From NCBI RefSeq assembly GCF_028368935.1, contig NZ_JAQNDK010000004.1, forward strand, positions 1,612,001-1,676,000: a stretch of DNA of 64,000 bases. Reading direction: 5' to 3'. Source of the DNA: Sorangium aterium (GTDB taxonomy: Bacteria; Myxococcota_A; Polyangia; Polyangiales; Polyangiaceae). Below, piece after piece: positions 1 to 64,000 of the stretch; position 1 is the first letter of the stretch, and each line of letters starts with the position of its first letter. The translations under genes and the position numbers were made by a program. The notes below the pieces were generated by a model. It did no database searches and was not told the origin of the DNA. It saw nothing but the letters and a program-made list of their open reading frames with translations.

Positions 1-6
1 TGGTTC

Positions 7-1401
7 GTGCCGGGTGAACCTGATCAACGAACGCTATCCGCCACGGGCGGACAGCGGTATCTGGACAAATCAGGCAACGGCAGCTTTTTGTTTCTGGTCG
101 CGGACAGCCATCGGCCGCTTGCGTCGTCGGCGCGCATCGCCCTCGACGACGTCGAGGAGGTCGTTATCGGCCGCGGCAATGCCCGGAGGCTGGAGGTCGC
201 GGACAGCGGCTCACGCCGGCGCGTCGAGATCCAGCTCGACGACCCCTGGCTCTCGTCGAGGCATGCGCGGATCATGCGGGTCCTCGGCCGGTGGTGCTTC
301 GAGGATTGCGGCTCCAAGAACGGCAGCATCCTCAATGGGGCCCCGCGGAAGCACGCCGAGCTCGGGGAGGGCGACGTGCTCGAGCTGGGCCGCACGTTCT
401 TCCTCTACCGCGCGGCGATTCCCCGCGGCGCCGAGCAGGTCACTCTGCTGGAAGCGTCGAGCCTCGCCGCGCACGTCCCTGGGCTGCTCTCCCTCGTCCC
501 GTCGCAGCTCGAGATGTTCGAGCGGCTCAGGGTGGTGGCGGCCTCCACCATCCCCGTGCTGATCCAGGGCGAAACGGGCACGGGCAAGGAGGTCATGGCG
601 CGCGCCATCCATTCGCTCTCGGGCAGGCCGGGCGCGTTCGTGGCGATCAACTGCGGTGCGCTGCCGCGGGATCTGGTCGAAGGCGAGCTCTTTGGGCACA
701 GGAAGGGCGCCTTCTCCGGGGCCACCGAGGATCGCCCCGGGCTCGTGCGCAGCGCCGATCGCGGGACGCTCTTCCTCGACGAGATCGGCGATCTGCCCCT
801 GTCCGCCCAGGTGGCCTTGCTCCGCGTGCTCCAGGAGCGCGAGGTGCGCCCCGTGGGCGGCACGCGCTCGATCCCCGTGGACCTCCGCGTCGTGGCGGCC
901 ACACACCGGCCGATCGAGCGTATGGCGACGTCGGGCGACTTCCGCTCCGACCTGCTCGCGCGGCTCTCCGGCCACGCCATCGAGCTCGCGCCGCTCCGGG
1001 CTCGCCGGGAGGACCTCGGCCTCATCCTCGGCGCGATCCTGCGGCGCGTCGACGGAGAGCGCGCCGAGCACATCCAGCTGCACCCTCGCGCGGCGCGCGC
1101 CCTCGTCACGTACGGCTGGCCGCTCAACGTGCGCGAGCTCGAGCAGTGCATCACGACCGCGGTGGTGCTGGCGCAGCGGGGTACCATCGAGCTCGATCAC
1201 CTGAACAGCGCGCTGAGGCGCAACGCCGCCGACGCGACGGAGCAAGGAGACGATCCTACCCGGCCCGAGGAGCTCAAGGCGCTCCTGCGCGCGCACAGCG
1301 GCAACATCGCCGGCGTGGCGCGCGCCATGGGCAAAGCCAGGATGCAGATCCATCGCTGGTTGAAGCGCTACGAGATCGACCCGGATGATTTCCGCCACTG
1401 A
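7..1401 (+). CDS. FHA-domain sigma-54-dependent transcriptional activator (possibly 5' partial)
   Basis: Enhancer-binding protein that should remodel sigma-54 RNA polymerase in response to Thr phosphorylation. The FHA domain (about 50-130) shows GRG, SSRHA (83-87) and SKNG. The AAA+ domain follows, with Walker A GETGTGKE (188-195), the sigma-54 contact loop GAFSGA (234-239) and Walker B LFLDEIGD. A Fis-type helix-turn-helix closes the protein (about 425-460). The loop has Ser where GAFTGA has Thr, a variant expected to weaken or retune sigma-54 contact. The frame is open to the window edge, so the GTG at 7 may not be the true start. A Ser/Thr kinase gene begins 33 bp downstream on the same strand; kinase-FHA pairing is a known myxobacterial arrangement, and I infer that this kinase supplies the input. 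Confidence 0.93.
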   Translation: MPGEPDQRTLSATGGQRYLDKSGNGSFLFLVADSHRPLASSARIALDDVEEVVIGRGNARRLEVADSGSRRRVEIQLDDPWLSSRHARIMRVLGRWCFEDCGSKNGSILNGAPRKHAELGEGDVLELGRTFFLYRAAIPRGAEQVTLLEASSLAAHVPGLLSLVPSQLEMFERLRVVAASTIPVLIQGETGTGKEVMARAIHSLSGRPGAFVAINCGALPRDLVEGELFGHRKGAFSGATEDRPGLVRSADRGTLFLDEIGDLPLSAQVALLRVLQEREVRPVGGTRSIPVDLRVVAATHRPIERMATSGDFRSDLLARLSGHAIELAPLRARREDLGLILGAILRRVDGERAEHIQLHPRAARALVTYGWPLNVRELEQCITTAVVLAQRGTIELDHLNSALRRNAADATEQGDDPTRPEELKALLRAHSGNIAGVARAMGKARMQIHRWLKRYEIDPDDFRH

Positions 1402-1434
1402 GGTGCTGCGTCGCGGCCGTGGGATGAGGCGGGC

Positions 1435-4400
1435 ATGACGCCGGACACGGTCGTCGCGTCTCGCTACCGCGTCCTGCGTCGCCTGGCCGCGGGCGCGATG
1501 GGCGCTGTCTACGAGGTGATCGACCTCCAGACGGAGCGCCGACGGGCGCTCAAGGTGATGCACGCTCATACGGTCGAGCGCGCCGACCTGAGGGAGCGAT
1601 TCGCGCTGGAGGCCCGCGTGTCCGGCCAGGTCGACAGCCCCGCGCTCGTCGACGTCGTCGACGCGGGCGTCGATGACGCCACGGGGACTCCGTTCCTCGT
1701 GATGGAGCTGCTCCGGGGGGAGACCTTGAGCGAGCGGCTCGCGCGCGTGGGCGGCCACGCGCCGGCCGAGGTGCTCGCCTATCTCGGTCAAGCCGCGCCG
1801 GCCATCGACAAGATGCACCAGCTCGGCATCGTCCACCGCGACCTGAAGCCGAGCAACCTGTTCCTGGAGCAGCGAGAGCACGACGCCCCGCGCATCAAGA
1901 TCCTCGATTTCGGCGTGGCGAAGGTGCTGCACGAGGGCGCGACCCGCGGCTCGACCGGCGCGGCCGGGACGCCGATCTACATGGCGCCGGAGCAGTTCCA
2001 GAGCGGCAGGATCACACCTTCCGCCGATATCTACGCGCTCGGGTTGATCGCGTACACGCTCCTCGTCGGCAGACCCTACTGGGAAGAAGAAGTCGGCATC
2101 GGCGACAGCCCCGTCGCGTTCGCGCTCGTCGCGCTGCAGGGCCCCAAGGAGCCTGCGTGCGAGCGCGCCGCGCGGTACGGCGTGACGTTGCCGCCCGCGT
2201 TCGACGCGTGGTTCACACGCGCGACGGCGCTCGCGCCGGGCCAGCGCTTCCCGACCGCGGGCGCCGCCGTGGGGGCGCTCGCGCGGGCGCTCGGCGTGCC
2301 AGGCTACGAGCTGCCAGCACAGCAGCCCGCCGGGGCCGAAGCGCGTGAGGGGACGCCGCCCGTCGACGAGCAATCGACGTGGACCGACACGTTCCAGTCC
2401 GACGGGCATCTGGGTGGAAGCGAGGGAGTGGGACGCACGGACTCGGTGGCCGGCGCAGGGGGGCCCGGCCCCGCGCCGCCTCGCTTCGAGCCCGAGAGCG
2501 ACGCAACGGACCCGAGCCCCCCTCGGCAGCCGCAGGCCATCGTGCATCGGTCGCGCCGGTGGCGCTGGATCGCGGCCTCGAGCGTCACGCTGGCCGCCCT
2601 GGGTCTGGGCGCCGTCCGGTGGGCGTTCCCTCACCGGCCAGCGCCTGGTCCTCCACCCACGGTCATGCGATCTCCGCTGGAGCCCGACAACACGGTGCTC
2701 GCTTGCCCGATCCTGGAGGCCACCGGGGTCGAGGCGCCGGCCGGATGGCTGGGAGCGGCCGCCGCGGCGACGCTGTGCGAGCGGGCTCGGGTCCTCCTCG
2801 GAGGCCGCGCGGCGCGCACGTTGGTCCCTGCGGAGCTGCTCTCGCTCCCACGGCCGCACGCGGACACGGTTCCTATCGATCCCTATGCCGGGCCGGAGGC
2901 TCGCGCCCAATCGCTGGACGCGGCGCGCAGGAGGGGAGCGGCCTATGTGGACGGGGCGATCGTCCTCGAGCCGTCCCGCGCCTTTCAGCTCACGGTCACG
3001 CTGCGAGCCGCCGACGGTAGGGAGCTCGCGTCCTCGGTCGGCAGGGCGAGCGCGCTTTATGAAGCCGTGAGGAACGCCATGGATCCCTGGGTCGATGCAG
3101 GGGTGTTGCCAAAGGCCTCACGCCTCGACGACGCCGTGGCCGATTTCTCGAGGGCGCGCACGGTCGACGGGGCGCTGGATCTGCTCGACCTGACGCTGGC
3201 CATGACCCACAACGCCGGCGGGCTCCGACAGGAGTGCGCCCGGTTCGAGGCGCGCGGCGGCGGCCTCGCGGAGATGGGACCAGGCGAGCGCTTCCGCTGC
3301 GCCTACACGCTCGGCGAGCCCGCTCCCGTGGTCACGCTCCCGCCGGCCGGCGCCAATCCCTCACCGGGTGAGCTCGCCGCGCGCGCCCGCGTCGATCTCA
3401 TGATGCGGCGTGCTGTCGATCCGACGGCGGTGGCGGAGCTCCAGCGCCTTTATGATCGCGAGGCGTCGGCCTGGGGACGCTCGACCCTCGCAGCGACGAT
3501 ATCCTGCCTGCTGCCGTCGCCCGATGAGGAGCGCGCCACGGAGAGGACGACGCTCGCCAAGGACATGGCGTTCAGCGCGGTGCAGGCCGAGCCGAAGAAC
3601 CCGATCGGGGAGTGGTGCGCGCCCTGGGTGCAGCTGGCGACGGTGACCCACGGGACCCCGAGCGCGGCGAGCGCGTTGCAGGGCATGCGGGCCTGGATGC
3701 CGTGGGAGGCGTATGGGTGGCTGTTCGAGGACTCCGACCCTGGAGCGGCAGAGGCTCCCCCGCAGCATGCTCGCACGCGCGCCGTCGGGTTCGCGCGGCG
3801 TGCCTATGTCCTCTCGCCCCTGGACATGAACGTGGCCGACACGCTGGTCGATCGGCTCCTCCAGGATGGAGCGCGCCAGGAGGCGCGCGGGATAGCGCTC
3901 GCGGTGGGCCAGGGAAGCCAGGTGCTGCACAAGGTCGGCAGCGAGCTCCTCCTCATCCGCGTCGAGGCGAGCGAGGCCGGCATCGGCGCCGCCCTCGAGC
4001 GGGCGAGGCGCGCGATGGCCATTTCCCCCGGTGATTCCGGGTTCGTTCGCGTCCAGCGCCTCCAGATCGCCTGGCGCGCGCTGGAGCTCGCGCTCGTCCT
4101 CGGGCGTGAGCGCGAGATAGCCGACCTCATCGTCGCCCGCTTCCTCGACCCGGAGCCACCCCTCCTCGAGGGCACCCACATCAGCGTCCCGCTGCGCATG
4201 GGAGCCGTCTGCGCCCGTGCCAGTCGGGCGGTGTCGCGGCGTTGCTTCGAGCGGCTTCGCAAGCTCCGGGTCAGGTTCCCGGAAGGCGAGCTGCCGAACA
4301 CCGAGAGCTTCATCACGGGAGCCGAGCGTTATGCCAGCGGAGACCAGCGGGGCGCCGCGCTGGCGTGGCGCCCGCTGCTGCAGGAGCCTGAGCCGTTCGT

Positions 4401-4674
4401 CGAGGTGCTCGGCGACGCCATGGTCGCGACCTATGAGCGCGAGGGGGAGCACGAGCTCGTTGACCGGCTGGAGCGGGCGAGCCGGGACGACAGCGAGGCC
4501 CTGAACGGCGCGAGCCTGAAGACGGTGCGCCAGGCGGAGCGCGCGGCGAGGCGCGGGGACAGGCAGAGGGCCCTCGGGCTGGCCCAGCAGGTGATCAAGG
4601 CGTGGTCGGTGGTGGACGCCCCTGTCCCGGCGGTCGAATCGATGAGGCGGCTCGCGGCGAGGCTACTTGAGTGA
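1435..4674 (+). CDS. Receptor-type Ser/Thr protein kinase with long C-terminal extension
   Basis: Hanks-type kinase of 1079 residues. The catalytic domain (about 10-285) has the glycine loop, Lys40, HRDLKPSN (134-141), DFG (158-160) and APEQ (184-187), so it should be active. A Pro/Ser-rich juxtamembrane stretch leads to one membrane segment (about 378-397). Roughly 680 further residues are probably extracytoplasmic and rich in Ala/Leu/Arg helices resembling degenerate TPRs; no named domain was recognised there. The gene starts 33 bp after the FHA activator and is probably cotranscribed with it, which makes it that regulator's likely kinase. Its 3' end overlaps the convergent lipoprotein gene by 12 bp. 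Confidence 0.93.
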   Translation: MTPDTVVASRYRVLRRLAAGAMGAVYEVIDLQTERRRALKVMHAHTVERADLRERFALEARVSGQVDSPALVDVVDAGVDDATGTPFLVMELLRGETLSERLARVGGHAPAEVLAYLGQAAPAIDKMHQLGIVHRDLKPSNLFLEQREHDAPRIKILDFGVAKVLHEGATRGSTGAAGTPIYMAPEQFQSGRITPSADIYALGLIAYTLLVGRPYWEEEVGIGDSPVAFALVALQGPKEPACERAARYGVTLPPAFDAWFTRATALAPGQRFPTAGAAVGALARALGVPGYELPAQQPAGAEAREGTPPVDEQSTWTDTFQSDGHLGGSEGVGRTDSVAGAGGPGPAPPRFEPESDATDPSPPRQPQAIVHRSRRWRWIAASSVTLAALGLGAVRWAFPHRPAPGPPPTVMRSPLEPDNTVLACPILEATGVEAPAGWLGAAAAATLCERARVLLGGRAARTLVPAELLSLPRPHADTVPIDPYAGPEARAQSLDAARRRGAAYVDGAIVLEPSRAFQLTVTLRAADGRELASSVGRASALYEAVRNAMDPWVDAGVLPKASRLDDAVADFSRARTVDGALDLLDLTLAMTHNAGGLRQECARFEARGGGLAEMGPGERFRCAYTLGEPAPVVTLPPAGANPSPGELAARARVDLMMRRAVDPTAVAELQRLYDREASAWGRSTLAATISCLLPSPDEERATERTTLAKDMAFSAVQAEPKNPIGEWCAPWVQLATVTHGTPSAASALQGMRAWMPWEAYGWLFEDSDPGAAEAPPQHARTRAVGFARRAYVLSPLDMNVADTLVDRLLQDGARQEARGIALAVGQGSQVLHKVGSELLLIRVEASEAGIGAALERARRAMAISPGDSGFVRVQRLQIAWRALELALVLGREREIADLIVARFLDPEPPLLEGTHISVPLRMGAVCARASRAVSRRCFERLRKLRVRFPEGELPNTESFITGAERYASGDQRGAALAWRPLLQEPEPFVEVLGDAMVATYEREGEHELVDRLERASRDDSEALNGASLKTVRQAERAARRGDRQRALGLAQQVIKAWSVVDAPVPAVESMRRLAARLLE

Positions 4675-6168
4675 ACGGTCGATCAACCAGGGCTTGAACG
4701 AAGAGCACCCGGAGTCGCTCCTGAGATCGCATGGATGGTTCAAGTAGACCGTGACGGGGTATTTCCACTGCGCGCCCGCCTCATCGCACGGGGTGTAGAT
4801 GGATCGCCTGGCACCGGCAGACCGAACGCAAGCGCCCGGATTCCCGTTGAAAGGAGAGCATGGCTTCGGTTCGTGGACGAAGCACTGCGCTGCCGCATCG
4901 GACGCAGGGAGGGCGCAGAGCCTGTCGGCGAGGTTCGCCATGCCTTGATTCCAGTCCTCGCCATAACACGCGTACTGCTTGTCGAAGAGCACCCCGTCGG
5001 GCCGAGCCCCCCCGGGGTTCGAATCGAAGATGTTCCCGTAGAACCCGCCCTCGCGGTACCTGAACAGCTCCACCTCCTTCGCCGGATACCTCACCCCATC
5101 GGAGCTCTCGAACTTCACGTCGACCGCGAAATTTCGCTCCGACAGCATCACGCTGAAGTACCCGACCTGTTCGGGGGTGGAGCTCGCCTCGTCGACAATG
5201 CCTGTGCCAGCAGGGCCATTCGCGGGGCATGTGAAGTCGACCGTGTCGCCAGGACCGTCGAGCACATCGCTCTTGATGTGCTTGATGTACCTGCTCCGAG
5301 GATCTGCCGCGTCGTAGTCCACGTGGTTGCATCCATGGTTACCCGCGCATACACGCACGAACACCGGAGATGAGCTGGCGTGGGCCGAGTCGAGCTTGAG
5401 CCTGACCGTCCTCGGCCCACTATCGCCTGACCTCTGCGCCAGGCATTGCCCGACGTAACGCGCCGTCCACCCGCAGTCGCTCGTCGCCCGACGCGGTCCG
5501 CCGGGAGGGTTGCAAGCGGCGAAGCTCTCGATCTGCGTGGCCTCGCCTGTGCTGGTGTTCCTCTCTCGAGACCTTGTCTCGGCGGGGACCTTGTCATGGA
5601 GCGCGACGAGACCCCCTGGGCCGCGCATGGATACCACGACCACCTTGTTGAGCGCGTTCACCCGGGCGAGCACGCCTGCGGAGACCGCTTGCAGGCATTC
5701 CGGGGATGGAAGGTCGTTGAACCAGTCCCCCAAGGGTCCCCCGCTGGCGCATGCCCCGATCTGCCCATTCCACTCGTAGCGCTTGTTCCCCACGCGGACC
5801 GACACCTTCTGGCCTTCCTTCAGCGCAAAAGATACGATGTAGTGCATCAGCTGAACGGCGCGAGGCTCCAGCGTCGGGTCCTGCGTGCTGAAAGGCTTGA
5901 CATCGTCGAGCTTCAGGCTGTTCAGCTTGCTCACCTTGAGGCGTTCGAGCAATTCACTGTTCGCGCGGAGCGCCTCCACGCTGATGCCGTTCTTGGGCAT
6001 GCCGTTGTGAGGCAGCTGCCCCGGGGGAGCGACTGGCTCTGCTGGCCCAGCCGATTGCGCCGGCGTCACAGGCCCGCCGGGAGTCGTCACGATGACGCAC
6101 CCGCCGCACCCCAGGAAAGAACCCACGCCGATGCAGGCTAGCGCCATGTACAAACGGCCTATGGCCAC
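4663..6168 (-). CDS. Cysteine-rich secreted lipoprotein, function unknown
   Basis: A 501-residue protein starting at a GTG with a GGAGAA ribosome-binding site about 8 bp upstream. The N-terminal hydrophobic segment ends in a lipobox-like GSFLGC, so it is probably lipid-anchored. The mature part has many cysteines, especially in the last 130 residues (ACYGEDW, LCALP, QCFVHEPKPC, TPCDEAG), which suggests several disulfides and an envelope or outer-surface location. I recognise no catalytic motif or family. It converges on the upstream kinase gene with a 12-bp overlap. A dyad-rich region lies upstream, between it and the divergent lipoprotein gene that starts at 6965. Confidence 0.8.
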   Translation of the reverse strand: MAIGRLYMALACIGVGSFLGCGGCVIVTTPGGPVTPAQSAGPAEPVAPPGQLPHNGMPKNGISVEALRANSELLERLKVSKLNSLKLDDVKPFSTQDPTLEPRAVQLMHYIVSFALKEGQKVSVRVGNKRYEWNGQIGACASGGPLGDWFNDLPSPECLQAVSAGVLARVNALNKVVVVSMRGPGGLVALHDKVPAETRSRERNTSTGEATQIESFAACNPPGGPRRATSDCGWTARYVGQCLAQRSGDSGPRTVRLKLDSAHASSSPVFVRVCAGNHGCNHVDYDAADPRSRYIKHIKSDVLDGPGDTVDFTCPANGPAGTGIVDEASSTPEQVGYFSVMLSERNFAVDVKFESSDGVRYPAKEVELFRYREGGFYGNIFDSNPGGARPDGVLFDKQYACYGEDWNQGMANLADRLCALPASDAAAQCFVHEPKPCSPFNGNPGACVRSAGARRSIYTPCDEAGAQWKYPVTVYLNHPCDLRSDSGCSSFKPWLIDRSLK

Positions 6169-6456
6169 AGGTATTCTCCTTCTCCTGAACTCGAGTCGCG
6201 AGGTGAGCGCCCCTCGTGGGCGCGCATCCTGGCACGGACGCGCAGCGGTTGGCCAGCTGGCCGCATCGATGCTGAATGGCTATTGCCGCCGCCGAGGCAT
6301 CTTTCGTGCCACGGTGTGCGCTGCGCGCCGTTGCTCACCAGCGTGGCTGGATGCCTGGTTCTGACCGCGGGCGGCACGTTCGCCGTCCCATCGAGGCAGC
6401 GCCGAGCGCCGAGCGCCGGCGCGGTGAGCCCGGCGTGGCGCGCCCGGCGCCCGCGA

Positions 6457-6491
6457 TAACACGGGGTGTTACGCCGGTGATACACCGTGTT
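6457..6491. promoter_or_regulatory. Tandem palindromic operator-like sites
   Basis: TAACACGGGGTGTTA (6457-6471) has perfect 6-bp arms. A second palindrome, ACACCGTGT (6482-6490), follows with its centre 22 bp away, about two helical turns, so two dimers could bind on one DNA face. The sites lie between two divergent genes. The cognate regulator is unknown. Confidence 0.45.
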
Positions 6492-6762
6492 GCGCTGCGG
6501 AAAAACGCGCCGAGCACGTGTCCCCGTAACAGGTCGGGCGCCCTGCTGTTGCACCGCGCGGCGCGGAGCCAGGGGGTGTCACAGGAGGGCGACAGTACCG
6601 ATGCGCCGGGCCGGCGGTCGGTTCCGGCGTGAAGCCATGAACGATGCGCCGTCATGGAACGGCACGTCCAGCCGTTCGGCATCACCCCGTCGAGGCGCGG
6701 GCGTCGGTATTTGGCACGCGCTTGAAGGGCCAGCTCTGGCCACACGCGATCATCCGTCCGGT

Positions 6763-6778
6763 TGGCACCGGCGGTGCA
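6763..6778 (+). promoter_or_regulatory. Candidate sigma-54 promoter (-24/-12)
   Basis: TGGCAC followed by GTGCA places GG and GC exactly 12 bp apart, as sigma-54 promoters require; only the first T of the TTGC element differs. It points toward the lipoprotein gene at 6965. The element also sits inside a GCACCG/CGGTGC palindrome, so the match could be incidental. Confidence 0.3.
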
Positions 6779-6964
6779 ATGCCGGCAAGCGTCTCCCCGA
6801 CCGGGCGGTCAGACGCCCGGATAGCCATCACTCGGCCCGGGATCTGCGGCCAGGGGCAGGGGATACGTCCAGCTCTGCGTGAGGATTGCAGACGTCTGGA
6901 GCTTCTCGTCACGCGCGGGAGCCTTTCGCGCCGCGCGCACCAACGACCAGCGATGGAGAATTCC

Positions 6965-8866
6965 ATGAAGAATCGATCGATAGGCGCGGCGTTGACCTGC
7001 GCCCTGCTGTTGACCGCCTGCGGCACCGAGCCGGAAGAGCCGGAGCTCGCCGCATCGAACAGCGACTCGCTCATCGTGGCGCCCTCCAAGCGGGCGCCCA
7101 AGGTCGAACAACTGCACCTGCGGCTCACGTCGGATGGCGTCGGGGTGCTCTCGCTCGAGCTCGCGCCGGGCGACCGCAAGCGTGTGATCGAAGAGAACAA
7201 AGGCGCGGCGTTCCAGATGAGCCTCGATGCGCGCGAGAAGGCGGTCACCTTCAACGACTCGGGAATCAAGCCGGATCTCAAGGCGGGAGACGGCTTGTTC
7301 TCCGCCTCGATCCCCATCGATCTGGAACGGCTGAGCCAGATCAACAGCGAGATCTCGAAGCTCAAGACCCGCACGCTCCAGACGTTCGAGCCGGGGTCGC
7401 GTATCGCCTCCAAGGCCATCGAGATCTCGCAAACGAACGCTATCGATATCGAGGCGCTGAAAAAGGGAGCGACCATCCGTTTGCCCAACCTCGCGGAGCT
7501 CGGCCCCTTGCGCACGCTCGGCGGCGTGACCACGGCCGCCATCAACCCGCAGAAATCGCTGTTGATCCGTTCACTGCCGGTGATCGAGGACCCGGCGCGT
7601 ACCATGAACCCGTGCGACTCGAGCGCCGCGAACGCCCCGCTCAAGAAGTGGACCTTCGGCTACCTGATGGAACAGATGGCCATCGGGTCCGGGCTCACCG
7701 CGAGCCAGTTCGTCGAGCAGTGGCTGGCTTCCTGGCGCACCCAGCAGATCGTCAACGCGAGCTCGGGCAGCCTGGTCCTCGATGCTACGAGCGCGGCCGC
7801 CGCGGCGAACGTGGACAGCATGATCATCAACCCCTGGCGCCAGAGGAGCGGCGGGGGCGCGTTGAACCTCAGCATCGCGCCGTTTCGGCTGCAGGCCATC
7901 CTGTATCGCCCCGACCTCGCGCAGAGCTCGCCCTACCTCGGCGGGGCTGCCGGCAACAACGGAGGCGAGCTCCGCTTCGTGTTCGGCCTGATGGAGGTTC
8001 GCGACGGCAATCGGGACGGCGACGCCAGAGACAGCGTGGACACCTGCCAGCCGATCGAGGCCGCGGCGATCTTCGAGTACGGAGTGCCCATCACGAGCTG
8101 CGTCGACATCAAGGACTGGGCGAACAAGTGGGTCAACCTGAGCGCCTTGCTCCCCGGTGACCCCGCCTACGGCGCGGCGCTCGAGGCGTTGACCGAGCAG
8201 GTGGTGAGGAGCGGCGCCGCGCCGGGCAACCCCAACCAGAACGCGCTCAACCAGCTGCGCACGAACGAGATCGATCTCACGGGGATCTGGCAGATGCGCG
8301 AGTTCGTGATCCGCCCCGGGAGCGGACCTTTGCAACAGACCACCACCAAGAACAACCCCCGCGAGCACCAGGCGAGCTTCACGTCGGTTCCGGGCACGAC
8401 CCCGGCGCCGATCGATCTGAATGGCAGCGACGCGCTGCTCACGGAGATCCTGGCCTCCATGAGCCCCGGCTACACGATGCCCGAAGCCCCCGGGGGCGTG
8501 CCCTTCATGGGCGGCGCGTCGACCTACAACGCCGGGACGTTCTGGGATCACCCGGACCTGAAGACGTCGGCGGAGCTCGAGGCGCGCTTTCGGTTCTCGT
8601 CCAACACGTGCAGCGGCTGCCACACGGGCGAGACGGACACGCTCTTCTACCACATCCGCCCCGCGGGGCCCGGCGGCGTCCCCAGCATCTCGGCCTTCCT
8701 GCAAGGTCCGCTGACGGTGACGGACAACCGTGGGGTCAGCCATTCGTTCGCGGAGATGGACAACCGCAAGCAGGCTCTCGCGAGCCTCGCGAACCAGTCG
8801 TGTTCGTTCCGCGTCGGAATCCCACCCTTCCAGGTGTTGCGGCTGCCGCTGCTGAGCGTCCACTGA
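6965..8866 (+). CDS. Lipoprotein with CxxCH heme-type motif
   Basis: A 633-residue secreted lipoprotein. The start at 6965 is chosen because GGAGAA lies just upstream and the first residues form a good lipoprotein signal ending in LLTACG. Residues about 45-130 form an acidic, beta-rich domain that resembles the choice-of-anchor X type. The rest is a large domain of unknown fold. Near the C-terminus a CSGCH sequence, in the context SSNTCSGCHTGETD, is a potential single c-type heme attachment site. A second lipoprotein with a late CxxCH motif lies at 18756-20234. An electron-transfer or redox-sensing role outside the cell is possible but unproven. The gene is preceded by a long, dyad-rich control region. 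Confidence 0.82.
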   Translation: MKNRSIGAALTCALLLTACGTEPEEPELAASNSDSLIVAPSKRAPKVEQLHLRLTSDGVGVLSLELAPGDRKRVIEENKGAAFQMSLDAREKAVTFNDSGIKPDLKAGDGLFSASIPIDLERLSQINSEISKLKTRTLQTFEPGSRIASKAIEISQTNAIDIEALKKGATIRLPNLAELGPLRTLGGVTTAAINPQKSLLIRSLPVIEDPARTMNPCDSSAANAPLKKWTFGYLMEQMAIGSGLTASQFVEQWLASWRTQQIVNASSGSLVLDATSAAAAANVDSMIINPWRQRSGGGALNLSIAPFRLQAILYRPDLAQSSPYLGGAAGNNGGELRFVFGLMEVRDGNRDGDARDSVDTCQPIEAAAIFEYGVPITSCVDIKDWANKWVNLSALLPGDPAYGAALEALTEQVVRSGAAPGNPNQNALNQLRTNEIDLTGIWQMREFVIRPGSGPLQQTTTKNNPREHQASFTSVPGTTPAPIDLNGSDALLTEILASMSPGYTMPEAPGGVPFMGGASTYNAGTFWDHPDLKTSAELEARFRFSSNTCSGCHTGETDTLFYHIRPAGPGGVPSISAFLQGPLTVTDNRGVSHSFAEMDNRKQALASLANQSCSFRVGIPPFQVLRLPLLSVH

Positions 8867-8951
8867 ATCGCGATGAGCGCGGGGCCCGCGGCGACCGAAC
8901 GCACCGCCCCGGCCCCGCGCCAGCCGGGCAGGTAGAACCGGCCGGCGCCGC

Positions 8952-8979
8952 TTGACGATCGGCGTTCCTCGTTTATAGT
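8952..8979 (+). promoter_or_regulatory. Sigma-70-type promoter for rtcB
   Basis: TTGACG (8952-8957) and TATAGT (8974-8979) are separated by 16 bp, close to the vegetative consensus and unusual in this GC-rich sequence. Transcription would start near 8986 and give a leader of about 120 nt before the ATG at 9105. Confidence 0.6.
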
Positions 8980-9104
8980 GAGCGCCGCTGCTGCGGTGTG
9001 CGCTTCCCTCGTGCGCGCACCGGGTCCAGATCGGGGGAGAGTGAGCCGCGGCCCCGTCGCGTGAACGCGTCGGCCGCGTGCGTCTTCGTGGATTGGACAG
9101 CAGC

Positions 9105-10667
9105 ATGGTTGGCAAATTGCATCTCGATGCGGTGGTGCGTCGCCTGGATGGCGCGACGGCCCGCATCGACAATCCGTTTGGGATCCCGATCACCCTCGTG
9201 GCCAGGGAGGATGTCGTCGTCGAGGCCGACGGCATCGAGGAGCTCCTCCGGTTCGCCTCGCTTGAAGGCACGCTCCGCGATCTTCGGACATGGGAGAAGG
9301 CCGGCAGGATCGCCCCGTTCTGGGGCGGCACGGCCGGCGAGATCCGCTCGATCGTGCTCACGCCCGACTTTCACAAGGGCGCGGGCATCCCCGTGGGCAC
9401 CGTCGTGGATGCCCGCGGGTTCGTGGTGCCGCAGGCCGTCGGCAACGACGTCTGTTGCGGCATGCGCCTGCTCGCGACCGACGTGGATCGGGACGAGCTC
9501 GCGCCGCACATCGGCGCCCTGAAGCAGCGGCTCCGCGCGATCTTCTTCCAGGGGCAGCGCGATATCCCCATGTCGCCGCGGCAGCGCGCGGCCATGCTCC
9601 GTGACGGCCTGTCCGGGCTGCACGAGACGGCGGCGGACAACGCCCGCACCGGCCTGTGGGCGCATTACGATCCTCGCGCGCAGCGCCAGGATCTCGATCG
9701 CGTGCACTTCCACGGCGGGCTCTCCGCGCGCGGGACGTTCGCGTTCGACGCGTACATCCAGGCGTCGGGCCGGGCGGACGGGCGTGACATCCAGATCGGC
9801 ACGGTCGGCGGCGGCAACCATTTCGTCGAGATACAGACCGTCGACGAGCTGGTCGACGGCGCGACGGCGCGCTCGTTCGGGCTCTCGAAGAACGCCGTCA
9901 CGATCATGGCCCATGCGGGCTCCGTCGGGCTCGGACACGCGGTCGGCGGCTATTTCAACGAGCGCGCCCGCGCGCTGTACCCCGCGGGGGTGCCCCATCC
10001 GGCGCACGGCTTCTATGTGCTGCCGGCGGTGGGCCCCCACGCCCACGAGGCGTCGGTCTACCTCGACGCGATGCGGAACGCCGCGAACTTCGCGTTCGCG
10101 AACCGCCTCTTCCTGGGCCTCATGGTGGTGCGCGCGATGCGGGAGGTGCTTGGCCGCGAGGTCGCGAGCACGCTCGTGTACGATGCGCCGCACAACCTCA
10201 TCTGGGAGCCCGACGGGGCCGAGCCGCGCTACCTGCACCGCAAGGGCGCGACGCCTGCAGGGGGACCGGATGGTGAGGGTGGAGCGTTCTCGTACACGGG
10301 TGACCCGGTGATCATCCCCGGGTCGATGGGCGATTCGAGCTGGGTGCTCGCGGGCGCAGGGCACGCGGCGCTGCTCGCGAGCGCGTGCCACGGCGCGGGC
10401 CGCAGCCTCACCCGCGGGCGCTCCGCGCACGCGGACGAGGACCTCTACCGGCGCGCGGTCGAGAAGCTGCATGTCGTGACGCCGCTCGACCCCGACGCGC
10501 CCCACGTGCGGCGGCGGCGCGACATCCTCGCGAAGTACCACCAGCGGATGAAGGAGGAGGCGCCCTATGCCTACAAACCCATCACGCCGGTCGTGCGCTC
10601 CGTCGAGGAGGCAGGGATCGCGCGGCGCGTGGCGCGGTTGTGGCCGCTCGTCACGGTCAAGGGATAG
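9105..10667 (+). CDS. rtcB: RtcB-family RNA ligase
   Basis: Joins RNA 2',3'-cyclic phosphate or 3'-phosphate ends to 5'-OH ends using GTP and Mn2+. Family motifs are clear: PDFHKGAGIPVG (about 87-98), VGNDVCCGM with the metal-binding Asp/Cys (112-120), GGGNHFVE (about 234) and CHGAGR, holding the histidine that is guanylylated in known RtcBs (about 427). The usual HSGSRGLG motif reads HAGSVGLG here, so the arginine is replaced by valine; together with the 520-residue length this points to a divergent subfamily. No archease or rtcA lies next to it. A strong sigma-70 promoter precedes it and a hairpin follows the stop. An in-frame GTG at 9078 is an alternative start. Confidence 0.9.
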   Translation: MVGKLHLDAVVRRLDGATARIDNPFGIPITLVAREDVVVEADGIEELLRFASLEGTLRDLRTWEKAGRIAPFWGGTAGEIRSIVLTPDFHKGAGIPVGTVVDARGFVVPQAVGNDVCCGMRLLATDVDRDELAPHIGALKQRLRAIFFQGQRDIPMSPRQRAAMLRDGLSGLHETAADNARTGLWAHYDPRAQRQDLDRVHFHGGLSARGTFAFDAYIQASGRADGRDIQIGTVGGGNHFVEIQTVDELVDGATARSFGLSKNAVTIMAHAGSVGLGHAVGGYFNERARALYPAGVPHPAHGFYVLPAVGPHAHEASVYLDAMRNAANFAFANRLFLGLMVVRAMREVLGREVASTLVYDAPHNLIWEPDGAEPRYLHRKGATPAGGPDGEGGAFSYTGDPVIIPGSMGDSSWVLAGAGHAALLASACHGAGRSLTRGRSAHADEDLYRRAVEKLHVVTPLDPDAPHVRRRRDILAKYHQRMKEEAPYAYKPITPVVRSVEEAGIARRVARLWPLVTVKG

Positions 10668-11179
10668 GGAACACGATCGGAACGATGGTTCCGATCGCGA
10701 GCCCTGAAGCCGCCTCGCGGGAGCGCAACCGAGTCTCCGCTCCGCGAGGTGGTGGGGTTCTTTGGCAACGATCTCGATCGTTCCACGAACATAAGCAAAG
10801 CCGATGCCGGAGCTGGGATAGGCGCGAGGCGCCTTTCACCTGACCTTCGCCCCGGGCGGTGCGGACTGATCTGCTGGCCAGATGACATTGGGCCGCGTCT
10901 CCGCAGGAGGCAGCGTGTCCCGTGGGGACGCGATGGCATCGACCGCCCTGAGCCTCACGCTCCTCCCCGAGGGCGATCCGGGGTCGACACGGCTCGCGAC
11001 GCGCGAGCTGCCCGGGCAAGTGCATGTGTCCCGGCGGGACGCGCAAGCGTCTCCTCAAGACGCCGGCGGCTCCGGACGCGCTCTCCGGCTTGCCGAATGC
11101 GCCAGCCCGGGTGCCAGAGGACCGCCATGAATTTTTCGTCCGAGCCAGGTAGAGTGCGTGTACCCTGGCCTACGTCTTC
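10668..11179. other. 512-bp intergenic region
   Basis: No convincing gene. It contains the strong hairpin at 10674-10697 after rtcB and a second small dyad (AACGAT/ATCGTT, 10767-10782) sharing its ATCGTT core, which could be an operator for the activator gene at 11180. Confidence 0.55.
10674..10697 (+). terminator. Perfect 10-bp hairpin after rtcB
   Basis: CGATCGGAAC and its exact complement GTTCCGATCG flank a GATG loop, beginning 7 bp after the rtcB stop codon. There is no T-tract, so it may act as a transcript-stabilising hairpin or a weak terminator. Confidence 0.55.
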
Positions 11180-12925
11180 ATGCTCCATGACCTGCTCCCT
11201 GAGCTGATCACGAGTCTCATGGGGGCCGGCTGCTTCGAGGACGCCGCGACCACGGTGCTGAAGGACATGCTCACCGGCGTCGAAGCGGCGCTGGCAGCGA
11301 GCTCGCTCATGGGGCAGGGGCGCGTGCTCCGCGGGGTCGTGCACCTTCGCCCCGAGGGCGGCTATCAGCGCCTCTTCGGCCTCGAGCACCGGAGCGGAGC
11401 GCGCGTCGAGGGCACCGGGTATCTCACGTCGGGCAGCGTCTGGCGCTGGCTCGTCGAGCACCGCTGCTCGGTCTCCATCGACGTCCAGCTCGGCGTGCTG
11501 CGCCCCTGGCTGGCGGACGGCGCGCCCGCGCACGTCGAGCGGCGCGAGGGGGCTGGCCTGCCCGGCAGCGAGACGCGCGAGCGGATGCTCGGGCGCGACG
11601 CCACGCACGTCCACGTGGTGCCGCTGCGCGCGCCGGGCGGCGCGGTCGAGGGGATGATCGCGCTGGAGGTCAGCTGCAAGCAGGCGATCGGAGGGGAGCT
11701 CGTCTGGCGCGGGTGCTACGAGCTCCTCGCGAGCGCTGCGGCGCCCTACCTGCGCGCGCTGCCGCCTCGGCCGGCCACCCCGGCGCGCGCGGACGAGTTC
11801 CTGCCGGTCGTCGGCCCCACCACCGCGAGCCTCATCGACCTGCTCCGCGTCTTCGCGCGGCAGGAGGAGACAATCCTCATCAGCGGTCCGACCGGCGCCG
11901 GCAAGTCCCGGCTGGCGCGCTGGTGCCACGAGCAGTCGGCGCGCCGCGGGCAGCGGTTCGAGACGCTCGACCTGCTCAGCGTGCCCGAGGACCTGCAGAT
12001 GGCCGAGCTCTTCGGCTGGAAGCGCGGCGCGTTCACCGGCGCGATCCGCGACAACCCGGGCGCGATCGCGCGCGCCGCGCAGGGGACGCTCTTCATCGAC
12101 GAGGTGGACAAGCTGTCGCTGAAGGCCCAGGCGGGCCTGCTCCACGTGCTCGAGGAGCGGCGCTACCGGCCGCTCGGCGACGAGGGGAGCGAGCGCCGCG
12201 CGGACGTGCGCTTCCTCATCGGCACCAACACCGACCTGCGCGCGGCCGCGCGCGCGGGCCGTTTCCGCGAGGATCTCTACTACCGGATCAACGTGCTGCC
12301 CGTGCGGCTCCCGCCCCTGACCGAGCGGCTCGACGAGGTGCCGCTCTGGGCCGACTACATGCTGAGCCGGCGCCACCGCGAAGGGGGCGGCCAGGGCGTC
12401 GCGCGCATCGGGCCCGAGGCGGTGAAGCTCTTGCTCGACGTCCCCTGGCCAGGCAACTTGCGGCAGCTCGACAACATCGTGCGCCGCGCCTACGCGCTCG
12501 CGCTGGCCGAGCGGGGCGGCCCGGGCGGCGAGCTCGTGCTCCAGCGGGGCCACGTGGAGCGCGCGCTCGCCTACGAGGGCGCGCCGGACGAGGGCGCGCT
12601 GCTCACGCAGCTCTGGCGCGCGGCGCACGCCTTCGTGCAGGAGGCGGAGCGGCGCGCGCGCGAAGGCGCGCCGCTGTCGCTCGAGCTCGTCGAGGTGTTC
12701 CGAGGGCTCGTGCTGGGCGCGGCGGTGCGGCGGACGGGGAGCCGCGAGGAGGCATTCACCCTGTTCGGCCAGCAGCAGCTCATCAAGAACCGCAATCATC
12801 ACCGGGCGCTGCGGCGGGAGCTCGACAGGGTCCGGGAGCTCGCCGACAAGCTGGGATACGAGATCGATCCCGATCTCGCCGCGCTGCTCAACGAGGAGGT
12901 CGAAACGCCGGCGGAGGGGCGCTGA
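11180..12925 (+). CDS. Sigma-54-dependent transcriptional activator with GAF-like sensor
   Basis: A 581-residue enhancer-binding protein. Residues 1-200 look like a GAF-type input domain. The AAA+ domain carries Walker A GPTGAGKS, an intact GAFTGA loop, and Walker B TLFIDEVDKL. The C-terminal region contains a weak helix-turn-helix (around RTGSREEAFTLFGQQQLI) that departs from the Fis consensus, so DNA recognition may be unusual. A kinase/cyclase fusion gene starts 174 bp downstream on the same strand, repeating the activator-then-kinase order at the left end of the window. That spacing suggests functional coupling, though the FHA domain found in the first activator is absent here. Confidence 0.9.
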   Translation: MLHDLLPELITSLMGAGCFEDAATTVLKDMLTGVEAALAASSLMGQGRVLRGVVHLRPEGGYQRLFGLEHRSGARVEGTGYLTSGSVWRWLVEHRCSVSIDVQLGVLRPWLADGAPAHVERREGAGLPGSETRERMLGRDATHVHVVPLRAPGGAVEGMIALEVSCKQAIGGELVWRGCYELLASAAAPYLRALPPRPATPARADEFLPVVGPTTASLIDLLRVFARQEETILISGPTGAGKSRLARWCHEQSARRGQRFETLDLLSVPEDLQMAELFGWKRGAFTGAIRDNPGAIARAAQGTLFIDEVDKLSLKAQAGLLHVLEERRYRPLGDEGSERRADVRFLIGTNTDLRAAARAGRFREDLYYRINVLPVRLPPLTERLDEVPLWADYMLSRRHREGGGQGVARIGPEAVKLLLDVPWPGNLRQLDNIVRRAYALALAERGGPGGELVLQRGHVERALAYEGAPDEGALLTQLWRAAHAFVQEAERRAREGAPLSLELVEVFRGLVLGAAVRRTGSREEAFTLFGQQQLIKNRNHHRALRRELDRVRELADKLGYEIDPDLAALLNEEVETPAEGR

Positions 12926-13099
12926 CCACGCGCCGCCGCGCTGGACGGGAGGGGAGGAAAGGCCAGCGCGCCGAGCGCGACGCTCCTTGACACCCGAGGA
13001 GGCGCGGCGGTTTCATCGATGTGAGGCGTTGGCGGATGCGCTGCGCGCCGTGTCGCGTCGCGCGGGAATCGCGGACGACAAACCACGGAAGGGGCGGGC

Positions 13100-16000
13100 A
13101 TGCATCCAAGCAACTCGTTGCTCGCGGGCGGAGCTGCGTTTGCCGATCGGTACGAGCTGCTGTCGGAGCTCGGGGTGGGCGGCTTCGGCGCGGTGTACAA
13201 GGCGCGTCAGCTCACCACGGGGCAGGAGGTGGCGCTCAAGATCATGCGGCTGCCCGAGCAGGACGGAGCAGGCCAGATCGAGCGGCGGATCGCGCGGTTC
13301 ATCCGGGAGATGCGGCTCTGCGCGCAGCTCCACCACCCCAACATCGTCCAGCTCGTCGACTTCGGGCAGGTCGGGGAGCAGCTGCTCTACACGGTGTTCT
13401 CCTTCGTGCCCGGAGACACGCTGGCGGACGTGCTCGCCCGGGAGGGCGCGCTCGCGCCGCGGGAGGCGCGGCACCTGATGCTGCAGGTGCTCGACGCGCT
13501 CGCGTGCGCCCACGCGAGAGGCGTCATCCACCGCGATCTCAAGCCGCGCAATATCATGGTGCTCCCCTCGGGCGCGCGCCGCAACGCGGTGGTGCTCGAC
13601 TTCGGCATCGGCGCGCTCGTCGGCTCCGATGCCGAGCACATGGTCCAGCTGACCGGCACGGGCGAGGCGCTGGGCACGGTGGGTTATGCCGCGCCCGAGC
13701 AGCTCCGCGGCCTGGACCCGACGCCTCGCATGGACCTGTTCTCGTGGGGGCTCGTGTTCCTGGAGTGCCTGACCGGAAAGCCCGTGTTCACCGGGAATTC
13801 ACCGGCCGACATCCTGTACGCGCAGTTCAGCCCGGACCCCGTGCCGATCCCGCCTGCCCTCGCTGGGCACTGGCTGGGCGGGTTGCTCCGCCACGTGACC
13901 GACAAGAACGTGGACGCGCGCGACGCGCGCGCCTCGGCGCTCGTCCCCGCGCTCGAAGCCTGCGAGCTCGACGATCTGTCGCGGGAGATGATGGTCGGCG
14001 GCGGCGCGCCCCTCCGTGGCAGCCTCCCCGGGGGCCCGCGGCGGGCGCACGCCCTCTTCGAGGCCACCGTCGTGGCCCGCTCCAGCTCTCCGCCCAGGCC
14101 CGCGCCCGACGGGGAGCGGCGGCAGCTCACGGCGGTGTGCTGCACGATCGGGGTGCTCGCCGACGCGCCCCAGGCGCTCGACGTGGAGCGGGCCGACGAG
14201 CTGCTGCGCGCGCAGCTCGCGCGCTGCGCCGAGATCGCGTGCCGCTACCGGGGGCACGTGGCCGCCACGCTCGGCGATCAGCTGCTGATCTATTTCGGCT
14301 ACCCGCGAGCCGAGGAGGACGACGCGCGGCGCGCCGCCCGCGCGGCGCTGGAGATCGCGGCCGAGGCGCAGGCCGAGCGCGCGCGGCTCGCCGGCCGGGC
14401 GTGCGGCTCGACGCGAGGCTCGGGGTTCACACCGGCGTCCTCGTCGCCCGGGATCTCCGCGACGCCGGGCTCAACGTGGGCGCGACGCCGAGCACGGCCG
14501 CGCGCATCGCGGCGCTCGCGCCGCCAGGCGGCGTGGCCGTCTCTGCAGAGGCCCATCGGCTGCTGCGGAGCGCCTTCACGTTCGACGGCGAGGGGCCACG
14601 GCGCGCGGGCGGGGACGGCGCGCCCCGCGAGATGTTCCTGCTGGGATCGGAGCGAGGCGCTCGGCCGACGCCGGACGAAGAGCGCCGCGGGGCGCCCCTC
14701 CTCGGCAGGGAGCAGGAGATGGCGATCCTGCTCGAGCGCTGGGGCCGGACGCGCGCAGGCGCCGGGCAATGCACCCTGATCACGGGGGAGCCCGGCATCG
14801 GCAAGAGCCGCCTTGCGCGCGAGCTGCGCGCCAGGCTGGCGAACGATCCCCACACCTTCCTGGAGCTCCGCTGCGCGCCGGACACGCAGAACAGCGTGCT
14901 CCTCCCCGTCGTCGAGATGCTCGGGCGCGCGCTGGGCCTCGATCAGCAGGCCTCGCCCGAGGGGCGGATCGCGCGGCTCGAAGGGCTCCTCTCGGGCCAC
15001 GGCTTCACGCTGGCAGACGCGATGCCGCTCTTCCTGCCGCTCTTCTCCCTGCCCATGGCGCCTCCCTACGCCCCGCTCGACGTCTCTCCCCAGCGGCTGA
15101 AGGAGCTGACCCTGAACGCCGTGCTGCTGCTGCTCTTCGGTATGTCCGAGGAGCGCCCGCTGATGCTGGTGGCAGAGGACTTGCACTGGTCCGATACAAC
15201 GACCCTCGAGCAGCTCACGCATCTCGTCCACGAGGCCCCTTCAGCCCCGGTGTCAGTGTTCATGACCGCACGACCTGAATTCTCACCCCCGTTCTCGACC
15301 TCCGGCGTTCAACAGGTCCCCTTGGCCCGCCTCGAGCGTGCGCAGGTGGCGGAGATGGTCACGGCGCTCCTCGGCGGAAAGTCGCTGCCCTCCGAGGTGA
15401 TCGATCAGGTCGTGACCCGAACGGACGGGGTGCCGCTGTTCGTGGAGGAGCTGACCGAGATGCTCGTCGAGTCGGGCGTGCTGATCGAGCGGGACGAAGG
15501 GTACGAGCTGGCGCGCCCGCTCGCGCGGGAGGAGATCCCGAGCACGCTGCGAAATCTCCTGATGGCGCGTCTGGACCGGCTGGGTCGCGCCAAGAAGACC
15601 GCGCAGCTCGCCGCGGCGTTGGGGCGGGAGTTCAGCGTGGAGGTGCTCTCGGCGATAAGCCCGTTCGACGCGGCCGCGCTGCAGGAGCACCTGGACCAGC
15701 TGGTCGACGTCGGGCTTCTGATACGCAGGCGCCGGATGAAGACCTCGGGGTGGGCCTTCAAGCATGCCCTCGTCCGGGACGCGGCGTACGAGTCGCTGCC
15801 GCGGGAGATGCGGAGGGAGGTCCACGCGCGGATCGCGGGGGTGCTGGAGTCGAGCCATCCCCAGTGGGCGACCGACCATCCGGAGCTGGTCGCTCATCAC
15901 TACACCGAGGCCGAGCTCGTCGAGCAAGCGATCCCGTACTGGAGCCAAGCAGGGCAGAAGGCCCTCCAGCAATCCGCCAGCCTGGAGCCGATCCGGCATT

Positions 16001-17244
16001 TCGAGCGCGCTCTCGAGCTGCTCGCGACCCAGCCGGATACGCCGGCCCGCGCCGCCAGGGAGCTCGGACTGCGGCTCTCCTTGTCGGTGGCCCTCATGGG
16101 GGCCCATGGTTATGGCGCGCCGGCGGTGGGCGCGGCGTACGAGAGGGCGCGTGAGCTGTGCGACGAGCTCGGCGACTCCAGGCAAAACTTCCCGGTCATC
16201 TGGGGGCTCAGCGCGTTCAACTGCGTACGGGCGCAGCTTGAGACCGCCGTCCAGCTCTCGGTGCGCGCCCTGAGCGTCGCCGAGAAGGAGCGTGATCCGG
16301 CGCTCCTCGTGCCCGCCCACCTGCTGCACGGAGGCAATCACATGTGGCGGGGCGAGCTCCAGACCGCGCAGGAGCACCTGGAGCGAGCCATGTCGTTCTA
16401 CGACGCCGCGGCGCACGGCCCCCTGACGGCCATCTACTCCTATGATCCCGGGACGGCGAGCATGGCGTACCTGGCCATGACCCTCTGGTTTCTGGGTTAT
16501 CCGGATCAGGCGATCCAGAAGGCGCGCACCGCGGTCGCCCGGACCAAAGCGCGGGGGCACGTGCACAGCTATGTACATAGCCTGTTTCGCGCCCTCCAGA
16601 TCGCCGCGCTGCGCGGCGAAGGCGGCGCGGTGCTCGAGGAGATCCCGTCGCTCCTCGCGATCACCGAGGAGAAAGGGTTTCCTCTGTGGCACGCCGCGAG
16701 CATCTTCCTCCGAGGCCGGGCCCTCTGCCTGGAGGGGCAGCCGGCCCGTGGCGTCGAGGACATCCGCGCTGGGCTCCAGAGGATACGGGATACGGGCGAG
16801 CGCTGCGGCTACCCCGAGTTCGCGGTAGGGCTCGCCGAGGCCCTCGGGGAGCTCGGCCAGGTCGAAGAAGCGCTGGCGACCGTCGACGACGCCCTCGATC
16901 AAGCGGTCAAGACCCAGGGCCTCCTCTACGAAGCCGAGCTTCATCGCCTCCGTGGCGACCTAGGCCTGCGCGCCGACCCGACCGCGGCGGGCGCGGACCG
17001 GGCCGAGGAGTCCCTGCTCAAGGCCGTCGAGGGCGCTCGCCGCCATCACTCCAGATCGCTCGAGCTGCGCGCCGCGCTCAGCCTGGCGCGCCTCTGGCAT
17101 CGTCAGGGGAGAGGCGCGGCCGCTCGACAGCTGTTGGTCGAACCTTACAGCTGGTTCACGGAGGGGTTCGACACCTCGCACATGAGGTCGGCCAAGGCGA
17201 CGCTCGATGAGCTCTCCGGAGAGCTCGTCTCTCCGATGGAATGA
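13100..17244 (+). CDS. Kinase/cyclase/AAA-ATPase/TPR fusion (TOMM-system type), apparent frameshift near 14400
   Basis: A giant signalling fusion of about 1380 residues if read across a frame break. The N-terminal Ser/Thr kinase has Lys47, HRDLKPRN and DFGIG. A class III cyclase homology domain starts near 335 (DGERRQLTAVC). An ATPase region has Walker A GEPGIGKSR (about 562), and the remainder is TPR-like helices. The order matches the kinase/cyclase fusions described with thiazole/oxazole-modified peptide loci in Burkholderia and Sorangium. The first frame is clean to AERARLAGRA (14398) and the family resumes as VRLDARLGVHTG in another frame from the GTG at 14401, so one base appears missing within the cyclase. 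Either it is a sequencing or true frameshift, or two proteins are made. A GGAAGGGG ribosome-binding site precedes 13100. Confidence 0.85.
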
Positions 17245-17267
17245 TTCTGACAGGATGGAGGTCTATC

Positions 17268-17579
17268 GTGAGCGATTCGAATCATGGTGATGCCAGGCGC
17301 GAAGAGATGATGGCCGGCGCTGGCAAGAAGCCGAAAGGGCTGCTCTCCCTGATGTACTGGGTGAAGAACGACGCCAGGATACGCGCGCGTTTCCACGAGG
17401 ACATGCTGGCCACGATGGAGAGCCAGTTCGGTATCCCGAGGGGGAGCGCCGTGGCCACCGAGGTGGTGAAGGTCGCCAAGGTGAGCACGAGCCCCGCGGA
17501 TTACGAGCGTGCGCTCAAGGCGCTCTGCCAGAAGCTCCTGGTCGAGGAGCTCGTATCGCCGACCCCGCCGATCTGGTGA
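17268..17579 (+). CDS. Small protein with nitrile-hydratase-leader-like segment (possible RiPP-type leader)
   Basis: 103 residues; the GTG at 17268 is preferred because GGAGG lies 6 bp upstream, and it follows the kinase/cyclase stop by 23 bp. The segment WVKNDARIRARFHEDMLATM and the FGIPRGSAV after it follow the pattern of nitrile-hydratase-like leader peptides (DPxxRxRLxxDPxAxLxxxGI). Precursors of this sort are reported near kinase/cyclase fusions in TOMM loci. However, the C-terminal part has one Cys and few Ser/Thr, so it lacks a clear modifiable core, and no cyclodehydratase is visible. It may be a relic, a leader-domain partner protein or a decoy. The family assignment is by pattern only. 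Confidence 0.7.
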   Translation: MSDSNHGDARREEMMAGAGKKPKGLLSLMYWVKNDARIRARFHEDMLATMESQFGIPRGSAVATEVVKVAKVSTSPADYERALKALCQKLLVEELVSPTPPIW

Positions 17580-17645
17580 CCCTCGCCGCAGCGTGGGTCT
17601 CTGGAGCGCCGTGACACCTCACCATGGGACGGATTCGGAGACAAT

Positions 17646-18728
17646 ATGTGGTCCAGTCATGACATCAGCGAGCTGGTCGCGCCGAGGATCCCCAGCGCGT
17701 GTGTCGACCACGCCGTGAAGTCCAGCATTGGCGCGCTCACGGCGCGGCTCCCCGACCTGTTCTCTTCGTACTACATCGAGTGCCGCCTCCCAGCGGGGCA
17801 GGAACAGGTCGATTTCCTGGCCTGCGTGGCCCCTTCCCGCGACGACGACGCCCTGCGGAGCATCCGTGCCGTGGCCGACCAGCCGCCGGACGAGCTCACG
17901 CGCGACCCCGCCTGGCAATTCACCTGGGACGTCATCCGTCGCTGGTCGACGCTCGCCCACGGAGGGCCCAGCAGGATGCCCTTCCTGTGGCTCGAGTTCG
18001 ACCACGTGAATACGCGCCCGGCGGTGCGGCAGTCCCCGTCGCTCTGCGTCTGCGTCGACCCTGGGTACCTGAGCACGGAGCCCTCTTCGGCTGCCTGGGA
18101 CCCTCAGGATTCCTACGAGAGCTGCCTGGATCTCCTGGCGCCTGCGCTCCCCCGAGCCTTCGAGGGGGTGCTGTCCGCGAGCAACCGGAGCGTGATGAAG
18201 GCTTGCTTCCGGGGCCTCCCGCTCTCTGGTCGCATCATCCACGTATCGTTCATGCTGGCCAGAGAGCCGGCGGCGATCAAGCTCTACGGCGCCGTCCCGA
18301 GGGCGCAGCTGGTGGGTTATTTGAAGGATCTCGGCTGGCCCGGTCCGCTCGACTCGTTGGAGCAGCTCGTGAGCACCTTCTCGACCCAGGAGACGGCCGA
18401 CGACACCGTCTACTTCGATCTCGCGCTCGATCACGCGCTCCTGCCCTACGTCGCTGTCGCCTTCTCGCAGCTTCAGCTGGATCACCCGGCGCGCCTGGAC
18501 CCCGAGCGACGCGCGCTGCTGGAGCTGCTCGAGGAGCAAGGGCTCTGTGCCCCCGACAAGCGGCGTGCGCTGCAGGCCTGGCTGGGGAGCGCCCGCGAGT
18601 CGAGCCCTTCGGTCTCGACCGAGGCCCGTATTCATCGCTGGCTCGACGTCAAGATCACGCTTCATGCGGGGCAAGGCCTCGGCGCCAAGGGGTATCTTGG
18701 CTTCGCGCCGGTTCTTTCGGTGTTCTGA
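17646..18728 (+). CDS. Hypothetical protein, third gene of the kinase/cyclase locus
   Basis: A 360-residue, apparently soluble protein with no signal peptide or membrane segment. GGAG lies upstream of the ATG. I recognise no family. Visible points are an acidic, Trp-rich N-terminal half, a central patch (AIKLYGAVPRAQLVGYL), and a C-terminal strand-rich end (RWLDVKITLHAG then AKGYLGF). It follows the leader-like small gene by 66 bp and precedes a secreted CxxCH lipoprotein by 27 bp, so the four genes from the kinase/cyclase onward could be one operon. A role as a modifying enzyme or binding partner of the small protein is a guess from position alone. Confidence 0.75.
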   Translation: MWSSHDISELVAPRIPSACVDHAVKSSIGALTARLPDLFSSYYIECRLPAGQEQVDFLACVAPSRDDDALRSIRAVADQPPDELTRDPAWQFTWDVIRRWSTLAHGGPSRMPFLWLEFDHVNTRPAVRQSPSLCVCVDPGYLSTEPSSAAWDPQDSYESCLDLLAPALPRAFEGVLSASNRSVMKACFRGLPLSGRIIHVSFMLAREPAAIKLYGAVPRAQLVGYLKDLGWPGPLDSLEQLVSTFSTQETADDTVYFDLALDHALLPYVAVAFSQLQLDHPARLDPERRALLELLEEQGLCAPDKRRALQAWLGSARESSPSVSTEARIHRWLDVKITLHAGQGLGAKGYLGFAPVLSVF

Positions 18729-18755
18729 CGATAGGCCCAGAGACAGAGGTTTTAC

Positions 18756-20234
18756 ATGCGCACGATCGCGATCGTAGGTGCACTGTTCACCCTGCTCGCC
18801 GGGAGCGCGTGCCTGACGGTGAGCGGAGGTGGGGGCAGCCTCACCCCCGGCGTCAAGGGCCCCGGGGCGACCGTGGGAGGAGCACCACGGTTCCCCTTCG
18901 TGAGCGGCTACGAGCTCATCAACCTGCCCGCCACATGGTACTGCGTCTCGCCGTGGAGCGAGGATCCCGGCCAGGAGCGTCGAGGCATGGAGCTCTTCGC
19001 CTGGCGCCTGTTCATCGCGCTCAACTGGCCTGGACGGGTCCCCTATCCCGGCGGCTGGACGGCCGAGCGCGAGCTCCACCGGCTGAACGCTCGGGGCGTC
19101 TATCCCCGCTGGAATAGCTGGTACACGCCAGAGCAGATTTACAGGAGTCTGAACGATGATCCCGACGACGACTCGCCGGAGCTGGACGACCCGCTGGGAT
19201 GGAGTTGCCATGGCGATTGCCTGACGGACTCGCTCCGACGGGGCGCGGGCGAGGCCTCCGAGCCGCACCGGGTCGTGTACGATCAGAACGGGCAAACGGT
19301 GCTCTACGAAGTCAGGCTGGACGACAGGTGGCACGAGACGCTCATGAATGCGGTGGAGGCCGAGGCGTCAGCTCAGCCTACTGCGAATGCCGCTTATATC
19401 GACTTCAGGACGGGCCAGTGCAAGGCCCGAGGCCCGGACTCCGGAGCGGACACCTTCGATTTCGTCGGCACCATGGCGATCAAGCTCGCGTGGAAGAGGC
19501 TGTCCGAAGCGGAGAGCAAGAGCGGTCGGTTCCTCCAGAGGCTCGCCTCGCCGCGGCCGTCCGGCCCGGGGGCCGGGGACGGCAAGATCCGCCTGGGCCT
19601 GATCGGATTTCACATCATGCAAAAATCCAAGCCCTACGGGGACTGGATCTGGTCCACGTTCGAACATGTGGACAACCTGACGCCTGCCGAGGCGCCCAGC
19701 GGGCCCTCGTTCAACGATCCCAGGTGTGACGCGTCGACGTGCCGTCCCAACACGAGCAAGCAGGTGCATGTGAACGGCTCGACGATGTGCAGAACACAGA
19801 TCACGCGGGTCGACCCCATACCCCCGGAAGTGCAGAAGCTCAACGCGCAGGCGCGCGATTGGTTGAAGTCGAACGATACAGTGCTCCAGCATTATCAGCT
19901 CATCGGCGTGCAGTACAAGCCGCACAGCGGGTCGAAGCCGGAGCCGGCGACGCTGAGGAATTCGGTGATCGAGACCTATATCGTGGGATCGAGCGCGCCG
20001 GGCGGGGCCGCCTCGCGGGGGCCCTGCGACATCGAACCTGAAGGGAAGCGGTCCAGCTGCCTGGGCTGCCACCGTGCGGTGCAGGAGCAAGACTTCAGTT
20101 TTGTGCCCACCCTCTCGCTATGCAATTGCGAGGACAAAGAGAAGCGGTGGATAGGCGACAGGTATTGCGAGCTGCTCGGCGTCAGCAGCAAGTGCGGGGC
20201 CGAGGAGCCAGCGAGGCGGACAGGGGGGCGCTGA
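18756..20234 (+). CDS. Cytochrome-c-like lipoprotein (CxxCH)
   Basis: 492 residues with a lipoprotein signal ending in LAGSACL. The mature region begins with a Gly-rich linker and contains WRLFIALNWPGRVPYP, a segment I associate with a proteobacterial cytochrome-c-like family. Near the C-terminus, CLGCH is a potential heme attachment site, followed by a small Cys cluster (LCNC). Thus it is probably an envelope protein with one heme. It is the last gene of the run that starts with the kinase/cyclase fusion and is separated from the unknown third gene by only 27 bp. It parallels the CxxCH lipoprotein at 6965-8866 in layout but not obviously in sequence. Confidence 0.8.
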   Translation: MRTIAIVGALFTLLAGSACLTVSGGGGSLTPGVKGPGATVGGAPRFPFVSGYELINLPATWYCVSPWSEDPGQERRGMELFAWRLFIALNWPGRVPYPGGWTAERELHRLNARGVYPRWNSWYTPEQIYRSLNDDPDDDSPELDDPLGWSCHGDCLTDSLRRGAGEASEPHRVVYDQNGQTVLYEVRLDDRWHETLMNAVEAEASAQPTANAAYIDFRTGQCKARGPDSGADTFDFVGTMAIKLAWKRLSEAESKSGRFLQRLASPRPSGPGAGDGKIRLGLIGFHIMQKSKPYGDWIWSTFEHVDNLTPAEAPSGPSFNDPRCDASTCRPNTSKQVHVNGSTMCRTQITRVDPIPPEVQKLNAQARDWLKSNDTVLQHYQLIGVQYKPHSGSKPEPATLRNSVIETYIVGSSAPGGAASRGPCDIEPEGKRSSCLGCHRAVQEQDFSFVPTLSLCNCEDKEKRWIGDRYCELLGVSSKCGAEEPARRTGGR

Positions 20235-20267
20235 GCTGCGGGAGGAGCGCGCAGGCGGGCGCCGCCC

Positions 20268-20885
20268 TCACCCCCGGACGATCAGGGCTCGCAGCGCCTC
20301 GGCCTCCCGCTGCGCCCGCGCGACGATCGGCAAGAGCCCCACGAGGCACTCGACCGGCACCTCCCGCACCAGGATCACCCCGTTCTGGCTGCGGAAGACG
20401 CGCACGCCGCGCGCCCGGAGCTTCGCGGGGCTGATCTCGAGCATCACGTCGACCTTCGCGCGCTTGCCCACCGCGCTTCCCAGCGCGTCGGTGCAGTGGA
20501 CGTGCGTGCGCGCCGCCGGCCGGATCCCCTCGCGCGCGATGCCGCTCACGGCGTCCACGCTCGTGCCGTGCCAGATCGACGCGTCGCCGTGGACCTCCTC
20601 CCACGACGCCTCGAGGCCCGCGAGCGTCACAGGCATCCCGTCGCGCGAGTGCCCTTGCGAGGCGCGAATCCGGTCGCCGCGGATCTCGAGGCGGTTCTTC
20701 GTGTTGTTCTCCACCACCTCGTCGAGCACAGGCCGGGAGATCCGGAGCGCCTTGAGGACGTCGTCCACGGCCACCCAGCCGGCGTCGTCCATGGCGACGC
20801 CCTGCGCGGGCGCCGCGTGGCGGAGCAGCCAGGAGAGCTTCTTGCTCGTGTCGGTCAAGCGATCGCGGCCCATCTCAAGCTCCAT
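20268..20885 (-). CDS. kptA: RNA 2'-phosphotransferase (Tpt1/KptA)
   Basis: Transfers an internal RNA 2'-phosphate to NAD+, giving ADP-ribose 1'',2''-cyclic phosphate. Motifs are LSWLLRH near the N-terminus, RASQGHS in the middle, then WHGT and RTHVH, which hold the Arg-His-Arg-Arg type catalytic residues. At 205 residues it has normal family length. The ATG at 20885 is chosen because the open frame upstream reads as non-coding; the ATG at 20873 is the alternative. It is divergent from a LysR gene. It is the second RNA-repair-type enzyme in the window after RtcB; bacterial KptA substrates are mostly unknown. Confidence 0.92.
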   Translation of the reverse strand: MELEMGRDRLTDTSKKLSWLLRHAAPAQGVAMDDAGWVAVDDVLKALRISRPVLDEVVENNTKNRLEIRGDRIRASQGHSRDGMPVTLAGLEASWEEVHGDASIWHGTSVDAVSGIAREGIRPAARTHVHCTDALGSAVGKRAKVDVMLEISPAKLRARGVRVFRSQNGVILVREVPVECLVGLLPIVARAQREAEALRALIVRG

Positions 20886-21043
20886 TCTCGTCTCGTGAAC
20901 CGGAGCCGCGGCCCGCGATCCGCGCGGGCAGGCAGAGGCCTCCGGAAGGTCCCTGGTCGGGACCGGGACCGAAACCGTGAAGGGAATCGGCGAGAGAAAG
21001 AATAGACGCCCGGCTATCATCCGGAAGAAGTATTTCTGGAGTC

Positions 21044-21064
21044 GCTATCGCGTTTTGCGATAGC
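21044..21064. promoter_or_regulatory. Perfect dyad in front of the LysR gene
   Basis: GCTATCGC and GCGATAGC (8-bp arms) flank GTTTT and end 8 bp before the LysR start codon, in the divergent kptA/LysR spacer. It could be an autoregulatory operator or an mRNA hairpin masking the ribosome-binding site. Confidence 0.5.
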
Positions 21065-21072
21065 TTCCCGCC

Positions 21073-22038
21073 ATGCTCAACCTCGACTGGCTCGGCGCCT
21101 TCGTGGTCTTCACCGAGCACCTGAACTTCACGCGCGCGGCGCGGGCGCTCCACGTCTCCCAGCCGGCGCTCCACGCCCAGATCGGCAAGCTGGGCGAGGC
21201 GCTCGGCGTCACGCTCTACCAGCGGCGCGGGCAGCGGCTGGAGCTCACGGCCGACGGCAAGCGCGTCGCGGCGTTCGGGCGCGAGGTCGGCGATCGGACG
21301 CGCTCGTTCCTCGACGTGCTCCGCCACGGCGAGAGCCGGGAGCCGGTGGTGCTCTGCGCCGGGGAGGGCTCGTACCTCTACCTGCTCGGCGAGGGCATCC
21401 GCGCCTTCACCGCGCGCGCCGCGGCCCCGCTCCGGCTGCTCACGCGCGACCGCGAGGGCACGCTCGAGGCCGTCGCGGCGGGCGAGGCGCACCTCGGCGT
21501 CGCGCCGCTCGAGGGGGCGCCGGACGGGCTCGCCGCGGATCGCCTCACCGAGGTGGCGCAGGTCCTCGTCGTCCCCGACGGCCACGCGCTCGCCCGGAAG
21601 CGCCAGGTCCGGCTGCGCGACCTCGAGGGGGCGCGGCTCGTCGTCCCCGGCCCGTCGCGGCCCCACCGGGCCCTGCTCGCTCAGGCGCTGCTCTCGGCAG
21701 GTGTCCGCTGGGAGCCGGCGGTCGAGGCGAACGGCTGGGAGCTGATGGTCCACTTCGTCCAGCTCGGCGTCGGCATCGCGGTGGTGAACGCCTGCTGCCG
21801 CCTCCCCCGGGGCCTCGTCGCGCGCCCGCTGCCCGAGCTGCCGCGCAAGGTCTTCCATCTCGTCCGCAGGCGCGGCGGCGAGCTCCAGGGCGCTGCCGCG
21901 GAGCTCCGGGACGCGCTGCTCACGAACGCCTCGGCGTGGCAGAGAAACCATGCGTCGGGCGCACCGGGCGTATCGGGCGCTTCGGACGTGTCAGGCGCGC
22001 CGGATGCCGCCCCGACGGCGCCCGCGCGCCGGCGCTGA
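21073..22038 (+). CDS. LysR-family transcriptional regulator
   Basis: 321 residues. The N-terminal winged helix-turn-helix is typical (NFTRAARALHVSQPALHAQIGKLGEALG, about 17-45 in two parts), followed by the LysR linker helix and a periplasmic-binding-protein-like effector domain. The last 30 residues are a low-complexity Gly/Ala/Ser/Pro tail outside the family fold. It is divergent from kptA across 187 bp and has a perfect 8-bp dyad directly before its start codon, consistent with LysR-type autoregulation. Whether kptA or another gene is its target cannot be told from sequence; it converges on the duplicated-domain gene downstream. Confidence 0.93.
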   Translation: MLNLDWLGAFVVFTEHLNFTRAARALHVSQPALHAQIGKLGEALGVTLYQRRGQRLELTADGKRVAAFGREVGDRTRSFLDVLRHGESREPVVLCAGEGSYLYLLGEGIRAFTARAAAPLRLLTRDREGTLEAVAAGEAHLGVAPLEGAPDGLAADRLTEVAQVLVVPDGHALARKRQVRLRDLEGARLVVPGPSRPHRALLAQALLSAGVRWEPAVEANGWELMVHFVQLGVGIAVVNACCRLPRGLVARPLPELPRKVFHLVRRRGGELQGAAAELRDALLTNASAWQRNHASGAPGVSGASDVSGAPDAAPTAPARRR

Positions 22039-22098
22039 GCCTCAGCATCGCTCTTCCTGTCGCCCACCGGGCTCCTTATCGGGTCCTCGTTCCCTGGC

Positions 22099-22923
22099 TC
22101 AGGCCGCCTTTCTCGACTTCTGCTTGCTCTGCTTCGCCTTCTTGCCGCCGATGTCGTCCGGGCGGCTCACCAGCTTCGAGAAGTAGCTCGGCTCGCCGCT
22201 CGCCTTGGCCTCCTGGTACACGAAGGCCAGGTTCGACGCCTCGAACTTGTCGAAGAAATCATCCCACGAGATCTCCTCCAGGGTGTCTTCCCCGCTGTAC
22301 CCTGGGAAATCGATCCGGAGGACGCCGGGCTCCCCCTCTTTCTCGGTCCGCGCCACCGTCGACGGGTGGCCGCCGCGCGCCTCGACCCACGCGCGGATCT
22401 CGTCGTGGTCGATGGTCATGTGGGACGCATGATCGCCCTCGGCGCCCCTCGGGCGGGCCTGCTTCCCGCGAGGACGCTGCTCGGCGCCGCCGGGCTCCTC
22501 GTCGAGGTCGATTTGGACCTCCACCTCGACGTCGAGCTCGGCCTTCTCGCGCTTCTCTTTCGTGCTCCTGGCGCTGCTCGCCTTCTCCGTGCTGCCCTTC
22601 GCCGCGCGCGACGTCGGCTTGCCCTTCTGGACCATGTCGTCCGGGCGGCTCACCAGCTTGGAGAAATTGCTCGGCTGCCCGTCCGCTGTCTTCTCCTGGT
22701 ACACGAAGGCGAGGTTCGACTCCTCGAACTTGTCGAAGAAGTCCTCCCACGAGATCTCCTCCAGGGTGTCTTCCCCGCTGTAGCCGGGGAAATCGATGCG
22801 GAGGATGCCAGGCTCACCGCCCTCCTCGGTGCTCTTCACCGTCGCCGGGCGGCCTCCGCGCGATTCGGCCCACTGGCGGATCTCGTCATGAACGATGGTC
22901 GTCTTTGATGAGCTGGCCGACAT
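22099..22923 (-). CDS. Acidic protein of two tandem copies of one small domain
   Basis: 274 residues starting at 22923 behind a strong AGGAGGG site. About 95 residues repeat: copy one covers residues 8-105 and copy two about 178-262. Both share DHDEIR- or HDEIR-(Q/A)W, GILRIDFPGYSGEDTLEE (Val for Ile in copy two), ISW(E/D)DFFDKFE and SNLAFVYQ. The domain is a short conserved bacterial family of unknown function that is sometimes mislabelled as a glucan branching enzyme; nothing here supports that label. A charged Lys/Arg/Glu linker joins the copies, and the tail is Lys-rich. The DNA repeats are also close (22217-22332 against 22700-22815), so the duplication looks fairly recent or homogenised. 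Confidence 0.88.
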   Translation of the reverse strand: MSASSSKTTIVHDEIRQWAESRGGRPATVKSTEEGGEPGILRIDFPGYSGEDTLEEISWEDFFDKFEESNLAFVYQEKTADGQPSNFSKLVSRPDDMVQKGKPTSRAAKGSTEKASSARSTKEKREKAELDVEVEVQIDLDEEPGGAEQRPRGKQARPRGAEGDHASHMTIDHDEIRAWVEARGGHPSTVARTEKEGEPGVLRIDFPGYSGEDTLEEISWDDFFDKFEASNLAFVYQEAKASGEPSYFSKLVSRPDDIGGKKAKQSKQKSRKAA

Positions 22924-23499
22924 GATCTTCCCTCCTGTGTTCGTGCATTCGATGGCGCGGAAAACGGCAATCTGCGTGCCAGAGGCCGATGAGAAGATCC
23001 GCGCAGGCGATGACCGACCTCGGCCATGCGGTGGCTCCCTGGAGCGAGCGTGGCGCGCCGCCGATCCCTCCCGCCGCGAGCCGTGCCGTCGCGCAGGCAA
23101 CGCGCCGCGATCACCGGGCGAGACCGTGGTGAAAGGAGGGGAGCTCTGCAGTGGCCGAGGATGGGCTCGGCGATGCAATCTGCCCCGCCTGCGGCGAAAT
23201 ACTGCCGGTCGGCGCAGGTTCTCGCTCGAAAGCGAGGGCGTTGTCCTGGCCCGGATTGAAGCAGACAGGCAGGCAGACAGGCTGCTTGACGGCTGACAGA
23301 CAGACTGCCTGGCTGACTGAAACAGCCCGACAGGGGACGCACGGCACCCTCGCGGAGGCACACGCGTACGCTGCGAGGGCATCTCTCTCGATGGCGCGCT
23401 CGCCACGGAACCAGGCGTCCCCATTGTAGCTCGCGCTCGACGCAACCACGTGGGCTGGGCCAACCCGGGTGGGCGGCGGCCGAGAGATCGAGGGAGCGC
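22924..23499. other. 576-bp divergent intergenic region
   Basis: It lies between the duplicated-domain gene and the caspase-like gene. A 92-codon open frame inside it is not convincing. Notable are a CTCGCT/AGCGAG hairpin (23221-23236) and a cluster of short CAGACAGG-type repeats (23261-23315). Confidence 0.5.
23261..23315. repeat. CAGACAGG/CAGGCAG short-repeat cluster
   Basis: Degenerate CAGACAGG and CAGGCAG units recur about seven times in 55 bp, and CAGGCAG near the left end pairs with CTGCCTG near the right. The run is upstream of the caspase-like gene, whose start is at 23500. Replication slippage is the simplest origin. Confidence 0.5.
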
Positions 23500-25038
23500 A
23501 TGTCGACGCGGGTGAGCCGGTCGTGCTACCTAGAATCGAGCGCCGCGATGCGCGCTGCCGAGGCCGAGGACGTGACCGCCGCGCACCATCTGCTCCTCCG
23601 GGTCGCTGTGATCGTCGTTGCCACGGCGACCGCCGCGACCGCGGGCGCGCGCCCGCCACGCCCCGCGCCGACGGCCTCGCTGGCCCACCCGCCGCGTCCC
23701 GCGGCAGCCCCCTCGCCAGGGCGCCCGCCACGCCCCGCGCCGCCCCCCTCGCCAGGGCGCCCGCCGCGCCCTGCGCCGGCCGCCCCGCAGGCCCTGTTGC
23801 CTGCGCCGGCCGCCCCGCAGGCGCCCCCGGCTTCGCCCGCCTCTCCGGCCTTGCCTGCCCCGGCTTCTCCCGAGCCCGCCGCCTGGCGCGCGCTCGTCGT
23901 GGGCGGCGGCCCGAGGCCGCCCATGAACCAGGTGGCCATCGAAGGCCACATCCGGTACTTCCAGTCGTTGCTTCCGGCCACGGCGGAGCGGCGCGTCCTC
24001 TTCGCCGACGGGCGCCGCGGCACGCGGAGCGTGCAGTTCCTCGACGGCGAGCAGACGCGCTATCGCGCGCCCAGGCTGCCGCGCATCGACGGGGCGACCA
24101 CCCGCCCCGGGTTCGACGCGATCTGGCGCAGGTTCGTCCACGCGCGCCCCGCCGACCCGCTGCTGCTCTATTTCGCCGGCCACGGGAGCCCGGATCCAGG
24201 GCACGACCTCGACAACAACGGTTTCGACCTCTGGGGCGGCGGAGCGCTGTCCGTGCGCGACCTCGCTGCCCGCATGAAGGAGCTGCCCGCCGGCACCCCC
24301 GTCGTCCTCGTCATGGCCCAGTGCTACTCCGGCTCTTTCGCGAACCTCCTCTTCGAGGGCGGCCGACCCGACGGCGAGCTGGTCGAGCGCGACGTCGTCG
24401 GGTTCTTCGCGGCGACCCGGGACCGCCCCGCGTCGGGCTGCACACCCGAGATCGACGAGGCGGACTACACCGATTTCAGCAGCTTCTTCTTCGCCGCCCT
24501 CTCGGGCGTCGATCGCCTCGGGAAGCGCGTCGACGGCGCCGATTACGACCGGAACCAGCTCGTGGGGATGAACGAGGCGTTCGCGTACGCCCTCCTCCAC
24601 CAGGAGACGGGCGATGTGCCGGTCGCGACGTCCGATGTGTTCCTGCGTCGCTACGTCAACAAGCCCGATCACGAGACCATGGCGACCCCCTATTCCAGGG
24701 TCCTCTCGTGGTCGACCCCGGCGGAGCGGGCCGCCCTCGAGGGGCTCTCGGACGCGCTGGGCCTCCATGGAGAGCACCGGCTCCGGGCCGCCTACCATCG
24801 CGAGTTCGGGCCCGGGGTGGGCAGGAGAGACGTCGAGGACGTGGACTCGGCCCACCGCCTGCGGTTCATCCGGCTCGCCAAGAGCGTGGTGCTCGCGCGG
24901 ACGCTGCGGCAGAGCGGCAACCGCGCGCGGATCGAGCGCTTCGAGCGGCTGCGCGCCGCCGAGGCGCGCAATCCGCTCGTCGAGGTCAGGGCGGCGAGCC
25001 AGGCGCGACAGGTCAGCCGGCGGCGCGCAGCCCGGTGA
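23500..25038 (+). CDS. Secreted caspase-like (clan CD) cysteine protease
   Basis: 512 residues. A hydrophobic N-terminal segment (about 30-48) serves as signal or anchor and is followed by a Pro/Ala/Arg-rich spacer with repeated RPPRPAP and SPGRPP units (about 50-130). The catalytic domain has the His in LLLYFAGHGSPDPG and the Cys in VVLVMAQCYSGSF, the His-Gly and QCYSG pair of caspase/metacaspase-type enzymes. The ATG at 23500 has GGGAG upstream; 23548 would give a tighter signal peptide. The C-terminal 150 residues show no known domain. Bacterial relatives cleave after Arg, Lys or Asp; this specificity is not predictable here. No obvious substrate or inhibitor gene is adjacent. Confidence 0.83.
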   Translation: MSTRVSRSCYLESSAAMRAAEAEDVTAAHHLLLRVAVIVVATATAATAGARPPRPAPTASLAHPPRPAAAPSPGRPPRPAPPPSPGRPPRPAPAAPQALLPAPAAPQAPPASPASPALPAPASPEPAAWRALVVGGGPRPPMNQVAIEGHIRYFQSLLPATAERRVLFADGRRGTRSVQFLDGEQTRYRAPRLPRIDGATTRPGFDAIWRRFVHARPADPLLLYFAGHGSPDPGHDLDNNGFDLWGGGALSVRDLAARMKELPAGTPVVLVMAQCYSGSFANLLFEGGRPDGELVERDVVGFFAATRDRPASGCTPEIDEADYTDFSSFFFAALSGVDRLGKRVDGADYDRNQLVGMNEAFAYALLHQETGDVPVATSDVFLRRYVNKPDHETMATPYSRVLSWSTPAERAALEGLSDALGLHGEHRLRAAYHREFGPGVGRRDVEDVDSAHRLRFIRLAKSVVLARTLRQSGNRARIERFERLRAAEARNPLVEVRAASQARQVSRRRAAR

Positions 25039-25118
25039 TCCAGGGCTGGCCTCGCCCGCCTGCCCCAGGTGCTATCGGACCATCGGACAGCCGCGCTCAC
25101 CGCGGGGCGAAGCACCTG

Positions 25119-25661
25119 TCACGGCCCGCGCCTCTCGTCCCGCAGCATCGCGATCAGATCGGTCGAGCCGGGGTCGATTCCCATCTGTGTGAGCAGGGTG
25201 GTCACCTGACCGCGGTGATGGGTCTGATGATTGAAGAGGTGCCCGACGGACCACCAGAGCGGAGAGGTATAGACCGTCCCGCTCCGCGTGTACGTTAGGT
25301 CGCCCGCGAGCGCCCGCTCATCGATCTCGTGCACCCAGGCGAGGATGTCCGCGTCCGTCGTGGCCCGCTCGCGGGAGAGATCGCCGAAGTCCGCATAGAG
25401 CTCCTGCGAGAGCGCGGTGATCTCGATGGCCTTCCCGCTCGGATCGCGGGAGACGAACCGCTCCGCGTCGCCGGTGAAGCGCCCCATCCAGGTGCGGTCG
25501 GCGAGCAGGATATGGTTCAACGTGCCGTGGATCGACCGGAAGAAGGCCCCGCGATCGCGCTTGCGCTCCACGTCGTCGAGCTCGCCGACCAGCGCAAAGA
25601 GCTTGTCGTTCATCCACCGGTTGTAGCGAGCCAAGGCGCGGTACTGGTCGATCCAGCTCAT
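25119..25661 (-). CDS. DinB/YfiT-family metalloprotein
   Basis: 180 residues with the four-helix-bundle DinB pattern. An early His sits in HGTLNHILLADRTW (about 45-58), and the later pair in FNHQTHHRGQV (about 140-150), consistent with the His triad that binds a divalent metal. Relatives act as thiol-dependent S-transferases or are stress-induced, but most members including this one have no assigned substrate. It converges on the caspase-like gene with an 80-bp gap, and its 5' end faces the methyltransferase promoter region. Confidence 0.88.
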   Translation of the reverse strand: MSWIDQYRALARYNRWMNDKLFALVGELDDVERKRDRGAFFRSIHGTLNHILLADRTWMGRFTGDAERFVSRDPSGKAIEITALSQELYADFGDLSRERATTDADILAWVHEIDERALAGDLTYTRSGTVYTSPLWWSVGHLFNHQTHHRGQVTTLLTQMGIDPGSTDLIAMLRDERRGP

Positions 25662-25831
25662 GAGCGACTCCTCGTTGTTCGAGATCAGGCGCGGACGCTA
25701 CCACGCCCGCCCGCGACGGCGAAACCTGGACAACAACGCCTCTATCGCCCGCGGCGTCACGGCCGGCGCGCACCCCGGACCGCGCGCCTCGGGCGCATCG
25801 CCGCCATCGCGCGCAGCCGTCGAGATCGCGC

Positions 25832-25860
25832 TTGCTCGGTCCGTTATGGCGGACTATTGT
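25832..25860 (+). promoter_or_regulatory. Candidate sigma-70 promoter for the methyltransferase gene
   Basis: TTGCTC (25832-25837) and TATTGT (25855-25860) are 17 bp apart. The position gives a leader of about 80 nt before the ATG at 25947. Confidence 0.45.
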
Positions 25861-25946
25861 CCTCGATAACAGACGTGGTGCTCGGAGAGACATTCCATGC
25901 GGAGCCGTCTTTCGCCGATCTCCACCTCCTCTCACAAGGAGCCACG

Positions 25947-26747
25947 ATGGTCAGCCTTTCGCTCGATTCAGCTGTCCTGGCCGAGACCTACGATCGCGTC
26001 AGCGATCGGCAGTTCAACCACGGGAAGCTGCTCATCGAAGATCTCCAGGTTTCCCCGGGCGAGCGCGTCCTCGACGTCGGGTGTGGGACGGGCCGGCTCG
26101 GGGCGTATGTCGCCGATCAGGTCGGCCCCTCCGGCTCGGTGGCCGGCGTCGATCCGCTGCCGCTCCGGGTCGAGCTGGCGAACGGGAAGCGCCGGCCGAA
26201 CTTCCGCGCCAGCGTCGGCCAGGCCGAAGATCTCTCGCAGTTCGCCGCCGGGAGCTTCGATGTCGTGTTCCTGAACAGCGTGCTCCACTGGCTGCCCGAG
26301 AAGCTCGGCCCGCTGCGCGAGGCGCGCCGGGTGCTCAGGCGGGGAGGGCGCCTCGGCATCAGCTCGGCCGCCAGGGAGCGCCCGCACGAGTTCGAGCGGG
26401 TGATCGAGGGGGTGCTGTCGTCTCTCGGCCTGACCGGCACCGCGGAGACGCTCGGCAACACGACCTACAAGGTGACCTCGGACGACCTGACGAGCACACT
26501 CCTGCTCGCCGGCTTCGAGGATCCGAGGCTCCAGATCCGGTCCTTCACCGACCATTTCGCGGACACGGACGACGTGGTCGCGTTCTACCTGGCCAGCTCG
26601 TTTGGCAACTTCCTGTCCGACCTAGATCCAGCGGAAGCCGCGCGGGTCAAGGCAGCGCTCGCGGCCGAGCTCGAGCGCCGCCGCGCGCCGGAGGGGATCC
26701 GGCTGGAACGTCATCTGATCTTCGCCGTGGCGCGCGCCGACGGCTGA
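25947..26747 (+). CDS. Class I SAM-dependent methyltransferase
   Basis: 266 residues. Motif I reads VLDVGCGTGRLG, the acidic residue that holds the SAM ribose lies in VDPLPLRVE, and motif IV is FDVVFLNSVLHWLPE. It has the layout of the UbiE/small-molecule methyltransferase group. AAGGAG lies 6 bp before the ATG at 25947, which settles the start against a longer open frame. The substrate cannot be deduced. Its neighbours, a DinB gene on the other strand and a toxin-antitoxin pair, give no pathway context. Confidence 0.9.
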   Translation: MVSLSLDSAVLAETYDRVSDRQFNHGKLLIEDLQVSPGERVLDVGCGTGRLGAYVADQVGPSGSVAGVDPLPLRVELANGKRRPNFRASVGQAEDLSQFAAGSFDVVFLNSVLHWLPEKLGPLREARRVLRRGGRLGISSAARERPHEFERVIEGVLSSLGLTGTAETLGNTTYKVTSDDLTSTLLLAGFEDPRLQIRSFTDHFADTDDVVAFYLASSFGNFLSDLDPAEAARVKAALAAELERRRAPEGIRLERHLIFAVARADG

Positions 26748-26796
26748 CCGGCCGCACCCGGTGCTCGGCCACAGCTGAGCGCGCTCAGGCCTCGGT

Positions 26797-27186
26797 CTAT
26801 CGTCCTGGATCGGTCAGCGGCAATCGCCGGAGCCTGACGCGGGTAAGGTCCGCTGTCGCCGCCGCGCCCGCAAGGAGCTCTGAGCCGCACACCGCGAGCA
26901 CATCCAGGATCATCCTGGCACATGCCTCTCCGTTCAGTCGTTCTACCCGCAGCCTCAACACAGAAGGGGCGTTCGCGTCAGCAAGTGCGAGCAGTGTGTG
27001 AAAATCTGCATCGAGCGTCACGACCACCTGCTTCGATTGCCGGGCCTGTTCGAGGATCTCCTCATCGAGCGCGGCCCACATCCCGATCTCGGCTACATGG
27101 ATCGCGTCGACGCCGGCCGCGCGTAACCGCGCTGCCGCCGAGCGCGGAAGCCCTTGATCCAGGAGCAATCGAAAGGTCGGCGTCAT
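26797..27186 (-). CDS. DUF5615 PIN-like toxin
   Basis: 129 residues of the Mut7-C/PIN-like family. Acidic residues in FRLLLDQGLP, in EIGMWAALDEEIL, and in VVTLDADFHTLL correspond to the metal-binding positions of PIN ribonucleases. It starts with an ATGA overlap on the stop codon of the DUF433 gene before it, a hallmark of coupled toxin-antitoxin translation. VapC-like RNA cleavage is expected from family knowledge, but the target is unknown. Confidence 0.87.
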   Translation of the reverse strand: MTPTFRLLLDQGLPRSAAARLRAAGVDAIHVAEIGMWAALDEEILEQARQSKQVVVTLDADFHTLLALADANAPSVLRLRVERLNGEACARMILDVLAVCGSELLAGAAATADLTRVRLRRLPLTDPGR

Positions 27187-27416
27187 GCGCTCCGGGGCAG
27201 GTCGATGACCTCATCCCCGATCATGGCGGCGGCGAAGGCCAGGGCCTGCCGGATGTCCTCGTCGTCCAGCTCCGGGTAGTCGCGTCGCAGCTCTTCGCGG
27301 TCCGGATAGGTCGCCAGCACTTCCAGCACCCGCTTCACCGTCAGGCGAAGGTCCCTGATGCACGGCTGCCCGTTCATTCGGCCAGGGTGCGCGGTGATCC
27401 GGTCAAAATTTCGCAT
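27183..27416 (-). CDS. DUF433 antitoxin
   Basis: 77 residues, too short to stand out among the shadow frames. It shows the DUF433 pattern: FDRITAHPGRMNGQPCIRD, then LTVKRVLEVLATYP and YPELDDEDIRQALAFA, a helix-turn-helix-like fold used by VapB-type antitoxins. It overlaps the DUF5615 toxin by 4 bp and comes first in the operon, so it likely represses its own promoter and neutralises the toxin. Confidence 0.88.
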   Translation of the reverse strand: MRNFDRITAHPGRMNGQPCIRDLRLTVKRVLEVLATYPDREELRRDYPELDDEDIRQALAFAAAMIGDEVIDLPRSA

Positions 27417-27698
27417 GGTCCGAGGATCTCCCGCGAGAGGATACACCGGCCGGGACGCGCCGTCCTCGCCTGACCCGGCGGGGGCTGGCAAGCTCGGCAA
27501 CCAGCGGCCAGGGGCGACGGGCGGGCCGGCGCGAGCTTTCCAGAACCCCCTCCGAGGTGGCGCGCGTCGGTTGCCTGGCCGCGCGCGTCTGCGAGGATAC
27601 GGCGCCGGCAGGGGTGGGGAGCCCGGTGAGCGCCCGCGCGCGCTCGACGAGGACCGAGGGGGCGCCGAGGAGCGCTGAGCCTGCCGCTCGGAGGGCAG

Positions 27699-29615
27699 GT
27701 GAGCGAACGACTCGACGTTGAGGTGCTGAGCCGCCGCGAGGAGCTCGAGGCGCTGCGGGAGCCGTGGAGCGCGCTGTGGCAGCGCTGCCCGGCGGCGACG
27801 GCGTTCCAGCGGCCGGAGTGGCTGATCCCGTGGTGCCGCGCGCTCGGGCCCGAGGAGGTGCTCGCCCTGGTCTTCCGGTCGGACGAGGGGCTCGTCGGCC
27901 TCGCGCCCCTCGCGGTTCACCGCATCGGCGGCGAGCGCGTCGTCGCGCTGCTCGGCGCCGGGATCTCCGATTACAACGATGTCCTGGCCGCGTCCGGGTA
28001 CGAGCGCGCGGTCGCGGACGCGGCGCTCGCTTGCCTCGAAGAGCGCGCCGACGCGTGGGACGTCGCCGATCTCCACGACCTGCGCGCGTCGTCGCCGCTG
28101 CTCCTGGCCGAGGCGCCTCCCGGCTGGTCGGACGAGGTCGAGAAGCACGAGGCGTGTCCGGCGGTGACGATCCCCGAGGGCACCGGGCCGGACGAGCTGT
28201 TTCCGCCCGGGATGCGCGCGCGCGTCGCCCGCGCGCGGAAGCGGCTCGCGCGGGCCGGCGACCTGCGCCTCGACGTGGCCGACGCGGCGAGCGTGGACGA
28301 GCTGCTCGAGGCGCTGTTCGCCAACCACAAGGCGCGCTGGCGCTCGCGCGGCGAGGGGGGCGTGCTCGACGAGGCGCTCCGGCCGTTCCACCGCGAGGCC
28401 GCGCGCGCGCTGTGCGCGCCGGGCGCGCTGCGGCTCTTCGGCCTGCGGCTCGACGGGCGGATCATCGCGTCGCTCTACGGGTTCGCCGAGCGCGGCGGGC
28501 TCGCGTCGTACATCACCGGCTTCGATCCGGAGCTCGCGTGGTACAGCCCGGGGCTCGTGATGCTCGCCAGCGCGATCGAGCACGCGGCGCGCGAGGGCGC
28601 GCGGACCGTGGACTTCCTCCGCGGCCGCGAGCCGTACAAGTACGACTGGGGCGCCGTCGACCGCTGGACGTTCCGCCGGCGGCTGCGGCGCCGGGGCGGG
28701 CGCGGGGCGGGGCGGGAGGTCGGACAGGGCGAGGGCGCGGTGCAGGCCGTCATGTCCGGCGAGGCGTCGCCGGAGGTCGGCCTGGTGCGGCTTCTCGGCG
28801 CCGCGGGGGACCTCGAGGCCGCCGCGGGCGCGATCGACGCCGCGCGGCTGGCGGCAGAAGAGGGGGAGCGGGCGGCGCGCCTCGAGGCGCTGCGCCGCTG
28901 CCTGGACGAGCGGCGCGCCGGGTGCGCGACCGTGGCGGCGATGCTGGGCGCGCACCGGGGCGCGCGCGTCGCCGGGGGGGACGCGCGGGGAGCCTGTCAC
29001 TCCACCGCGCGGCTGTTCGACGAGCTCTGCGAGCGCTCGGAGGAGGCGAGCGTCGCTGCGTACTCGCTCGGCGATCCGGAGCTCCTCGAGCGGGCGACGC
29101 GGGAGGTGGTCGAGCTCCTCGAGCGGTGGGGCGCGATCGGGGAGGACCGCGCGATCCTGCAGATCGGCTGCGGGATCGGCCGCTTCGAGGCGGCGCTCGC
29201 GCCGAGGGTGCGCGAGGCGTGGGGGCTCGACGTCTCGCCGCGCATGATCGAGGCCGCGCGCCGCCGCTGCGCGGGGCGCTCGAACGTCGTGCTCGCGGTC
29301 TCGTCGGGCGTCGATCTGGGCGACGCGCCGTCGGCACGCTTCGATCTCGTGTACGCGGTCGACTCGTTCCCGTACATCGTCGCCGCGGGCCCGGAGGTCG
29401 TGGATCGGCTCGTCGCGGAGGCGCGCCGGGCGCTGCGGCCGGGCGGGGAGCTCGTCGTCCTGGGCTACTCGTACCGCGGCGACCCGGCGCGCGACGCGGC
29501 CGACGTCGCGCGGCTCGCGGCCCGCCACGGGTTCGACGTCCTCACGAGCGGCGAGCGGGTGTTCTCGCTGTGGGACGCGCGGGCGTACCGGCTGCGGAAG
29601 ATCGAGCAGCGGTGA
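27699..29615 (+). CDS. CelD/BcsL-type acyltransferase fused to a SAM methyltransferase
   Basis: 638 residues in two enzyme parts. Residues 1-345 form a GNAT-fold CelD/BcsL-like acyltransferase (FQRPEWLIPWC; later FANHKARW, LYGFAERGGLASYITGFDP and FLRGREPYKYDWG). A helical Ala/Glu-rich linker of about 130 residues follows. Residues about 475-638 are a class I methyltransferase with ILQIGCGIGRFE, LDVSPRMIEAARRR and FDLVYAVDSFPYI. Each is known separately, often in polysaccharide or natural-product loci; the fusion suggests that acylation and methylation act on the same glycan or peptide. The gene appears monocistronic. Confidence 0.88.
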   Translation: MSERLDVEVLSRREELEALREPWSALWQRCPAATAFQRPEWLIPWCRALGPEEVLALVFRSDEGLVGLAPLAVHRIGGERVVALLGAGISDYNDVLAASGYERAVADAALACLEERADAWDVADLHDLRASSPLLLAEAPPGWSDEVEKHEACPAVTIPEGTGPDELFPPGMRARVARARKRLARAGDLRLDVADAASVDELLEALFANHKARWRSRGEGGVLDEALRPFHREAARALCAPGALRLFGLRLDGRIIASLYGFAERGGLASYITGFDPELAWYSPGLVMLASAIEHAAREGARTVDFLRGREPYKYDWGAVDRWTFRRRLRRRGGRGAGREVGQGEGAVQAVMSGEASPEVGLVRLLGAAGDLEAAAGAIDAARLAAEEGERAARLEALRRCLDERRAGCATVAAMLGAHRGARVAGGDARGACHSTARLFDELCERSEEASVAAYSLGDPELLERATREVVELLERWGAIGEDRAILQIGCGIGRFEAALAPRVREAWGLDVSPRMIEAARRRCAGRSNVVLAVSSGVDLGDAPSARFDLVYAVDSFPYIVAAGPEVVDRLVAEARRALRPGGELVVLGYSYRGDPARDAADVARLAARHGFDVLTSGERVFSLWDARAYRLRKIEQR

Positions 29616-29758
29616 AGGGCGCTCGAACCGCGACGTCACGAGGGAGATCGACGCGAGGCCGACCGTGGAGGAGGCCTGTTGGAATCCCGCCGTCCTGGAG
29701 GTTCAGCGAGGAAGAATCGCTCGCTTGTACACGTAGCAATCGACACAAGGTGCTTGCC

Positions 29759-30148
29759 ATGAAGACATCGATCCACGGTGCGTTCGCTCTCCTCCTGAGT
29801 TGTCTGACCCTGCCTGCCTGTGCCGCCGTCGAGCTCAGCCCGGGCGCCGAGCGGGTCATCGTCACCAAGCAGCCGGCCCCGCAGGGGTGCCGGTTCCTGG
29901 GGACGGTGATCGGAGAGCAGGGCGGCTCCCTGTCTGGAGCGTTCACCAGCAATGCGAACCTGCAGGAGGGCGCGGTCAACGACATGAAGAACAAGGCCCA
30001 TGGCCTGGGCGGCAACTACGTGGTCCTGGAGAACACGAACGCCGGGACCACCATCTCCGGCGACCGAGGCAACATCTCCGGCCAGCAGACCGACGTCACC
30101 CACATGGGCAACGCGTACAGCTGCCCGCCGCAGCTCGTCGGTCTGTAA
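29759..30148 (+). CDS. DUF4156 lipoprotein
   Basis: 129 residues. The signal ends in a TLPACA lipobox. The mature protein matches the DUF4156 pattern: [20 protein letters not shown], then [30 protein letters not shown] and a final YSCP. The two conserved Cys outside the lipobox may pair. Function of the family is unknown; members are small envelope lipoproteins. A strong terminator follows 45 bp after the stop codon, so the gene ends a transcript. Confidence 0.88.
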
Positions 30149-30492
30149 GACGCCCCGATCCCGCGAGGTCGCTGCGGCGATGGTCCGCGGCGCGAGGCTC
30201 CCGAAGGCGCCGCCGGCGGGAGCCTCGTTTCCTCTGGCCGCGCGGCCCGTCCGGCCGCCTCCGAGGAGGCGCGCTCGACCAGGAGAGCCCGCTCGAAACG
30301 GTCCGACCGCAACGCGGCGGGCCGGAGCTCATCCAATGTCGACGAAGGGCCGGTGGAGCGTCGCCTCGGCGGGGTGCCCGCCGGTCGACCGTGCGGCCTG
30401 CGCCAGCCGTCGGGATGGCTCCACGGTCGGGCGCGGCCCCCGCCGCGCCCCGATCCGCGCCGAGGGGGCCTGCCGCAGGGGGAGATGAAGAG
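30149..30492. other. 344-bp intergenic region
   Basis: It lies between the DUF4156 and aquaporin genes. It holds the terminator at 30193-30230 and a CGCCTCC/GGAGGCG hairpin at 30256-30271. No gene is apparent. Confidence 0.5.
30193..30230 (+). terminator. Rho-independent terminator after the DUF4156 gene
   Basis: CGAGGCTCCCG (30193-30203) pairs perfectly with CGGGAGCCTCG (30217-30227), followed by TTT. Confidence 0.75.
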
Positions 30493-31230
30493 ATGGAGAT
30501 GTCGTTGTCCAGGCGTACGGCCGCAGAGTTTCTCGGAACGTTCTGGCTCGTGCTCGGCGGCTGCGGGAGCGCCGTGCTCTCGGCCGCGTATCCCAGGCTG
30601 GGGATCGGCTTCCTGGGCGTGGCGATCGCGTTCGGGCTCTCCTTCCTGACGATGGCCTACGCGGTGGGCCACATCTCGGGCGCGCACTTCAACCCCGCCG
30701 TCACGCTCGGCCTGATCGCCGGCGGGCGCTTTCCCGCGCGAGACCTCCTGCCGTACGTCCTCGCCCAGATCGCCGGCGCCATCGTCGCCGCCGGGATCCT
30801 CTATGCGATCGCCAGCGGCGCCGCCGGGTTCACCGTGCACGCAGGGTTCGCGTCGAACGGCTATGGCGGGCGCTCGCCCGGCGGATACTCGCTCTTCGCG
30901 AGCCTCCTGGCCGAGATCGTCCTCACGTTCGGCTTCGTGATGGTGGTCCTCGGCGCGACCGAGCACGGCGCGCCGCGCGGGTTCGCGCCGATCGCCATCG
31001 GGCTCGCGCTCACGGTGGTTCACCTCATCGGGATCCCGGTCACGAACACGTCGGTCAACCCGGCGCGCTCCACCGGTCCTGCCCTGTTCGTCGGCGGAGG
31101 GGCGCTGTCTCAGCTGTGGCTGTTCTGGCTCGCCCCGCTCGCCGGCGGCATGCTCGCGGGCGTCCTCTATCCGGTGCTCGTGGGCCCGAGGCCGAGCCGG
31201 GCCGTCGTCACGTCGCCGCCGGTCATCTGA
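30493..31230 (+). CDS. aqpZ: Aquaporin Z-type water channel
   Basis: 245 residues, six membrane helices and two half-helices carrying the NPA boxes HFNPAVTLG and SVNPARSTG. The residue after the second NPA is Arg, the usual selectivity-filter arginine. Small residues around the pore fit a water-selective AqpZ rather than a glycerol channel. The ATG at 30493 is used; GGAGATGAAGAG lies upstream. The region before it carries the terminator of the preceding gene, so it is likely transcribed by itself. It converges with the flippase-like gene. Confidence 0.93.
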
Positions 31231-31266
31231 GGCGACCGAGAGAGGGGAGGACGCCGACGGCGGGGA

Positions 31267-32418
31267 TCAGGCCGGCCCTGCGCCCGGCTCCCCGGCCTCG
31301 GCCTGCCGATCCCCGGCGGCGGCCAGCGCGTCCTTCGGCGAGATCCGCTCGATGAGCAGCGCCGCTCCCGCGCCCAGGAACGTCACCCCGACCTGCAGCA
31401 CGTACAGCCAGAACACCGCGGCGGATCCGGGGCCGACCACGTCGCGCGGGGAGATGTACATCGACAGCCCGGCGTAGACCGAGATCTGGAACGCGCCGAA
31501 GAACCCGGGCGCGTTGGGCACGAGCACCCCGAGCGCGAGCACGCCCATCACCACGCACGCCTGGCCGAAGGTGAGCCCGGTGACGCCCGCGCCCCGGCAC
31601 ACCATCCAGATGCCGGCCGCATTGACGGCCCAGTACACCACCGTGACCGCCAGGAACGGGCCGGTGTAGCGGAAGCGGGGCAGGAAGCGCAGGCCGTCGG
31701 CCACGTGCTCCACGCGGTCGGCCAGCCAGACGCCGAGCCGCGGCGAGACAAGCCCGACGACCCGCTCGGTGGTGCGGCGGGCCCAGGCGCGCCGCCAGTA
31801 GAACACCCCCATGGTCACGAAGCCGGCGAAGAAGACGGCGAGCGCGGTGTACGCGGCGCCGGGGACCACCGCCGCCGAGACCTGCAGCTCGCCGATGCGG
31901 TCCGGCAGGGGGTCGAGGGGCCTCGCGATCTGCAGCGCGGCGAAGAGCAGCGCGCTCAGGTAGAGGCCGTCGAGCACCCGCTCGGCGCCCACGCTGCCCG
32001 TGGCCGCCCAGCCCGAGATGCCGCCCTGCTGGCGGATGAGCGCGGGGCGCACCAGCTCGCCCATGCGGAAGGGCAGGAGCAGGAGCGCGCCGTAGCCGAT
32101 GAACGAGACGGTGAGCACCCGCCGCATCGACACCGGGCGCAGCGGCCGGAGCAGCCAGTACCAGCGCATCGCGCGCAGGGTCAGCACGAGCAGCCACACC
32201 GCGCCGTAGGCCACGGGGACCCACGCGGGCACGCGCGCGAGGTGCTCGGCCGCCGGCACGACAGGCAGGGTGCCGGCGCGCATCAGCCAGACGAAGCAGC
32301 CCGCGACGACGAGCGATCCGAGGAGCCCGAGCGCGCGGCGCCGGGCGAGGTTGCCGGCTGCCGGTGTGGCGCGCGGGGCGCGCGCGTCGCCCTCGTGGAC
32401 CGGGGCCGGCTCAGCCAT
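31267..32418 (-). CDS. Flippase-like (LPG synthase TM domain / UPF0104) membrane protein
   Basis: 383 residues with about eight membrane segments and the family signature FRMGELVRPALIRQ. Proteins of this type are thought to translocate lipid-linked sugars or lipids, or are related to the membrane part of lysylphosphatidylglycerol synthase; no synthetase domain is present here. It starts 8 bp inside the upstream glycosyltransferase gene, so the two are translationally coupled. The ATG at 32418 is preferred over a longer frame with a basic, low-complexity N-terminus. Confidence 0.86.
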   Translation of the reverse strand: MAEPAPVHEGDARAPRATPAAGNLARRRALGLLGSLVVAGCFVWLMRAGTLPVVPAAEHLARVPAWVPVAYGAVWLLVLTLRAMRWYWLLRPLRPVSMRRVLTVSFIGYGALLLLPFRMGELVRPALIRQQGGISGWAATGSVGAERVLDGLYLSALLFAALQIARPLDPLPDRIGELQVSAAVVPGAAYTALAVFFAGFVTMGVFYWRRAWARRTTERVVGLVSPRLGVWLADRVEHVADGLRFLPRFRYTGPFLAVTVVYWAVNAAGIWMVCRGAGVTGLTFGQACVVMGVLALGVLVPNAPGFFGAFQISVYAGLSMYISPRDVVGPGSAAVFWLYVLQVGVTFLGAGAALLIERISPKDALAAAGDRQAEAGEPGAGPA

Positions 32419-33412
32419 CGGCGCCGCTGCCCGCGCGGTCCGCGTCGGCCCGGGCCGGGGCGCCGCGGTCCTCGTGCGCGCCGCCTTGCTCCCCGGGCCG
32501 CGGGCGCCGCACAAGGAACATCGGCCGGTGCTTCACCTCGTCATAGATCACCGCCACGTAGAGCGCGATGACCCCGACGCTGGTGAGCAGGAGCCCGCCG
32601 AGGATGAGCTGGAGCAGGATCACCGTGGTGAACCCGCTGAGCGCCTCGCCGTCCAGGTAGCGCCACAGGGTCTGCGCGCCGAGCCCGGCCGCGAACACCA
32701 GGGTGCCGAAGCCCATGGCCGTGACCATCTTCAGCGGCAGCGCCGAGAAGGCGATGAGGTTGCGGATGGAGTAGCGGATGAGGCCGACCAGCGACCATTT
32801 GGTGGTGCCGTGCAGGCGCTCGGCCACGGTGAAGGGGATCTCGGTGGTCCGGAAGCCCACCCAGGTCACGAGGCCCCGGAAGAAGCGGTTGCGCTCCGCG
32901 CATTGCATGAGCGCGTCGACCACCTGGCGGTCGATCAGCTTGAAATCGGAGGCGCCCCGGAAGTCGCCCCGCGCCGCGCCGGCCATGAGCGCGTTGAACA
33001 CCCAGGTCATCATCCGGTAGACGAGGCTCTCGCGCGCCCGCGTCTCCTTGACGGCGCTCACCACGTCGTAGCCCTCGGCCCAGAGCTCGACCATGCGCGC
33101 GATGAGCGAGGGCGGGTGCTGCAGGTCGGCGTCCATGAAGATGAGCGCGCGGCCCCGGGCCTCGCTCAGGCCGGCGGCCATCGCCGCCTCCTTGCCGAAG
33201 TTGCGCGCGAGCGGCACCGGGCGCACCCGCGGATCCGCCGCGGCCGCGGCCAGGAGCCGCTCCAGGGTGCGGTCGCGGGAGCCGTCGTCCACGCAGACGA
33301 GCTCGTAGCTCCGGCCGATCTTGTCGAGGTGCCCGCGCACCACCTCGAGGCTGTGCTCGATGGCCGGCTCCTCGTTGTAGACGGGGATGACGACCGAGAT
33401 GTCCACGCTCAC
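32411..33412 (-). CDS. Family 2 glycosyltransferase (polyprenol-phosphate sugar type)
   Basis: 333 residues. The GT-A fold shows VVIPVYNEE, VDDGSRDRT, and the metal-binding DAD in FMDADLQHPP. Two membrane helices near the C-terminus (about 225-285) and the RYSIRNLIAFS region match the dolichol/undecaprenyl-phosphate glucose or mannose synthase group (DPM1, GtrB, ArnC). It likely transfers a sugar to a lipid phosphate at the inner face. It lies between a methyltransferase and a flippase-like gene, which fits a lipid-linked sugar export cassette. The C-terminal 30 residues are a charged tail. Confidence 0.9.
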   Translation of the reverse strand: MSVDISVVIPVYNEEPAIEHSLEVVRGHLDKIGRSYELVCVDDGSRDRTLERLLAAAAADPRVRPVPLARNFGKEAAMAAGLSEARGRALIFMDADLQHPPSLIARMVELWAEGYDVVSAVKETRARESLVYRMMTWVFNALMAGAARGDFRGASDFKLIDRQVVDALMQCAERNRFFRGLVTWVGFRTTEIPFTVAERLHGTTKWSLVGLIRYSIRNLIAFSALPLKMVTAMGFGTLVFAAGLGAQTLWRYLDGEALSGFTTVILLQLILGGLLLTSVGVIALYVAVIYDEVKHRPMFLVRRPRPGEQGGAHEDRGAPARADADRAGSGADG

Positions 33413-33430
33413 CGCCGCGCCCTCCGCCGG

Positions 33431-34348
33431 CTAGCCCGGCCGCCGCGCGACGACCTTCATGCCGTGGCCGCGATCGGCGAGGCGGCCGGCGAAGTACACA
33501 GCCGCCAGCACCGAGTTCACCAGCGGACCCTGCCGCATCTCCGCCGAGCGGAAATTCTCCCAGAGCAGCGGGTCGGGATCGATCGCCAGCACCTCGTAGC
33601 CGGTGTCCTCGAGCAGCGCGCGCATGGCCCGCTCGGTGAAGAAAAAGAAATGCTCGGCGTGGTAGATCTTGAGCACCGCGTCCTTGTAGCGGCCGCCGCT
33701 CAGCTGGTAGCTGAGGTCGGCCACCTTGTAGAACGGCGAGCGGAGCGTGGGCGTGCGCAGGAAGAGGGTCCCGCCTGGCCGGAGCATCTCGCGCATCGCC
33801 CGGAGCGGCGACACCACGTCGTCGAAATGCTCGATGACGTCCATCATCGTGATGGCGTCGAGCGAGCCGCGCAGCCTGTCGAGGAGCGACTCCACCGGCC
33901 CGCACAGCGCCCGGTCCTCGCCGAGCAGCGCCGCGGCCTTCCGGCAGGCGTCCTCGGAGATGTCGCAGCCGAGCGCGTCGTAGCCCGCCTCGCGGAGCTG
34001 GGCCGCGAACTGGCCGGTGGAGCAGCCCACGTCGAGCACCCGGCCCGACGGGGCGTAGCGCTTCAGCACGCCGACGCGCTCCTGGTTCTCCTTGCGGTAC
34101 GCCTCGGCGCGCCGCGTGTCCTCCTCGCCGCCCATCCGCTCGTGGTACTCGGAGCGGTAGAACGCCGCGATCTTCTCGCGCGGCGCCGGCAGCCGGAAGC
34201 GCAGGCCCGAGGCGGGGCACTCGAAGATGCGCGCCTCGCTGGTGCGCACGCCCCACGACGACTCCACGCCCTCCTCGGCCTGCACGTCGAGGAAGACTCG
34301 CGCCCGCACGCCCGAGAAGGAGGGAATGGGGCAGGTGGGCGCCTCCAC
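33431..34348 (-). CDS. Class I SAM methyltransferase of a glycan-type cassette
   Basis: 305 residues from a GTG at 34348, chosen because the frame upstream has no ATG and the protein then begins with EAPTCPIPSFSG, a common N-terminal Cys element of this group, paired with FECPASGL. Motif I is VLDVGCSTGQFA and motif IV is DAITMMDVIEHFDD. The C-terminal part (FLRTPT, YHAEHFFFFTERAM) resembles methyltransferases of sugar and lipid modification. It precedes the glycosyltransferase by 18 bp and is probably the first gene of this three-gene operon. It is divergent from the large polytopic protein gene. Confidence 0.85.
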   Translation of the reverse strand: MEAPTCPIPSFSGVRARVFLDVQAEEGVESSWGVRTSEARIFECPASGLRFRLPAPREKIAAFYRSEYHERMGGEEDTRRAEAYRKENQERVGVLKRYAPSGRVLDVGCSTGQFAAQLREAGYDALGCDISEDACRKAAALLGEDRALCGPVESLLDRLRGSLDAITMMDVIEHFDDVVSPLRAMREMLRPGGTLFLRTPTLRSPFYKVADLSYQLSGGRYKDAVLKIYHAEHFFFFTERAMRALLEDTGYEVLAIDPDPLLWENFRSAEMRQGPLVNSVLAAVYFAGRLADRGHGMKVVARRPG

Positions 34349-34483
34349 GGACCCAGAGGATCCGAAGGAACGGCGGCTTCGGAGCAGCTCCGCGATCACG
34401 GCCGGAACTTGGCCGAACCCGCCGCGCGCTGTCAAGACATCACGCACGCCTCGTGTCACCTGTGCTAGGGCTCGCGCCGCGAG

Positions 34484-36412
34484 ATGGGGACCAAGATGGG
34501 GACCGGGCCCGGTGCACCCGAGGCCGACATGGCCGGGGATGACGAGATCACCGCCGGCGCAGACGGCGGGGAGAGCTCCGGCGCGGAGGGCGCAGACGGC
34601 GGGGAGAGCTCCCCGCGCGCCGCCGGGCCCGAGGCCGCCGCGCCCGCGGCCGGGCCGGCGCGGCCCTCGCCGCGGCAGAGGCTCGCGCCGCTCCTCCCCG
34701 AGCTGCCGGCCGCGCTCATCGCGCTCGTCATCTCCGTCTGCTTCGGGCTGAGCTACGGCGTCAATTACGGCGCCAGCAACCAGACGGCGTACATGCTGGG
34801 CGCCCTCCGGCTGCTCGACCCCAGCGTGCTCACGAAGGACTGGTACGCGACCGGCCCGGCCAACTACCACCCGGCCTTCTCCTACGTGGGCTGGCTGCTG
34901 CTCGCCATCGACCGCGGCGGCGCGGCGGTGGGCTGGGGCCTCGTGGTCACCGCGACGCTCGGCGCCCTGTGCGTGTACTGGCTCGCGGCCGAGCTGCTGA
35001 AGGACCGGCGCCTCGCGCTGGCCACCTTCCTGCTGGTGATGGCGATCGCCTTCGTCACCCGCACCGACAGCGTCGCGTCCAGCTACATCTTCGATTTCAT
35101 CCTGCAGCCCTCCACCCTGGGCAGCCTCTTCCTCCTCGCGGCGCTGCCTCCCCTCGTGGCAGGTCGCACCCTGCTCTCGGGCGTGTTCCTCGGTCTGAGC
35201 GGGCTGTTCCACGCCAATTACCTCGTCCTCGGGATCGGCACCTTCGGCCTCGCCCAGCTCCTGCTCGGCTGGAGGGACGGCTGGAAGGGTCTGGCGCGGC
35301 GCATCGCCATGCAGGTCGGGCCGGCCATCGCGGTGTTCCTGCTCCTCTCCCCGCTCATCCTCCGCTCGGTGCGCTCGCCGGACGCGGCGTTCGCGCAGGA
35401 GATCCTCTTCAACATCCGCTCGCCGCACCACTACGCGCCCAGGACTTACAAGGGTAATTTCTTCCCGGTGGCGGCGTGGCAGATGTTCGGCCTCGGCGCC
35501 GGCGGGTGGCTCTTGCGCGGCCGGGAGGGGCGCGGGCGCCGCCTCGGCGCGGTGGTGCTCGCGATGGCGATCGTCATCTGGACCGGGACGCTGCTCACCA
35601 CCTGGGTGCAGATCCCGCGCGTCGCGCAGCTCTTCGTGTGGCGCTTCGCGCCGTTCCTCGACCTCCTCATGCAGCTGCTCGCCTGCGCGGCCTCGGCGAG
35701 CATCGCGGCCCGCCCCTCCCTCTTCCGGCGCATCCCGTCCGCGGGCCTCGCGCTGACGCTGGGCGGCTTCGTCGCCCTGGCCATGTTCGACAAGGAGGGG
35801 GATCTGGCGCCGCCGCTCCTGCTGGCCCTCGCGCCCGGCGCCGCGGGCGCCCTCGTCGGCGCGGCGGCGTCGCTGCTCGAGCGCCGGGGCGTCGGTCTCG
35901 CCCCGGCGCGCGCATTTCTGTTGCGCTTCGGCGCTTATGCGCTCGTCGCCTACGCGGCGTTCGCCTGCCTCCGCTTCGGCGTGCCCAAGGTGAGGGGCTA
36001 CGAGGAGCGGTCCAACGTGATCAAGGGCATGCGCGGGCCCGAGGCCGATATGTACGCCTGGATCCGCGCCAACACCCCGAAGGACGCGGTGTTCCTCACG
36101 CCGCCGCAGCTGGAGCGCTTCCGGCTCCTCGGCGAGCGCGCCATCGTGGTCGACTGGAAGGGCAGCGCCTACGTGCCCAGCGAGCTGGTGGAATGGTACC
36201 GGCGGCTGGAGGACGTCTCCGGGCGCAAGGGCTTCCGGCGCTCGGACGACCTGGCCGACGGCTACGGGGATCTCGACGCCGCCCGGCTCGACCCGCTGCA
36301 GAAGAAATACAAGTTCGATTACGTGGTGGTGGGCCGCGGCCGGCAGAGGGATCTGCCCGGCAAGGTCGTCTATCAGAATTCGCGCTTCGTGATCCTCGAC
36401 CTCGCCGGCTGA
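34484..36412 (+). CDS. Large polytopic membrane protein, possible DUF6798/GT-C type
   Basis: 642 residues. An acidic, Gly/Ala-rich N-terminal tail of about 75 residues contains a short repeat (DGGESS). Roughly ten membrane segments follow, then a soluble C-terminal domain (about 510-642). The loop GVNYGASNQTAYMLGALRLL before the second membrane segment recalls the DUF6798 family, and the overall plan resembles GT-C glycosyltransferases with a periplasmic C-terminal domain. That reading is by pattern only. It is divergent from the methyltransferase/glycosyltransferase/flippase cassette, so it could use the lipid-linked sugar made there. Confidence 0.8.
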   Translation: MGTKMGTGPGAPEADMAGDDEITAGADGGESSGAEGADGGESSPRAAGPEAAAPAAGPARPSPRQRLAPLLPELPAALIALVISVCFGLSYGVNYGASNQTAYMLGALRLLDPSVLTKDWYATGPANYHPAFSYVGWLLLAIDRGGAAVGWGLVVTATLGALCVYWLAAELLKDRRLALATFLLVMAIAFVTRTDSVASSYIFDFILQPSTLGSLFLLAALPPLVAGRTLLSGVFLGLSGLFHANYLVLGIGTFGLAQLLLGWRDGWKGLARRIAMQVGPAIAVFLLLSPLILRSVRSPDAAFAQEILFNIRSPHHYAPRTYKGNFFPVAAWQMFGLGAGGWLLRGREGRGRRLGAVVLAMAIVIWTGTLLTTWVQIPRVAQLFVWRFAPFLDLLMQLLACAASASIAARPSLFRRIPSAGLALTLGGFVALAMFDKEGDLAPPLLLALAPGAAGALVGAAASLLERRGVGLAPARAFLLRFGAYALVAYAAFACLRFGVPKVRGYEERSNVIKGMRGPEADMYAWIRANTPKDAVFLTPPQLERFRLLGERAIVVDWKGSAYVPSELVEWYRRLEDVSGRKGFRRSDDLADGYGDLDAARLDPLQKKYKFDYVVVGRGRQRDLPGKVVYQNSRFVILDLAG

Positions 36413-36456
36413 GGCGTGATCGGGACTTGATCGGAACTTGAAGCTCGCCGCGGGTC

Positions 36457-36476
36457 GCGTAGCGCCTGGGCTACGC
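36457..36476. terminator. Hairpin between convergent genes
   Basis: GCGTAGC and GCTACGC (7 bp) with a 6-nt loop overlap the stop codon of the exporter gene and lie 45 bp beyond the polytopic protein gene. It could serve both directions; no T-tract is present. Confidence 0.35.
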
Positions 36477-37262
36477 GCCGAACCGGTCCCACGCGAGCTT
36501 GACCGTGAGCGTGAGGCCGAGCGCGACGACGAACCACCGCACCTTCCTTGGCTCGATGCGGCGGGCGACCACGGCGCCGGCGAGCGAGCCGATCACCGCC
36601 GCCGCCATCATGATCGGCGTGGCGACCGCGTCGACCGCGCCCGCGAGCAGGAACGCGAGCGCCGCCACGCCGTTGATCAGGCTCGCGAGCACCGTCTTGA
36701 TCCCGTTCAGCCGGTGGATGTCCACGTCGCCCGCGAACGAGGAGAGCAGCGCCAGCATCATGATGCCGATGCCCGCGCCGAAGTAGCCGCCGTAGACGCT
36801 CACGAGGAACTGGAGCAGGAACACGACCCACGGCCGGGAGGGCAGCGCGAAGCGCTCCGCGCCGGGGTCCGCGCCGTCCTTCGCGGAGGGCTTCGCCGGG
36901 CGCAGGTTCTGCCAGAGCAGGAGCAGCGTCGCGACGAGCACGAGGCCCGGCACCGCGGCGTCGAACACGCGCTGCGGGGTCACGAGCAGGAGCGCCGAGC
37001 CCACGACGCCGCCGAGCAGCGACGGCAGGAACAGGACGCCGAGGACCCGGTAGTCCCGGGAGAGCTCCCGGCGGTACGCCCACGCCGACGCGAGCGACGC
37101 CGGCGTGAGCGCCACGGCGTTCGTCGCGTTCGCGGCGAGCGGGGGCAGCCCCGCCGCGATCGCAGCGGGGAACGACACAAGCGTGCCGCCCCCGGCCACC
37201 GCGTTGATGGCGCCGGCCACGGCGGCGCCGCCGGCGAGGAGTGCCGCTCTGGTCAGATCCAC
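36471..37262 (-). CDS. TauE/SafE-family sulfite/sulfonate exporter-like protein
   Basis: 263 residues with about eight membrane helices arranged as the two TauE/SafE (DUF81) repeats. The first shows AGAINAVAGGGTLVSFPA and the second YGGYFGAGIGIMMLALL, which are the family signatures. Members export or import sulfite, sulfoacetate or related anions; no sulfur-metabolism gene lies nearby, so the substrate is open. It converges on the polytopic protein gene, and its 5' end faces the DUF4091 gene across 155 bp. Confidence 0.9.
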   Translation of the reverse strand: MDLTRAALLAGGAAVAGAINAVAGGGTLVSFPAAIAAGLPPLAANATNAVALTPASLASAWAYRRELSRDYRVLGVLFLPSLLGGVVGSALLLVTPQRVFDAAVPGLVLVATLLLLWQNLRPAKPSAKDGADPGAERFALPSRPWVVFLLQFLVSVYGGYFGAGIGIMMLALLSSFAGDVDIHRLNGIKTVLASLINGVAALAFLLAGAVDAVATPIMMAAAVIGSLAGAVVARRIEPRKVRWFVVALGLTLTVKLAWDRFGA

Positions 37263-37417
37263 GGCGCGAGATCGCCCGAGCCCCGCCGGCCTGTCAACCG
37301 CCGCGCCGCCGCCTGCGCGCCGCCGGCCGCGCCGCGCTTGAGCGGGCGGGCGCGGCGCCCCTAGGATGGCGTCGCGGCCGACACCGGCGGTCGCTCCTCC
37401 TCGAAGAGCCGAGCGAC

Positions 37418-39481
37418 ATGCCGCGATCCTTCCCGCACCTCCCCGCCGCGCTGCTCTCCGCCATGGCGTGCGGCGCGCTCGCTCCAGCGGCCGCCGGCGA
37501 GGGGCAGCCCGAGCGCGCGCGCGTCTGGGTGGCCGACGACGGCACGCGCGTCCGCCGGGAGGACGTCGGCCTGCCGCTCTCGCGCGGCGAAGGAAACGCG
37601 GTCTTCCGGCCCGGCGAGCCGATCCGGCTCGGCGCGCTCCGCGCGGAGGTCGTCGCCTTCCAGATCGTCGTCGAGGCCGGCGCCGAGCCCGTGCGCGGCG
37701 TCACGGTCGAGCTCTCCGCGCTCGGCCCCGCGGCCGGCCCGGGCGCGCCGGCCAAGGCGCCGCAGGCGCTGCAGCAGCCCGCGCAGGGGCAGGGAACGGC
37801 GCCCGCGGGGGCGATCTCGATCCGCCGCTTCGTCGAGCACTACGTCGAGATCACCCGGCGCTCGCGCAACGAGCAGCGCCCCCGGGAGTCGCTCGGGTGG
37901 AGCCCCGCGGCGCGGCCGCCCGACGACCTGCACCTCGGGTTCCTCCCCGACGCGCTCATCCCGGTCGAGCTCGCGCCCCCCTGGGCGCCGTACCCGTTCG
38001 AGGTCGGCGCGCGCGAGACCCGGGCGGTCTGGATCGATCTCCACGTCCCGGAGGGCGCCATCCCCGGCGCTTACGAGGGGAGGGTGGTGGTCGGATCGGC
38101 GTCGCACGGCGAGCTCGCGTCGCTCGATCTGAGGCTCGACGTCGCCCCGGCGACGCTGCCGTACGGCGCGGTCGACTTCATCGCGTTCTACGACGTCGAC
38201 GAGGTCGCCGCGCGGGTCGGCGACGGGCCCGCCGTCGAGCAGCAGCTCTGGCAGCTGCTGCACGAGCACCACGTCGACGGCTTCGCGTCGGTCCAGAGCC
38301 CCGCCGAGGTCGAGCGGCTGCGCGCGGCGATCGACGGCTCGCTCTTCACGGAGGCCCACGGCTACCGGGGGCCGGGCGCGGGCGTGCCGCCCGCGGCGGT
38401 GGCGCTCGGCGCCTATGGCGGCTTCGGCGATCCCGGTGAAGCGGCCCTCCACCGCGTCGAGGCGGTCGCGGATCTCCTCCCGCCGGCGGTGGACGACGTG
38501 ATGCTCTACGCGATCGACGAGCAGTGCGAGAGCCCCCGCGGGCCCGGCTGGCGCAGGCTGATCCGCGGCTCGCGCCTGTCGTCGCGCGTCCTCGTGGGGC
38601 ACTCGTGCGGCGAGGTCCCTCCGGTGGAGCAGGACGTCGACCTCGTGCTCACGCCGGCGAACCGCTTCGACTCCACGTGGGCGCGGGCCGCGCGCGAGGC
38701 GGGCAAGCGGCTCTGGGTGTACAACGGCGCGCTGCCGCGGACCGGCACGTTCATGATCGACGCGCCGCTCACCGGGCTCATGGCCGACGGCTGGATCGCG
38801 GCCTCCCACGAGGTGGACCGCTGGTTCCTGTGGGAGACGGCGTTCTGGCACGACGGCAACCGCGGCGGCCGAGGGCCCATCGACCCGTTCACGGTCGCCG
38901 AGAACTTCCACAACCGCGACGGCGACGCGTGCCTCGGCGACGGCATGCTGCTCTATCCCGGGACGCAGCGGGGCGCGTTCTCCTCCCGATCCGTCGGCTT
39001 TCCCGGCGTGCTCCCCTCGATGCGCCTGAAGAGCCTTCGCCGCGGGATCCAGGACGCCGGCTACATCGCGCTCGCGAGGTCGGCGTCGCCCGGCGCGGTG
39101 GACGCGATCGTCAAGGAGGTGATCCCGGCCGCGCTCGACGAGGCGCTCGACAGCGCCCCCGCCGCGTGGAGCGCCGACGGCGCCCCCTTCTTCAGGGCGC
39201 GCTCCGCGCTGCGCGCCTTGATCCCGGCCGGCGCCTCGCTCGACGCCGCCGGCGCCCGCCGCGCGCTCGCCGAGGCGGCGGCGGCGCGCCGCGCGCTCGT
39301 CCCGCTCCCCCGCGCGGGCGGCGAGGCAGACGGCGCGGGACAGGCCAGCCCCTGGCCGCTCGGCCGGTGGAGCACGACGGCGCGGCTCATCGCCGCCGCC
39401 GCGCTGGGCGCCGCCGTGCTCGCGCTGGCCATCGGGCTCTACCGCCGTGGGAAGCCAGGGCGGGGGGCCGAGGGGCGCTGA
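37418..39481 (+). CDS. DUF4091 (glycoside hydrolase 123-like) secreted, membrane-anchored protein
   Basis: 687 residues. A signal peptide (about 1-26) is followed by a beta-sandwich N-terminal domain with a low-complexity insert (APAKAPQALQQPAQGQG). The TIM-barrel-like DUF4091 region contains AIDEQCESPRGPGW, RLWVYNGALPRTGTFMID and the aromatic run WFLWETAFWH. The acidic pair in AIDEQ aligns in position with GH123 catalytic residues, but this is not certain. A C-terminal membrane helix (about 652-675) and an Arg/Lys tail form a surface anchor. Activity on amino-sugar polymers is a reasonable guess. Confidence 0.83.
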   Translation: MPRSFPHLPAALLSAMACGALAPAAAGEGQPERARVWVADDGTRVRREDVGLPLSRGEGNAVFRPGEPIRLGALRAEVVAFQIVVEAGAEPVRGVTVELSALGPAAGPGAPAKAPQALQQPAQGQGTAPAGAISIRRFVEHYVEITRRSRNEQRPRESLGWSPAARPPDDLHLGFLPDALIPVELAPPWAPYPFEVGARETRAVWIDLHVPEGAIPGAYEGRVVVGSASHGELASLDLRLDVAPATLPYGAVDFIAFYDVDEVAARVGDGPAVEQQLWQLLHEHHVDGFASVQSPAEVERLRAAIDGSLFTEAHGYRGPGAGVPPAAVALGAYGGFGDPGEAALHRVEAVADLLPPAVDDVMLYAIDEQCESPRGPGWRRLIRGSRLSSRVLVGHSCGEVPPVEQDVDLVLTPANRFDSTWARAAREAGKRLWVYNGALPRTGTFMIDAPLTGLMADGWIAASHEVDRWFLWETAFWHDGNRGGRGPIDPFTVAENFHNRDGDACLGDGMLLYPGTQRGAFSSRSVGFPGVLPSMRLKSLRRGIQDAGYIALARSASPGAVDAIVKEVIPAALDEALDSAPAAWSADGAPFFRARSALRALIPAGASLDAAGARRALAEAAAARRALVPLPRAGGEADGAGQASPWPLGRWSTTARLIAAAALGAAVLALAIGLYRRGKPGRGAEGR

Positions 39482-39603
39482 CCGGCGTACGCCTCACTCG
39501 CCTGCCTGGCGGCTGAGTCCGTATCCCACGAATCTGCACCCCGCTCTGATTGTGAAGAGGTTCTATCGCCGGCGGGCCGAGCAGCGTTTTGGGCTCGTCG
39601 AAC

Positions 39604-40035
39604 TCAGGATGACTGCTGGATGATGAGCTGCTGCGTCGCCCTGCGCTCGCCCACGACGGCGACCACCGTCTCGGAGGCGAACCCCGCCGCGCCCTGCGAC
39701 GTGCGGCGGATCGTGCCGAGCAGCGCGAGCCAGCCGATCTGGCTGCTCGAAAGGGCGCGCTCGCTGATTCCGTCCATGCGGACCAGCGCCTTGCGCGCGA
39801 CCCGGAACACGCTGCGATCGACCCCCTCGATCAGGTCGAGCGTGGCGCCGAGCCGCTCCTGCGTCTCGACGCGCACGTCCTCGAGGAAGCCGAACCCCGC
39901 GCGCACGATCTCCTCGACGACGCCCAGGCTGCCATCAACCCAGGTGTAGATCAGGCCCTCTTGCGGAATGCTGAGCTTCGCGCGATCAGAACCATTGCTG
40001 CCGGACGCGGCCTGGCCGGAGATGCTCTCGTTCAT
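39604..40035 (-). CDS. Phasin-like helical protein, function unknown
   Basis: 143 residues behind an AAGGGGG site. The central 90 residues are amphipathic helix with regular charges (FLEDVRVETQERLGATLDLI, VARKALVRMDGISERAL), with no signal peptide or membrane segment. The pattern and length resemble phasins or other coiled-coil granule proteins, but no signature confirms this. It stands alone, convergent with the DUF4091 gene and divergent from the next plus-strand gene. Confidence 0.72.
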   Translation of the reverse strand: MNESISGQAASGSNGSDRAKLSIPQEGLIYTWVDGSLGVVEEIVRAGFGFLEDVRVETQERLGATLDLIEGVDRSVFRVARKALVRMDGISERALSSSQIGWLALLGTIRRTSQGAAGFASETVVAVVGERRATQQLIIQQSS

Positions 40036-40423
40036 CTCGAACCCCCTTCCTCAAAATGGCTCGCAGGCCATTCGCCTGCTGCGAACCCACTATCAACAAC
40101 CGAGTTCTCGGATGGGTTATCACAGCGCAACAATGGCGTGAACTCTTTCTTTGTCACCCCGTCATCGCGATCGCGCCCTCTGGCGCTCTGGTTGGTTGCG
40201 TCCGTTGCGTCCGTTGCCTCTTGCGTCCGTTCCCGGAGCCAGACGTGCCGCGCGGCGTGAGGCCGTGGCGACGGCCTTCCAGGCGTCCTGCCGAATCCGC
40301 TCTGCCTCGGTAAATTCGCCGAAAACACGCGATAAATGGCCAGCGCGTCGGAGACGTAAGCTGGCGGCCACCGGAAGATCCTTGGTCCTTGGCAGGCGCG
40401 CCGCGGCTGGGTACGGTCCCGCG
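40036..40423. other. 388-bp divergent intergenic region
   Basis: It contains a run of GTTGCGTCC-type 9-bp repeats (about three units, 40195-40231). The longer open frame through this region into the glucosidase-like gene starts within the repeats and is not accepted. No other feature is seen. Confidence 0.45.
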
Positions 40424-42511
40424 GTGCCCACGAGGCCCACGAAGATCGAGCGATTTCTGAGGGGAACCACCTTGTCCACGCTGCTTGCCGCCTCCTGCGT
40501 CTCCGGCGCACCGCACGGCGAGGCGCCCTCCGCGCCGCCACCCGCCGAGCTCCTGGCCTTCGATTTGCGAGAAGGCCTGATAGACAACCACTTCTTCCGT
40601 CGTGGTCATATCGCCGCCCATCTCTTGACGACCTCGGGTGGTTCGCCGCGGCTCATCGTCGCTTTTCCGGCGGGCAACATGGGAATCGCTGTGTGGTTCG
40701 ATTCTCTGCCCGCGCCGGTCGATCTCTCGGTGGAGGGGGACGTCGCTGGCGTGGAGCGCGTAGAGCGCGTGGATCGCGTGGAGCGGCCCGGCGTCATGCG
40801 CGGCGTGTCGGCGCTCCTCGCGAGCGCGGCGCCGGCGCTGCGTGTCCATCGGGTGCTCCTCGGGAGCGTCCGTACGCTCCGCGACGTGGGGCGTGACGCC
40901 GAGGTTCCGGCCTGGCTACGGAACGACGTCGAGGCGTTCGCCTCGCCGCGGGGCGCGGCGATCGCCGTGCGGCGCACCACGCTGGACGGCGAGCACCACC
41001 TCGAATTGCTCATCGAGCCGCAGGACGGCACGACGGCCGCGCTCGGGGACGACGGCCGGATCGAGCTGACGGCGGGGCCGAGCGGCCTCCGTGTCCGGGT
41101 GACGGCGCTCTCGGACGAGGCGCCGCTCACGCCGGTGCCCCTCGAGGAGCTCGTGACGGAGCGCGCCAGCGACGATCTGCGCCACCGCCAGGCGCTCGGC
41201 TTCCTCGCGTACCGGGAGAAGCTGCTGGCCGGGTCCTGGCGTTTCCTCACGTACTTCGGCCGGGACACGTTGCTCGCGGTGAGGATGCTCCTGCCCGTCC
41301 TCGAGCCGGCGGTGGTCGAGGCGGGCATCGGCTCGGTCCTCGATCGGCTGAGCCTGGCCGGCGAGGTCGCGCACGAGGAGGCGATCGGCGAGTACGCCGC
41401 GCTCATGCACCTCGATTCGCGCATCCCCGGGCCGCTGCGCGAGCCCATCTACGATTACAAGATGATCGACGGCGACTTCCTCCTCGCGCCGGTCGCCGCC
41501 GAGTACCTCCTCGGCACCGCGGCCGGCCGGGAGCGCGCGGCGGAGTTCCTGTCGCGCAGGACGCCGCGGGGCGACACGTACGCGGAGGCGCTCGCGCGGA
41601 ACGTGTCGCTCGTGCTCCACCTCGCCGCCCCGTTCGCCGAGACACGGGATCCGATGAAGCTGGTCGGGCTCAAGGCGGGCACGAAGGTCGGCGAGTGGCG
41701 TGACAGCGAGCAAGGCCTCGCGGGCGGCCGGATCCCCTACGACGTGAACGCCGCGCTGGTTCCGGCCGCGCTCCGCGCGTCGGCGCGGCTGCTCGCGAGC
41801 CCGCTGCTCGGCGCGGACGCGGAGCGCGCCGGCCGGGCGGAGCGGCTCGCGCGCGCGTGGAAGGACGCCGGCGTGTTCTTCCATGTGGAGCTGCCGGAGG
41901 ACGAGGCCAGGCGCCGCGTGTCGTCCTATGCGGAGTCGCTGGGCCTGGACGCGGCGCCGGCGCTCGCGTCGCTCTCGGGGCCGCTCTCGTTTCCTGCCGT
42001 CGCGCTCGACGGCGAGGGCAAGCCGATCCCCATCATGCACTCCGACGACAGCTTCGTCATGCTGTTCACGGACCCGCCGCCCGCTGCGCTGGAGGAGATC
42101 GCGGGCCGCCTGATCCGCCCGTTCCCGGCCGGCCTGCGGACGCCGGTGGGGATCCTCGTCGCGAACCCCGCGTTCGCGCAGGATCCGGCGCTCTGGAGGG
42201 AGTTCACCGCGGCCCACTACCACGGGACGGTCACCTGGTCGTGGCAGCAGGCGATGCTCGCCGCGGGCCTCGAGCGGCAGCTCGGCCGCGGCGATCTGCC
42301 GGCCCGCGCGCGGGGCGCGCTGGAGCGGGCGCGGAGCGCGCTCTGGGAGGTCATCGCGGCGACGCGCGAGGCGAGCACCCGGGAGCTCTGGAGCTGGGCC
42401 TTCGAGGGCGGCTGTTACAAGCTGGTGCCCTTCGGCGCGGAGCGATTGCACCACGACGAGTCGAATGCGGTGCAGCTCTGGAGCACCGTGTACCTCGCGG
42501 TACGCCCCTGA
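40424..42511 (+). CDS. Amylo-alpha-1,6-glucosidase-like (six-hairpin) lipoprotein
   Basis: About 695 residues from a GTG at 40424, chosen because it gives a signal peptide with lipobox LLAASC. No good ribosome-binding site precedes it, so the start is uncertain. The C-terminal two-thirds looks like an alpha/alpha toroid: FLTYFGRDTLLAVRMLLP, EYAALMHLDS, YDYKMIDGDFLL, IPYDVNAALVPAALRA and TWSWQQAMLAAGLERQL. These recall the debranching-enzyme catalytic region, with candidate acids in GRDT and YDVN. A short VERVERVDRVER repeat sits near residue 112. It probably trims external or envelope glucans. A convergent effector gene follows 19 bp downstream. Confidence 0.8.
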   Translation: MPTRPTKIERFLRGTTLSTLLAASCVSGAPHGEAPSAPPPAELLAFDLREGLIDNHFFRRGHIAAHLLTTSGGSPRLIVAFPAGNMGIAVWFDSLPAPVDLSVEGDVAGVERVERVDRVERPGVMRGVSALLASAAPALRVHRVLLGSVRTLRDVGRDAEVPAWLRNDVEAFASPRGAAIAVRRTTLDGEHHLELLIEPQDGTTAALGDDGRIELTAGPSGLRVRVTALSDEAPLTPVPLEELVTERASDDLRHRQALGFLAYREKLLAGSWRFLTYFGRDTLLAVRMLLPVLEPAVVEAGIGSVLDRLSLAGEVAHEEAIGEYAALMHLDSRIPGPLREPIYDYKMIDGDFLLAPVAAEYLLGTAAGRERAAEFLSRRTPRGDTYAEALARNVSLVLHLAAPFAETRDPMKLVGLKAGTKVGEWRDSEQGLAGGRIPYDVNAALVPAALRASARLLASPLLGADAERAGRAERLARAWKDAGVFFHVELPEDEARRRVSSYAESLGLDAAPALASLSGPLSFPAVALDGEGKPIPIMHSDDSFVMLFTDPPPAALEEIAGRLIRPFPAGLRTPVGILVANPAFAQDPALWREFTAAHYHGTVTWSWQQAMLAAGLERQLGRGDLPARARGALERARSALWEVIAATREASTRELWSWAFEGGCYKLVPFGAERLHHDESNAVQLWSTVYLAVRP

Positions 42512-42530
42512 GCCGAGCGGCGCCTCGCCC

Positions 42531-43598
42531 TCAGGCCTTCGCGCCGGCGATCAAGTCCATCAGCGATCGCCGCTCCCCGCCTCGATCGGGCCCTTCATTC
42601 CCCCCCAGCTCGACGTCCGGCCGGATCCCCGTCCCGTGGATCGGCTCTCCGCCCGGCAGGACCATCCTCGCGGCCGGCGCGAGCACCGGCGCGCGATCCT
42701 CCGGATCCGCCGCGACCTTCAGCGCCGTCCCCTTTCCGTACGTGCGCTCGCCCGCCACCACCGCCCTCCCGTGCCACTGGAGGCAGCCGGCGAAGAGCTC
42801 CGCCGCCGACGCCGTCCCGCCATTCACCAGGATCCACAGCGGCACACGGCACGGATCGCGGTGGCTCGACCGGTACGCGATCTCGTCGCCGTCCGCGTCG
42901 ATCGCCCTCCCGAGGACGCTCCCCGGCTCCAGGAAGTCGCCCGCGAGCTCGAGAAAGGCCGTCAGCTCCCCACCGGGGTTGTCCCGCAGATCCAGCACGA
43001 GCGTCTCCAGCCCTTCGGCCTCGAGCGCCCTCACCGCCGTGTGGACCCGGGCGGGCACGTCCAGCGAGAAGGTGCGGATCTTCACGTACCCGACCCCCGG
43101 CTCGAGCTGGACGCTCTCGACGGGCGACGCGCCGCCGCACGGGTGGAGCGACGCGACCAGCGCGTCCAGATCGGCCAGCATCGGGGCGCCGGCGGGCCGC
43201 TCGCCCCCGGCGGTGCCCGCGTTGTACGTGATGAAGACGTTGGTCACGCTCGGCAACACCTGGACGCCGATGAAGCAGTTGTAATTGTTGCCGGACCTCG
43301 GAGAGAGCAGCGATGTGGCGGGGGCATAGTTGACGAAGACCCGCACGTTGCCGAACGTGTACTGGCCTGTTCCCATGAAGGTCCAGTGCAGCGTGCCCAG
43401 CCAGTCGCCCATCGTGAGGATCGCGCGCGCCAGGAGGCTCAGCGCAGGCCCCATCGAGAACCACACGTTGAACGAGAACGGGAATTTCACCGCGTTCGGG
43501 TCGAAATTGGGGAACGGGAACGGGCCGAACGCAGGCGACAGGCACACGTCGGGGTAGCCGGCGCTCATGCCGGTACACTTGTTGTTTGCAGGGAGCAT
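42531..43598 (-). CDS. PAAR-like (DUF4150) domain fused to S41 serine protease: candidate T6SS effector
   Basis: 355 residues. The first 130 follow the DUF4150/PAAR-like pattern: NNKCTGMSAGYPDVCLSP, PFPFPNFDPNA, then a hydrophobic stretch and SGNNYNCFIGVQVLPS. Such domains cap the type VI secretion spike. The C-terminal 190 residues form an S41 (tail-specific/CtpA-like) protease: LDLRDNPGGELTAFLEL, NGGTASAAELFAG with the catalytic Ser, and TYGKGTAL with the catalytic Lys. The dyad is intact. No signal peptide is seen, as expected for T6SS cargo. A strong AGGAGG site precedes the ATG, 12 bp after the DUF3540 gene. It ends the operon; no clear immunity gene follows. Confidence 0.88.
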   Translation of the reverse strand: MLPANNKCTGMSAGYPDVCLSPAFGPFPFPNFDPNAVKFPFSFNVWFSMGPALSLLARAILTMGDWLGTLHWTFMGTGQYTFGNVRVFVNYAPATSLLSPRSGNNYNCFIGVQVLPSVTNVFITYNAGTAGGERPAGAPMLADLDALVASLHPCGGASPVESVQLEPGVGYVKIRTFSLDVPARVHTAVRALEAEGLETLVLDLRDNPGGELTAFLELAGDFLEPGSVLGRAIDADGDEIAYRSSHRDPCRVPLWILVNGGTASAAELFAGCLQWHGRAVVAGERTYGKGTALKVAADPEDRAPVLAPAARMVLPGGEPIHGTGIRPDVELGGNEGPDRGGERRSLMDLIAGAKA

Positions 43599-43610
43599 CG
43601 CGCCGGCCTC

Positions 43611-44309
43611 CTATCCCAAGAGGATCTGCTTGCCGTTCACCGTGACCGTCTCCTCGGTCAGGATCGTCGCGTTCTTCGCCTTCGTGAACGCCGTCTTCTC
43701 CACGACCGTGTGCGACTCGCTCGCTTGAACGCTCAGCAGCGCGCTCACCCGCTGGACCATCGAGGTGAACCTCTGGACCACGGCGTCGGCCACCATCCGG
43801 ATCTTGCCCGCCTGCACCTCGAGCTCCGGCCCTCGGATCGAGACGCCCTTGTCCCCGGACAGCGAGAGCTCTCCGTCCCTCGCGTGCACCGCCACGTCCC
43901 CCTGGAGCGACAGCACCGTCCGACCCGCGCCGTGGAGCACGCCGATGGCGTAGTAGCGCTCCTCCCTGCCGATGACGAGCAGCGTGTCGCCCACGGCGGG
44001 CTCGTAGGGCAGCGCGAGCGCCATCTCGACGGCGACCGGCTGGCCGCCCGGCAGCTCCACCGCGATCGCGCCCCCCTCCGCCGCCGTGACCCGGCCCGGG
44101 CCCAGGTACTCCCTCGGGAGCGCCGCGGCGCCCTCCTGCCCGGCGCCGTCAGCCGCCGAGGCCCCGTCCCGCGGGAGGCCGATCCGCAGCACGTCCGCGC
44201 CGCGCGGGCCGTGCGCGCCGTGCGCCCGAGGCGCATGCTCCTCGCCCGCCGGCGCATCCACCCGCACGGCCGCCGCGCGATCGCTCTCCTTCATGGCTCC
44301 CATCGACAT
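43611..44309 (-). CDS. DUF3540 protein, T6SS accessory
   Basis: 232 residues from the ATG at 44309, behind GGAGGAGCG. An acidic, His/Gly-rich N-terminal 70 residues precede a beta-rich domain (YLGPGRVTAAEGGAIAVELP, GDTLLVIGREERYYAIGVLH) and a repetitive beta tail (LQGDVAVHARDGELSLSGD, then LEVQAGKIRMVADAVV). This is the DUF3540 layout, which resembles the end of a VgrG-type spike. DUF3540 genes commonly sit beside DUF2169, pentapeptide and PAAR-like genes in T6SS loci, as here. It is 10 bp downstream of the pentapeptide gene. Confidence 0.87.
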   Translation of the reverse strand: MSMGAMKESDRAAAVRVDAPAGEEHAPRAHGAHGPRGADVLRIGLPRDGASAADGAGQEGAAALPREYLGPGRVTAAEGGAIAVELPGGQPVAVEMALALPYEPAVGDTLLVIGREERYYAIGVLHGAGRTVLSLQGDVAVHARDGELSLSGDKGVSIRGPELEVQAGKIRMVADAVVQRFTSMVQRVSALLSVQASESHTVVEKTAFTKAKNATILTEETVTVNGKQILLG

Positions 44310-44319
44310 CGCTCCTCCT

Positions 44320-46059
44320 TCATTGCGAGCGCCGCTCGGGCGGCATCCATGCTTCGGCCTCCAGGCGATCCACGTCCGTGCGCCTCGCCGTGGCGAGGTT
44401 GGCGTCGAGATAACGTGTCTTCTCGTCGCGGACGTGGTGCAGGTTCGCCCAGTGCAGGTCCGCGCCGGTGAAGTCGGCGCCCGAGATGTCCGCGTGGGAG
44501 AGATCGGCGTGGTGCGCCTTGACCCCCACAAACAGCGCGTCGGCCGCGCGGACCTCGTGCATCACCGTCTCCCGGATGTCGGCCCCCGCGAGGTTCGCCC
44601 CCGAGAGATCGGCCTTCACGAAGATCGCATTGCGGAGCATCGCCTGCGTCAGCCCGGCGCCGGCGAGCACGCCCTCGCCGAAGAAGGCGGCCTTCGCCAT
44701 CGCGCCCGCCAGCGAGGCCTGCCGCAGGTTCGCCCCCTTGAAGTTCGCGTTCGCCAGGATGGCGCCGTCGAGGCGCGTCCGCTCCAGGTTGCACGAGGTG
44801 AAGTCGCAGTTCGACAGGTTGCACCCGGAGAGGTCCATCCCCGAGAGGTTCCCGAGCGCGAAGAAGCACCGCGAGATGGTCAGCCCGGAGAGCGACACCC
44901 GCGTCAGGTCCACGCCGGAGAAGTCCACGCAGTCGAAGATCGCCTTCTCGAAGGTGATGCCCTCCACGACCGCCGTCCGCAGCGTGGTCTGCGAGACGAG
45001 CGCGCGCGTCAGGTTCGCGCCCGTCAGGTTGGCGCCCTCCAGCACGCAGCGCACGAGCCGCGACCCGGACAGGTTCGCGCCCGAGAGATCGGCCTCCTTG
45101 AAGACCACCATCTCGAGGTCCTTGCCCGAGAGATCCACGCCCGGCAGCCGCGCCCGGTACAGCATGCACGACCTCACCGTCGCGCCCCGGAAGTCCGCGC
45201 CGGTGAGGTCGCAGCCCGCGAGCACCGTCTGGTCGAGCGTCGCGCCCCGGAAGCTCGCGCCCCGAAGGTCCGTGCCCTGGAGCGAGGACAGCGTGAGGTT
45301 CGCGTTCTCGAAGCTCACCCCGGAGAAGTCCATCCCCTCCAGCGCCGCGCCCGCGAGGTCCGCCCCGGAGAGGTCGAGCCGGCCGAGGCGCGCGCCGTCG
45401 AACACCGCCTTCGTGAGCTTCTTCGGGAGCACGGCCTCCCGGAGATCGGCCTTCAGGAACACCACCGTATCGAGCTCTGCGCCCGACATATCGGCCCGCG
45501 TCAGGTTCGCCTCGGCGAACGACGAGCTCTCGATCCGCGCCTGCGACAGCGAGGCGCCCGAGAGATCCGCCCGCGTGAACGACGACTGCGAGACGGTCGC
45601 GCCGTCGAGCGCCGCGCCCGACAGGTCGGCCAGGTCGAGCCGCGTGCCCTTCAGGGTCGCCCCGGACAGCTCCGCCCCCGCGAGCTTCGACTCGGCCAGG
45701 TTCGCCTCCTGGAGCCGCGCGCCGCGCAGGTTCGCCCCGGTCAGCTGCCCGCGGACCAGGCTCGCCCCCGTGAGGTTCGCCCCGGCGAGGTTCGCGCCCG
45801 AGAGGTCGCTCTGGGCGATGGCCGCTCCCTGGAGATCGGCGCCCGACAGGTCCGCGCCGCGGAGCGCGCACCAGGCCATCTTGATGCCGCGGAGATCGGC
45901 CCCCGAGAGGTCCGCGCCCTCCAGCTGCACCCGCCCGAGCTTCACGCCGCGCAGCCGCGCCTTGCGGAGATCGGCCCCCCGCAGATCCATGTCGCCGAGC
46001 GTCCTGCCCTCGAGCGCCTCGCCCGCCTGGAGCAGCGCCCTCAGCTCGTCCGGGGTCAT
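44320..46059 (-). CDS. Pentapeptide-repeat protein of the T6SS-type operon
   Basis: 579 residues, nearly all A(D/N)LxG-type pentapeptides (for example GADLSGADLRG, GANLAGANLTGA), predicting a long right-handed quadrilateral beta-helix. A short N-terminal head (MTPDELRALLQAGEALEG) resembles the cap of such proteins. It overlaps the upstream DUF2169 gene by 4 bp (ATGA), so translation is coupled. A rod of this length could serve as a scaffold or adaptor next to the DUF2169 protein, or as a mimic of DNA; the operon favours a secretion role. Confidence 0.9.
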   Translation of the reverse strand: MTPDELRALLQAGEALEGRTLGDMDLRGADLRKARLRGVKLGRVQLEGADLSGADLRGIKMAWCALRGADLSGADLQGAAIAQSDLSGANLAGANLTGASLVRGQLTGANLRGARLQEANLAESKLAGAELSGATLKGTRLDLADLSGAALDGATVSQSSFTRADLSGASLSQARIESSSFAEANLTRADMSGAELDTVVFLKADLREAVLPKKLTKAVFDGARLGRLDLSGADLAGAALEGMDFSGVSFENANLTLSSLQGTDLRGASFRGATLDQTVLAGCDLTGADFRGATVRSCMLYRARLPGVDLSGKDLEMVVFKEADLSGANLSGSRLVRCVLEGANLTGANLTRALVSQTTLRTAVVEGITFEKAIFDCVDFSGVDLTRVSLSGLTISRCFFALGNLSGMDLSGCNLSNCDFTSCNLERTRLDGAILANANFKGANLRQASLAGAMAKAAFFGEGVLAGAGLTQAMLRNAIFVKADLSGANLAGADIRETVMHEVRAADALFVGVKAHHADLSHADISGADFTGADLHWANLHHVRDEKTRYLDANLATARRTDVDRLEAEAWMPPERRSQ

Positions 46060-48491
46060 CGATCTCGCTCCAGCGTCGACTTCTTCAGGTTCGCCCCCCT
46101 GAAATCACAGCCGGATCCCGAGGTCTCGTAGAATTTTGCATCGTAGAGGTTCGCGTCGACGAACTTCGCCTCCGGGACCCGCGCCTTGAGCAGGTCCGCC
46201 TCGAAGAGGTTCGCCCGCGTGAAGTCGGCGCGCGTGAGGTTTGCCCTGTCGAACCGGGCGCCCCGCACGTTGGCCCCGAAGAAGCTCGCGCCGTCGGCCG
46301 TGGCCTCGCTGAAGAGGGCGCCCGTCAGCACGGCGAGGCTGAGATCCGCGCCGGTGAGGGTCGTGGCCATCCACACGCTCCCGTCGCCCCGCGCGCCCGT
46401 GAAGCTCGCGCCGGTCAGGTCGGACCCGGAGAAGCTCGATCCGGTGAGGGTGGCGCCCGCGAACGTGGCGGAGGCGCCCTTGACCTTCGACACGAAGCAC
46501 CGCGTGAGCGAGGCCTGCGACAGGTCCGCGCGCTCGAGCACGGTGTCCTCCAGGAAGGCCACGGCCCACGCCGCCCCGCGCGCGACGGCCCCCGTCATGT
46601 CCGCCCTCGAGAAGACGAGCTGCGACCCTTGCGTGCCCGAGAGATCGGCCTCCATGAGCCGCGCGCCGTCGAACGTGGTGCCCTCCAGTGTGGCGCCGCG
46701 GAAGACGGCGCGCTCTGCCCAGGCGCTCTGGAGGGTGGCGAGGGTCAGGTCCGCGCCCGTGAAATCCGCCTCCCTCATGTCGGCGTCGAACAGCACGGCT
46801 TGCCTGAGGATGGCGCGCGTGAGCCTGGCGCCCCGGAGGTCGGCGCCCGTCAGGATGGCGCCCGTGAGGTTCGCGCCGGTCAGGTCGCGGCCGCTCAGGT
46901 CCTGCTCGCTGAGGTCCTGGTCGCGCAGGTCGCTCCCTGGCCCGATCTGCCCGGGCGGCCGAGGCGGGGCCGTGGAGAGGCCCATCGACGCGAGCTTCGG
47001 ATCGCCGGCGAGCTTGTCCCACGCCGCGAGCGCCGGGACCTGCGTCCCGCGCGCGGCCGCCAGCCCCTTCGCCTCCTCCACCGCCCGCGCGACGCGCCGG
47101 AAGGCCGTCCGGAGCGCCGCGTCCATCAGCATGGGCGACGCGGCGGAGCTCATCGGCGGCAGCGCCTGCGAGGCCTTCGGCAGGTTGCGCAGCGCCTCCG
47201 CGATGACGCTGCCGAGGACCTTCCCCCCTGGCAACGCGACGCCCGCGAGCCCCGCCATCGCCCGGCCGATCCTCTCCTGCTGCGGCTTCGCGACGTCACC
47301 GAGCCGCGCCTTGAGCAGCGCCGACAGCGGGTCGAGCCCCGCCGCGCCGCCGCCGTCGCGCGGCGCCGCGCCGTCGCCCTTCTTCTGCAGCGCCTGGAGC
47401 GCCCCCCATTCCTCCTTGAGCTCCGGCGCGAGCTGCTCCTCGATCTCGAGCGGGTCGGCCTCGAAGCGCGCGAGGATCTCCCGGTAATGCTCCTCGGGCA
47501 GCGCCGGCCCGTCGAGCGGCTCGGAGGCGACCAGCGTGGTGACGCGCGAGAGGTCGTCGTCGGTCACCTCCGTGAGGCCGCGCCACGTGAGGAACAGGGC
47601 CCCCTCGTCCAGGTTGGCGAGCAGCGTGTCGAGGTGCATCGGCACCTCCCGGAACCCGCGCTCCGCGTCGTTCGCGAAGACGCGGATCCGGAGGCCCGGC
47701 AGCCGCGACCGGAAGACCTCCGCGTCCGGGTGGAGGTTCTGGAACAGGAGATCTTCGTCGCCGCGCAGGTACGGGAGCCACTGGTCGGGCCGGGCCGAGT
47801 TGAAGTACGTCCAGTCGAAGTCGTCGGCGTAGTACGGCGCTCGCTTCTCGCGGTACGCCTTGCCGTAGTTCTTCCCGACCCGGGCGCGCCGATCGGGCCG
47901 GTTCGGCGACAGCGGCCCGAACCCCGCGGGCGCCGGCCGATCCGAGCGCGACAGCAGCAGATCGTCAGCGCCCTCGACGTTGGGCAGCTCGCGCGTCCCG
48001 TGGCCTCTGCCCACCGGGTTGAGCGGGTGCCCCGGCCCTCCGAAGCTGCGTCGATCGCCGAGGGGCATCCGGTCGAACGGCACGGGATCGCTCATGGCGG
48101 GCCCGAGCAGCCCATCCATCCACACGCGCTCGCCGAGCACGCGCAGGATCTTCGACCAGGACCCGACGCCGAACCGCACAGGACACTCGGTCATGCGCGC
48201 CTTGCCCGGCGTGTGGCACGTGCCGATCAGGAGCACGTCGGCGTGGGGCTTGAAGTCCACCAGATCGCTCGGGTAGAGGCACTCGCCGGTCTGCTCGTGA
48301 TCGTCGTCGTGGAACACGTCGCCGCGCAGCGTCTCCTGCGCGAGCGCCGGGTGGCCCTCGGGCAGGGAGAGCGGCGCTCCGGGCTTGAGGGTGAACTTCG
48401 CCCGGACGATCAGGGTCACCTCCGGCTGGGGCGGCCTCCGCGAGGTGACCTTGCTGCCGAAGAGGAACGGGGTGAGATTCTTGTTCGCCAT
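46056..48491 (-). CDS. DUF2169 adaptor fused to pentapeptide repeats
   Basis: 811 residues. The N-terminal 330 are DUF2169: TLIVRAKFTLKPG, CLYPSDLVDFKPHADVLLIG, GVGSWSKILRVLGERVW and AYREKRAPYYADDFDWTYFN. DUF2169 proteins act as adaptors that load PAAR-type effectors on the T6SS spike. A helical middle of about 200 residues follows, then pentapeptide repeats from about 545 to the end (DLRDQDLSEQDLSGRDLTGA and onward). The gene follows the first stalk-like gene by 25 bp and overlaps the next by 4 bp. The fusion suggests the adaptor reaches the effector through its own rod. Confidence 0.9.
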   Translation of the reverse strand: MANKNLTPFLFGSKVTSRRPPQPEVTLIVRAKFTLKPGAPLSLPEGHPALAQETLRGDVFHDDDHEQTGECLYPSDLVDFKPHADVLLIGTCHTPGKARMTECPVRFGVGSWSKILRVLGERVWMDGLLGPAMSDPVPFDRMPLGDRRSFGGPGHPLNPVGRGHGTRELPNVEGADDLLLSRSDRPAPAGFGPLSPNRPDRRARVGKNYGKAYREKRAPYYADDFDWTYFNSARPDQWLPYLRGDEDLLFQNLHPDAEVFRSRLPGLRIRVFANDAERGFREVPMHLDTLLANLDEGALFLTWRGLTEVTDDDLSRVTTLVASEPLDGPALPEEHYREILARFEADPLEIEEQLAPELKEEWGALQALQKKGDGAAPRDGGGAAGLDPLSALLKARLGDVAKPQQERIGRAMAGLAGVALPGGKVLGSVIAEALRNLPKASQALPPMSSAASPMLMDAALRTAFRRVARAVEEAKGLAAARGTQVPALAAWDKLAGDPKLASMGLSTAPPRPPGQIGPGSDLRDQDLSEQDLSGRDLTGANLTGAILTGADLRGARLTRAILRQAVLFDADMREADFTGADLTLATLQSAWAERAVFRGATLEGTTFDGARLMEADLSGTQGSQLVFSRADMTGAVARGAAWAVAFLEDTVLERADLSQASLTRCFVSKVKGASATFAGATLTGSSFSGSDLTGASFTGARGDGSVWMATTLTGADLSLAVLTGALFSEATADGASFFGANVRGARFDRANLTRADFTRANLFEADLLKARVPEAKFVDANLYDAKFYETSGSGCDFRGANLKKSTLERDR

Positions 48492-48516
48492 CCGTGAGGG
48501 TCGCCGCGCTTGCGCG

Positions 48517-49635
48517 TCACGTCATGAGGTGGACTGCCGCGATGTTCGTGCGGACGGGCGCGACCTTGCCCCGGTCCAGGGTGACCTTCAACTTCTCCGT
48601 CCCCATCGAGAGCGTGGGCCCGATGCTGGCATCGAGCGACGCGGCGACGGTGACGGACGCCTCCAGGCCGATCGTGGCGCTGGCCGAGATGCCGCCCGTG
48701 AAGCTCACCTCCGCGCCGAGCGTCGCCTCGATCATCCCCCCCAGGACGACCTCGTTGACCATGCCGAGGTTGATCGTCGTCTCGATCCCGTCGACGACGG
48801 TCTTGCTGTTGCCCTGCGTGTAGGAGTCCGCGTCGCCGTACATCTTGTCCTCGGTGTCGGCGTGGGTCTCGGAGATGATCTTGTTCGCCTTCGTATAGTT
48901 CTTGATGGTGTCGGCCTCGGTGTGATCATCGATGGTCCCGGTGACCGTGGTCGAGGTCGTGATCGACCCCGCCTTCATCGTCGACTTCGACGGTCCATCG
49001 ATGGTCGTCTCGTCGGTCATCGACGTGGCGTGGGTCTTCGACACCATCGTGTCCGCCCAGGTCTCGTTGGAGATCGAGGGCACCCGCAGCTTCGCCGAGC
49101 CGGTATAGGACGAGATGCGCTTGGCCCACGTCCTGTCGACGATCGTGGGGTTCTCCCCGAGGACGCCTGACGGAGGGAGGCCCCAGGGCGCCGTGAGCGC
49201 GTCCAGGTCGCGCGGCGGGCTGTCGTGTCCGGTGACGCTCTCCAGCTTGCTGCCGTAATGGAACTCGAAGGCATCGCCGTGGTAGGTGGTGTGCACCTCG
49301 CCCTTCACTGTCTTCTCGCGCAGGCGCTTCTCGCCGCGGGGGCCCTGGATGAAGTCGAACTCGCCCGACCCGTGGAAGGTGATGCTCTTCTCGTTGATCT
49401 GCCCGTCCTCCGCCTTCCAGCCGCTCTCGAACTCGCGGCGCCCGAGGACGGTCATCTTGTAGGTGCCCCCGATGACCTCGACCTTGTCGCCCCGCGTGGT
49501 GATGACCCGGTTGCCGTCGGTGTGATCTCGCCAGGAGTACTCGTCGCCCTCGGCCGCGCCGATGCGCAGGTACGACGACATGCCGTCGCCGAAATCAGGC
49601 ACATGGAGGATACCGTACTTGCCATCGCCGGCCAT
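48517..49635 (-). CDS. Spike/stalk-like beta-repeat protein, paralog 1
   Basis: 372 residues. The N-terminal part carries WRDHTDGNRVITTRGDKVEV followed by IGGTYKM, and the C-terminal half is Thr/Ser-rich short strands (SMTDETTIDGPSKSTMKAGS, TIDDHTEADTIKNYTKANKI) ending in a hydrophobic helical or beta tail. The pattern resembles the triple-stranded beta-helix of phage spikes and VgrG tips, but no VgrG core is present. It lies first after its paralog in the operon and before the DUF2169 gene. About 245 bp of its gene are nearly identical to the paralog. Confidence 0.82.
   Translation of the reverse strand: MAGDGKYGILHVPDFGDGMSSYLRIGAAEGDEYSWRDHTDGNRVITTRGDKVEVIGGTYKMTVLGRREFESGWKAEDGQINEKSITFHGSGEFDFIQGPRGEKRLREKTVKGEVHTTYHGDAFEFHYGSKLESVTGHDSPPRDLDALTAPWGLPPSGVLGENPTIVDRTWAKRISSYTGSAKLRVPSISNETWADTMVSKTHATSMTDETTIDGPSKSTMKAGSITTSTTVTGTIDDHTEADTIKNYTKANKIISETHADTEDKMYGDADSYTQGNSKTVVDGIETTINLGMVNEVVLGGMIEATLGAEVSFTGGISASATIGLEASVTVAASLDASIGPTLSMGTEKLKVTLDRGKVAPVRTNIAAVHLMT
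48697..48940. repeat. Near-identical block, copy 1
   Basis: The segment matches 49861-50104 at a constant offset of 1164 bp with about eight differences by eye, or about 97% identity, while flanking parts of the two genes are clearly diverged. Confidence 0.8.
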
Positions 49636-49680
49636 GGGAGCTCCGTATCCAGTGGCGCGTGGAGCGTGGTGCTCGCGCCC

Positions 49681-50934
49681 TCAAACGAAGAGGTTGAACG
49701 CAGAGACGATCTTGTTCGCGAGCGCGATCTCCGTCTTGCTCATGTGGAGCTCCACGCCCGCCGGGCTGATCTCGAGCGTGGGGCCGGCGGAGACGTCGAT
49801 GCTCCCGGTCAAGCTGAAATCCGCCTTGAGCCCGACGGTCACGTCGACGATGCCGCCGGCCGTGAAGGTCACCTCCGCGCCGAGCGTCGCCTCGATCATC
49901 CCCCCCAGGACGACCTCGTTGACCATGCCGAGGTTGATCGTCGTCTCGATCCCATCGACGACGGTCTTGCTGTTGCCCTGCGTGTAGGAGTCCGCGTCGC
50001 CGTACATCTTGTCCTCGGTGTCGGCGTGGGTCTCGGAGATGATCTTGCTCGCCTTCGTGTAGCTCTTGATGGTGTCGGCCTCGGTGTGGTCATCCATGGT
50101 CCCGTCGACCTTGGTGGAGGACGTGATCGACGCGGCGTGCATGGTGGATTTCGACTCCCCCTTGACGGTCGTCTCGTCGGTCATCGAGGTGGCGTTCGTC
50201 TTCGTCACCATCACTTCCGCCCAGGTCTCGTCCGTGATCGACGGCACCGGCAGCTTCTCCGAGCCGGTATAGGACGAGATGCTCTTGGCCCACGTCCTGT
50301 CGACGATCGTGGGGTTCTCCGTCGGGATCGCCTGGGGCGAGGGCGGGTTCTTGTCATCGATGAAATCATCGGTGACGTTCAGCGTGGGGAACGTGTCTGT
50401 GCCGGTCTGGCTCTCCTTGACCTTCCCGAAGTAATAGTCGAAGACGTCGCCGTGGTAGACGGTGTGCACCTCGCCCTTGATGGTCGTCTCGACCACCTTC
50501 CACGTCCCGCCGTAGTTCTGCACCCACTCGATCGTGGTGCCGCCGCCGAAGGTCTCGCTGACCTCGGTGACGTGCCCTCCCGACACGTCCCAGCCCGCCT
50601 GGTGCTCCCCGCGGCCAAGGATGAGCAGGCGGTAGTTCCCTCCGATCACCTCGACCTTGTCGCCCTTGGTGGTCGAGATGCGGTTGCCGTCGGTGTGATC
50701 GCGCCAGCCGCCCTTCGTGTGCAGCTTCGCGGTCTCGGCCTTCCGCTCGCCCACGGGCACGAAATCGGGCGACCCGTCCCGCTTGCGGTCGTCGTCGGTG
50801 AACGTCTGAATCCGCTCGGCGAGATCGTCCCCCGCGCTCTCGCCGAGGGGCGCTGCGGCCCCGAGGCGGAGGTAGGACGGTTCCCCGCCGTTCAGATCCG
50901 GTACTTCGAGGAGCGCGAACTTGCCTCCGGACAC
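49681..50934 (-). CDS. Spike/stalk-like beta-repeat protein, paralog 2
   Basis: 417 residues from a GTG at 50934, chosen because GGAGG lies 6-7 bp before it and the N-terminus then aligns with paralog 1 (KFALLEVPDLNG against KYGILHVPDFGD). It shares WRDHTDGNRISTTKGDKVEV, NPTIVDRTWAKSISSYTGS and the block from SETHADTEDKMYGDADSYTQ to the end of the conserved part. It has an extra 35-residue insert near residue 30 (ERIQTFTDDDRKRDGSPDFV). It is the first gene of the T6SS-like operon and should be the most strongly transcribed. The N-terminal extension of the open frame is rejected. Confidence 0.82.
   Translation of the reverse strand: MSGGKFALLEVPDLNGGEPSYLRLGAAAPLGESAGDDLAERIQTFTDDDRKRDGSPDFVPVGERKAETAKLHTKGGWRDHTDGNRISTTKGDKVEVIGGNYRLLILGRGEHQAGWDVSGGHVTEVSETFGGGTTIEWVQNYGGTWKVVETTIKGEVHTVYHGDVFDYYFGKVKESQTGTDTFPTLNVTDDFIDDKNPPSPQAIPTENPTIVDRTWAKSISSYTGSEKLPVPSITDETWAEVMVTKTNATSMTDETTVKGESKSTMHAASITSSTKVDGTMDDHTEADTIKSYTKASKIISETHADTEDKMYGDADSYTQGNSKTVVDGIETTINLGMVNEVVLGGMIEATLGAEVTFTAGGIVDVTVGLKADFSLTGSIDVSAGPTLEISPAGVELHMSKTEIALANKIVSAFNLFV
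49861..50104. repeat. Near-identical block, copy 2
   Basis: Partner of 48697-48940. Several differences are at third codon positions. The sharp fall in identity at the edges suggests gene conversion or a recent exchange within the paralogous genes. Confidence 0.8.
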
Positions 50935-51029
50935 TGGAGCCTCCGAGCGTGATGGACGACGCATGGCGTCGCCGTGTCGCGGACCGCACAATCCTATGTC
51001 AGGGTGGGCCGCCCGTCCACGCCGAACTA

Positions 51030-51154
51030 GAGCGACGGTCGCCCGCTTCGGATACGGGCCCACCTCGGCGCTTTCGGTGCTCAGCGCACCGGAGTGCGCT
51101 TGCGCGCCGAAAACGCCGATCTGGGCCCGTCTCCTGTGCGGGTGACCGCCGCTC
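51030..51154. repeat. Long imperfect palindrome
   Basis: The outer 41 nt on the left (from GAGCG at 51030) matches the reverse complement of the right (ending GCTC at 51154) with about eight mismatches, and pairing continues inward to about 52 bp with a loop near 51082-51102. Both strands can encode an ERRSPA-TGP-RRFR-like string, which reflects the palindrome rather than a gene. It fills the 281-bp gap between paralog 2 and the DUF4419 gene. Confidence 0.7.
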
Positions 51155-51215
51155 TGCACGTGGCAGAGGTGGGCGGAAATCGCCGTAGAGCGCGCGGCTC
51201 ACGGGGCCGCGTGGC

Positions 51216-52337
51216 TCATGAGGCCTCGGCGGGGCGCTGCGCTGCCGACTCGGGGGCTTGGTGCGCGATGGCCCAGACGAACTCCGGGAGCAGCGCGAGG
51301 GAGTGCGGGTCCTGCGTGACGCCGATGAGGCCGCTGATGAACTCCATGGGGTGCTCGCGCCTGCCCCCGTCGATGAAGCGCAGCTGGGCGCTGGTCAGGC
51401 CGGGCGGCACCTCGGAGAGCCCTGGTCCCTGCGGGTTCCCGAGGCCCCCGAGCGCGTCGCTCCGGGCCTCCGCCGTCCGCCATCGCTCGTGCCATGTCTC
51501 GATATAGGGGTTCGGGGCGAAGTAGTCGTTGGGCCAGGCGCGCAGGTAGGGAAACAGCACGTGGATCCACCCGGTCAGCTCGTCGGCCGAGCTCTCGTAC
51601 CTGAAGAACGCGCGCCAGAACATCGTGTCGGCGCGCCCCTCCGCCGAGGCGGCGATCTGGTCGAGCACGGGCAGGAGCGCGCGGGTCCAGCGATCTTGCC
51701 CGACGGAGCCGAGCATCGCCACGCGCTGGCGCACCCAGCGCCAGTCGTCGGACGTGCCGAGCAGGTACACGCGCGGGATCCCGCGCTGCGGGAACTCCAT
51801 GTCGCCCGGGAACGGCGGCTCCCACGCGTGGTGCGGCGCGAGCGGGGTGGCGACCGTGAGCTCCGACGACACCCGCTCGACAGGCCCCGTGGTGGAGAAA
51901 TTGGATGTCACGAGGTCCCGCAGCGAGCCGACACGGGACGAAATCTGCCTGGAAAAGTCCGGAAACAAAGCCGGCCACGGGTTCACCTCGCCGAGGGTGA
52001 AGTCCGGGCGATCGACGACGAGCGCGAACTCGCGATCGTCGGGGAGGAAGCGGCGTCGATGCTCGTCGTTCGCGGCGAGGTGGAAGGTGAAGCCGCGCGC
52101 CAGGCAGAGCCAGACCACGTCGGGCGAGAGCACGAGGGGATAGCGCTGGGTGAAGGCGGTATAGGCGGCCTGGACGAGCGGGTGGAGGTCCGTGCGTCCC
52201 ACGAGGGGCAGGCGGTGGCGGTAGGAGGCCTCGATCTGGGAGACGAGCAGGCTCTGCACCGCAGCTTCGCTATCGAATCCCGGCAACGGCGCCGTTGCGG
52301 GCTCGACGTCGGCAACGGCGATCGTCGTGACGTTCAT
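51216..52337 (-). CDS. DUF4419 protein
   Basis: 373 residues from the ATG at 52337 (GAGGACGAGG upstream). It follows the DUF4419 pattern: LHPLVQAAYTAFTQRYPLVL, SPDVVWLCLARGFTFHL, then DFSRQISSRVG and ELTGWIHVLFPYL. Members are widespread, mostly in bacteria and fungi, without known function; no catalytic motif stands out. It is on the same strand and 281 bp upstream of the T6SS-like operon, separated by a long palindrome that may insulate it, so a link to secretion is uncertain. Confidence 0.85.
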   Translation of the reverse strand: MNVTTIAVADVEPATAPLPGFDSEAAVQSLLVSQIEASYRHRLPLVGRTDLHPLVQAAYTAFTQRYPLVLSPDVVWLCLARGFTFHLAANDEHRRRFLPDDREFALVVDRPDFTLGEVNPWPALFPDFSRQISSRVGSLRDLVTSNFSTTGPVERVSSELTVATPLAPHHAWEPPFPGDMEFPQRGIPRVYLLGTSDDWRWVRQRVAMLGSVGQDRWTRALLPVLDQIAASAEGRADTMFWRAFFRYESSADELTGWIHVLFPYLRAWPNDYFAPNPYIETWHERWRTAEARSDALGGLGNPQGPGLSEVPPGLTSAQLRFIDGGRREHPMEFISGLIGVTQDPHSLALLPEFVWAIAHQAPESAAQRPAEAS

Positions 52338-53124
52338 GAAACCTCGTCCTCCCCGGGCTGCGCGGCGCGCTCGTGATCCCTCGCTGTCCTTCGTACACGA
52401 GCGTGCGGCGCGCGACAACGGGCCGCGTGCAGGCGCCCATCGCGGCTGCGCGACGTGGAGAGGAGCGCGCCCGGGCGCGGCGCGCTCCTGCTGTCCGGCG
52501 TGAGCGCTTGGGCCTGGCAAGGTGCTTGTTCCGAGGCATCGATTGTCGATCGTCGTGATCGGTCGTGCTCCGGGTCCGCTGGGGAGCGTGTGCGGTCGTT
52601 GTTCCGCAGCGGCGAGAAGAGCTCTGGACCTTTCTCGGATCCTTCCCACGGCGCGCGCAGCCAGGTCGACGGCGCTGTCGCCCGGCGCCGGCGTTGCAGC
52701 CGAGCGGGTTGTCGTCGGAAGTGAGAGGTTTTTCTGGATCCGCGCTTCTCTTCGCCGGAAGCGAGAGGTTTTTCTCTGGATCTTGGCTTGATTTGGTCGT
52801 AATCGAGAGATTTTTCTCTGGATCCGCGCTGTTGTTTGCCGGATGTGAGAGCTTTTTCTCTGGATTTGGGCCGATTTTAGCCGGATGTGAAAGATTTTTC
52901 TCTGGACCCGGGCCGATTTTAGTTAGAAGCGAGCACGATGTCAGCGCGCCGTTCACGCCGCGCCGGCCCCTCCATGTGCGCGCGATGCCGCTGGAACGTG
53001 ATTTTTTGCGGGCAGCAGATGGCCGACGGCTGCGCCGTGCCGGTGTTGCATGTCCATGGTGAATGGTGCACGACTAGGCGCTCGTGCAGCCGCGGCGAAA
53101 TGCCCTGAAGGAGGAGCGCAGCAG
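52338..53124. other. 787-bp divergent intergenic region with repeat array
   Basis: The region lies between the DUF4419 and Bax-inhibitor genes. Its right half carries the 42-bp tandem array (52721-52928). The minus-strand frame through it would read as 14-residue PEKNLS-containing repeats, but no convincing start or conserved protein is seen. Confidence 0.55.
52721..52928. repeat. 42-bp tandem array with hairpin core, five units
   Basis: Units begin at 52721, 52761, 52803, 52845 and 52887. The first is 40 bp, the rest are exactly 42. Each holds a conserved core like GAGAGRTTTTTCTCTGGA (AGAGA/TCTCT pairing across T's; the first unit has a 2-bp deletion there) followed by a more variable 24-bp part. 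On the minus strand the units read as 14-residue PEKNLS-type repeats. A sixth unit decays after 52929. The T-rich core stands out in this GC-rich region. Confidence 0.85.
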
Positions 53125-53868
53125 ATGAACTCACGCCAGGCGAGTCCCCTCGGGGCGAGCGTATCGGCCAGCCCGAAGCTGGCGCTGCGGATCGACTTTC
53201 TCAAGAAGGTCTACGGGCTCTTCACGGCGAGCCTTGTCGTCTCCTCCCTGGGCGCCATGTGCGCGCTGTACATCGGGGCGCCGGACGTGGAGGAGGGGGC
53301 TCTGGGGCGCGCGATGCCGCCGGTTGTCGAGCTGTTCGCGCAACACCCGATCCTCTCGATGGGCGTCGTGTTCGGCGTGATGTTCGGCGCGCGCGCGGTG
53401 CGCAAGATCCCCGGCGTCAACGTCCTCGCGCTCTTCGGGATGGCGGCCGTCCTGGGGGTCACCACGGCGCCTGCGCTCTACATGGCCCAGGCGGCGGCGG
53501 GCCTCGGCGGCACGCTGTCGTCGGCCCCGGTGCGGGACACCTTCATCCTGACCGTCCTCACGTTCGGGAGCCTCACGCTGGGTGTCTTCCTCTCGAGGGA
53601 GGACCTGTCGTTCATGGCCAGCGGGCTGGTGATGGGCGCCATGGTCGTCCTCGGCGCGATGCTGCTGAACGCCCTGCTCGGGAGCACGCTCCTCGGCCTC
53701 GCGATCGCCAGCGTGTCCGTCCTCGTGTTCGGGGGATACGTCCTCTACAACACGTCGCGTCTGCTCCACTCGAACGAAGAGGACCCCGTCGGCGGCGCGC
53801 TCGATCTCTACCTCAACTTCATCAACCTCTTCTCGTCGATTCTGCAGATCCTCTCGGGCCGCGGTTGA
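53125..53868 (+). CDS. Bax inhibitor-1-family membrane protein
   Basis: 247 residues, seven membrane segments, with the YbhL/BI-1 pattern at the C-terminus (FGGYVLYNTSRLLHSNEE, then ALDLYLNFINLFSSILQIL). AAGGAGGAG lies before the ATG at 53125, which sets the start well inside the longer open frame. Family members form pH-sensitive Ca2+ leak channels or interact with FtsH. The 42-bp array sits 200 bp upstream and may include its promoter region. Confidence 0.92.
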   Translation: MNSRQASPLGASVSASPKLALRIDFLKKVYGLFTASLVVSSLGAMCALYIGAPDVEEGALGRAMPPVVELFAQHPILSMGVVFGVMFGARAVRKIPGVNVLALFGMAAVLGVTTAPALYMAQAAAGLGGTLSSAPVRDTFILTVLTFGSLTLGVFLSREDLSFMASGLVMGAMVVLGAMLLNALLGSTLLGLAIASVSVLVFGGYVLYNTSRLLHSNEEDPVGGALDLYLNFINLFSSILQILSGRG

Positions 53869-53996
53869 CGGGCTGAACCGGCCGCGTCCACGGCGCGCGC
53901 GCTCCCGCGCCTGACCGCCCTCGGGTCTCTTGCCCGGGGCGGACGGCCGGAGGGCGGCTTGACGCGCGATTTGGGCCGAGTAAGAACGCGCTGACC

Positions 53997-54383
53997 ATGA
54001 GCCTGCAGCTCCTCGTCGCCGCGTTTGCCCTCTCCCTGTCCTCCCTCGCCTGCAGCAAGCCCGCCGAGGAGGCGCCGGTGGTGGCGGCCGCCGAGCTCGC
54101 CGCGCCGGCGAACGTCAAGCGCATCGACATCGCGGTGAACGACAGCGGCTTCTCCCCGTCGACGATCGAGCTGAAGAAGGGAGAGCCCGTGGTGCTGCGC
54201 TTCACGCGGACGACGAAGAGCGAGTGTCTGAAGGCGATCGCGATTCCCGATCTGAAGATCGAGAAGGACCTGCCGCTGAACACGCAGGTCGAGGTGGCCG
54301 TCACCCCGCAGAAGGAGGGGAAGATGGTGCTTCAGTGCTGGATGGCGATGGTCAAGGCGACCATCAACGTGGTCGGCTCGTGA
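53997..54383 (+). CDS. Cupredoxin-like lipoprotein
   Basis: 128 residues. The signal ends with SSLACS. The mature part is a cupredoxin-1-like beta sandwich: DSGFSPSTIELKKGEPVVLR, FTRTTKSECLKAIAIPDL, and QCWMAMVKATINV. A Cys and Met occupy expected ligand positions, but the family CGMxM segment reads QCWMAM here, so copper binding may be altered. It follows the Bax-inhibitor gene by 128 bp on the same strand; an inverted CCGCCCTC/GAGGGCGG pair (53915-53957) lies between them. Confidence 0.86.
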   Translation: MSLQLLVAAFALSLSSLACSKPAEEAPVVAAAELAAPANVKRIDIAVNDSGFSPSTIELKKGEPVVLRFTRTTKSECLKAIAIPDLKIEKDLPLNTQVEVAVTPQKEGKMVLQCWMAMVKATINVVGS

Positions 54384-54416
54384 CGCGGCCGCGCCCGTCG
54401 CGAGGCGCGCGCGCTG

Positions 54417-54926
54417 TCAGAGCATGAGCCAGAGCTCGGCGTCGTAGCGCTTCGCGCCGCCGCCCGTGTCCTGCGCCGCGCGGCGCCTCCCGGAGGCGGG
54501 CTCCCCCGCGCTGCCCGGCGCGTCGTCCCGGCGCGCCCCGTCGCCTCGAGCGGGCGCGCCGGCGTGGGCCACGTCGATTCCGGCCGCGGCGCAGCGGGCG
54601 ACGGCGAAGCGGAGCATCTCGCGCACGTCGCCCGAGCCGAGCATGCCGCGCGTCCGGTGGCGCGCGATCGCGGCGGCGCGCTCGATGCACTCGGCGCAGG
54701 GGGCCACCTCCGATCGGAACCTGAAGAGCAGCGTCCCCTCGGGCCACCCGAGCGCCGACGCCTCGATGCTCACCACGACGAACTCGCCGTCGCGGACCAC
54801 CCGGGTCCGGGCCGCGCCCGCGCTGTTTTCCGCGGCGCCGTGCGATTCGCCTCTCAGGAGGAACCAGTAACGATCCATGAGGCGCTCGACGTCGTCCGGC
54901 TCACCGTGAGCGATGATGTCTGTCAT
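54417..54926 (-). CDS. Hypothetical protein, cytoplasmic
   Basis: 169 residues from the ATG at 54926, behind GGAGGTCACGG. An acidic N-terminal half (DDVERLMDRYWFLLRGES, VVRDGEFVVVSIEASALGWP) is followed by a Cys pair in VAPCAECIERAAAIARH and a Gly/Arg-rich low-complexity tail (GAPARGDGARRDDAPG). No domain is recognised. It converges on the cupredoxin gene (33-bp gap) and is divergent from rplC. Confidence 0.72.
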   Translation of the reverse strand: MTDIIAHGEPDDVERLMDRYWFLLRGESHGAAENSAGAARTRVVRDGEFVVVSIEASALGWPEGTLLFRFRSEVAPCAECIERAAAIARHRTRGMLGSGDVREMLRFAVARCAAAGIDVAHAGAPARGDGARRDDAPGSAGEPASGRRRAAQDTGGGAKRYDAELWLML

Positions 54927-55265
54927 CCGTGACCTCCAATGAGGCAATGTGAGGCCCGCTCCTCGGAACTTCGATGCCAGGGAGAGACAGGAAATGTCCG
55001 CCCAGAAGGACAATGTCAGGGCGATCGTGACGCGATGCGTCTTGAAGAGATGTGGTGCGGATTACCGTTGTGGCGGTGGTTTTCGCTTCCCTTTGGGGGC
55101 TCCGTGGGTAAGCTCTGCGCCCCCCAACGTGCCCGGCGGGAAGCCGCCCCGGTTCTTCGCTCCGAACCGGCTCGTGACGAGGCGCACCGAGGGGATCGCT
55201 CTCGCGGCGCGCCGCGCGGAGCCAGTCCCAGCCACCCCAGACGGAGCGAGCAAGGCAACCCCATC
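54927..55265. other. 339-bp divergent region and rplC leader
   Basis: The rplC promoter should lie here; no strong sigma-70 match was picked out. A CCGGTTC/GAACCGG hairpin (55149-55170) lies 95 nt before the start codon and may be part of an autoregulatory leader. Confidence 0.45.
55149..55170 (+). promoter_or_regulatory. Hairpin in the rplC leader
   Basis: CCGGTTC (55149-55155) and GAACCGG (55164-55170) form a 7-bp stem with an 8-nt loop. Ribosomal protein genes are often controlled by leader RNA structures; binding by L3 itself is a guess. Confidence 0.35.
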
Positions 55266-55964
55266 ATGAATCAGCATCCCGGCATCATCGGCAAGAAGAT
55301 CGGCATGACGCAGATCTTCAACGAGACGGGCGAGGTCCTGCGCTGCACGGTCGTGCAGGCGGGCTGCGTCGTCATCGGCAAGCGCACGCTCGAGAAGGAC
55401 GGCTACAGCGCCCTCATCCTCGGCCTGGGCGAGCGGGCGGAGAAGCACACGACGAAGCCGGTCGCCGGCGCGTACAAGAAGTCGGGGCAGACGCCGAAGC
55501 GGATCGTGCGCGAGCTGCGCTGCAGCCCGGAGCACGCGGCGAAGTACGAGCTCGGCAGCACGCTCAAGGTCGACGAGATCTTCGAGGTGGGCCAGCGGGT
55601 GGACGCGCAGGGCCGCTCGCGCGGTCGCGGCTTCAGCGGCGTCATCCGCCGGTGGAGCTTCGCCGGCGCGGTCAGCTCGCACGGTACGCACGAGTACTTC
55701 CGCCACGGCGGGTCGATCGGTACGAACATGACCCCCGGCCGCACGCTGCCCGGCCTGAAGATGCCCGGTCACTACGGCGACGAGACGGTGAGCGCGCTCA
55801 ACCTCAAGATCGCGAAGCTCCTCCCCGAGGACAACCTGATCCTCATCGAGGGTCCGGTCCCCGGCCCGAAGAACCAGGTGGTGACGATCCGCGGCGCCGT
55901 GAAGAAGCGCGGCGGCAAGGGGATCGTGCCGGTGCAGCAGCCGACCAAGAAGAAGGGCGGCTGA
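55266..55964 (+). CDS. rplC: Ribosomal protein L3
   Basis: 232 residues from the ATG at 55266. Signatures include IGKKIGMTQIFNETGE at the start, FSGVIRRWSFAGAVSSHGTH and RHGGSIGTNMTPGRTLPGLK (the long loop that reaches the peptidyl-transferase centre), and GPVPGPKNQVVTIR. Sequence is intact and of ordinary length. The oddity is context: L3 is normally second in the S10 operon, between rpsJ and rplD, but here neither flanks it. It stands before rlmE with a 48-bp gap, a plausible pairing of ribosome assembly genes. Confidence 0.95.
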   Translation: MNQHPGIIGKKIGMTQIFNETGEVLRCTVVQAGCVVIGKRTLEKDGYSALILGLGERAEKHTTKPVAGAYKKSGQTPKRIVRELRCSPEHAAKYELGSTLKVDEIFEVGQRVDAQGRSRGRGFSGVIRRWSFAGAVSSHGTHEYFRHGGSIGTNMTPGRTLPGLKMPGHYGDETVSALNLKIAKLLPEDNLILIEGPVPGPKNQVVTIRGAVKKRGGKGIVPVQQPTKKKGG

Positions 55965-56012
55965 TCCCGGCCGACGGCGGTGGCGCTCCCGTGAGCGAGC
56001 GCCCCGCCGGTC

Positions 56013-56651
56013 GTGCCTGCCGAGTGTCCCTCCGTGTCGCAGAAGCCGAAGAACCCGTACAAGCGGCCTGACGCCTTCACGAAGGCGGCGAAGGCGCAGG
56101 GCTATCCTGCGCGCAGCGTCTTCAAGCTCGAGGAGATCGATCGCCGGGTGCGGCTGCTCCGCCCTGGCCAGCGGGTGCTCGACCTGGGCGCAGCGCCCGG
56201 CTCGTGGTCGATGTACGCGGCGCAGCGGATCGGCGCGGGGGGCAAGCTGCTCGCGGTCGATCTGTCGCCTATCACGGCGGCGTTCGGCCCGCAGGCGACG
56301 GTGGTGCAGGGGGACGCGCTGTCGCTGACGAACGAGGCGCTCGCGCAGTTCGCGCCGTACGACGTGGTGCTGTCGGACATGGCGCCTGCGACGAGCGGGA
56401 GCAAGATCGCCGATCAGGCCCGGAGCTACGAGCTGTTCATGCGCGCCGTGGCCGTGGCCGAGGCGCTGCTCGCGCCGGGTGGGGCGTTCGTCGGGAAGAT
56501 CTTCATGAGCGAGGACTTCGTGAAGGCCCGGGACGCGCTGAGGAACCTCTGCGAGGAGGTCCGGAGCATCCGGCCCGAGGGGACGCGGGCGAACAGCGTG
56601 GAGATCTTCCTGGTGGGGCTGAAGCGGAAGGCGGCGGGGAAGACGGGGTAG
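56013..56651 (+). CDS. rlmE: 23S rRNA 2'-O-methyltransferase (RlmE/FtsJ)
   Basis: About 212 residues. It methylates the 2'-OH of U2552 in the A-loop of 23S rRNA in E. coli. The K-D-K-E catalytic tetrad is seen in SVFKLEEID, VLSDMAPATSG, FVGKIF and NSVEIFLVG, and the SAM motif reads VLDLGAAPGSWS. Two GTGs are possible starts (56013 and 56034); the second gives the N-terminus SQKPKNPYKRPDAF. It lies 48 bp after rplC on the same strand and is likely cotranscribed with it. A large inverted repeat follows 30 bp after the stop. Confidence 0.93.
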   Translation: MPAECPSVSQKPKNPYKRPDAFTKAAKAQGYPARSVFKLEEIDRRVRLLRPGQRVLDLGAAPGSWSMYAAQRIGAGGKLLAVDLSPITAAFGPQATVVQGDALSLTNEALAQFAPYDVVLSDMAPATSGSKIADQARSYELFMRAVAVAEALLAPGGAFVGKIFMSEDFVKARDALRNLCEEVRSIRPEGTRANSVEIFLVGLKRKAAGKTG

Positions 56652-56680
56652 GGGAGCGGAGAGGTCTTGGCGCACTGCCC

Positions 56681-56844
56681 GGCCCCCGGAGAGGGTGTTC
56701 GTGGGGCGGCGCGGGGGCCCCACCGAACTCGCCCAATTGACGTTCTATCTCCGGCGTGCACAGCACGCCGGAGATAGAACGTCAATTGGGCTCAAACAAC
56801 GGTCCGTCCCCCGCGCCGCCCCACGAACACCCTCTCCGGGGGCC
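56681..56844. repeat. Nested perfect inverted repeat (possible MITE-like element)
   Basis: The outer arms (56681-56717 and 56808-56844) are perfect 37-bp complements. Inside, a second perfect pair of 29-bp arms (56731-56759 and 56763-56791) flanks the 3-nt loop ACA. The segments between outer and inner arms (13 and 16 nt) do not pair. The size and perfection go beyond a normal terminator, though it can terminate both converging genes. No target-site duplication could be settled. Confidence 0.85.
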
Positions 56845-56945
56845 TACCGCTGTCGTGGATCATACCCACTGGGACAACGGTCCGTCCCCCGCGCCGCCCC
56901 ACGAACACCCTCTCCGGGGGCCTACCGCTGTCGTGGATCATACCC
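56796..56945. repeat. 78-bp-period direct repeat, two copies and a remnant
   Basis: A 72-nt unit begins ACAACGGTCCGT at 56796 and at 56874, ends with ATCATACCC, and is identical in both copies by eye. A third, degenerate start lies near 56952 (ACAGCGATCC). The right outer arm of the inverted repeat is part of the unit, so the element seems to have grown by tandem duplication of one arm. Confidence 0.85.
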
Positions 56946-57062
56946 GCTCGGACAGCGATCCATCCCCGCGTTGGTGTCAATCTCGAGATGCGATGGTCCC
57001 TTTCGGGGGCATCTATCACGGTGATTCGGGACCGAGGCAGCGCAGAATCCGGGCGGTTGCCA

Positions 57063-58247
57063 TCAGAACGCGTTGTGCCCCGTGATCGCGTTGCCGAGGA
57101 TCAGGCAATGCACCTCGTCGGTGCCCTCGTACGTGTACACGCTCTCCAGGTTGAGCATGTGACGGATGACGGGGTAATCGAGCAGGATGCCGTTCGCGCC
57201 GAGCACGCTCCGCGCGGTCCGGGCGATCTTGAGCGCCCAGCCGACGTTGTTCCGCTTGCACAGCGAGACCTGCACCGGGCTGATGCCGGTCGTGTCCTTC
57301 AGCCGGCCGAAGTGAAGCGCCATGAGCTGCCCCTTCGCGATCTCCGTCGCCATCTCGACGAGCTCGGACTGGATGAGCTGCCGCGACGCGATCGGCTGGC
57401 CGAACTGGGTGCGCTCGCGCGCATAGGAGACCGCCGTCTCGTAGCAGGCACGCGCGGCGCCCAGCGCGCCCCATGCGATCCCGAAGCGCGCCTGGGTCAG
57501 GCAGCCGAGCGGGCCCTTCAGGCCGACCACGCCAGGGAGCACGTTCTCCTCCGGTACGCGCACCTCGTTCAGGACGATCTCGCCTGTCGGGCTCGCGCGC
57601 AGGCTCATCTTGCCGTGGATGAGCGGGGTCTCCAGGCCCTTCATCCCGCGCTCCACCACGAAGCCGCGGATGGACTCGGCCCCTCCGTCGTCGACCTTGG
57701 CCCACACCACGCAGAGGTCCGCGATGGGCGCGCTCGTGATCCACATCTTCGTGCCCGTCAGCACGTACGAGCTCCCGTCCTTCCGGGCGCGGGTCTTCAT
57801 CGAGCTCGGATCCGACCCGCTGTCGGGCTCCGTCAGGCCGAAGCAGCCGATCAGCTCGGCGGCGGCCATCTTCGGCAGCCAGCGCTGCTTCTGCGCCTCG
57901 GAGCCGTACTTCCAGATCGGATACATCGCCAGCGAGCCCTGGACGCTCACGAAGCTGCGCAGGCCGCTGTCGCCATACTCGAGCTCCTGCAGCGCGAGGC
58001 CGTAGGCGACCGAGTTCATGCCGGCGCAGCCGTAGCCGGTCAGCGAGCCCCCGAGCAGGCCGAGCGCGGCGATCTGGGGGATCAGGTCGGTCGCGAACTC
58101 CTCGCGCGCGAACAGGTCCGCGGCGCGCGGGAGGTACCGCTCGCGCACGAAGCGACGGACGGCATCGCGGATCATGCGCTCTTCCTCGGAGAGCAGCGGA
58201 TCGATCGCCATGAGCTGATCGAGCGAGAGGGGCTCCTGGGTGGCCAT
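57063..58247 (-). CDS. gcdH: Acyl-CoA dehydrogenase, glutaryl-CoA dehydrogenase-like
   Basis: 394 residues from the ATG at 58247. It has the full FAD-dependent acyl-CoA dehydrogenase fold: CFGLTEPDSGSDPSSMKT, KMWITSAPIADLCVVWA, RTQFGQPIASRQLIQSELVE and YEGTDEVHCLILGNAITG. The Glu in YEGT aligns with the catalytic base of the glutaryl-CoA group, which oxidises and decarboxylates glutaryl-CoA to crotonyl-CoA in lysine and tryptophan breakdown. The open frame extends far upstream, but this part is discarded. Its 3' end meets the repeat element; an L,D-transpeptidase gene lies upstream on the same strand. Confidence 0.9.
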   Translation of the reverse strand: MATQEPLSLDQLMAIDPLLSEEERMIRDAVRRFVRERYLPRAADLFAREEFATDLIPQIAALGLLGGSLTGYGCAGMNSVAYGLALQELEYGDSGLRSFVSVQGSLAMYPIWKYGSEAQKQRWLPKMAAAELIGCFGLTEPDSGSDPSSMKTRARKDGSSYVLTGTKMWITSAPIADLCVVWAKVDDGGAESIRGFVVERGMKGLETPLIHGKMSLRASPTGEIVLNEVRVPEENVLPGVVGLKGPLGCLTQARFGIAWGALGAARACYETAVSYARERTQFGQPIASRQLIQSELVEMATEIAKGQLMALHFGRLKDTTGISPVQVSLCKRNNVGWALKIARTARSVLGANGILLDYPVIRHMLNLESVYTYEGTDEVHCLILGNAITGHNAF

Positions 58248-58309
58248 GGAGCGAGCGTGTAGCGTGGCTTCGCGCGGCGCGGAAGGGGCAGCGCCGGCGG
58301 GCCGGCGGC

Positions 58310-60337
58310 TCAGGGGCGGATGGAGACGAGCGTGCCCTTCCGTAGCGAGAGCGCGCCGTGCCATTCGGCCGGCACCTCGGGGGTCGTCCACTCGAACAGC
58401 CAGGCGGCGTCGAGCGGAGAGAGGTTCACGCAACCGTGGCTGCGCGGGGTGCCGAAATCGTCGTGCCAGTAGGCGGCGTGGAACGCGAAGCCCTCCGTGA
58501 AGTACTGGACGAAAGGCACGTCGCGGAAGTCGAACGGATCCTCTTCCTCCTCGTCGCCGTCCATCGTGACCGTGACGTGCTTCGTGTGGATGCGGAACAG
58601 CCCCTGGATGGTCGAGCGCGTCGTCTTGGGGTCGCCGAGGCCGTCCGCCCCCGTCGAGACAAGGGTCACGTAGACCGGGCGAGCGCCCTCGTAGGCGACG
58701 AGGCTCTGCTTCTCGATCGAGACGTCGATCCACTTCCGCCCGCGCACCGCCCACGCGGGGGTCCTGGGAAGCGGGTCGACGCGCACGACCTCGTCGGCGC
58801 GGACGAGCGAGCCGTCCCGCGCCTCGAGGTAGTCGATGCCGCCGACACGCCGCGATGCGCCGGACAGCGGGATCGCCTCGCGAAAGCGGAGCGGGGCGCG
58901 GGTGACGCCGCGCTCGCCTGGGACGAGGCGCGCGGCGTGGCGGCGCCTGGCGAAGGCCACGGGCAAGGTGACGCCCTCCGGGAGCGCCAGCCCGGCGAAG
59001 GCGCTCGGCCGGATGACGCGGGTGCGGTCGAGCGGCAGGACGGCGAGGTCGGTCGTCAGGCCGAAGCGGCGCCCGTCGTGGTCGAAGGTCGAGAGCAGGG
59101 CGAAGCCGGAGCGCGTGCGGGCGCGGCCCAGGACGAGCGCGCCGGGCGAGCGGCGATCGCCGGCGAGCCCGGGCGCCGGCCGCCCATAGAGCAGGACCGA
59201 GGGGGTGACGTCCGGAGGCGGAGGCGCGACGAAGTCCGGCGCGCGCGCGGCGGTCGCGGCGCGGAGCAGGTGCGCGGCGAGGTCGGGCTCGGCGCCGCGC
59301 TGCTCGTCCTCGTCGGGCAGGCGCGCATAGAGCAGCGGGGTGGGGGAGCGAGACATCACGTACGTGTAGGGCAGGCCGCCGAGCAGGGTTGTCGCGTCGC
59401 CTGCCCGCATTGCGGCAAGTGCGCTTGCGCCGGCCTGCGTTGCGGCAAGTGCACTTGCGCCGGCCTGCGTTATGGCAAGCGCGGTCTCGCCCGGCTGTGT
59501 TGCGGCAAGTGCGGTCTCGCCCGGCTGCGTTGCAGCGAGTGTGGCCTCGCCCGGCTGCGCAGCGGCAATTGTGGTCTCGCCCGTCTGCGCCGCGGCAACT
59601 GGGGTCTCGCCCGTCTGCGCCGCGGCAACTGGGGTCTCGCCCGGCTGTGTTGTGGCAGGCGCGGCCTCGCCACGAACGACCGGCAAGGCGGGCGAAGCGA
59701 ACCGGCGAACCGGGCGACGAGACGATGCCTCGACCGCGAGGTCGTGAATGTTGAGCGTCGCGCTGGCGCCGATGCAGACGTAGCCGTTCGGCTCGATGCG
59801 GTACCAGCCCTCGGCGCACGACGTCCTGCCGGACGGCTGCGGCCTGCGCGCGACCACGGCGCCGGCGCGCAGGTACCCGATCCGCCGGCTGGTCCAGCGC
59901 GGCTCGGCGAAGACCCAGGTCTCCCTGGCGATGCTCGCGAGCTCGTGGACCTCCTCCTCGGCCGCCGTCGGCGAGGTGGCCGGGGGAGGATCGAGCTCGG
60001 GCAGCTTGTCGGATCCGTCATCGACGAGCTCCGGCGGCAGCGCCGGCAACGCGAGCGGGTCGCCGCCAGGCGCCGCCGCGAGAGCGCCCGGCGCCATCGC
60101 GAGAGCGCCCGGCGCCATGGCGGCCTCCGCGCTGGGCGGCGCGGCGTCCTCGACGCTGGCAGTGGAGGGCACCGGGGCAGCGACGGCGGGCGCGGTCGCG
60201 GCGAGCGGCGCGGTGACGGCGGCGGCGGGCGCAGGGGCCGGGGACGTCGCGGCTGGCTCGGAGGCAGGGCGCGGGCAGCTCACGCTCAGCGTCGCGAGCG
60301 CTATGGCCGGCAGGAGGAGGACGCCTCTCACGCGCAT
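58310..60337 (-). CDS. L,D-transpeptidase (YkuD) lipoprotein with repeat linker
   Basis: 675 residues with a lipobox-like TLSVSC. An Ala/Pro-rich region with AMAPGAL repeats leads to an SH3-like segment (about 130-195). Then nine tandem 10-residue units of the (Q/A)xGExxxAAT type (about 225-312), a large middle region, and the YkuD domain at the C-terminus (about 530-675) with the catalytic SHGCVNLSPLDA. It should cross-link or anchor proteins to peptidoglycan. DFRDVPFVQYFTEGFAFHAA is the family pattern before the active site. The repeat is encoded by exact 30-bp units. Confidence 0.88.
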   Translation of the reverse strand: MRVRGVLLLPAIALATLSVSCPRPASEPAATSPAPAPAAAVTAPLAATAPAVAAPVPSTASVEDAAPPSAEAAMAPGALAMAPGALAAAPGGDPLALPALPPELVDDGSDKLPELDPPPATSPTAAEEEVHELASIARETWVFAEPRWTSRRIGYLRAGAVVARRPQPSGRTSCAEGWYRIEPNGYVCIGASATLNIHDLAVEASSRRPVRRFASPALPVVRGEAAPATTQPGETPVAAAQTGETPVAAAQTGETTIAAAQPGEATLAATQPGETALAATQPGETALAITQAGASALAATQAGASALAAMRAGDATTLLGGLPYTYVMSRSPTPLLYARLPDEDEQRGAEPDLAAHLLRAATAARAPDFVAPPPPDVTPSVLLYGRPAPGLAGDRRSPGALVLGRARTRSGFALLSTFDHDGRRFGLTTDLAVLPLDRTRVIRPSAFAGLALPEGVTLPVAFARRRHAARLVPGERGVTRAPLRFREAIPLSGASRRVGGIDYLEARDGSLVRADEVVRVDPLPRTPAWAVRGRKWIDVSIEKQSLVAYEGARPVYVTLVSTGADGLGDPKTTRSTIQGLFRIHTKHVTVTMDGDEEEEDPFDFRDVPFVQYFTEGFAFHAAYWHDDFGTPRSHGCVNLSPLDAAWLFEWTTPEVPAEWHGALSLRKGTLVSIRP
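59401..59670. repeat. Nine 30-bp tandem units inside the L,D-transpeptidase gene
   Basis: Units of exactly 30 bp run from 59401 to 59670. They share TGCGGCAA and CTCGC-type cores with point variation, so they expanded in frame and code for 10-residue Ala/Gln/Gly/Glu/Thr repeats. The copy number is likely to vary between strains. Confidence 0.85.
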
Positions 60338-60553
60338 GGAGCGCGCGTATCAGGAGGCGCCGACGAGGGCCAAGTTCAAGGGGGTTCAGCAGCGTGGGAG
60401 AGCACGGGAGCGAGCGGCTCGCCGGCAGGAGGCGCCGGGAGGCCCGGCAGGGCCGGCGGGCGCCTCGGCGCGAGGTGCGCGGCCGGACCCGCGCCCGCCG
60501 GCTTCACCAGCGCGGCGCGCGGCCGCCTCGCCGCGCCGCCGGCTGGAGCGGCG

Positions 60554-62395
60554 TCACGGCGTGGGGAGATCGCGCGCGCACGTCGCTGTGACGTAGTAGC
60601 GCCGCGAGGTGCCCGCGTAGGAGACCTGATAGTCCGTCGTCTGCTTGAAGCCCGCGGCCAGGAAGCTGCCGCCGTGCATGAAGCGCGTGCTCGAGCTGTT
60701 GTCGAGCCGCGAGCAGTCGTTGCAGGGCGTCAGCAGCGAATAGTTGTCCGAGCCGTCGCGGGTGGCCTTGTACGCGTTGCCGGCCAGGTCGAGGTGACCC
60801 CACCGCCCGGCGCCATGGGGGAACTTGCCGACGTCCGTGAGGTCCGTCTGCGAGCAGGGATAGAGCGACGGATACCCCGTGACGCAGTCGCCCGCCACCG
60901 AGCCGTCGCCCTGGCAGCACCAGGACGCGTCCTGAAGCGTGATATCGTAGACGCTCGAGCCGCCCCACGGATAGAGGCGCTGTTCGTTGCCGCCCGCAGA
61001 GGCGTAGTTGACCTCCGCCTGGGTCGGCAGCCGGCCGCCGTCCCACGCGCAGAACGCGAACAGCTCGTACCACGTCGCGCAGACGATCGGCTTCTTCTCC
61101 TTGCCTGCCGGCGTGTCGCTCCAGGACGGCCATCCATAGGGATCGCAGATGAGCGCCGTCTTGAGCGCGCTCGTGTTGGCCGTGAGGTAAGTGTTCCACG
61201 CCGGGTCCCAGCCGCTGTTCGCGATCTTCGGGTGTGCGCCCGCGCCGGCGGCCGGCGGGTTGGCCTGGGTCGGGCCGCCGGTCTGCTCGAGGTACTGGCG
61301 GAACCGCCCCACCGTGACCGAGTACTTGTCGAGGTAGAAGCTGCTGACCGTCGCCGGCAGGCCCGCATTGTTGAGCCGGTTGAACGTGCCGCCCGGGACC
61401 GGGAGGGTAGAGCAGCAGTTATCGCCCCCCTCGACGCCGCAATTGGCACCTGCGCCCGGGGTGCTGCTGTTGCAGCTGATCGGCAGGCCAGGCACGCCGC
61501 CCCCGCCGCCACCCCCCGCGCCTCCGGCGCCGCCCGCACCGCCCGCGCCCCCGGCGCCGCCCGCGCTGCTGGAGCTCGCCGTCGTGGAGGAGGTCGTCGA
61601 GGAGGTGGAGCTCGCTGTCGTGGAGGAGGTCGTGGAGGAGCTGGAGCTCGCTGTCGTGGAGGAGCTGGAGCTCGCGGTCGTGGAGGAGGTCGTCGAGGAG
61701 CTGGAGCTGCTCGACGTCGCCGTCGTGCCCCCCGTCGCGCTGTCGTAGCAGACGCGGAGAGACGGCCGCCTATCCAGCGATGCCTCGCTCGTTCTGATGT
61801 GGGTGCGACTCGTGGTTTGCTCGAAGAGCACGCCGTGGTTCTGGACGGCGCCGCTCACCCAGCTCTGCACAAGCTCGGTGAGGCTGAGCGTGTGGTAAGA
61901 GTAGTTGTATCCGGCGTCCGCCGTGAGGTACCCCAGGACCGTCGGATCCCAGGCGGCCGAGTGCGAGTTCCACGTCACCGTGTTCTCGTCCCAAGCCGTC
62001 GTGATCCGGTGCGCCCGCATCACACCCGGGGGGGGCGCGGCGCCTATGTTGAGGGAGAGATCCGCTGAGACGATGGTGGCGTTGGCAGGGATCGACGAGA
62101 GATCGAACGCGATCAGCGCGCGCATCTGGGAACCGGAGCTCTCGCCGGCGTACATGTCGGCCCCGGTGGGCGTGTAGTTGGGATAGGTCGAATTGAGGAG
62201 GGCATCCTTGACCACGCCCGTCGTCCCGGTGCGCTGGAGAGTCACACAGACCGTCACGGCCTGCTGCGCCTCACCGAGCAGCTCGCCACCTTCGTCTTGT
62301 ACGCCAACGCACCCGGCGAGCGCCGCGCCGGAGGCGGCGGCAAGAGAGGCCAGGAGCAGATGCCGAGACCCTCGCACGATCGTTCGATTCCTCAT
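60554..62395 (-). CDS. Lipoprotein with DNRLRE domain, Ser/Thr linker and sulfatase-modifying-factor-like domain
   Basis: 613 residues from the ATG at 62395 (GGAGAGC upstream). The lipobox reads ALAGCV. Residues about 45-205 fit the DNRLRE surface domain (DLSSIPANATIVSADLSLNI, AWDENTVTW). A Ser/Thr run of about 70 residues and a GGA repeat form a long flexible linker. The C-terminal 260 residues resemble the FGE/SUMF1 fold (YSVTVGRFRQYLE, WYELFAFCAWDGGRLPTQAE, GNAYKATRDG, FMHGGSF), but no Cys pair sits where formylglycine-generating enzymes keep theirs, so it is probably not catalytic. Confidence 0.87.
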   Translation of the reverse strand: MRNRTIVRGSRHLLLASLAAASGAALAGCVGVQDEGGELLGEAQQAVTVCVTLQRTGTTGVVKDALLNSTYPNYTPTGADMYAGESSGSQMRALIAFDLSSIPANATIVSADLSLNIGAAPPPGVMRAHRITTAWDENTVTWNSHSAAWDPTVLGYLTADAGYNYSYHTLSLTELVQSWVSGAVQNHGVLFEQTTSRTHIRTSEASLDRRPSLRVCYDSATGGTTATSSSSSSSTTSSTTASSSSSTTASSSSSTTSSTTASSTSSTTSSTTASSSSAGGAGGAGGAGGAGGAGGGGGGGVPGLPISCNSSTPGAGANCGVEGGDNCCSTLPVPGGTFNRLNNAGLPATVSSFYLDKYSVTVGRFRQYLEQTGGPTQANPPAAGAGAHPKIANSGWDPAWNTYLTANTSALKTALICDPYGWPSWSDTPAGKEKKPIVCATWYELFAFCAWDGGRLPTQAEVNYASAGGNEQRLYPWGGSSVYDITLQDASWCCQGDGSVAGDCVTGYPSLYPCSQTDLTDVGKFPHGAGRWGHLDLAGNAYKATRDGSDNYSLLTPCNDCSRLDNSSSTRFMHGGSFLAAGFKQTTDYQVSYAGTSRRYYVTATCARDLPTP

Positions 62396-62571
62396 GATGC
62401 TCTCCGATCCGCATCGCCGGGCCAGCTCCGCCCGCGAGGCTGCATGTGATGCCATCGCGCAGGAACGCCAGAGAGCGCCCCCGCCAAAACCACCATCTGG
62501 ATGCGCGCCGTAAAGCATCACCTTCATCAGGTCAGCCGTCGGATCGTTCTGGCGTCAAACAGCGCGCGAGG

Positions 62572-62587
62572 AAAACGATACCGTTTT
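62572..62587. promoter_or_regulatory. Operator-like dyad over the -10 region
   Basis: AAAACGATACCGTTTT has perfect 6-bp arms around ATAC and overlaps the -10 and probable start site of the minus-strand promoter, a typical repressor position. Confidence 0.5.
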
Positions 62588-62611
62588 ACGGCTTCTCTTT
62601 GAATACGTCAA
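62583..62611 (-). promoter_or_regulatory. Sigma-70-type promoter for the DNRLRE lipoprotein
   Basis: On the minus strand TTGACG (62611-62606) and TAAAAC (62588-62583) are 17 bp apart. The leader would be about 180 nt to the ATG at 62395. Confidence 0.55.
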
Positions 62612-62908
62612 TTGGGAAGCGAGGCTTGTTGTCGAAAATCTGATAATGTTGCTTGTGATGTCAGGACAAAAATAATCATTATTGCTCAAGTCGATGGTGA
62701 TTGTCGAGCGCCGTGAAGCACATTTGTGATGTCGCTCACGTTCTACGTTCTGCGCGCTTCTATGCGGCACGCGGCGCGGGCGGCCTGAGTGACCTGTTCA
62801 GCTTGCCGAGGCGCGTGAGTCGATGGCGGATTCTGCCGTTCAGGCGAGCGTGAGGCAGTGGCGATGGGGCAGAAGCGCCTACTTTTGTCTACCTGGCCAC
62901 CTTTTGGC

Positions 62909-63703
62909 TTACCCGCTGCCTTTTCCTGGGATGGGCTCGTGACCGGCAGCCCTGGAGAGCCCCTCCTCGACCTCGGTCACGACCATCGTCGCGAGCAGAT
63001 CGAGCAACGCACGGCCTTCGTCCTCGGATGCCTCGCGCGGAGAGCCGGTATAGGCGGCGTCCATGCCCAGGGCGCGGAAGCTCTTCACCCCTGCTTGAAT
63101 TCCCTCCGACAGGCTCAGCGCGAGATCGGGCAGCGCATGGGCGATGTCTCTCCGGACGAGCGCGGAGGCCGCGGCGAGGACGAGCGAGGTCTCGTAACGG
63201 CCCGCGTGGCAGGCGCCGCTCCGGAACTCCGCGGAGAGCGTCCGTGCCCAGCGGCGCGCGAGCGGACACGCGACGGAGGCGCGGCCCAGGGGCAGGTCGC
63301 TGGCGGCGGCGCGCACGGCGCGGTCGTGCTCCGGCTCGAGGTGGTTGTTGATGAAGCAGACATGGGCCAGGCCGGCCGACAGGTAGGCCTCGGCGACGGC
63401 GCGCAGAAAGGCGGTGAGCGCGGGCGCCGGGATCGAGATCGCGCCCGCGAAGCCTGCCGCGAAGTCGGTCACGCCATAACCGACGGGCGGGGCGACGAGC
63501 GCGGCGACGCCTCGCTCCCACAGCCGGCGGCCGGCCTGCTCGGCCGCGGCCTCGCCGATGAGCGTGTCCGTACCGAGCGGGAGGTGCGGGCCGTGCGGCT
63601 CGACCGAGCCGACCGGCACGAGCGCGACGCACGGCGCGCCGGCCGAGAGGAGCGCGGCGAGCTCCTCGGTCGTGAGCTCCGCGAGGCGCGGCGCGGCCTG
63701 CAT
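62909..63703 (-). CDS. Creatininase-family amidohydrolase
   Basis: 264 residues. Metal-binding residues of the family are visible in PVGSVEPHGPHLPLGTDTLI, VCFINNHLEPEH and GACHAGRYETSLVLA, where Glu, His and Asp bind two metal ions. Members hydrolyse creatinine, other cyclic amides or formamides. The ATG at 63703 follows the acyl-CoA ligase gene's stop by 4 bp, so the two are surely cotranscribed; an amide hydrolase next to an aromatic- or alicyclic-acid ligase suggests a degradation or biosynthesis step on that acid. Actual substrate unknown. Confidence 0.9.
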   Translation of the reverse strand: MQAAPRLAELTTEELAALLSAGAPCVALVPVGSVEPHGPHLPLGTDTLIGEAAAEQAGRRLWERGVAALVAPPVGYGVTDFAAGFAGAISIPAPALTAFLRAVAEAYLSAGLAHVCFINNHLEPEHDRAVRAAASDLPLGRASVACPLARRWARTLSAEFRSGACHAGRYETSLVLAAASALVRRDIAHALPDLALSLSEGIQAGVKSFRALGMDAAYTGSPREASEDEGRALLDLLATMVVTEVEEGLSRAAGHEPIPGKGSG

Positions 63704-63707
63704 GGGT

Positions 63708-64000
63708 TTACAGGCCCGCCGGGTTCTCGCCGGCGACCTCGCGCTGCCGGAGCGCCTTGCGATCGGCCTTGCCGCGATCGTTCCTCGGGATGTCATCGAC
63801 GAAGGCGACCCAGCGCGGGTACTTGTGCTTGCTCAGCCGGTCCTTCACGAAGGCCTTGAGCTCCTGGGCGAGCTGGGCCCTCCCCTCGTCGGTGGCGACG
63901 CGGCCGCGCGCGTCGTCGCGGACCACGATGAACGCCTTCGGCTTGACGAGGCCCGCCTCCTCGGCGCCGATCACGGCGGCGAGGCTGACGGCCGGGTGCT
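63708..64000 (-). CDS. Acyl-CoA ligase, C-terminal end (partial)
   Basis: Only the last 97 residues are in the window; the frame continues past the right edge (HPAVSLAAVIGAEEAGLVKP is readable before any start). It is the mobile C-terminal domain of an AMP-forming acyl-CoA synthetase, nearest in pattern to the benzoate/4-hydroxybenzoate-CoA ligase group (SKHKYPRWVAFVDDIPRNDR). The adenylation lysine is expected in GKADRKALRQRE. It is the first of two coupled genes with the creatininase-family gene. Confidence 0.85.
   Translation of the reverse strand, partial: HPAVSLAAVIGAEEAGLVKPKAFIVVRDDARGRVATDEGRAQLAQELKAFVKDRLSKHKYPRWVAFVDDIPRNDRGKADRKALRQREVAGENPAGL

Follow-up and report, generated by a model that had tools for sequence, protein, structure and literature searches.

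The DNA analysed here (the window) is a stretch of 64,000 nucleotides from the genome of Sorangium aterium, and the palindromic element that we describe lies in it between two convergent genes. On the forward strand an FtsJ-like methyltransferase gene (56034..56651; Pfam PF01728 FtsJ, E 5e-44), whose start at 56034 is the call of a codon-usage script, lies upstream of the element. On the reverse strand a convergent gene for an acyl-CoA dehydrogenase (57063..58247; Pfam PF00441, PF02770, PF02771) lies downstream of it. We take the methyltransferase to be of the RlmE type. The element is located 3' of the stop codon of this gene (stop at 56651), and this place directly behind a stop codon agrees with a role at the ends of transcripts. 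On the left side the element, for which all coordinates refer to the forward strand, probably starts at 56660 with a weakly conserved 5' flank (56660..56680, from the information content of 68 copies) that ends in the foot GCCC; the sequence common to two relatives (G004 and G005) ends at 56659. Elsewhere in the window, at 52270-52956 of the reverse strand, the list of open reading frames contains a frame that opens with repeated DPEKNLSxPAK-type units.

The hairpin begins with a left outer arm of 37 bp (56681..56717), which is the perfect reverse complement of the equally long right outer arm (56808..56844). Enclosed between the two are the left internal-loop segment CCCCACCGAACTC (56718..56730), a left inner arm of 29 bp (56731..56759), the terminal loop ACA (56760..56762), a right inner arm of 29 bp (56763..56791) with which the left inner arm pairs perfectly, and the right internal-loop segment TCAAACAACGGTCCGT (56792..56807). 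By sequence comparison the window copy is a nested hairpin of 164 bp in total, and its predicted fold of -160 kcal/mol contains no G-U pairs. The foot CTACCG (56844..56849; GTAG on the other strand) forms the right end of the element, as judged from conservation in 68 copies. A tandem duplication extends from within the right half: unit 1 (56796..56873) comprises the end of the right internal loop, the right arm and the 3' flank, unit 2 (56874..56951) carries the right outer arm once more at 56886-56922, and of a third unit just a decayed start was read by eye at about 56952..56974. With a spacing of 78 bp, 72 nt of the first two units are identical (56796-56867 and 56874-56945); over the full 78 nt the identity is 97%. 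The first-pass annotation had given the 37-bp and 29-bp arms, the 3-nt loop and the 164-bp nested hairpin exactly, and its two identical 72-nt direct units at a 78-bp period, which repeat the right outer arm, were confirmed. Slippage at the hairpin is the ordinary explanation and would account for this 78-bp repeat.

The intergenic stretch of the window matched its own genome of 13.5 Mb at about 20 different places, with full copies as well as single arms, such that the arm structure is multi-copy. Twenty places were fetched, and 15 of these together with the window copy made up alignment A1, which excluded solo arms and weak hits as well as one copy that contained masked bases. Each of the 16 copies folded into one long hairpin, and a covariance model built on them matched all six Sorangium genomes. 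Overall at least 90 distinct copies were fetched, namely at least 21 from the window genome (G000), at least 23 from G003, 21 from G004 and 16 from G001, as well as at least 7 from G005 and 2 from G002, both of which are fragmented assemblies. The first-pass annotation had held its reading open to refutation by a single-copy element absent from all relatives; what we found are family copies in six Sorangium genomes. A BLAST search with the window copy likewise gave matches in all six Sorangium genomes; among the best 20 candidates per genome there was no match in 33 genomes from other genera, of which 19 belong to the same family and 14 to the same order. An exact 21-base internal motif was present in 19 stretches of genome_contigs, all from Sorangium cellulosum, and was not found in viral contigs. 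The gathering score of Rfam was not reached by any match, five weak microRNA-type matches all remaining below it. In the open-licence literature on Sorangium and myxobacterial repeats, to which our search extended, no description of the palindrome family was found, nor is it described in the excerpted part of the So0157-2 genome paper (PMC3696898). The family is real, has no description in the literature searched and is best filed among the bacterial interspersed palindromes.

The window structure is far beyond chance, yet long palindromes are not rare in Sorangium. A sample of 800 kb from two other strains contained 15 further loci with 25-bp arms in which at least 24 positions pair. In G003 another family of nested palindromes was seen at 27 or more places (L262:9650-9800, L262:15420-15620, L258:10380-10560 and others); its core is conserved and its outer stems are variable and well paired, and each of the five other Sorangium genomes gave only 1-4 matches to it, all short and weak. 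G004 contains hairpins of repeated AACGCAAAGGCGCAAAG units (L227:12634, L230:4926 and L179) and a palindrome of at least about 220 bp (L240:4084-4304), which is nearly perfect over the whole stretch shown.

Units of the family measure about 150-170 nt and form a hairpin in which the internal loops are conserved and the foot carries a CTAC tag. The conserved foot consists of GCCC followed by the stem start GGCCC on the left, and of the stem end GGGCC followed by TACSG on the right, where CTAC corresponds to GTAG on the other strand. Directly after the stem, conservation in 68 copies amounts to 0.93 for T, 0.82 for A and 0.87 for C, and the 5' flank of about 20 nt is weakly conserved in the same copies according to its information content. 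At the 5' foot the consensus reads GCCC and lacks GTAG; where a GTAG occurs there, in copy L134, it is the stop codon of the host gene. Conserved motifs of the internal loops are AACTC in the left one and TCARACA in the right one. Among the 90 copies the exact motifs were present in 70 (GAACTC-type, left) and 82 (CTCRRACA), with both in 68. A minority of copies (L109, L110, L127, L144, L153 and others) has the same loops and a different, longer G-rich foot and thus forms a subfamily. The stem sequence differs from copy to copy, and in each the pairing is nearly perfect. The earlier suggestion that perfection implies recent formation did not hold up, as copies that differ considerably in sequence are no less perfect.

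The stems vary in sequence and remain paired, and in the outer stem the two arms change together. In the 16-copy alignment 97.9% of 920 cells were paired and 42 of 58 pairs carried changes on both sides, values that were not reached by any of 500 shuffles for either measure; partners slid against each other paired at 38-47%. For the ungapped 28-bp outer stem, 2412 of 2464 pairs were Watson-Crick pairs in 88 of the 90 copies (two were dropped due to poor pairing), and the outer stem was perfect in 69 of 90. Comparing all pairs among the 63 of 88 copies that could be set in register, with 23 base pairs each, provided 14268 two-sided versus 773 one-sided differences. Between strains, 12 of the 22 listed same-locus pairs entered the count and gave 71 two-sided and no one-sided differences in the outer stem; two sets of three among these pairs share copies and are hence not independent, and copy L101 has just its left flank in common with its two partners. 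The flanks of the same-locus pairs were about 80-95% identical. The clearest case of descent is L107/L140, at equal distance from the same gene, with three two-sided and no one-sided differences in the outer stem, and five and two, respectively, over the whole hairpin. Counting the whole hairpin by predicted pairs, one-sided differences made up 29-42% of the changed pairs; we gave more weight to the outer stem, since the predicted pairs beside the loops vary between copies. Within the two youngest pairs of copies the number of paired changes was zero. A few length changes were mirrored in both arms (e.g. L085/L131). The two-sided changes were not significantly clustered (423 of 2000 shuffles reached the observed value), such that copied tracts of several bases are a possibility at most.

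The type of the remaining mismatches bears on the level at which pairing is kept. If selection acted on one RNA strand, G-U should be better tolerated than A-C, and parity of the two would indicate a process on DNA or on both strands. Among the 2464 outer-stem pairs we counted 13 G·T, 12 A·C and 27 other mismatches, and in the 30 copies from same-direction tandem contexts the numbers were 5, 5 and 15. A first, rougher count over both stems (83 copies, 4901 positions) with 31 G·U, 87 A·C and 208 others had no such parity and was set aside because its loop boundaries were rough and reached into the internal loops. Copying from arm to arm, in addition, predicts that changes are two-sided and lack intermediates. 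The parity together with the two-sided differences points to correction of the arms at the DNA level rather than to selection on one RNA strand, and the arms are likely maintained by copying of DNA. For the unpaired loops, which are conserved, selection is required in addition.

The copies have a distinct position with respect to genes, which we called with a simple script based on the codon usage of the window. A left-hand gene was called for 88 copies, of which 76 lie downstream of that gene in sense orientation, at a median distance of 38 nt from stop codon to foot, and 68 of these 76 are within 100 nt. Between tandem genes 31 copies are oriented along transcription and 6 against it (two-sided binomial 4e-5). 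Convergent contexts account for 43 of 86 copies compared with 62 of 367 sampled intergenic gaps, and in 40 of the 43 the stop codon of the sense gene is the nearer one. No bias relative to the replication fork was observed, 10 of 21 copies in G004 and 13 of 23 in G003 being oriented with the fork when base 1 was assumed as the origin and the halfway point of the genome as the terminus; GC-skew samples from two genomes were noisy. In 10 of 88 copies an arm is present a second time (at least 26 of 32 bases) within 160 nt of the hairpin. In the window genome the repeated arm is on the right in 4 of 21 copies and on the left in one.

Comparison of loci between strains is indicative of mobility. 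At the window locus four relatives (G001, G003, G004, G005) showed no element next to either of the two genes, and in G001 and G004 other DNA, seen at its ends only, lies between them. The element is also missing at the L098 locus in the three relatives found, at the L099 locus in G001, G003 and G004 (G005 retains a remnant), at the L134 locus in G003 and G005, and at the L133 locus in G000, G001 and G003. What looks like a degraded left arm remains at the L134 locus in the window genome, and G005 has a collapsed small hairpin with a CTAC tag at the L133 locus. Two pairs of copies are young: L133/L134 have hairpins that are 98.8% identical, with identity ending at the foot plus TACGGT, and L070/L086 have hairpins that are 98.7% identical, with flanks that differ past the foot. 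The L134 hairpin directly abuts the native stop codon TAG. Further loci are common to several strains, such that some copies look old. For some same-locus copies the distance from the stop codon differs, which may reflect repeated independent insertion behind the same gene instead of descent. Long hairpins of other kinds occupy such sites as well, with unrelated ones at the L098 locus in G004 (L179) and G005 (L183) and a different nested hairpin right behind the same stop codon at the L134 locus in G001 (L206), as if unrelated long hairpins landed at the same gene 3' ends.

A target duplication gave no signal. The direct-repeat score between the flanks of 68 copies was reached in 49 of 200 shuffles, a test with approximate element edges that short duplications could escape. 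A weak inverted-repeat signal between the flanks (reached in 1 of 200 shuffles) was led by L123, a copy with a repeated arm. The PF01797 (Y1_Tnp) profile had no match in any of the six Sorangium genomes and was positive in 5 of 14 control genomes. In a region of solo arms (L203) the arms were degraded, and no autonomous parent was recognised from the sequence and the list of open reading frames.

Our preferred reading, to which we assign a probability of about 0.6, is that the family consists of Sorangium-specific, short, non-coding and non-autonomous mobile palindromes of a REP/YPAL-like kind, with arms that template switching homogenises and slippage duplicates. A hairpin would be transferred, perhaps as a single strand, and inserted at gene ends without target duplication. 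During replication through the hairpin, template switching between the arms would copy a new mutation from one arm onto the other, and slippage could duplicate one arm as in the window copy. If transcribed, the upstream mRNA would gain a very stable 3' hairpin; a role of the family at transcript ends is plausible but unproven. We infer the transfer, since neither a mobilising enzyme of the Y1 family nor a target duplication signal was found. Two of the three suggestions of the first-pass annotation are thereby partly borne out. Its non-autonomous mobile element agrees with the multiple copies, with relatives in which the element was not seen at the same locus and with the identity of young copies that ends near the foot, but the matching transposase did not turn up, the Y1_Tnp family being without a match in all six Sorangium genomes. 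Its palindrome made by replication is in agreement with the concerted arms and the tandem arm duplications, and replication-type events appear to shape the element.

The most probable alternative is a functional RNA, i.e. a transcript-end hairpin (a bidirectional terminator or an mRNA-stabilising 3' end) whose pairing is under selection and whose copies are placed by an unrelated process. It would account for the sense orientation in tandem contexts (31 versus 6), for the excess of convergent contexts over the sampled gaps, for the nearer stop codon of the sense gene in 40 of 43 of them and for the different long hairpins behind the same gene elsewhere (L098 in G004 and G005, L134 in G001). 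Opposed to it is the equality of G·T and A·C among outer-stem mismatches, which extends to same-direction contexts, although a function on both strands would predict the same. In its classical form, the strong bidirectional terminator proposed earlier has no backing from a consensus scan of 56400-57300, which found no U-tract terminator on either strand. With, in addition, just about 20 copies per genome and many loci that are not common between strains, we consider a functional RNA as the primary explanation to be unlikely, if worth keeping in mind.

The readings that invoke a known transposition machinery fare worse. Mobilisation of a REP/REPIN by a RAYT (Y1 tyrosine transposase) would agree with GTAG at the foot, the gene-end position, the hairpin and the missing target duplication signal, and the collapsed copy at the L133 locus in G005 resembles a GTAG REP. 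The element has, however, a single GTAG instead of two inverted ones, its stems far exceed the 5-13 bp reported for REPs in the excerpted account (PMC3733652), and PF01797 has no match in the six Sorangium genomes compared with matches in 5 of 14 controls, which renders this origin improbable. A classical MITE, moved by cut-and-paste of a DDE transposase acting on terminal inverted repeats, would explain inverted ends and dispersed copies; given that 68 copies lack a target duplication signal and that most of the stem varies between copies, it appears more improbable still. Chance or an assembly artefact, in favour of which nothing was found, has a practically negligible probability in view of 90 copies in six genomes and a covariation beyond 500 of 500 shuffles. 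For the window hairpin this reading is refuted by the existence of the family, and an artefact of the assembly is very unlikely because related copies occur elsewhere in six genomes, three of which are single-contig.

A more speculative version of the mobile reading, which we regard as doubtful, holds that the palindromes are self-templating: the element would be defined by its shape (foot tag and loops), a non-Y1 enzyme would transfer the hairpin starting at its foot, and the arms would be rewritten together. Template switching during replication would then rewrite both arms, such that the sequence could drift without constraint and the hairpin would nevertheless remain perfect. Other families of nested palindromes in Sorangium would be independent inventions of a similar kind and rivals for the same gene ends.

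How long stems maintain perfect pairing while their sequence changes is an open question, and for template switching as the means of upkeep its proponents rate their own strongest evidence as circumstantial, according to the excerpted part of their report (PMC8794818). The family presented here offers dozens of natural records in which both long arms can be followed, from several strains and from loci that are common to them as well as loci that are not. Its discriminating signature is the combination of changes in both arms with equal numbers of G·T and A·C mismatches in the outer stem. Nature has in this way documented how long palindromes maintain their perfection. It also means that REP-like palindromes occur in a genus without a detectable Y1/RAYT gene.

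Several known systems share features with the Sorangium palindromes. Integron attC sites have variable stems and conserved unpaired positions and are located just 3' of genes; their core (GTT...AAC) was not seen by eye at the foot of the Sorangium palindrome. Mitochondrial double-hairpin elements may provide another parallel. Among the closest by description is YPAL/RU-2 of Yersinia, an intergenic element of about 168 bp with internal inverted repeats, which in the excerpted description is thought to have been recently mobile on the evidence of filled and empty sites and for which that excerpt names no transposase (PMC2229807). The likeness covers size, internal inverted repeats, intergenic place and filled versus empty sites. 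In contrast, target duplications of 3-26 bp are reported for YPAL, whereas the Sorangium family, with its approximate edges, gave no such signal, and its concerted arms are a feature that is not mentioned for YPAL in the excerpt (PMC2229807). GTAG REPs, as excerpted, are mostly located downstream of genes and have stems of 5-13 bp (PMC3733652); they share the GTAG at the hairpin foot and the gene-end position with the Sorangium family, which differs by its 37-bp outer stem and inner hairpin. REPINs, whose hairpins are described as often carrying compensatory changes in the part of the report considered here and for which deep sequencing reads were searched for excised hairpins (PMC3116915), are doublets tied to RAYTs, while the Sorangium family has one GTAG and no Y1 transposase match. 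Template switching in replication yields perfect stems and paired changes, according to the excerpted account (PMC8794818), and the both-arm change without intermediates known from such hairpins was encountered in the Sorangium outer stem (71 to 0). In that account template-switch hairpins are described for RNA genes, whereas the Sorangium palindromes represent a dispersed, probably mobile DNA family with stems that are several times longer.
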